From Hypomesus transpacificus (taxonomy: Eukaryota > Chordata > Actinopteri > Osmeriformes > Osmeridae), in the NCBI RefSeq assembly GCF_021917145.1, contig NC_061080.1, positions 1,283,497 to 1,347,496 on the forward strand: DNA of 64,000 nucleotides, written 5' to 3'. Position numbers and translations under genes: made by a program. Positions 1-64,000 of the stretch are shown piece after piece; the stretch's first letter is position 1, and every line of letters begins with the position of its first letter. A model generated the notes under the pieces. It saw only the letters and a list, made by a program, of their open reading frames with translations. It did not search any database and was not told the origin of the DNA.

Positions 1-268
1 GACAAGAAGTTGTTCAGCTGTTGAAAAAACACTTTTTCCATTATTTTACATAAAAATGGGAGGTTTGATATTGGCCTATAATTTTTATTATTATTTCGGG
101 GTCTAAACTAGTCTTTTTTAGGAGTGGTTTAATAACTGCAGTTTTTGGCTTGTGGGAAGACACCTGAGAGAAGGGATGTGCTTATCATTTGTAAAAGATC
201 AGTGGTTATGTAGCAGTTACTGACACCGGAGGGTTTGTCAATGTTTTGGTTATGATCAAGGTTTTCTG

Positions 269-394
269 AGAGGAAGTGAGGTCGTGCTCAGTACAGCTGA
301 TGGTGCAGTATGATGGAGTGGAGCTTGCTGTAAGAGGAAGTGAGGTAGTGCTCAGTACAGCTGATGGTACAGTATGATGGAGTGGAGCTTGTTG
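269..394. repeat. Two-copy 64-bp direct repeat upstream of the NLR gene
   Basis: A block containing the string aggaagtgaggt begins near 271 and recurs near 335, giving a 64-bp period. The copies differ at only a few bases (for example gtcgtgctc versus gtagtgctc). It lies in the upstream flank or 5' UTR of the NLR gene. The rest of 1-740 shows no coding exon that I can support. Confidence 0.75.
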
Positions 395-740
395 CCTCCT
401 CTTATGTCAGTATGAGATAAATGACTGAGATACTGAAGCAGTTTTAACCCAGCAGTTTTGTCACATTGCTGTGTCATCACTGAACAGAGTATGTTCTGTG
501 TTTTTATTGAGATATTTACATCATAAAGGTGTGTTATGAATAATAATATGAATAATAATATAAAAAGTAAGTCATCCTATCCTTCTTCTCTTGAGGTAGC
601 AGTTTAATAAGGTTGGATTCTAACTTGTTTGTTTACAGGTCTACAGGTCTGGCTTCAAAGTCCTTGTACTAATCTGACACTGAGGAGGAACGTTCTGTAT
701 TTAAGAGAGTGGAGGGAGTGGAAGGGGTACTGCCTCTAAA

Positions 741-3090
741 ATGAGTCTCCCTGGGGAACATGACACGGACACCAAAGCTAAGAGGTAAGATGAGAATCCA
801 TACCTGTTCATGACTGTTCTCCATCTCAGAGCTCAGCAGTGATATTATGACATCATCATTAGTCAGAATAAACGAGAGACTGAAGGTCTGTCTCTGTTGT
901 GTTGAAGCCCAATCCAGCAGCAGAGACCAGCCTCACCTGTACCCAGCTATGTGTCCATGAAGAGTGACAGGTCTATGGATGTACCTTTCAAGTTCAGTGA
1001 TGGAGGGCCTTCTAATGAGGAAGGGTATGTACTGACCTCAGCTGGTGTTCAATGTCTGTGATAAAGGTGACATGGTGTGAAGAAGCCATCTGCACTGACA
1101 CTCAGCATTCCTATATTCATAGTCTGTCTAACTGTTCAGTGTATACATAGGGTGGGCAGGCCACATCCATTGAACGTGTTTGTTGGTAAAACTGTCCAGT
1201 TAATGTTTGGAAAGTAACCTTAAAAAGGACAGTTTTTTTAAGCTTGATTGGTCTTAAAAATATTGTTGTTTCAACCAAATGCATCGAGTGTGAAGTAGTA
1301 TTCATAATCTAAAAACCTAAATTAGCCCTTTACTCCATCATGTCACATCCCTACTAAAACAAAGGGTTAGAGCTGCTGACTGTAGATACTAAAGTAGCCC
1401 TCATCACATCCCTACTAAAACACAGGGTTAGAGATACAGACTGCCAGCCTGGCTGACATACAGACCATGTGGTAAAGGTTCACAGTGAGAGATACAGAGT
1501 AACAACAGGCCTGGAAACCTGCCTGTCTGACTCTCATTCATGTAGAAACAGCAACATTTAAGTCTGGTTATGACCCTACTGATGGACTGCTATAGCAACA
1601 CATGTTGGAAAGTAGAGATGTGTCTGTGGTTGAGTCATTTATGTTAGTAAGACACTTTGTTGTGTTTGACAGGATCAGACAGGAGAGACCAGCCTCACCT
1701 GTACACAGCTGTTTGTCCATGAAGAGTAACAGGTCTATGCATGTACCTTTCAAGTTCAGTGATGGAGGGCCTTCTAATGAGGAAGGGTATGTACTGACCT
1801 CAGCTGGTGTTCAATGTTCTGTGATAAAGGTGACATGGTGTGAAGAAGCCATCTGCACTGACACTCAGCGTTCCTATATTCATATTCTGTCTAACTGTTC
1901 AGTTTATACATAGGGTGGGCAGGCCACATCCATTGAAGTATGAAGTAGTATTCATAATCTAAAAACCTAAATTAGCCCTTTACTCCATCATGTCACATCC
2001 CTACTAAAACAAAGGGTTAGAGCTGCTGACTGTAGATACTAAAGTAGCCCTCATCACATCCCTACTAAAACACAGGGTTAGAGATACAGACTCCCAGCCT
2101 GGCTGACATACAGACCATGTGGTAAAGGTTCACAGTGAGAGATACAGAGTAAAAACAGGCCTGGAAACCTGCCTTTCTGACTTTCATTCATGTTGAACAG
2201 CAACATTTAAGCATGCTTCTGACCCTACTAATGAATGACTATAGCAACACATGTTGGACAGTGTGATATATCTGTAGTCTCTACTTTAGTAATTGATGTT
2301 TGTACAACACTTTGTTGTGTTTGACAGGATCAGACAGGAGAGACCAGCCTCACCTGTACACAGCTGTTTGTCCATGAAGAGTGACAGGTCTATGGATGTA
2401 CCTTTCAAGTTCAGTGATGGAGGGCCTTCTAATGAGGAAGGGTATGTACTGACCTCAGCTGGTGTTCAATGTTCTGTGATAAAGGTGACATGGTGTGAAG
2501 AAGCCATCTGCACTGACACTCAGCATTCCTATATTCATATTCTGTCTAACTGTTCAGTGTATACATAGGGTGGGCAGGCCACATCCATTGAACACATGTT
2601 TGTTGGTAAAACTGTCCAGTTAATGTTTGGAAAGTAACCTTAAAAAGAGTTTTTCTAAGCTTGATTGGTCTTAAAAATATTGTTGTTTCAACCAAATGCA
2701 TCGAGTATGAAGTAGTATTCATAATCTAAAAACCTAAATCAGCCCTTTACTCCATCGTGTCACATCCCTACTCAGTGATGGAGGAGGACCTTTTAGTTAT
2801 GAAGGGTATGTACTGACGTCTACTGGTTTTGAATGTTAAAGGTGATAACTATTTGAAAATATAATGTAATCACTAGATTCAGGATCATCATGTGACATTT
2901 CTACTGAACGAAGGTTAGAACTCATAGCCTGGCTGATGTTCAGACCAGGTGGTAGAATTACACAGTGACAGCTAGCTGTTGTTTACATAATGTCATTAAG
3001 ATGTTGAATGGTGTACTGTAAGTCTTCTTTTTAGTTATCAATAGTTTAACCACTAGACACCATCAGACATCAAACATTACCTCCCCCTCC

Positions 3091-3157
<67 letters not shown>

Positions 3158-6100
3158 ATACACAGAACAATCTGCAGATGGGCTCAAACACGGAGAGGCT
3201 CTAAAGTCATCACCTGTCTCCTACATTGCATTCATCAGACAATAACAGTCTGACCATGAATCAGATTATCAGAGTCCACGTGCATTTAAAAGCATCTAAA
3301 TACCTATATCGATTCTGATGCCCAACACGTCTTCAGCTGCAATATTTAAAGGAGCACCATGGAATTCGTCAAGCATATTTCAGGAAATATCGATTACTCA
3401 GACAGCTAGTGTCCAACAAGAAACCCCCTCATGGAAAGGAACAAATATCAAATAAACAGTGCCGTCTAGCGGTATAGAATATAGTTTACTTGCAGTAAAC
3501 AGTGTGTCTGTGTGTATGCGTGAATGGAGACAATTCAGTATTTTAGTCGTAGCTATTTAGCCCATGTGTGTGTGGTTCATGTGTTTAAGTAATGTCATCT
3601 CTTGTCCACAGAGATCAACAGAGGTCAGACCAGAGTCACCATGACGACTTGACTTCTATATTCACAGTGAGTTTTGTGATTTTAAAGTACAAACAAGACT
3701 CAATCATTTAAATCTGATTATACACAGTAGAACAGAGTTCCTGGTTCGTCTGATATCTTCCCTCTCTGTTTCAGGTGCTTGAGGAGACTGTCATCAGGTT
3801 TGTGAAGGAAGAGCTGAAGAGGATGAAGAGGATTCTGAGTTCAGATTTCCCAGAAGGCTTAGAGAGTCAGAGGGAGGACCAGGAAGTGGTGGACCCTGAA
3901 TATCAGAAGCAGGAGAGCAGTGCCAGAGAGGGAGCTCTGAAGATCACACTGCACGTCCTGAGGAACATGAACCAGAAGGAGCTGGCTGACACTCTGGAGA
4001 AAAGTAAGAGACTCCATATTTAGTCTCAGTTCACCGACTGATGGTTTATGATAAAGATGCAGGTTAAGAGAATCAGAGTAATTTTCAACTGGCAAAGTGC
4101 AGTGATGGAAAATGCTTATGTATAAGCCATCAATGTCTGCCATATTTAAAATAGGAAAAACTATTCTGAACTGTTAAGTAACTTTCTCCTGCCAACTAAA
4201 GCCCTGTTAAGAATAACATCTGTGTTTGGTCATTCAGGAGAGCTTTCTCATCATAAACTCTCACGTAAACTCAAATCTAAACTGAATAAGAAGTATCAGA
4301 CTGTCTTTGAGGGCATAGCTCAACAAGGAAACCCAACTCTTCTCAATAACATCTACACAGATCTCTACATCACAGAGGGTGTGAGAGCAGATGTCAATAA
4401 TGAACATGAGGTGAGACAGATTGAGAAAGCATCCAGGAAATCAGCAAGACCAGAGACAGCCATCACATGCAACAACATCTTTAAACCTTCAGCTGGAAGA
4501 GACATCAGAATTGTTCTTACAACAGGAGTTGCTGGCATCGGAAAAACTGTCTCTGTGCAGAAGTTCATCACGGACTGGGCTGAGGGACTAGCCAATCAGG
4601 AAATCCAGTTCATCTTTCCTCTGCCGTTTCGAGAGCTGAATCTGCTGGATGGAAAAAAGTTCAGTCTGATGGAACTTGTCCATCACTTCTTCTCAGAAAC
4701 CAGACAATCAGGAATCTCCAACTATGACAAGAACAACATTCTGTTTGTCTTTGACGGTCTGGATGAGTGTCGACTGCCCTTAGCCTTCAAAAAGAACAAG
4801 AGCTGGTGTGATGTCACAGAGTCCACCTCAGTGGATGTGCTGCTGACCAACCTGATCAAAGGAAACCTGCTTCCCTCTGCTCTCATCTGGATCACCACTC
4901 GACCGGCAGCAGCCAATCAGATCCCTTCGGAGTGTGTTGACCTGGTGACAGAGGTTCAATGACCCACAGAAGGATGAGTACATCATGAAGAGATGCAGTG
5001 ATGAGATCCTGGCCAGGAGAATCATCTCACACATCAAGGCATCAAGGACTCTCTACATCATGTGCCACATTCCAGTCTTCTCCTTAATGTGTGTGACAGT
5101 CCTGGAGCACATGCTGAGAACAGAGAAGAAAGAGAAGATGCCCAAGACCCTGACTGAGATGTACACAGCCTTCCTGGTGTTACAGACCAAACAGAAGAAG
5201 GTGAAGTATCATGGGAAAACTGAAACAGATCCACACTGGGATGAAGAGAGCATTAAGAGCATTCTGTCACTGGGAAAACTGGCTTTCCACCAGCTCGAGA
5301 AAGGCAACCTGATTTTCTATGAGAAAGACCTGATAGAGTGTGGCATTGATGTCCGTGATGCCTCAGTGTACTCAGGAGTGTTCACACAGATCTTCAGACA
5401 GGATGGTAAAGTCTTCCAGGAGAAGGTGTTCTGCTTTGTCCATCTGAGCATTCAGGAGTTTCTGGCTGCTGTATTTGTGTTACTCTCATTCATCAACAAC
5501 AATGAGAATCTGATGTCTGAGACTCCATCAGCTTCCAGCTCCAACAAACTGTTGGTTTTGTTCAGAGAGAAACCAGAAGTCCGATTCTACAAGAGTGCTG
5601 TGGACAAGGGCTTGCAGAGTAAGAATGGACAACTGGACCTTTTCCTACGCTTCCTCCTGGGCCTCTCAATGGAGTCCAACCAGACTGACTTACGAGGCCT
5701 ACTGACTCAGAACAGTAACAAGACAGAGAGCCATGAGGAAACAGTCAAGTACATCAAGGAGAAGATCAGAAAGAATCCCTCTCCAGAGAGATGCATGAAT
5801 CTCTTCCACTGTCTGAATGAACTGAATGACCATTCTCTGGTGGAGGAGATCCAACAGTACCTGAGCTCAGGAAGTCTCTCCAGTGAGAAGAAGCTCTCAT
5901 CTACTCAGTGGTCAGCTCTGGTCTTTGTGTTGCTGACTTCAGAAGAGAAGATGGACGTGTTTGACCTGAAGAAATACTCCAGATCAGAGGAAGGTCTTCT
6001 GAGGCTTCTGCCAGTGGTCAAAGACTCCAAAACTGCTCTGTAAGTATATATATATATATTTTTTTTACAATAACATGACTTCACACATGTACATTGTGAT

Positions 6101-9100
6101 GTGATATTTGATTATCGTATGATCTTATCATACAAATTATGACTCTAATGATGTCTCGTGTTCTCCTTATGTCATGTAGGCTGGATGACTGTAACCTCTC
6201 AGAATGGTGCTGTGAAGCGCTGGCCTCAGCTCTCCCCTCCTCAGATCTGACAGAGCTGGACTTGAGTAACAACAACCTGGGGGATTCAGGCATGAAGCTG
6301 CTCTCTGCTGGACTGGGGAATCCACTCTGCAAGCTGGAGACACTGAGGTCTGTATTTATGTTCAACATGAGACAGTAGCAAAGTTATAGTAGCACAATGT
6401 CTTCATATGGTTGATTTTAGACAATATAATTTATTCTCAAGTTGATTATAAACATCATACCAAGAATAAGATATGCTTTCTGTCATCAGAGTAATTTGAT
6501 GAGAAACAGGCTGCTCTGCTGAATTTGAATCACTCTAAAACCAAAAGCATAGCTTGTACATGATGATTGGCCTCTATTTTTAGTCAACCTTTTTTTTTAT
6601 TTTGGACAGAATTAAAACAGTGATGCAAGTGTTTCTGACCATGTGCACAATGATTGTAGGATGCATGTCATGCAATGAAATGCAGCTTATTTGAAATTTA
6701 AATTCCAAATATATTTTGCATGAAGATACAACCTGTTATCCATCACACACTTTGAACATCTGGGGTTTCCCTCATCAGAGTGCAAAAATACTGAATTTAA
6801 TCTTTGGACTACACACTGAAATGTGTAGTCATGGCTCTAGCAAAGAGAGAACTGGAGGTACCTTTATAGCTTCTATAACCTAAATCAGTAGCACACAATC
6901 TCAATTTCCCATTGTGTACGTGTGTGTCTTTGTAGTTGTGTTACTGCAGAATCAAAAATGACCCTAAGACTTTTTAAACCTTCTACAAATGTTATGGTCA
7001 CTAGGAAAAATAAGCAATTTCAAGATGAAACCCCCCCATCATTTAAGGGTTTTGTCTGCTGTTAAATATAATGACAGGTTATGTTTGACCCTGAAGACAA
7101 CACAAGAGTTAAGATATACCATACATCATATTATTTTAAATAATATGTTCTGAGGTACATGTTCTGAGTTGGAACATGTCAGTTTGGGCAGTGGTAGCCA
7201 CAGGGCTGGGAAGTAGGATCAGCACAGTATGACAGAACAGCCAGGTAGACGGACAGGAAGGAAACAGGAACTTTGTGTGCTCCATCATGAGGCCGATGTC
7301 CACTTGGCCTCATGACTAGGTCCAATGTTGGAAGACCAGCAACCTGGCAGGTGTTGACAGCTCAACTCCCCACACCACAGGGGAGGGGGGGTGAGGGGGG
7401 AGAAGAAAGTAGGATTAGAGATGCAAAGGTACAAATAACAGTTTAAATAACTGTAAGGGTGAGATCCCTACTGTTTAACTGTAAACTAGTGAAGCACTTC
7501 AGTCGTAAGCCTGACTCAATATAATAATAAGGGTTTTTGATGGAACCCTAAACATCAAGACAGTGCCAGCCTCCCTGATTGAAACATGGAGTCTGTTCCA
7601 AAGGAGAGAAACTCTATATGAGAACGCCTTGTCCATCTGTTGTTTTCCGCTTCCAACAGTTACTCGCCACAACACCCATGGAAAATGATCAGACTATTCT
7701 TTATTTCTACCTCTAGATGGTATTAGTGTTTCTGATCTTTCCCTAATGATTACCTTCTACAGGCTGTCAGGCTGTCACATCACAGAGAAAGGCTGTGTTT
7801 ATCTGGGCTCAGAGCTAATGTTCTTCCTGACACAACTAGATCTAAGTAACAATGATCTAAAGGATTTCGGCATTATGCTGCTGTCTGCTGGACTGGCGAT
7901 CCCTCTCTGCAATTTGAAGAAACTGAGGTCTGTATTTATGCACAATGTACTCAATGTTTTTGTATGGTAGCGTTAGACAATAGAGTTGAGTCTCAAGTTC
8001 AACTTCATGCCAAGAATGAGATATGCCTTTTAGTCATCAGTGAGGACTAGTTTGATAAGACACAGGCAGATTTGCTGCATCTGAAACACTCTAAAACAGT
8101 GGTTCCTAACCCTGTTCCTCAGGGCCCCCTGTCCTGCATGTTTCCCTGCTCCAACACACCTGATTCAAATGAATGGGTTGTTATCCAGCTCTGCAGAAGC
8201 CTGCTTATGACCATTCATTTTTCCATGCTGAATCCGTCAAATTCACTTCTGTTACGTCATGTAAACTAACCACCTTACTCTGACTTTATGTGCTACAGAA
8301 CTTTCAACGCGAGCGACAAAAAATAAATAGAAACAGGGCGTCCGACAAAAAGTTCACTCACTTTCGCACAGGCCCGCCCAAAATACAATGTCTGCCTACG
8401 CCCCTGCCGCAGAGTGATATAATTGTGATATTGTGATATTTCATAGAATTCTAAAGCAGCGGCGGCAATGATTTAAGCTACATCGAGCTGTCATAGTACT
8501 CGGTTTAGAGAGAACTTATTAAAGGGAAGGGTCACGTGGCTGTGAACATTGCTTTCTGCAATGGTGGATTGATATGATCCATGTTTTACGTCTCGGACTG
8601 CTTAAGAATAGGGGCTAAAGCCACGATTGTTTTCTTAGATTCCTTTAAGACAGGTTTGGGACTTGAAACCTAGTTTTTTTATAGCAGGCTTCATGTAACA
8701 GACTTCTGGTCCTGATGTTACATAGAACTACTACCACCAAACTGAACACAAACCAAACCTTCCTGAACTGGGGGAAAAGGTCACTGTCTAATGAGGGAGA
8801 GGTGCAGCTATGACAGCACCTGCCAAATGAACCCCTCTGTGCTGACTCACTGTGGAGGCCCAGATGGATTCTGTCAAAACATTGATCCTCTGTCTACAGG
8901 CTGTCAGGCTGTCTGGTCACAGATGAAGGCTGTGCTTCTCTGGCCTCAGCTCTGAGGTCCGACCTCTTCTGCCTGAGGGAACTGGACCTGAGCTACAATC
9001 ATCCAGGAGAAAAAGGATTGAAGCTGCTCTCTGCTGGACTGGAGGATCCACACTGCAGACTGGAGAAACTCAAGTAAGGATATGTTTGTGTTTTTATATA

Positions 9101-12100
9101 CCTCTTAATGTAATGTTGGTTAACACTGAATATACTTATATATGCTTATACTTAAGTATGTTAATAGGCCTTGCATTTCATGATTACACAATTACAGACA
9201 ACATGTTTATTTAAGATAGTGGGTTAGGAAGAGAGAAACCCTATATAATCTACAATAGCCTTTAGTGCAATTAGAATTATATTGCTACAATCATAATTGT
9301 ATTTCCTGGGGTCCATTACAGACAGTCGGTTTAAGTGAAAACAGTGAGTTTGTTAACCCTGAGATGAGGGAAACTCTGGGTTGTTCTGCAGGGCTGGGTG
9401 TTTCATTCGTCATTTGCCTGAGAAAGCGACCTCCGTTAGCCAGGCTAGTTTTGCCCGTTTCACGGTCAGGCTATTAAAAGGTTTTGGAAAGGACTGCAAC
9501 TAACGATTATTTTAATAATCGATTAATCTGTCGATTCTTTTTTTGATTAATCGATTAATCAGATTTTTTTTTTTTTTTATTAATTTACAACCCTTTATTC
9601 AAAAACAGAACTGACAGTGCAAATTCACAGTGCATTTTTTTTCAGAATGTGCACAAACAGGCACACAATTTTGAAAAAGTTATTAATATTAGCGTGGATT
9701 TAATGCTATTTTCCAAGATGAGCAATTTATTTCTGTTTTGTTTCAAACTTTTTTGAAAATTGAAAGGTTGTGGAAGTAGGCCAGACTTTATAAGAATAAT
9801 CTGGTGTATATTTAAGATTTTTTGACACAATTTTGAAAAAAGTTAAGATTTGCGAGGATTAAGCTATTTTCAAAGATTAGTGATTTTCTATCATTTTATT
9901 TGAAACTTCATTGAAAAAGTAAAGGCTGTGGAAGTATACCAGACATTGTTAAAATACTCTGGTGTCTGTTTGAGGTTTTATATTTCAAAAAATATTAATA
10001 AATAATAAAAAATAAAAAAAAATAAAACCAAAAGCTCTTTTTCAAAATGGTATGGGTTGTTTTCACCCGGTCCCTAACGTGATGCTGCAAAGCGTCTTCC
10101 GAATGTGAGACGATCCGTACTCTTGAAAAGCCTTCAAGCTATCCCCACTGTATGGGGAGGGGTTATGCACAAGATAAATGTTTATAGCTCTGTCATGGAA
10201 AGCCAATTGGGACAAGCCTGGGGACGATAATAAGGAACCAAAGAACACTGGGGGTAACAAATAGGCTAAGGATCGGGCCATAGAATAGTTTTTTTTTCAA
10301 CATATCTCTGTCTCTCTTTTTCATTGAAATCGGCAGTGTGGGCGGCCATACTGGGCGAGATCGGTAGTGCATATGGCAGCGGTCTGTTTGAAAGTGACGT
10401 AGGTGGCATCTATGAATATATAATGGACGTAGTCATTGTGACGTCACCCATTGTTTTGTTTTGAATGGCTACTGCTGCTCGTCTCTGCAGCCTGGCTGGG
10501 AGCATCTTTCGAAGTTGACTGGAAAAAAATATTTATTTTACTTATATAGAATATTTCACACTACTGGAGAACTTAATTACATTGTACACGACACTCGCTC
10601 CCTCCTCGTTTTTCTACATTAAGAAAACAAGTATGTATTTATGTTCAAATCTTAGGAATGTTAAATTTACAAGTCGCACTTGTGCGAGTACTAGTTGTAA
10701 AAGATACTTGCACCATCTAAAAAAATCTCTTTCAGTCTAGAGCCCTGTCATCAACCCAATTGTTGTTGAAGCCATATAACACATAAGGATGACATGAAAT
10801 TCTACAGTTTCCATGCAAAGCTAACCTGGCATTTTCTGTGCTGTGGAGGTTGATGGACCCTCCTCCTTGTAATGCCCAGTCATGTTCTGTTATAAAGAAG
10901 AAGAATGTGCCCGTTGTTTTACCATTCATTCTTTTTTCTCATCACGTCAATGTACATGTCAAACTCATAATTCCACACAAGAACCTCAAAACAACGTACA
11001 TGGGGACAGAACAGTGTAGCTCAGTAGCTACCATACAGTAAGATGTATACCTCTGTAGGTCTTTCTGAATCCCTCTCTGTGGCAGCAGACAACATATCTT
11101 TATCATTCTGTGATGAAGACCATTCTGTTCTACTGTACTGTACACATTCTTTGCAATATTGAGACCCTGCAACTGCAAGGGGTGCTGTTGTGGCAGAAGG
11201 CTCAACAAGGCAGGTAACACCATCAATCACCTTTGGGAGAAATGGACCCCCCAAATTAAATGTACATAAACCCAATAACATGTTATGTGGGCACTTGTGT
11301 CCTCGGGGGTGATAGGCTTGGATGAGCTCCCTCCAGGGATGCCTTCAGCCACTGGTCGCCCAGCCTTCTGGCTCAGAGCCAGCTCTTCTCTGCCTTTCTG
11401 TCAGCCCACTACAAGTCTAATGTTAATATATTGAGCAGGATATTAGGTGTGAGAACATCTATGTGTTGAAACAGCATTCTGTAAGGGATGAAAGCTACTT
11501 CAAGTAGAGACAGCTACGGAATTGTATTTACTTGGTTTAATCCTGTCAAATATGATAAAAACAATCATGTGTCTGGTAAACCTAAGCAAAATATGCCCTA
11601 CCTGTTTGAACTTATCTTTCAGCAAATGTCTTCATACTCGCCTGCACGCATGAGAATTTCTAATTCTAGTGAATTAGAATTGAACTAAATCAGATCAGCT
11701 TTTCTGGAACCGATAATTCTGTGCTTCCCATCTCAGTGTTCATCAAGTCAGAGTTCAGGGTTAGGCTCAGAGTTTGTAAAACCTGCTTTCTCATCCTCAT
11801 CATTCCTCTGCTCATCCCTACAGTGTGGATCATTGTGGAGAGTGCAGGATCAAACCTGGCCTTAGGAAATGTGAGTATTGACTGCTACTTGGTTCTAGTA
11901 CACAAGGGACAATACCATTGGGGACTTTGACACTGTTAGAAATGGACACGTGTGTGCCCTCCCTTCACCCTCCATTCTCCTCTTTCCTGTCCCCCTCCCC
12001 TCTCTCCTCCACCCTCCCTTTTCCCCTCCCTACCCTCTCCTCTTTTGTCCTCCTAACCTCCCTTCTCTTCTCACCGCACCGCTCCTCCCTGTCTTCTCCT

Positions 12101-12738
12101 CTCTCCCCAACCCTCCCTTCTCCACTCCACTTAGTTAGTGAGAGAGAAATTCTAATGTGAATGATGATGATCAGTAATATATTGTGTCTTGGTGTCCCCC
12201 ATCAGATGCCTGTGAGCTCACACTGGACCCAAACACAGCACAGAGAGAACTCTCTCTGTCTGAGAAAAACAGAAAGGTGACAAGGAGGATAGAGGAGCAG
12301 CCGTATCCTGATCACCCAGAGAGAATTGACCACTGTCCACAGGTGCTGTGTAGAGAGGGTCTGTCTGGGCGCTGTTATTGGGAGGCAGAGTGGAGTGGTG
12401 CTGTTTTTATAGCAGTGACATATAAAGGAATCAGCAGGAGAGGATGGAGTACTGTCAGTATGCTTGGATTCAATAACAAGTCCTGGAGTCTGAGCTGTGA
12501 TGATAACAGGTACTCTGCCTGGCACACTGAGAGCACTGCCATACATGTCCCCCCCTCCAGCTCCCACAGAGTAGGAGTGTATCTAGACTGGCCGGCCGGC
12601 ACGCTGTCCTTCTACAAAGTCTCGTCTGACACACTGACCCACCATCACACATTCCACAACACATTCACTGAGCCCCTCTATCCTGGGTTCGGCGTTTATA
12701 ATCCTGACTCCTCAGTGTCCCTGTGTCAGGTAGAATAG
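741..12738 (+). CDS. NLRC3-like NOD-like receptor (FISNA-NACHT-LRR-PRY/SPRY), frameshifted
   Basis: Cytosolic pattern-recognition receptor of the large fish-specific NLR family. Supported coding exons are 741-784, 908-1024, 1673-1786, 2328-2441, 3612-3666, 3775-4003, 4238-6039, 6180-6347, 7763-7927, 8900-9073, 11824-11870 and 12206-12738. All have GT-AG borders and matching phases. The first exon gives [14 protein letters not shown]; exons 2-4 are near-identical repeats; 3775-4003 encodes a charged helical segment. Exon 4238-6039 encodes FISNA then NACHT, with Walker A GVAGIGKT (about 4525-4548) and Walker [12 protein letters not shown] (about 4738-4770). Three LRR exons follow ([16 protein letters not shown] type), then a short linker exon and PRY-SPRY ([31 protein letters not shown]). 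The NACHT exon is broken: frame 1 stops at 4960-4962, while the homologous continuation (FNDPQKDEY) is in frame 2. Total coding length is 3562 nt, divisible by three only if 8 nt are restored. It may be a pseudogene or carry an assembly error. Confidence 0.82.
908..2800 (+). repeat. Tandem duplication of the NLR N-terminal repeat exon (three copies plus a remnant)
   Basis: Exons 908-1024, 1673-1786 and 2328-2441 encode nearly the same 38-residue module ([29 protein letters not shown]). Their flanking introns are also repeated, including the downstream blocks with the string ctaaaacctaaattagccc near 1310, 1965 and 2730. Copies 2 and 3 are 655 bp apart; copies 1 and 2 are 765 bp apart. A fourth, decayed copy lies near 2771-2808 (ctcagtgatggagga... 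followed by a gtatgt donor). Each exon begins with one nucleotide and ends with two of a codon, so copies can be added or skipped without changing frame. Confidence 0.85.
3096..3154. repeat. (AC)n microsatellite
   Basis: An uninterrupted CA dinucleotide run of about 59 bp in the intron before the 3612 exon of the NLR gene. Confidence 0.95.
4951..4962 (+). other. Frameshift in the NACHT exon of the NLR gene
   Basis: The sequence gaggttcaatga reads E-V-Q-stop in the upstream frame. From 4955 the +1 frame reads F-N-D-P-Q-K-D-E-Y and then stays open to the splice donor at 6040. The family consensus I recall here is VTEVRGFNDPQK. Measured against it, 8 nucleotides between GAG and TTC are missing. 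This is a local lesion in an otherwise intact exon. Confidence 0.85.
8097..8235. repeat. Dispersed DNA-transposon-like repeat fragment
   Basis: The segment starts cagtggttcctaaccctg and continues with text I recognise as a widespread vertebrate/teleost interspersed repeat (cagggccccctgtcctgcatg, ctccaacacacctgattcaa). The CAGTGGTTC start resembles a hAT-type terminal repeat, but I do not see the other end clearly. It lies in the intron between the second and third LRR exons. Confidence 0.5.
9497..9565. repeat. AT-rich palindromic repeat (TTAATCGATTAATC type)
   Basis: Contains nested palindromes such as taataatcgattaatc and gattaatcgattaatcag. This motif is common in interspersed repeats of fish genomes and probably marks the end of a non-autonomous transposon. 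It lies in the 2.75-kb intron between the third LRR exon and the linker exon of the NLR gene. Confidence 0.45.
9664..9985. repeat. Diverged two-copy tandem repeat of about 163 bp
   Basis: The string acaattttgaaaaagtt near 9664 recurs as acaattttgaaaaaagtt near 9827. Further matched pairs follow in the same order, for example ggttgtggaagta and ggctgtggaagta, and agaataatctggtg and aaaatactctggtg. No protein is recognisable in it. The rest of this intron (10040-11820) shows nothing I can name. Confidence 0.6.
11950..12135 (+). repeat. Polypyrimidine (C/T) tract before the PRY-SPRY exon
   Basis: About 185 bp are almost purely C and T on the plus strand, ending about 70 bp before the acceptor at 12205. 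The length far exceeds a normal polypyrimidine tract. It is low-complexity intronic sequence, although it yields spurious Ser/Leu/Pro-rich open frames. Confidence 0.8.
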
Positions 12739-13182
12739 CACACACACTCTCACACACTGTGCTCACATAGATGTTGTTGGCGGCCAATTGGAGATCCTCA
12801 AACTTTGCCGCAGAGAGTTTTGTATATTTATTGGGATTTGACACAAACAAGGTTGTGCATCCAATACAGCGGTCAGCAAAAATAAGATTTCCCCCATCAC
12901 CCCCTGTCTCCTTACTCAAACACACAGGTGAACAAGTTAAATACTCTGACTTCCTCCGCCCCCACCAGGTGCCCTAATTACCGTAAGCAACCTGGCTGTT
13001 ACACATGTTATTGAAGATTAAACTGTATACAGTTGTAATTGATATCCCAGAGTGTTTGAAAATATTGGTGTGTGTTGAATGTTTGTTTTGTTTTCATTGT
13101 TGACTAACAACAATCCTGTCTTTGATCTCAGTTCCACTGAATGTGATGAACTAAATAGTGTCTTACTGACTAACTAAGGAGA

Positions 13183-13188
13183 AATAAA
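13183..13188 (+). promoter_or_regulatory. Poly(A) signal AATAAA of the NLR gene
   Basis: A canonical AATAAA lies 445 bp downstream of the NLR stop codon, just before a minisatellite. It is the first such signal on this strand after the stop. Confidence 0.55.
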
Positions 13189-13199
13189 GATGTTTTATA

Positions 13200-13455
13200 C
13201 ACTCTATACCCACCCCCTCCTCTATACCCAACCCCTCCTCTCCCCCTGACCTCCTCTATACCCAACCCCTCCTCTCCCCCTGACCTCCTATCTACCCAAC
13301 CCCTCCTCTCCCCCTTACCTCCTCTCTACCCACCACCTCCTCTCCCCCTTACCTCCTCTCTACCCACCACCTCCTCTCCCCCTGACCTCCTATCTACCCA
13401 ACCGCTCCTCTCCCCCTTACCTCCTCTCTACCCACCACCTCCTCTCCCCCATATA
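13200..13455. repeat. 34-bp CT-rich minisatellite, about seven copies
   Basis: Units of the form (c)acctcctctccccct(t/g)acc followed by tcctctctacccac repeat with a 34-bp period (for example caccac at 13331 and 13365). Variant positions include ttacc/tgacc and tctctac/tatctac. It sits between the NLR poly(A) signal and the retroposon remnant. Confidence 0.85.
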
Positions 13456-13599
13456 GGCGTCAAATACGCCTATATCTTACTATAATGATGATGAGTGTTA
13501 CTATTACTAACTTACTGTTATTGTCAATACCATCATTGTGGTGTTAACTGACATAATGTTGCATATCCATACAAATATTGTGGTTACCAGAAATGATTT

Positions 13600-14250
13600 A
13601 TTAATCTTCGTCTTTCCAGAAGAACATGTCGACAATCTATAATGAACCTATTTGAAAATATAGACTATGAAGTTTGGAAGATTTTCTAACAAATGTTGCT
13701 TTACCAACAAAGATAAAGAAGTGTCCTTTCAAATTGTACACAGGATGTATCCAGTGAAACACCTTTTAAATAGATTTAAATTGAATATTGATCTTAAATG
13801 TGTTTATTGTTATACTGAGAATGAAACTGATCATTCATTTGTTTTGCAATTGTATGTATACTGAATAATTTTGGTCTGCTTTAGTTCATCATATTCAAAA
13901 TAATTTCATTAATACAGATATTGATGCAGATTGTATTTATCCAACTACTTATTCTGATAGGTCAATTTCATATTCATATTTGTCATATATGTCCAAGGTC
14001 ATTGTCTAAGCCAAATTTCCCGCACTTTTTTAATGACTTTAACATCGATAGTATGTCTTTTTGTAATACTTATTAAAAAAAGCAGGCAAAACATACTATC
14101 CTAAAGAAATATAATTTAGTCTGATGTAAATGTGTATTATCTTGCTTGTTTTTATTTCTGTCTCTGTATCTCCTTTGTTATTTAAGTGACTATTTCTTTG
14201 TTGTATTTTTTCTTGCATAATCTTCAATAAAATGTGTAAAAAAAAAAAAA
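13600..14250 (+). mobile_element. 5'-truncated L1-clade non-LTR retroposon 3' end
   Basis: A short frame at 13667-13861 resembles the end of an L1-type ORF2 product, the Cys/His region after the reverse transcriptase. It has KEVSFQIVHRMYPVK and a C-V-Y-C pair followed by ETDHSF, the pattern of the zinc-binding zf-RVT domain. It is followed by an AT-rich 3' UTR, AATAAA at 14226-14231 and an A-run at 14238-14250. Stops and the missing 5' part show it is dead. The exact left edge is uncertain. Confidence 0.7.
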
Positions 14251-15675
14251 GAATGTTCCTTTTTGTGCTGGTGCCTTGTTTGTATCCACGAGCACATTTC
14301 CAGACACATTTTCTTGAGGTAAGCAAATAAATGGGGTGCAAGTTTACCCATTTCGGATTGGTTTCAAACTTCGCAATAATCTAGGAACATTGTTCTATGA
14401 AAAAGCTAGTAGTATGAGCCAGGTTCGAGAATCCGACTAAATTTATTGGGGAAAATAGTTTTGGATATTTTGAATGGAGTAATGAGAATACAAACGACTG
14501 TAGGAGTCGGTCTGCAAATGGGAAATGCAATACCCCCTACATCCACCGGGGCCATTGCCTCAAGCCGAGGGGGTGGGGCTCTGTTTTTGATCCACCGCAG
14601 TGTCAACTTTTCCTTATACAAAAATACATAAAATACACATTTACTTTCATAGCATTACAAAGTAAAGGTATCCTAAAATGATTTTAAGGTCTAAATCTCG
14701 TCAGTAGTATGTGGATAAGATGAAGTACAGTTTATTAGAGTATGTGACCTGTTTAGGCTGAAATCTAAGCACTGTCATGTAATGTGAACTACAATGCATT
14801 GGATATTATCAACGAGTAACACACAATTGCTACACCAAAACCCATTTCTATGCCTCGTTGACCCCGACGACACGAGGGGTCTACAGAATAAAATCGGAGT
14901 AAATCGGAGAGGGGTTTGCTGACAGTGCCACCTGGATGACAACGAGGACAGCGCGAGGGTTAAGCATTATGCATCCGTCGTTTGCAAGCCTAGGTTGATG
15001 TAGCTCACCGGGTGTCTAAAAGCCAGATGCCTAGAGTTAATATTACAAACTTTGTGGAAATGCCGTAATATGGAAACTTGATTAAAGTTATGATTTGGAT
15101 GACCAAGGATTATCTTGAAACTCGAGGAAACTTGGGACTGAAGCAGCGAAAATAACTAGTGCTCTTTGCATGATGAAGTTGTAGCTATAGCTGACAGATT
15201 GTACCCTACTTTTTGTTGGCAACAGTGCGGAAAAGCTTTTCTCGTGAAACTTTATTTGTTACACCTAAAACTAACAGGATAATTCTTTAAAAAAAACTTT
15301 TCGGATTCGGTCACATTGACAACCAAGCGTGGAAAATAATTTACATATTGCGACGTAAACCTGTAACAGAGGGTTTCTTCCACAGCCGTGTGCAATTTCA
15401 AGACAAACAAAATGTTGTTTTTGAGAAGTCAGCCTTGACAATGGGAAAGAAATCAGTGGCCATGGCACTCCAAATCCCAAAACGTCCAGGACTACTTCAG
15501 AAGAGTTCAACAACAAGGATTTGAGAGGAGTATTCCACGAGCAAGCAACAACTCGAACATGCTACCATGTCACGTTGAAACATATTGGAACATGGAAGTT
15601 TCTGGTTTTAAAAAGCTGCAATAACAAAAAGTCAACAATAAAAGAAAACAACAAAAATCTGTTTGTCTACTCAAG
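14251..15675 (+). other. Intergenic stretch and unresolved 5' end of ATAD5
   Basis: From 14251 to about 15435 I see no gene. From 15439 to 15675 the ATAD5 reading frame (frame 1) is open except for one stop. It encodes NVQDYFRRV, resembling the NILDYFRK motif near the N-terminus of human ATAD5, then a Lys/Gln-rich stretch, and meets the stop TAA at 15622-15624. It then runs without a break into the coding frame of the next entry. Either the first coding exon lies elsewhere and this is chance, or the N-terminus is broken by a stop. I could not identify a convincing ATG. Confidence 0.4.
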
Positions 15676-18600
15676 GATAAACCCTCAGAGCTCACTGGAA
15701 TTATAGTCATTTCAGAGTCAAGCAACTCCAGTGACACTGTTCAGGTTAACGGCACCACAGTTGAGTCAAACTTGGACAGAACCAGAACCGAAGCACACAC
15801 AATACCAAAACATGGGGCAGAGGAGAAGATGTTTGTATCAATTTTTACTAAGAAAGAGCACTTGGAGAGTGAAGGGACTCAAACTGGTTTTGACAAACAG
15901 CATCAACAAACTAAATCTAATGTGGTAGGCCTGTCTATCAAGCAGGGTTTCGAATTAGAAGTCACAGAGTCGAATTCAGCTTATCAGACAATGTCAACTA
16001 CCCACTCTGTTTGGAGAGAGGAATTTTCTGGACCGGTCCAAAATAGATGCCTTGTAGAAATACAAGAGTCAAACCCTGTGTTCCCAGTCAAAAGAATCTT
16101 TGCCGCACTACAGAAGAAATACAAGGAACACAGTAAAGTGTTAAAATATCCTGGTAAGATATAAGTTTACTGTCTTAATTCAGTACTGTTTTGGTGTGTT
16201 GTTATCGTGTTTTAGAATACAGTTGCGGTAACCTTCGTTTCCATCAGCAGCAGCTTTGAGCAACCCTCCATCCATGCTAAACCCAGCGCTAGCCAAACGG
16301 AAACTTCATCAAAACGAGAGAGGAGACTCGGAGAAGCTTCCCAAGCGCTGGAGGTATGACTTGGAGGAGATGGCGAAGAAGGAGGCCCTTACCCTGGTCA
16401 GTGGTTCCCCTTCCGAATCTGCCAGTAGGAGCTCCGCGGTGTTTCCAGCAAGGGGCCAGCCCGGGAAGTGCAGGCTGAGCCGGACCCACAGGCTGAGGCA
16501 GCTGGAGGAGAGCCTTTGCCTGGGTCCGAGTGATGAACCAAAGCCTGACCAGGCACATCAACCAGACTCTGATGGGGCAACTCTAAGCTGCCACAGGAGA
16601 GGTAAGGGTGTCTCAAGGTTGATCTTTTGTAAGTTTTTTTTTTTTGTCTTTCAATGACTTAGCATTGTGATCATTATTTACCTGTCCTATAGAAGATAAA
16701 CACATTGAAGATATGCTTTGGACGGACAAGTACTGCCCTCAGAACTCAAGCGAGGTCATCGGCAACTCCTCATCGGTGAAGAAGCTCCACAGGTGATTTT
16801 GAAAATGAATTCTCACCCTGTCACAACGAACGTAGAGTCCCACCTGTTTCTCATGAACTGTCACTTTAAGCAGTTGGCTAAGGAGGTGGAAACTGCGAGC
16901 GGATTGTGAAGAGAGGAGAAGGGACCTGGAGAAGAGACAGGAAGACAACAGCAATGGTAACCTCCAAAATACTTTTACACCAACGCTTATCCTCTACAGT
17001 ATACTACAGTTACTCAGAAGTGTTTGCCGCGTTTACAAGATAAAACTTGGTAAAACCCGACGGAAGTTCTTGTGCCAGCGATCGAAGGTTCCAACATTGC
17101 TCAAGAAAAAAAACGATAAGAATAGAAAACAATATGGTCATAAAACTAAAGTTTACAGGGGGAGTAAGTCAAGAATACAGTGAATGGTATTTGAAGGTGT
17201 CTGTGGTGTGTCCCATGCAGACTCATGGGACTGCGGAGACTTCCAGGGAGATGCCTGTGTGGAAGAGGAGGGAGAAGAGCTGTCCACCACCATGCTCATC
17301 ACAGGTCCCTCCGGGGTGGGGAAGACGGCCTCTGTGTACGCCTGTGCCCTGGAGCTGGGCTTTAAGGTGGGCTTCAGGGAAGGGTCCACCCTGCTAATAC
17401 CTTCCTGTGACGGTCCACTCACACAGCACCGACTCCTGCCGATTCTGTCACATACTTCTGTGCATCCACAGTGCATGGTTGAGTAGTCGTGAGCGTGTAT
17501 TCGGTACTGTGGTGTTGGTAAGCTGTCTTTTGTGAGAGCCTTCCTTTGCTTAGTTTTCATGGATCTATATTTACATTTAGTCATTTAGCAGACGCTCTTA
17601 TCCAGAGCGACTTAGAGTAAGTACAGGGACATTCCCCGAATGGTGAGGTGCCTCGCCCAAGGACATAGTCATACGCACGGCCAAGAATCGAACCTGCAAC
17701 CTTCTGATAACTAGCCCGATTCCCTAACCTCTCAGCCACCTGACTCCCTATGTGGTCAGGTGTTCGAGGTGAACGCTTCCTGCCAGCGCAACGGTCGCCA
17801 TGTGCTGACTCAGCTGAAAGAGGCCACCCAGTCCCACCTGGTGGACATTCAGGGACAAGCCCTCCTCAAACCTACTTACCTCAGGAACAGCAGCTCCACC
17901 AAACCTGACACCTTGTCTGGTAATTAACCCTACCCCTGAAATCATCTTCAGTAATACAAAATATATTTTGTACAAATTATTTTTACTAACCTAGAACGTT
18001 CTTCTTGATAGGCAATGACATATTGATTCAAACCCTTCTTTACAGGGACAGAAACCTCCTCAAGAAGGCTTGTCTCATCATCCAGGAAGTTTCCAAAACG
18101 GAACTCTTGCAGTGCAAGGCATAAAGGAAAGGGCAAGCAAGCTGCCATCACACTGGCCAACTTCTTCAAGATGAAGAGCAAAGCAGAGGGTATCGCTGTA
18201 GACGGTCTGTCATCTAAAAACACAGATATCCAGACTTCCTCTAACTACCCGTCACCAGACAATGAACAACCAGCAACCGGGGGACAGCATAAAATGACGA
18301 CCACATCCCTTATTCTGTTTGAAGAGGTAAATCAAAAGCTGGAGGCATGACTCAGTCAAACAATGTCTGTGTGTCCTATCTCCTACGGTAAATATTGTGC
18401 TGTATTCACAGGTCGATATCATATTTGATGACGACGTGGGATTCCTCTCGGCGATCAAGACTTTTATGTCAACAACCAAAAGACCTGTGATCCTGACGAC
18501 AGACGGTAAGGACCTCTGACAAATAAGCCTAGCATGAATGTTGATTTGAGGAATCATCCATTGGTCCATAAATACATACGTCATACTAAAAGTCAACTGT

Positions 18601-21600
18601 CACCAGATCCTTCATTCCGTGCAATATTCAACGCCAACTTCGAAGCGGTTCTTTTCAAAACGCCCTCAACGGTAAGTCTCACGGGCAACTGGTAAACGTA
18701 GTACGACTTGATCTGTTTCCGCCCTGCATATATTCATATCTCGTGTACTCCCAAGGTGAACGCGTGCAGCTACCTGCGGCTATTGTGTCTGGCCGAGAAC
18801 ATCAGGACGGAGCCTGGTGACATCACTTCCCTTCTTGAGGTGACCCGTGGTGACATCAGACGTAGCGTGTTGCAGGTGCAGTTGTGGGGCAGCAGTAGAG
18901 AGAAGCGGAGCCCTCAGACGGAAGCTCCGGAAACTTCCAAGGTTCCTGTAACGGTGGACCCCAAGTCTAAAGACCGCAGGCCTCTATGCCGTCTTCCTCA
19001 TTGTGAGCTGAGATGTACTCCAAGCATGTTGGGTCTTCTTAATGCTGATCTCGGACAAGAGCTGGCGAACTTTCAGAAATCCTTGATGGATACGGAAGTT
19101 ATAAAGCTCATGGAGGTGCTTAAAGAGAGTTGGAGGAGAGGCGTTCCTCTGCTGTACTCAAACCTGGAGCTCCTCTCACGCTCACCAGCTCGAACCCAAC
19201 CTGCTTCACTCTCCATCCCAGAGGAAGTGGCTCAAACTGGGCCGCAGAATCATCCCAGACCGGTCGACATCCACCCCCAGACTCCAGAGCTAAGCTGCAC
19301 CGCCCCCACCAGGACTTCTAGACTGAGTAGAAGGAAACGCGCCCGGGTTTCCGACCCCGGGTCCATTCACAGCGTTTCACCACAAAGAACCTCGCTGTCG
19401 TTGAACATTCATTCAAGGACCTCTGGCACTAATGACAAGCCTACGACTTTAAACCAGGCACGGAGGCTTGAATCCCAGAGTTTAGATGCCCTAGCTGACT
19501 TCATGGACCTTATGTCCCACCTGGATTCTACCCTTCCCACCCCAGACCTTCACACAGCCGGCCCATGTAGATCAGGAGAGTTCATCTGGACAGGGGCCCG
19601 GGTGAAAGACGGACTGCTGGATGAGATGCGAGAGGAGGAGCATGGGAGTTGTAGTTTGGAGAGGGTGTTTGAGATCCAGGCTGCTCTTGAAGCGTTGGCC
19701 TTTCACACGTGCCACACTGTGGTGTCAGGGGTTATGGGGACAGGGCAGGATTTGGGGGAGGGGTGTAAGGATGGGGTCACAGAGGAAGTCACTTCTCCAG
19801 TCGCTTCACACAGACAGATTTTCAGCTTCACTCACACTTCAATTTTGGAACCAAGGTATGTCCTCCTGGCAGATGTTGGGTGACTTAACATGGAAATTAC
19901 TTATTGAATCTTTATGACTAATTGTCATCCACAAGGCAGTTAATTCTCTACTTACTCAATTCCGATTTGATGCACACCAACAAAAAAAATGTTTTTCCCC
20001 AGTGTGAGCCAAAGAAGATACGACATCAACAAGACGGTCTTCACAAGCAGAGCCTTTTCTACCATGGGCAACAAGCAGGCTATTGCAGTGGACTACCTGC
20101 CTATCCTGCGCACCATCTGTCAGTCACAAAGATCCCAGGAGCAGGCCGGTGGCTGGTAAGATTCACCCTTTCACTCTGGTTACATGCCAGCTCTTCACCC
20201 TTTCACTCTGGTTACATGCCAGCTCTTCACCCTTTCACTCTGGTTACATGCCAGCTCTTCACCCTTTCACTCTGGTTACATGCCAGCTCTTCACCCTTTC
20301 ACTCTGGTTACATGCCAGCTCTTCACCCTTTCACTCTGGTTACATGCCAGCTCTTCACCCTTTCACTCTGGTTACATGCCAGCTCTTCACCCTTTCACTC
20401 TGGTTACATGCCAGCTCTTCACCCTTTCACTCTGGTTACATGCCAGCTCTTCACCCTTTCACTCTGGTTACATGCCAGCTCTTCACCCTTTCACTCTGGT
20501 TACATGCCAGCTCTTCACCCTTTCACTCTGGTTACATGCCAGCTCTTCACCCTTTCACTCTGGTTACATGCCAGCTCTTCACCCTTTCACTCTGGTTACA
20601 TGCCAGCTCTTCACCCTTTCACTCTGGTTACATGCCAGCTCTTCACCCTTTCACTCTGGTTACATGCCAGCTCTTCACCCTTTCACTCTGGTTACATGCC
20701 AGCTCTTCACCCTTTCACTCTGGTTACATGCCAGCTCTTCACCCTTTCACTCTGGTTACATGCCAGCTCTTCACCCTTTCACTCTGGTTACATGCCAGCT
20801 CTTCACCCTTTCACTCTGGTTACATGCCAGCTCTTCACCCTTTCACTCTGGTTACATGCCAGCTCTTCACCCTTTCACTCTGGTTACATGCCAGCTCTTC
20901 ACCCTTTCACTCTGGTTACATGCCAGCTCTTCACCCTTTCACTCTGGTTACATGCCAGCTCTTCACCCTTTCACTCTGGTTACATGCCAGCTCTTCACCC
21001 TTTCACTCTGGTTACATGCCAGCTCTTCACCCTTTCACTCTGGTTACATGCCAGCTCTTCACCCTTTCACTCTGGTTACATGCCAGCTCTTCACCCTTTC
21101 ACTCTGGTTACATGCCAGCTCTTCACCCTTTCACTCTGGTTACATGCCAGCTCTTCACCCTTTCACTCTGGTTACATGCCAGCTCTTCACCCTTTCACTC
21201 TGGTTACATGCCAGCTCTTCACCCTTTCACTCTGGTTACATGCCAGCTCTTCACCCTTTCACTCTGGTTACATGCCAGCTCTTCACCCTTTCACTCTGGT
21301 TACATGCCAGCTCTTCACCCTTTCACTCTGGTTACATGCCAGCTCTTCACCCTTTCACTCTGGTTACATGCCAGCTCTTCACCCTTTCACTCTGGTTACA
21401 TGCCAGCTCTTCACCCTTTCACTCTGGTTACATGCCAGCTCTTCACCCTTTCACTCTGGTTACATGCCAGCTCTTCACCCTTTCACTCTGGTTACATGCC
21501 AGCTCTTCACCCTTTCACTCTGGTTACATGCCAGCTCTTCACCCTTTCACTCTGGTTACATGCCAGCTCTTCACCCTTTCACTCTGGTTACATGCCAGCT

Positions 21601-22485
21601 CTTCACCCTTTCACTCTGGTTACATGCCAGCTCTTCACCCTTTCACTCTGGTTACATGCCAGCTCTTCACCCTTTCACTCTGGTTACATGCCAGCTCTTC
21701 ACCCTTTCACTCTGGTTACATGCCAGCTCTTCACCCTTTCACTCTGGTTACATGCCAGCTCTTCACCCTTTCACTCTGGTTACATGCCAGCTCTTCACCC
21801 TTTCACTCTGGTTACATGCCAGCTCTTCACCCTTTCACTCTGGTTACATGCCAGCTCTTCACCCTTTCACTCTGGTTACATGCCAGCTCTTCACCCTTTC
21901 ACTCTGGTTACATGCCAGCTCTTCACCCTTTCACTCTGGTTACATGCCAGCTCTTCACCCTTTCACTCTGGTTACATGCCAGCTCTTCACCCTTTCACTC
22001 TGGTTACATGCCAGCTCTTCACCCTTTCACTCTGGTTACATGCCAGCTCTTCACCCTTTCACTCTGGTTACATGCCAGCTCTTCACCCTTTCACTCTGGT
22101 TACATGCCAGCTCTTCACCCTTTCACTCTGGTTACATGCCAGCTCTTCACCCTTTCACTCTGGTTACATGCCAGCTCTTCACCCTTTCACTCTGGTTACA
22201 TGCCAGCTCTTCACCCTTTCACTCTGGTTACATGCCAGCTCTTCACCCTTTCACTCTGGTTACATGCCAGCTCTTCACCCTTTCACTCTGGTTACATGCC
22301 AGCTCTTCACCCTTTCACTCTGGTTACATGCCAGCTCTTCATGTCAGCTGGCATGTAACCACTGCACAAGATAACATTGCTCATGACTATATATTTGTCC
22401 TAGGTTTCAGCATTACTTCAGCCGTATTCAACTTGGACTCTCAAAATCAACCATCCAGCTCCTTGCCGAAGACTTTCCTTATTGA
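15676..22485 (+). CDS. atad5: ATAD5 (Elg1-type AAA+ PCNA unloader), short form
   Basis: Large subunit of the RFC-like clamp unloader that removes PCNA from chromatin after replication; nuclear. Exons: 15676-16153 (5' edge inferred), 16254-16601, 16693-16792, 16871-16956, 17221-17366, 17760-17919, 18046-18326, 18412-18505, 18607-18671, 18756-19855, 20003-20155 and 22404-22485. All phases agree and give about 1030 residues. Diagnostic blocks are DMLWTDKYCPQ, Walker A GPSGVGKTAS, FEVNASCQRNGR and QLKEATQSH. Walker B is SLILFEEVDIIFDDD, followed by TFMSTTKRPVILTTD and a C-terminus ending LLAEDFPY. Human ATAD5 has over 1100 residues before the DMLWTEKY block; here only about 290 are supported. This fits a short paralogue (zebrafish atad5b type, from memory) or missing N-terminal exons. 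A SINE abuts the exon at 17760 and a minisatellite fills the last intron. AATAAA lies at 22586-22591. Confidence 0.88.
17570..17749 (-). mobile_element. tRNA-headed SINE, reverse orientation, in an ATAD5 intron
   Basis: Read on the minus strand it starts gggagtcaggtggctgagag and has a Pol III B-box-like segment (ggttcgattc). It ends in the tail gctctggataagagcgtctg followed by ctaaatgactaaatgtaaa. The same head and tail occur at 51154-51357 and 55250-55435. The head resembles a tRNA-Leu/Ser-type gene. Its edge lies about 10 bp before the splice acceptor of the ATAD5 exon at 17760. Confidence 0.8.
20162..22337. repeat. 32-bp minisatellite, 68 identical copies, filling the last ATAD5 intron
   Basis: The unit begins ttcaccctttcactctgg, continues ttacatgccagctc, and repeats with an exact 32-bp period. 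The first unit starts at 20162 and the last at 22306, that is 67 steps, so 68 copies. I see no variant copy. The array begins 6 nt after the splice donor at 20156 and occupies 2176 of the intron's 2248 nt. Because 32 is not a multiple of three and no unit contains a stop on this strand, all three forward frames stay open through it. Confidence 0.97.
22321..22361. repeat. Perfect 16-bp inverted repeat closing the minisatellite
   Basis: The last unit's tggttacatgccagct (22321-22336) is followed after a 9-nt spacer by its exact reverse complement agctggcatgtaacca (22346-22361). The right arm lies just outside the array, so it is an inverted fragment of the repeat unit. In RNA this would form a stable 16-bp stem with a 9-nt loop about 40 nt upstream of the final acceptor. 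Confidence 0.93.
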
Positions 22486-22585
22486 CCTGTGCATCTTTAT
22501 TGCGTGGTAATACAACGGTGTTGATGAGTGTTGATTCTATGAAATAAGTAGCGCTGAAAAATACAATACAACCCATGAACACGTG

Positions 22586-22591
22586 AATAAA
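22586..22591 (+). promoter_or_regulatory. ATAD5 poly(A) signal
   Basis: AATAAA lies 101 bp after the ATAD5 stop codon. The reverse complement of AATAAA (tttatt, 22496-22501) lies between it and the stop. That is the nearest candidate signal I see for the convergent TEFM gene. Confidence 0.65.
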
Positions 22592-22923
22592 ATTAAGTAT
22601 TTTTTATGTAACAGTACTGTGAGTTGGCGTGTATGTCTGAGATATTTCTGTGTTGAACATATTTGTATAAAGCAATAGGCTTTGTGAAACATGTTCATAA
22701 CATCTGTCTTTTACAATATTGAAAATCAATGCACCAAAACAGAAGGGAAATAATGAGTCTTGTTCTATTCCAGAGTACATCTGAAAACATATTTAAATAG
22801 TCCATTCACTCTCCCATGAAGGATTTTTTGGGCGACTCCCCACCTCCCAATCTCTCTCTCCTTTGTATAACCCAGACCAGAAGCCAAAGAGAAATCTACC
22901 AGGACTGAGGTAAAGGTCCCGTT

Positions 22924-24227
22924 TTAACTCGGTTCATTGAGCAGCTCATAAAACGCCACTGCCTGCAGCAGCGCGTCGCTCATCTCCTCTCGTTTGTTCC
23001 CCATCTGGAAGGCGTCCCTGTACTTCACCAGCAGGTGCGTGGGGAACTTCACCCTCAGAGAATTCTGGACCGACGACTCGCTCATCATCTGCTGCACCAA
23101 CTGGGAACCGCTGGTGCGCGACTCGCGCAGCATCAGGCCAAAATGGCGGCCCACCGCGACCCGCATCATGTTGAGGACCTTTGGAGGGGTGGCGAGGTCC
23201 TGGTGGGGGGCTTTGGGCTCCAGGAGGGCGAACAACATGGCTTCCACGGTCCGCATGTGGGCCATGATGGGGAACAGGTTGGTGTTCTGCATAGTGATGG
23301 ACGACTTCTCCACCACATAGAAGTCAGCAGGGGGGAGTTGGGATACCACTGCGGAGATCTACGGGCGAAAGCAACTGTTATACATGTGCTGTTATATTAA
23401 AATACGTATTGTAAAATACGCAGTTGAATAAACTTACATCATCCAAGTAGGAGGAAGCGTAGTAGGTCCCAACCATGAAGTTATGGCATGCTTCATGCCG
23501 CCAATCCAGCACACTCATATCTCTGTCCAGATGTGCCCAGGCTATTTTATTCATCCCACAAACGATAGACACAATTGAATTGGCTTTCTAGGGAGAAATC
23601 AAATTAATATTTTAACTGCAGTTTTAAGTTGTAAATGGGGCCAATGGAACGGTGCAGGCTTAAGCTTCTTACCACTAGCCACGACTTGTCAACCTCTGGT
23701 CGGATGAATTTGGCTAGCTGAATTTTCACTTTTTTCTTCTGAGATATTTGTGGGTTTAGTATCGAGTCGAATACGATCAGAGCACTTTTGTGTTTCAGGA
23801 GAGGTACATTTATGACGCTTTCTAAATTTTGAAAAGGGCCATTTCTAGTCCTGTATTCAACAATATTATGACACTTGCGGCCACGTAGGAGCTTGACACC
23901 CGCCAGTTCTGTTTCGGTTGCACTGTTAAGCAACTGCAGAATGACTGCTCGCTGCTCCGGCGAGTAGCAGGCGTCCAGGGACTTGTCATCCTCGCACGGA
24001 ATTGAAGATGAGAGGGTGGCATTCAGTGTTTCAAAGCCCGCAACGGGAATGCGGCTTCTCCAACAACACGTACATTGCAGATATCGGAGTTCTAACTCTG
24101 GAAGTGAGCCTTGTGGACGCAAGAATAAGCCATGTTTCCCTGCAGAATAACACAAATATTCACGTGAGGTTGGAATGAAACTAGCTAGATAGCTACTAAC
24201 TTTGCAAATTTGCAGTCTGCAAAGCAT
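22924..24227 (-). CDS. tefm: TEFM, mitochondrial transcription elongation factor
   Basis: Binds mitochondrial RNA polymerase POLRMT and increases its processivity; acts in the matrix. Three minus-strand exons: 24227-23682, 23587-23438 and 23358-22924. All junctions are in phase 0, giving 376 residues against about 360 in human. Residues 1-40 (MLCRLQICKVSSYLASF onward) are Arg/Ser/Leu-rich with few acids, fitting a mitochondrial presequence. The helix-hairpin-helix region carries LLRGRKCHNIVEYR and GPFQNLESVINVPLLK. The RNase H-like C-terminal domain carries IVSIVCGMNKIAWAHLDRD, DWRHE, and SRTSGSQLVQQ. The ending LLQAVAFYELLNEPS matches the family's C-terminus. It is convergent with ATAD5 and head-to-head with ADAP2. 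A separate upstream coding exon is not excluded, but the start at 24227 gives a complete protein. Confidence 0.88.
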
Positions 24228-24962
24228 ACTTTTGAAGTAATGAAGGTAACACTAGCAAAATGGCATTAATGTAAAGTAAGTACCTCCCTGTGCGACTGAA
24301 GACACAAATCGCCTGGCAACCCACATATTACTTCAGTTTGACATGTAAATACAAAAGCAGGAGGAACAACCTTGCCCTCTAAAGTGTTTTAAGGTCCATT
24401 TACCGACGTGCAACCCAGCACCGTACGTTTGCGTTCCGGGACGATTTTGGCCCCATATAGTTTAGTTAGTTTATACTTCAGTGCAAAGTAGTGCATCTTA
24501 TTTTTATGAATTAATAGAAGTTTGATTGACTTGTTATGTGGAGAACATCGTTCTGTATATCTCCTGTATTTCAATTAGATGTATTTTATCAATTTGATTG
24601 CAAATGTTACAATATCAAATTCAAATCACAAATAATAAAAAACATTTTTGTTGGTTTTGTTCCCGAAATATGAGAAGACGATTTACTAAGAGATAACTGA
24701 AGGATATAAATCAGCCTGTTAAAGGCAGGGGTAGCATAGAGCTCAATATGGTAATTCCATGTTTCACTTCCCCTGTGTTTTATTTCAAGAATTGTTTGTG
24801 TGCAGAACAATAACCTACATGTTGCATTGTCAGGAGAGGAAACGTCCGATATAGTAACCAACTGCTCAGTAGTTCACCGACCGAGCATGGAGAAAAGCAG
24901 CGATGATAAGTGCAAGTTAGAAAAAGACTCATTTTATTTGTTGGGACACTGCTGGTCTACTT
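24228..24962. promoter_or_regulatory. Shared 5' region between TEFM (-) and ADAP2 (+)
   Basis: The two start codons point away from each other and are 735 bp apart. No other gene is visible between them. The region is not strikingly GC-rich. An ATG at 24887 opens a 38-codon upstream frame that ends in a stop at 24998-25000, past the ADAP2 ATG at 24963 and in another frame. It could dampen ADAP2 translation if it lies in the mRNA. Confidence 0.45.
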
Positions 24963-27900
24963 ATGGCAAATTGGGACAGAAACAAGAGATTTCTGCTTGA
25001 AATGGTGAAACAGCCAAGCAACAATGTATGTGCTGATTGTGGAGCCTCTGGTAAGTTTTGCAACTATTGTAATGAAGAGGTAATAGAGCACTTTGCATCC
25101 AATAATAAGTTATATTTTTCATGGACAAGTCATAATGTATCCTACTTTTTTGTGCTATATACATTAAGCCTACTCTGAATAGGAAGAGATCAAGCACAGG
25201 AGTTTTGTTTCTGGTAAACATTTTCTAATCCAGGCACGTTTTAAAGTATTGTCATAGAAGGAAGTATAGAATGTTTCATTCCGTCAGTGATGCCAACTGA
25301 AGTTCCTCATTTTTTTCGCCGCTCATCATAAAAGAACAGTATGTTTAGATGGGACATTGTGCAAACATAGTGTGCATGCAGTATGCTGATTTATCCCTTT
25401 TTAACAGTTCACTAAGTGTATTGGTCATATTCGCTTTGAACCAGTTTCAAAATAATAGTTTTAAACATGTAAATGCTTCCCTGCCATTAAGTACACAAGT
25501 CACTTAATCCAAACAACTGTAGGGGCACTGTACTTTAATTAGCCAGCTCTTCTCCCTCAAAACGTGTGTTTTTATGATGGTTAGAGAGAGGGATTAAGAA
25601 AAGAGCCTAAATAAAATCCCAGTTGACTGACTTAAACAAAATTAATATTATTTTATGTTGACAGAGCCAGACTGGGCCTCCTATACTCTGGGGATCTTCT
25701 TATGTGTGAACTGCTCTGGAACTCACCGGAACCTGCCTGACATCAGCAAGATCAAGTCCATCCTTCTGGATTTCTGGGACGATGCACTGGTGGAAGTATG
25801 AATTTAACCTTCTTCTGTGAGGATTAATAATGCAATTAGAATGGTGGCTTTAGTAGAAAACAAGGAAGCAGATTCAAGGAATCAATCCCAAATTATCAAC
25901 AGAATCTTTGTCTTGCATCTCTCTCTCTCTCTCTCTCTCTCGTCTAATAACAGTTTATGCGGGAAAATGGAAATGCCACAGCCAAAGCCCGATATGAGAA
26001 GTGTGTTCCTGCCTTCTACTATCGACCACGAGAGAAGGACTGCTGGTTTGTGCCCTGTCATCAATACGTCTTTCAGTAATTCATTTTTTTGGGGGGAAGT
26101 GGAATGGTTGACTCAACAGTTCATCTCAGGGGATTGGGGGTCATCTTTTAGAAGAGGAACAGATACTTTGTAAATGTTTTGTTTTAAATTACAAAAATTG
26201 TGACCGATATTGCACTGGTGGAACTTCAATTCCATTCTCGAACAGTATGTTGAGGGGTAGAATGTTGATGTTATAATGTTTCATCTGGTATGCTTATTTT
26301 GGACAAATGAGAGACAGTAGAGTGTGGAAAAAAATGTATTTGTTCTACCTAGTATTCTTAAGGAACAGTGGATACGTGCAAAGTACGAGAGACTAGAATT
26401 CTCGGAAGAGGGTAACTACTACCAGCAAGCCTATAGTTCAGGTAAATACATACTGGCAAAAAGAAGGTTGCATCATGAAACATTAAAAGAAATATGCTCT
26501 AAGTGTTGCTACACTCATGCATGAGTGGGCGTGAGTGCCTAGGTCTACATGGTATTGACTGACTATATTGATTGAACCTCATCAAAGGCATTTATGAAGG
26601 AACTCTGTGGAAGAAGAGCAATGACAACAAGCAGTTTGTGAGAAGGAGATTCCTGCTTTCCCAGAAGGACCTCAGTCTCCGGTACTTCGTTAACGAGGAC
26701 GTAAGAAGCACATCACCCGTCTCTCCTCAACCAATTAAAGGGCTCTCATGACGTTAGCCTGGTCTAGACCAGCTAAACCAAGGGAGATGCTCAACTGAAC
26801 ACCCCCCTTTGGTTTGGATCTCAGGGTCGATATGTGTCTGTGAAAGCAGTCCACCATATCTCATTAGCATGTTGTGTCGTCTGCTCTTTGACAGTCCAAG
26901 ACACCCAAGGAGGTGATCTCTATGAAGGACCTGAACGCCATCTTCCAGCCAGAGAAGATAGGTCATGCCCACGGTCTCCAGATCTCCTACCAACAGGAGG
27001 GGCGGGGCAGAAACATCTTTGTTTACCACGACAACGGTCAGGTAAGGACTAGGAGCAACGCTAATGCCAACCATGTCAAAATCAACCTTGTGGAAGTGGT
27101 TGGTATGTTTTTTGATAATTAACTTTTTTACCTTTGTCACTCTTTCTATAGTAGCTACTTTTGTCAAAATTAAGTATGTTACAGCTGTTTAGGTGGTAAA
27201 ATATTGTCGTTGTTCACTAAGTGCAAGAATAACTGTTTTGAATAACTAGAACTTACACTTGTCCACTGAAAGGAAATCGTTTTCTGGTTCAATGCAATTC
27301 GGGCCACCAGGCTATCCTACCTCAAGAGGCTCAACCCTAGTGCCCTGGAAGAAGAGGTAAGACTTTAGTGTCAGAGCAAAACTCACTATAGATAAATGAA
27401 TGCCTCATTTGACCTTTTTTTCTTAACGGATATCTAATTTGAACCCACCCCTCTGCTTTGGGTGTGTAGCTAATACCGCTAATAACCAGAACAAGCCTAA
27501 AGGAAGGCTACATGGAGAAAACTGGCCCAACGGTTAGTCACCCACCACTTTCAGCATGCACAGCCTTCATAACCTACTGTAGATGTGTATTCTTACCAAC
27601 CCTAACTGGTTTGTTGCCACGTCTGTCTGTTTATTCAGCAATGGGAACCGTTCAAGAGGAGGTGGTTCATACTGAATGCCACGGACAGAAAGCTGCTGTA
27701 TTTCAAAACCTCACTGGTAATGACCATGCCAAATGTGTTTTGCTTAAGCGCTGATATTAGCAAGTGATGAGCAGGCTCTGTTTGCTATAGAGCTCAGCTG
27801 TGTCAGCTGTTTCATGTTAGTTGAGACTTTACTATTGTGGTTTTTAAGTGGGCGTAGCAGAGGGAATGGTGAGTGGTCTCGGCCTGTGGCATCAACACAG

Positions 27901-28309
27901 TCAGACACTGATTAGGTGTGCAGGTGTTCAGACCATGGGCTCACAAACAAGAAGGAGATAAAGTACTTAAACTGGGGTTAGGGTTTTAGGGTTAGTGTTA
28001 GTGTGTGTGTGAGTTTAAAACTAGAGGCTAGTGTGTAGCACATTTACATTGGGATGACTGTGTGTGTGTGTGTGTTTGTGCCTGTTTGCATGGGTGAAGG
28101 ATGCAGTGGAGCTGGGTGCTGTTTTCATTGGTACAGAGAGTCATGGCTACTCTGTGAAGGAGTGTCAGCCCAAACACACCCGTGGCTGCAAGTGGCGCTG
28201 TGGGGTCTCCATGGAGACACCGGACAGGCAGTTTGTCTTCATGTGTGAGCAAGAGCAGGACCAGAAGGAGTGGCTAGAGGCCTTCAGAGAAGTCATCTCA
28301 CAACCATGA
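24963..28309 (+). CDS. adap2: ADAP2 (centaurin-alpha-2), ArfGAP with dual PH domains
   Basis: GTPase-activating protein for Arf6 that is recruited to membranes by phosphoinositides. Exons: 24963-25050, 25665-25795, 25954-26045, 26353-26441, 26588-26700, 26895-27041, 27273-27356, 27470-27532, 27639-27716 and 28100-28309. All are in phase, giving 364 residues (human about 381). The ArfGAP domain is at about residues 1-120, with the C4 zinc finger CADC...CVNC, the arginine-finger context [10 protein letters not shown], then [12 protein letters not shown]1 follows ([11 protein letters not shown] to [13 protein letters not shown]). PH2 starts at [11 protein letters not shown] with FKRRWFILN and ends [13 protein letters not shown]. 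The donor after exon 3 is weak (gtttgt), and the acceptor before exon 3 sits beside a (CT)n run. AATAAA signals lie at 28387, 28698 and 28771. Confidence 0.92.
25919..25941 (+). repeat. adap2: (CT)n run before ADAP2 exon 3
   Basis: A pure CT dinucleotide run ends 12 nt before the CAG acceptor at 25953, supplying most of its polypyrimidine tract. Confidence 0.85.
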
Positions 28310-28386
28310 CTCCACAACACTACACCAGTAAGAATGTAGTTAATTAAGGTTACCAGTGAATTGCCATGGTGATTTGAATTTGTTCA

Positions 28387-28392
28387 AATAAA
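28387..28392 (+). promoter_or_regulatory. adap2: First ADAP2 poly(A) signal
   Basis: AATAAA lies 78 bp after the ADAP2 stop. Further copies at 28698-28703 and 28771-28776 could give longer 3' UTRs. The last one is only about 95 bp before the RNF135 start codon, so the two genes are very tightly packed. Confidence 0.6.
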
Positions 28393-28871
28393 GTGTCTCA
28401 CTGTTTTTATTTTACAGCTGAGGCCAGCCTTAGAAGGAGAACATGAGTGCAAGAACTATGGAGGAGGAGACCATTCTCATGAGGAGAATCATGTTTTACA
28501 TCAGCATGTCTAATGAACATTTCAAGTGGCTGTTAATTGTACCTTTTTATTATACTTCCATGCAGGTATTTCACTGTATACAGTATTTTATTTTAGGTTA
28601 AATGCTGATAACTTTGCATTATTCATGTAGAAAGTCAAGTGCAGGTATATAAGAAATATACCTTTTGAGTGTCACGTCAAAATAATGGGAGAACATAAAT
28701 AAATCATTTGGTATCGTTTTCATGTTAGCCCTCTTTCACATGCTATTGAGAATAATTAAAAAATGATTCAAATAAAACGATTGTCTTTGGTCGTGTTTAC
28801 ATTTTTGGTTTCGGTTTCATTTCAGAGACCTATGTCTCTAAATAGAAACCGATATGAGGTAGCTCGTTGCA

Positions 28872-30448
28872 ATGGATTTACTTGAAGAACTTCTGAAGAA
28901 TATTGCCGAATGTCTACAATGCTCTATATGTCAAAACATTTTCAAATCAGTAACTTTACCCTGTGGTCACAGCTATTGTATTGACTGTATATCTGAATAT
29001 CGGAAAGCAAAGGCGTTGACGAGGATTGACTGTCCAGAGTGTCGGCATCGATTCCAACCTCCTATTAAGTTCAAGAAAAATGTCACACTTTGTGACATGG
29101 CAAAAATGTACCATGATTTTAGACGTTATGTTTCAAACGAAGAATCTACTGGACCACAAATGGCAATGGTGAGACATCAGCAGACAAACGTGTTCATGAT
29201 GCGCAGATCTGTTTGCTTTGATGTCGCTATGTTTTCTAATGGGCTCTTAACGTCTTCAATATAATGCAATGTTTTTTGAGCAGCAAAATGTATCAAACTA
29301 AAATGTTGGAATCAATATTCATGTCAGGAAGTTTGTGATGTAGCACTGCAGACATCAGCCAGCTTGGAAGACCGTCTTGAAAGTCACGCTTTACCGGAAC
29401 AGGTAAATCTGTCATCAAACTCACTGTTTCATTAAAAGCCTACGTATGGAGAATCACAGAGCATTGGAAAAGAACTGACATATTCTGTGATCTGATCCTG
29501 TAGGCTGAGGCCAAAGACGCAGATATTCAACCCAGTGCAGAGGCAACACAGGTCCCAGATCCCCCTGAAAGCCCATTACAGGAGTTGCCTATCTCCCCAT
29601 CTACACACAGGCACAGAGCGCAAGGTGAGTGTAATGTGTTCATTTTTAATGAATGAATGAACATGAAGGTAAATGAAAGCTTTCATTGCATCATAATGAT
29701 CGGCCTTAAACAATTTAACCTCTAGATGGCGTGTCTGACATAGGGCCTGACTTATTGGAACTGGTCTTTTAATGGTGGGGGGGGGGGGCATTTAAATGAA
29801 GAAACACAATTGATATTAGGACCATGCTTGATTTAATGTTGAAATATGCTATTTGGTATTGACAAGAAAAACAATAAACCAATATCCTTTCACGTTTCAT
29901 GATATACAGACATCCCCCCTCCCCTACCTGATGCAAGCTTCACCAGACTGACCCTCACCCCAGCCCTGGGTCACAGACGCCTGGTCTGGAATGGCTACAA
30001 GGTCAGCACCCGGAGGGCAAGCTCAGTAACCTACGGCGACCGCTTCGATATCAGCCAGTGTATGGCGGAGCAAGAATTCAGTCAAGGTTGCCATTACTGG
30101 GACGTGGACACATCGGAGAGTGTGGGCTGGGCCGTGGGCGTGGCTTACCCAGGTATGGGCAGACAGGAACAGCTGGGTCGCACCCCCGGCTCCTGGTGTG
30201 TGGAGTGGAGCACGAGCAGACTCAGCTACTGGCACAACAACGTGGAGGACCCCCTCAAACATGGCCGTCATGACTTAGTCCGAGTGGTCCTGGACATGAG
30301 TAATGGGACGCTGTCGTTCTACGGCCTGTCTGCCGTTCATACTCTGTTGCACTGTGTGCAGGAGGGCTTCTCTGAGCCAGTGAGGCCCGTGTTCTGGCTG
30401 TTTGGGCTGAAGGTCCCCAATGCTCTGTCCTTCCCTGGGAATCAGTAA
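28872..30448 (+). CDS. rnf135: RNF135 (Riplet-type RING-SPRY E3 ubiquitin ligase)
   Basis: E3 ligase that in mammals attaches K63-linked ubiquitin to RIG-I to start antiviral signalling; cytosolic. Exons: 28872-29168, 29328-29402, 29504-29624 and 29910-30448, in phase, 343 residues. The N-terminal C3HC4 RING has CSIC, CGHSYC..C and CPEC (about residues 17-57). A short acidic, Pro-rich linker follows (from about residue 100). The PRY-SPRY domain occupies roughly 165-343, with FTRLTLTPALGHRRLVW, GCHYWDVDTSESVGWAVGVA, SWCVEWS and VLDMSNGTLSFYGL. Human RNF135 is about 432 residues with a coiled coil between RING and SPRY; here that part is much shorter. RING+SPRY alone would also fit a TRIM protein, but the lack of a B-box and the position between ADAP2 and RHOT1 favour RNF135. 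AATAAA lies at 30578-30583. Confidence 0.85.
29770..29789. repeat. Short poly(G) run in the last RNF135 intron
   Basis: A G-rich tract (ggtggggggggggggca) in the intron between exons 3 and 4. It makes no coding sense and is noted as low complexity. Confidence 0.7.
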
Positions 30449-31141
30449 ACTCTCAATGGGACTGGGTTTCTACAAAAGGTGGAGGGACTTTTTATGGACA
30501 TATGTCTGTTTCTGCTCATCACTTTTTAACATTAAATATACTTAAGAGGATATGAATGATAATATGAATGAATAATCAATAAATGGAACACTGTCCATCA
30601 TTGAATAATGCAGCCATACGATCATTTTTTATTATGCAAGTATTATTATCAATAAATAATGACCATTCCCTGATTTTAGATAGTATTTCATGTGAAACAA
30701 TTATGCGTTTTAATAATAGAAGTGCAACGTTTGTCGTTTAGTGCCACTCGTAATTTCGAGATCTGCTGAAGGGGGCGTGTGCTTGTTGAAACTTCAGGTT
30801 TGCTAGAGCGCTGATACTGTGTTGTAACATACAAGTTTGTGTGCGGACAAATCAGTGTACTGAAGCTTGATCTAGCAATGTGAAACAGCGCCATACAGCA
30901 TCCCCAGCTGCAGTAGCAAGCCGGTTGAATAGTAGCCTATTTTTGCTTGCAAACAACGCTGCACAGCTTCTACTTTTGGAATTGAATTGCGCATAGGATT
31001 GCCCCCATATTTTGTGCCATGCGAACGTAAACCAGGCCATGGAGATACATCGTCTCGGGCTGTCATTCTGTCGAGCGCACACGAGCGCATAAATGTTACT
31101 CACCAACGTATTTACAGATTTAGTCTTTGACAGCGGAGAAG
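30449..31141 (+). promoter_or_regulatory. RNF135 3' UTR and RHOT1 promoter/5' UTR
   Basis: The left part holds the RNF135 3' UTR with AATAAA at 30578-30583. The right part, up to the RHOT1 ATG at 31142, should hold the RHOT1 promoter and 5' UTR. I see no TATA box or other site I would assert, and no other gene. Confidence 0.4.
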
Positions 31142-40115
<8,974 letters not shown>

Positions 40116-43100
40116 TCTCCACGCTGCTCTGCCCTCCTCTCTATCTCCTGTCATCTGCAATACGTTCAAAAATACCATGAAAGATATTTTCCCCATGAGG
40201 GTGGGGATGCGAATAACCATTTATTGAATTTTTCTACCTGTGGTAATGTATGGCAATTGCTCTTTTTTTTTTGGTGTCAATGATAAAATATAGATAATAT
40301 ATTTATATTTATATTGAAAATGAAAGGAGAACGGCTGACGAATCCTGCTATCTTGTGTAACGAAGCTATTTTTGGTTGCCTGTGAATTGAAATGATAAAC
40401 CTAAGTGTGAAGTAGTAACTAGAATTATGCAATGGAACCAGTATACATAAATAACTGCTTTAGATGTGACTGAACAACGTGTTAACAGTCTGTATATATC
40501 CGCCTGTATTCTTTTTGGCAAAATGTCCAACATAAGCTATAACGGTCTGACAAATCATAACAGTGAATGCAAAGTACTATCGTTTTAATTCAATGGCTTA
40601 ACATAAGGTTTCTTAAACGAACACAGTTTGGGGAGCCCCCTTAGTCCTGACATTGAAAAAGGGCCTTTAAATTGCCTTTCGTGGACAGAGAGAAGCATGG
40701 TTGCACACTTGTTCATTTTCATATCCGAACGAGCCCACACCTCTTCAGAGAACATTGGTCATTTGTGGAATGAAATCTTCCAGCCTCTTAGCCCTGAGCG
40801 TAGACTCTGCTGCTGCCCTGACTCCCAGAGCTTCATTTCAGTTGCCAGCCTGGATCGTGTGTGTGTGGCTAGTTGCTGTACAGTCAGAACTACAGAACTG
40901 CATGCTTCCAAACGTTTCTCTGTTTAAAATCGTATTGTGTAATTTCAACAGTCCTGTCAATACTACTCATTCCAATAATCCAATTGTGAAGTAACCTTTC
41001 CCAATTCTCCCAGACTACTAGCATAGTTATTTTTATCACCTTCGCCATTCCAAATGTTTATAATAAATAACTATGATAATACTGTGTCCGGATACATTTA
41101 TTTTTGGAAGCATTTGAATGTTATGTGATATTGTTGTGCGACATGATTTGACAAAAGGGGATATGAGATGTTTGAATCCACTGTGAGGTCATGCACCTAC
41201 TACTCCTCCTCACGTGTGCATTGAGCCAGTGATGTCAGGATTTCAGAATGAGGTAGACACACTTGTAGCTGCTGCAGTTCCATCCGTGGACACACAGTGG
41301 CAGTGTTGAGCAGCTCATAAGAATTGAGAGTAAGATGACACTATTCCACCAGCAAGTTTGTCTGTTAAAATATAGTTCAGAGGCGAAATTGACTGAAATG
41401 CGAATTGTCTAACATACTCGTAGGATCTCACCACCTCAAGATTGCCTTTTGTCTTGTGCTGTGCAGGTCAGGGAAATAAATCACCTAGCAACAGTCTGTT
41501 AGACATGTTAGTATCTGACGAGCACCAGCCTTTTGAAGAACAAGTGGACAGGTCAGAGATGAAAGGTCACTGACATTCACATGGACGAGGTATTTACTGC
41601 TGGTTCCACATACAGTTAGCACAATTCTTCCTTTGCTAATTCTTTTCTTTCCCCACGTTGATCTCGAATAACTAAGGCCTAACAAATGTGGTCAAGTAAC
41701 CACATTTGTAAGACACTTGTGTTTTTACTTCACAAATCATTTTTTAATAAGGACCTGAATTCTCTCACGTGTCGGCTAGACCACGGCAACCTTTCCACAA
41801 CGAGCAGTGAATACCAATGCCGCCCCTTGCTTGCATCACAGACCTCACAGACTGTCTGGTGAGCTGCCTAATGACATATCCAGAGTCTGTCTCACCCAGA
41901 CAGATAATGAGCAGCTCAACTGATCTGAGACGCACCAACAATCTGCTGAATGAAGCTGCCCTGGCTAGCCACTAAGGTTAGTGCGAGTGTTAGAGTGCAA
42001 TGCTTCCGTGTGTGTGTGTGCGTGCGTGTGTGCAGGGGCGCCGTCAGGAATATTGGGTCACATGGATTAAAAAAATATGTATTTTCTATTAGTTTTTCTA
42101 TTTTTTGGGGCCCCTCCCAGTCAGGGCCCCTTGGAATTGTCCTAACCCCCCCCCCCCCATATGGCGCCCCTGTGTGTGTGTGTGTGTGAGAGACAGGTTG
42201 TTAGTGCCTTACCTGCCCACCAGCTAATCCTCCCTCCCCTCTGTTGTTATCCAGAGTTGCTAGCGACTCCTACGCAGTGCAGGTGTTATCTCGGGGTATT
42301 CTCTCTCCAGTTCTGCAGGCTGTGTTGCCCTTTCAAACCCAACACCAGCAGCTGAACTGTGAACGTTGGATTGTGTGAAATGCACTGTCAGTTGGCAGTT
42401 TTTCCTTTTAATTGGACAATCTCCTCTCCCTCTCTCACCGCGGCCGAAAGTGTGACAGGCTTTCTGGCGATGGTGTCAAAGGTGCCTCCTTTTGAGTCAG
42501 TGACTGCCTTTATGACCTCCCTTGATGTCTGACTTCTCAGAAGGGCTAGGATGGTGATGCATAGACTGTAGAAGTCAACAACCAAGAGAAATATAGGATG
42601 AAGCTGAACTGTCATTTGAAACTCTTCTAGTTGTGCCAGTTGAACCACAGCTGAAAGTGGAAAGGGCAAAGTTGAAGGGGAACCTTTTTTGATTGTTATT
42701 CGATGTCGGTTGAGAAATGCACTATAGTATTTCAGTGGTGAACCTTGGAATACTCTCGTTATCGAAACATGTAAAAGTCTTGTGAAGCTGTCAGATGTTA
42801 AAAATAACACATGTCCATATATTGTATCCATAGCAATGCCATGTACTCAGAAGTAGTGATATTTAGTCTGGTAGATAAAACCTTCAAACTAACCTACACA
42901 CAAGCCTGGTTCCCCATAGGCCACTGGAACTTCAAGACTTGGTTTGTTTGAAGTGTTTGGTGGTCTAATGGCTGGGTGAGGTACCGTCATTTGGCTGATT
43001 GTTACGCCAGACCTGAAGGGTAGTGTTTAACGGCCGTTCAACTAACCTGGAATTTACAGGCTGAGGGGCATTTTTCACTAGCACAATCCAGTTACAGGCT

Positions 43101-43506
43101 GAATTTGTTTATTTCAATATAAATGTGTGTCTAGGAACCCAATACAGTATGTCTTTACGTGTATTGTTTGCTTTGAAGATGAGTATTTCGTTTGTCTTTT
43201 GTGGATGGTGCTCTGTGGATGACTGGATTAGCAACACTTAAGTCCGTCAAAATGATGCTTTAGTTATGCAACTGACAGAATGTTATATCGATTTTGTTTT
43301 TGAATTCACGTTAGGGCCAAGCTCACCCTTTTGAGTCACGCGCGCTTTGCTGTCTTCCTGTGAACGCGCGAACCCCTAAGCAAGAGCCAGCTGGTGAGGG
43401 GAGAACAGGGGTTCCTCGAGACCTTCAATTGATGTGAGTGGGTGGTGTTCTCATCTTGCGTCCAAATAAAGCCCCATATCTCTGTCTCTCTCTCTCTTTC
43501 TCTCTC
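40116..43506. other. RHOT1 3' UTR and intergenic region
   Basis: The 3' UTR of RHOT1 probably reaches the AATAAA at 41062-41067. From about 41090 to 43506 I see no gene I can support. Short open frames there (for example 42388-42831 on the minus strand) show no recognisable family and no flanking exons. Confidence 0.5.
41062..41067 (+). promoter_or_regulatory. rhot1: Candidate RHOT1 poly(A) signal
   Basis: AATAAA lies about 950 bp downstream of the RHOT1 stop, within AT-rich sequence typical of a 3' UTR end. It is the clearest signal downstream of the gene. Confidence 0.5.
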
Positions 43507-43694
43507 TCTGCGCCCGGAGGCTCGCATGCGGCAGTGGAACAGAGCCGAAGCCAGCAGCCGGTTATAGCTCTAGCTCTGTCCGAGTGCCTCCTGGATGCTC
43601 TCCAACTCCGCGGAGTCGGTGTGTTCCCCGAGGCTGCTGAGAAACAGTCTAGTTGGGCAGCTGGCCGAGCGGCGCTGCGGTGAACAACGGAGCG
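43507..43694 (+). promoter_or_regulatory. rhbdl3: Candidate non-coding first exon / promoter of RHBDL3
   Basis: A GC-richer stretch with several CpGs follows a (CT)n run and ends gcg|gtaggc, a plausible splice donor. It stands out from the AT-rich flanks and lies 0.75 kb before the RHBDL3 start codon. A possible acceptor (tttaattttcag) lies near 43951. This is inference from composition and splice-like sequence only. Confidence 0.25.
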
Positions 43695-44439
43695 GTAGGC
43701 TACAATGACGCACCGAAAATGTATACTTGAATGACTTTCCCATGGTCCACGACCACAAATATAAACACAGGCTAGTGTTATATGTAGTCTATATAGGACA
43801 TTGTATCGCTGATGGAGCCTTGCAAGTGTTACGCTACTGTATACGACGACTTATGTAGTAGCCTATGATATTACATTGGGTTTGTATGAAGTTGGGGTCA
43901 TTTTTCTTCAAGCCAATGTTGCCATGTTCTTACAATGCGTTTAATTTTCAGGTGAGACAAGGACAAGTGTAGAAACTTGGACTCCAGGCTGTTCTTGTGA
44001 CAAGAGGCGAGTGCCCAACACTGGTGTATAGTTGTCACGGACAAGCACAAGAGTAGGCTATAGGTTTGTTTGTGGGCTGTATGGAAAATGAGAACTTCGT
44101 TCCTCCCTTCATCTATGTAGTTGAGAGACGCTGATGCGCACTCGACGGACGCTTAGCATCATTCACTTGGCACTCAACTTTCTCCATTTTCCGGATCGCA
44201 AGAAGACCTATGCATTTATGTTGCTCTTAGTCTCTTGATAGTAAGACATACTAATAACGTTGGACTAAAGATCAGTGTGAATAACAGGCTGATAACATTT
44301 AGGTTAGGCTATATTGACATTTAGGGAGTATGGATATGGTCGAACATTGGCTGTAAGAGCCAATAATGGATATTTACGAGTCTCTTTCGATTTGGATATA
44401 ATTTGTTCGCTTCGTGGATTGAGAGGGGCAGCCCCTACG

Positions 44440-63284
<18,845 letters not shown>

Positions 63285-64000
63285 GTAGGTCACACGGGTC
63301 ATTTCCTCTCTGTTGGGGTGGGACTGATGTCATCCATGTGCTGTGATTCGTCACGGTTATGGACAATGCTCAGTGATTGGCTGATCTATGTTTAGACTTG
63401 TGAGCATATAGACTTGCGAGTTGTAACTTAGGAGTGTGTGTACCAGGTGATAAGATGGTCTAGAGAGTTGGAGTAAAAAAAAAACAAAAAAAAAACAACA
63501 AGCTACGTTGATGGGAAAACGGTGAGAAGAGAGTCTCACTCTCTCTCATGTTCTCGTTTCCTTCCTCTCCCTCTCTGTCTTATCTCTCCTATCCGTCTTT
63601 CCTTCAGAGTGAGCCATTGTCTGGCACAGTGGGCTGAGAACTTGCCTGTGGGCAGTCAGAAGCTGGTGAAAGAGCTTGTTTGCCATTTGCCGATCCCTGT
63701 CACATGAGAGGTCAGAGGTCAGGGCGTGGAACTGGAAGTGGGACTGCGAGGAATGAGGGGCATGTGTTTACTGTGTGTGTGTGTGTGTGTATTTAGCTTA
63801 GGGCTATTGTTCCTGGTAGGACCCACCCACCCTTACCCCCTGTGGCTCTCATTCACTGTCAGCTACAACAGAAGCTAAGCAGGGAACAGGAAATCTGAGG
63901 GATGGAGAGAGGAGGAGGATGAGGAGGAGGAGAGAAGGAGTGAAACAAACAGAGCCAGTCTGCCTTCTTGCCTCCTTCTGTCTTTGCTTTGCACCGCAGC
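63285..64000 (+). other. Start of RHBDL3 intron 3, no exon seen
   Basis: After the donor at 63285 I find no continuation of the RHBDL3 protein (the next expected segment resembles NKRSNSFRQA). The stretch holds an A-rich run near 63475-63500, a CT-rich run near 63535-63600 and a short (TG)n run near 63770. Confidence 0.6.

Follow-up and report, generated by a model that had tools for sequence, protein, structure and literature searches.

How did an intron of a smelt gene come to consist almost entirely of identical tandem repeats, and do those repeats matter to the gene that carries them? The locus lies in a 64,000-nt stretch of Hypomesus transpacificus contig NC_061080.1 (the window, whose coordinates are used throughout). 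The host had been named ATAD5 in a previous interpretation made from the letters alone (the sequence-only reading), but protein matches identified it as the teleost paralogue atad5b rather than the single ATAD5 of mammals. Among the matches listed (120 of 502), the best was Osmerus mordax ATPase family AAA domain-containing protein 5b, 91% identical across the full query; salmonid proteins came next, at 53–55%. Spliced alignment of this Osmerus mordax protein (860 aa) against positions 16200–22500 yielded ten introns, and 776 of the 852 codons aligned in full were identical; once these introns are taken out, an open frame runs from the ATG at 16274 to 22485 (862 codons plus stop). Nine of the aligned introns measured 81–393 nt and the last, at 20156–22403, measured 2,248 nt. 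This intron separates the penultimate exon (20003–20155, forward strand) from the last coding exon (22404–22485, forward strand), whose C-terminus (...LAEDFPY, then stop) is supported by both Osmerus mordax atad5b and human ATAD5; joined, the two exons matched the human C-terminus at E = 4e-13. The next gene is convergent, with an exon of TEFM on the reverse strand at 22927–23358 (E = 4.9e-33 to PDB chain 8u8u_A, transcription elongation factor, mitochondrial). Zebrafish atad5b features in PMC4263700, in passages on gene targeting. No intronic array of ATAD5 or atad5b was found in the literature, as judged by titles and the opening lines of abstracts.

Counting TTCACCCTTTCACTCTGGTTACATGCCAGCTC in register across 20162–22337 (forward strand) returned 68 perfect head-to-tail units of 32 bp, as had been claimed, and Tandem Repeats Finder gave a period of 32, 68.1 copies, 100% matches and 0 indels (copy number and homogeneity being read from one assembly). 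The position and size claimed for the array also held: it starts 6 nt after the exon, directly 3′ of the donor core GTAAGA (20156–20161, forward strand) at intron position +7, and accounts for 2,176 of the 2,248 nt, so that 72 nt would remain if the 68 whole units were taken away. Reduced to one unit, the intron would be 104 nt long, and the array has lengthened it approximately 20- to 30-fold. Both edges carry TTCA, at 20162–20165 on the left and at 22338–22341 on the right (both forward strand), the latter forming a 4-nt partial 69th copy; by virtue of this shared edge the maximal period-32 stretch extends over 20162–22341, or 2,180 nt (68 × 32 + 4; 68.125 units). Simple arithmetic gives a chance of about 1.6% that a blunt duplication among random bases would share four or more bases at its edges. 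The units lack stop codons in all forward frames and contain neither CpG nor a copy of the donor GTAAGA, their sole GT preceding TACA. With head-to-tail units of 32 bp, inside the range of ∼10–100 bp that defines minisatellites, the array belongs to that class and is likely a VNTR.

The assembly (437,198,280 bases in 376 contigs) was searched for related sequence, all match counts being lower bounds. A 25-base core of the unit, allowing ≤3 mismatches, gave 68 matches, all within the array and none reversed, against 0 for the control; a 96-base array query matched this locus only, and an 83-base flank matched once (each a lower bound). A search for the unit elsewhere in the genome had been proposed as a check by the sequence-only reading, and run on the assembly it returned no second locus. 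A phage collection searched with positions 20100–20400 gave no match, and none of five peptide words from the array occurred in 140 ATAD5-like proteins (20, plus the 120 of 502 matches listed). For comparison, 25 other fragments from places of our choosing (245,150 non-N bases, window excluded) were screened for tandem arrays (non-redundant; unit ≥10 bp; ≥3 copies). These fragments held 68 minisatellite arrays, covering 5.0% of bases, of which 28 had ≥5 copies and a single one exceeded 1 kb. None of those 28 was 100% identical (two reached 97%); the atad5b array stands far beyond chance, and its length and perfection are extreme. The genome of Hypomesus nipponensis is likewise described as rich in minisatellites (PMC12083275), and the section of that paper on its genome features gives no tandem-repeat figure.

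Homogeneity of this degree supports the recent expansion that had been suggested, as there is no variant unit, edges included, and no other match was found in the assembly. By a clock of 3.51e-9 per synonymous site per year, quoted in PMC12083275, zero changes in 2,180 bp bound the age of the array at ∼0.39 million years (95%, without homogenization). By comparison, the Hypomesus and Osmerus species of the same paper last shared an ancestor ∼24 million years ago. Gene conversion inside the array could hide a greater age.

At its far end the array runs into a hairpin that had gone unmentioned, as had the TTCA at both edges. The left arm (22321–22336, forward strand) lies in unit 68; the right arm (22346–22361, forward strand), just outside the array, is a perfect inverted 16-nt copy of the unit’s TGGTTACATGCCAGCT, half a unit in length. 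The arms are 9 nt apart, and the second TTCA sits within this loop. The fold was more stable than all 200 shuffles both as DNA (z = −7.6) and as RNA (z = −4.7), and the exact pattern with 15-nt arms matched the assembly once, at this locus (a lower bound). The Rfam gathering search of the window found no family at the array or the hairpin; it registered two UnaL2 LINE tails. Among 70 arrays from the window and 19 fragments, this array alone had an inverted flank match of ≥12 nt, the other 69 having none. The longest such match among the 68 arrays of the 25-fragment sample was 11 nt, and when flanks were swapped between arrays as a control, 0.35% of pairs reached 16 nt. A general association between arrays and inverted flanks is thus not supported.

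The explanation we lean toward, with modest confidence, is that the array is a young minisatellite that grew within an intron of ∼100 nt by slippage at a hairpin between TTCA words and is most likely functionless content that is spliced out. The perfect inverted arm, together with TTCA at both edges, suggests slippage at a hairpin. Judging from the present edges, the ancestral single-copy intron of ∼104 nt would have contained the foldback TGGTTACATGCCAGCT-9 nt-AGCTGGCATGTAACCA; TTCA would have occurred twice at a spacing of 32 bp, ahead of the left arm and again in the loop. At this foldback a stalled polymerase may have slipped from the TTCA in the loop to the earlier one, and the resulting 32-bp duplication would take in the left arm and not the right arm. 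Later slippage or unequal exchange would then have raised the number to 68 copies; no unit has mutated since, the tempo of this growth being conjectural. Parts of this route have precedent: slippage between repeats of 5–10 bp is a described origin of minisatellites (Haber and Louis, via PMC6947457), and hairpin templates bearing short direct repeats cause replicative polymerases to slip (PMC4134008). Slippage in the latter study was reduced by the archaeal PCNA clamp, with an increase ascribed to the Escherichia coli clamp in its discussion. Slippage over inverted triplications in E. coli is reported as precise elimination, the reverse of growth (PMC13334657), and a backward slip yielding a duplication would extend beyond the slippage described, by which hairpins are mostly lost. 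Relative to slippage-born minisatellites (PMC6947457), the atad5b array is alike in its head-to-tail units of tens of base pairs; the short repeat at its two edges has 4 bp where that model has 5–10 bp, and one of the two copies falls within a perfect hairpin, in the loop. With no such inverted flank in the other arrays compared, the hairpin route would be a one-off. The array is probably tolerated because the branch region and acceptor (22362–22403) are untouched and the AGs of the units are weak and predicted to be masked in stems. Altogether, it looks like a young and otherwise ordinary minisatellite, set apart by its perfection and by the hairpin at its far end.

The order of hairpin first and array second is one reading of the present edges. 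The inverted arm might instead postdate the array, a template switch at the edge having copied 16 nt backwards from the unit. We consider this doubtful, albeit worth entertaining; it is a variant of the preferred explanation and is compatible with a young array. Replication errors are reported to create small inverted copies with short junctions, and the small inverted triplications so described resemble the atad5b locus in that direct and inverted copies adjoin and can form a hairpin (PMC13334657). Those events, however, follow a DUP/IN/DUP order averaging 148/160/148 bp, whereas here the inverted part is 16 nt, the direct copies number 68, and the direct-inverted-direct order is absent: no direct 12-nt word of the unit lies nearby on the 3′ side of the inverted arm, the only one being at 46020, 24 kb away. 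Perfection itself could be an artifact, if a shorter or variant array had been written as perfect copies during polishing or gap filling, and the lack of any other perfect array among the 28 sampled with ≥5 copies would agree with this. We nevertheless judge it unlikely: long arrays elsewhere kept their unit variants (90% over 869 bp and 89% over 1,054 bp), and the assembly is therefore not a general homogenizer; the array also joins cleanly to single-copy gene sequence at both edges. Derivation from a transposable element (MITE, Helitron or other), with the right arm as an inverted end, is very improbable. Such elements are brought to mind by an inverted repeat next to an array and by a hairpin close to one end, but this locus alone was matched by the unit core (≤3 mismatches), by the hairpin pattern and by the 83-base flank (lower bounds), and a transposon origin is disfavored by the failure to find a dispersed parent for any of the three in the assembly.

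The sequence-only reading had proposed 68 decoy acceptors between donor and acceptor, a claim that is weakly supported: each unit does carry one AG, within a CAG that follows two branch-like TTCAC motifs and an imperfect pyrimidine tract, but this AG scores low and is predicted to be paired. The AG of unit 1 is 35 nt from the donor, and the others follow every 32 nt. By a 3′-splice-site matrix, unit AGs scored 1.86 versus 6.48 for the true acceptor (AG at 22402–22403, forward strand), and fell below nine of the ten acceptors in the spliced alignment. The exception, at 16695 (1.56), may be misplaced, as the AG 3 nt upstream at 16692 scores 8.26. Predicted folding of the whole intron, uncertain as such folds are for long RNAs, gave a mean unpaired probability of 0.007 for the decoy A against 0.917 for the A of the true acceptor. 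RNA folds place each unit’s only AG in a predicted mini-hairpin, CTGGT-TACAT-GCCAG, the first of 68 being at 20176–20190 (forward strand). Its stability did not exceed that of shuffled sequence, either as RNA (z = −1.2; 25 of 200 shuffles as good) or as DNA (z = −1.6, 13 of 200; other strand z = −0.25, 84 of 200). Within the right arm of the terminal hairpin, an AG at 22347 scored 3.91, above the unit AGs, and by this matrix is a better cryptic acceptor than they are; it too is predicted to be paired (unpaired probability of 0.11 for A and 0.0004 for G). We also considered whether the right arm might pair with the first unit, looping out the array and bringing the donor near the acceptor; this is possible but minor in the predicted ensemble, where the right arm paired with unit 68 at 0.50, unit 1 at 0.11 and unit 67 at 0.05. 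Retention of the intron would bring an immediate stop (TGG TAA, the stop at 20157–20159), and following any of the 68 unit acceptors the frame would stay open through the remaining array, ending at one of three stops (in 23, 23 and 22 cases) with tails of 13–773 residues.

These properties bear on a functional alternative, quite unlikely in our estimation, in which the array is a donor-abutting VNTR somewhat like that of ABCA7 and its copy number alters the splicing or expression of atad5b. Use of unit acceptors, slow splicing or retention may then give proteins without the final 26 residues or with a repeat tail, from aberrant transcripts that would have no downstream junction to trigger decay; the splice-like motifs of the units and the open frames behind them are in keeping with this. 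The VNTR in intron 18 of human ABCA7 is the closest known case by anatomy: it starts at the GT of the exon 18 donor and comprises ∼12 to 427 copies of a 25-bp unit, and its length tracks exon 19 skipping and, inversely, expression (PMC5954066). Both arrays are minisatellites in a C-rich region directly 3′ of a donor, with short units (25 versus 32 bp) in tens to hundreds of copies and a large share of the intron, a likeness for which no common descent is claimed. However, ABCA7 units contain the donor GT and are slightly variable (PMC5954066), whereas those of atad5b are identical and leave the donor outside; ABCA7 length differs between people and tracks exon skipping, whereas the atad5b array is known from one assembly. 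Trout irak3 provides another instance of intronic repeats near exon borders (PMC6763605). Further points against function are that the unit AG is weaker than the true acceptor and than at least nine of ten acceptors in the gene, and is predicted to be paired; that of three splice changes at ABCA7 two were unrelated to length and just one, skipping of the next exon, followed it (PMC5954066), and the exon after the atad5b array is the last; and that the Osmerus mordax annotation of atad5b has an ordinary junction, which would bear on the point if that fish carries the array.

Human ATAD5 clears PCNA from DNA. The human locus modifies repeat expansion, and for the array to lie in another member of the ATAD5 family is suggestive, though the relevance to the array itself is unproven. 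Carried to its extreme, the connection becomes a self-referring repeat, in which array length would set the level of full-length Atad5b by way of last-intron splicing and Atad5b, provided that it resembles human ATAD5 in clearing PCNA and modifies repeat expansion, would set the stability of hairpin-prone arrays, its own included; we give this next to no credence, though if true the intron would be a heritable, fast-mutating dial on repeat stability. Should array lengths prove to vary, they would offer a natural series for the effects of donor-abutting arrays on splicing, an issue to which ABCA7 in Alzheimer’s disease has drawn attention. As for the young minisatellite that we favor, its edges are still readable, and the locus therefore offers a good chance to study how minisatellites begin. 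If sister smelts have the hairpin and one unit, they would demonstrate a hairpin-plus-microhomology route to a minisatellite in a vertebrate, and at a node that can be dated.

An acceptor-like cryptic AG lies at 22346–22347, in the right arm of the hairpin formed by the inverted unit copy just outside the array of identical 32-bp units in the last atad5b intron. With a 3′ splice-site matrix it scored 3.91, higher than the array units (1.86), and it was paired in the predicted fold. Two further minisatellites were recorded in the window, a long one at 58215–59140 (unit of ∼41 to 44 bp, ∼21 copies, 88%, with GT runs intermixed) and a 34-bp one at 13216–13450 (6.9 copies, 92%; alternative period of 102 bp). 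Among the long arrays sampled elsewhere in the assembly, the closest to perfection was a 40-bp array at positions 1–720 of fragment L012 (18 copies, 99%), which is cut by the fragment edge.

UnaL2-type LINE 3′ ends (Rfam RF00436) occur at 17575–17628 on the minus strand, inside atad5b intron 17367–17759, and at 51288–51341 on the plus strand. Fish NLR pieces occupy 4150–6040 and 12178–12735, with FISNA, NACHT, the winged helix of NOD2 and the HD2 domain of NLRC4 followed by PRY-SPRY.

Within the N-terminal atad5b coding stretch, an in-frame TAA was observed at 15622–15624. Two salmonid proteins, P0022 (E = 6 × 10−9) and P0023 (E = 2 × 10−10), aligned in one frame on either side of this codon, and the annotated Osmerus mordax atad5b starts downstream of it, at 16274. 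In smelt, the N-terminal portion of atad5b, including a possible PCNA-binding motif, may have been lost.
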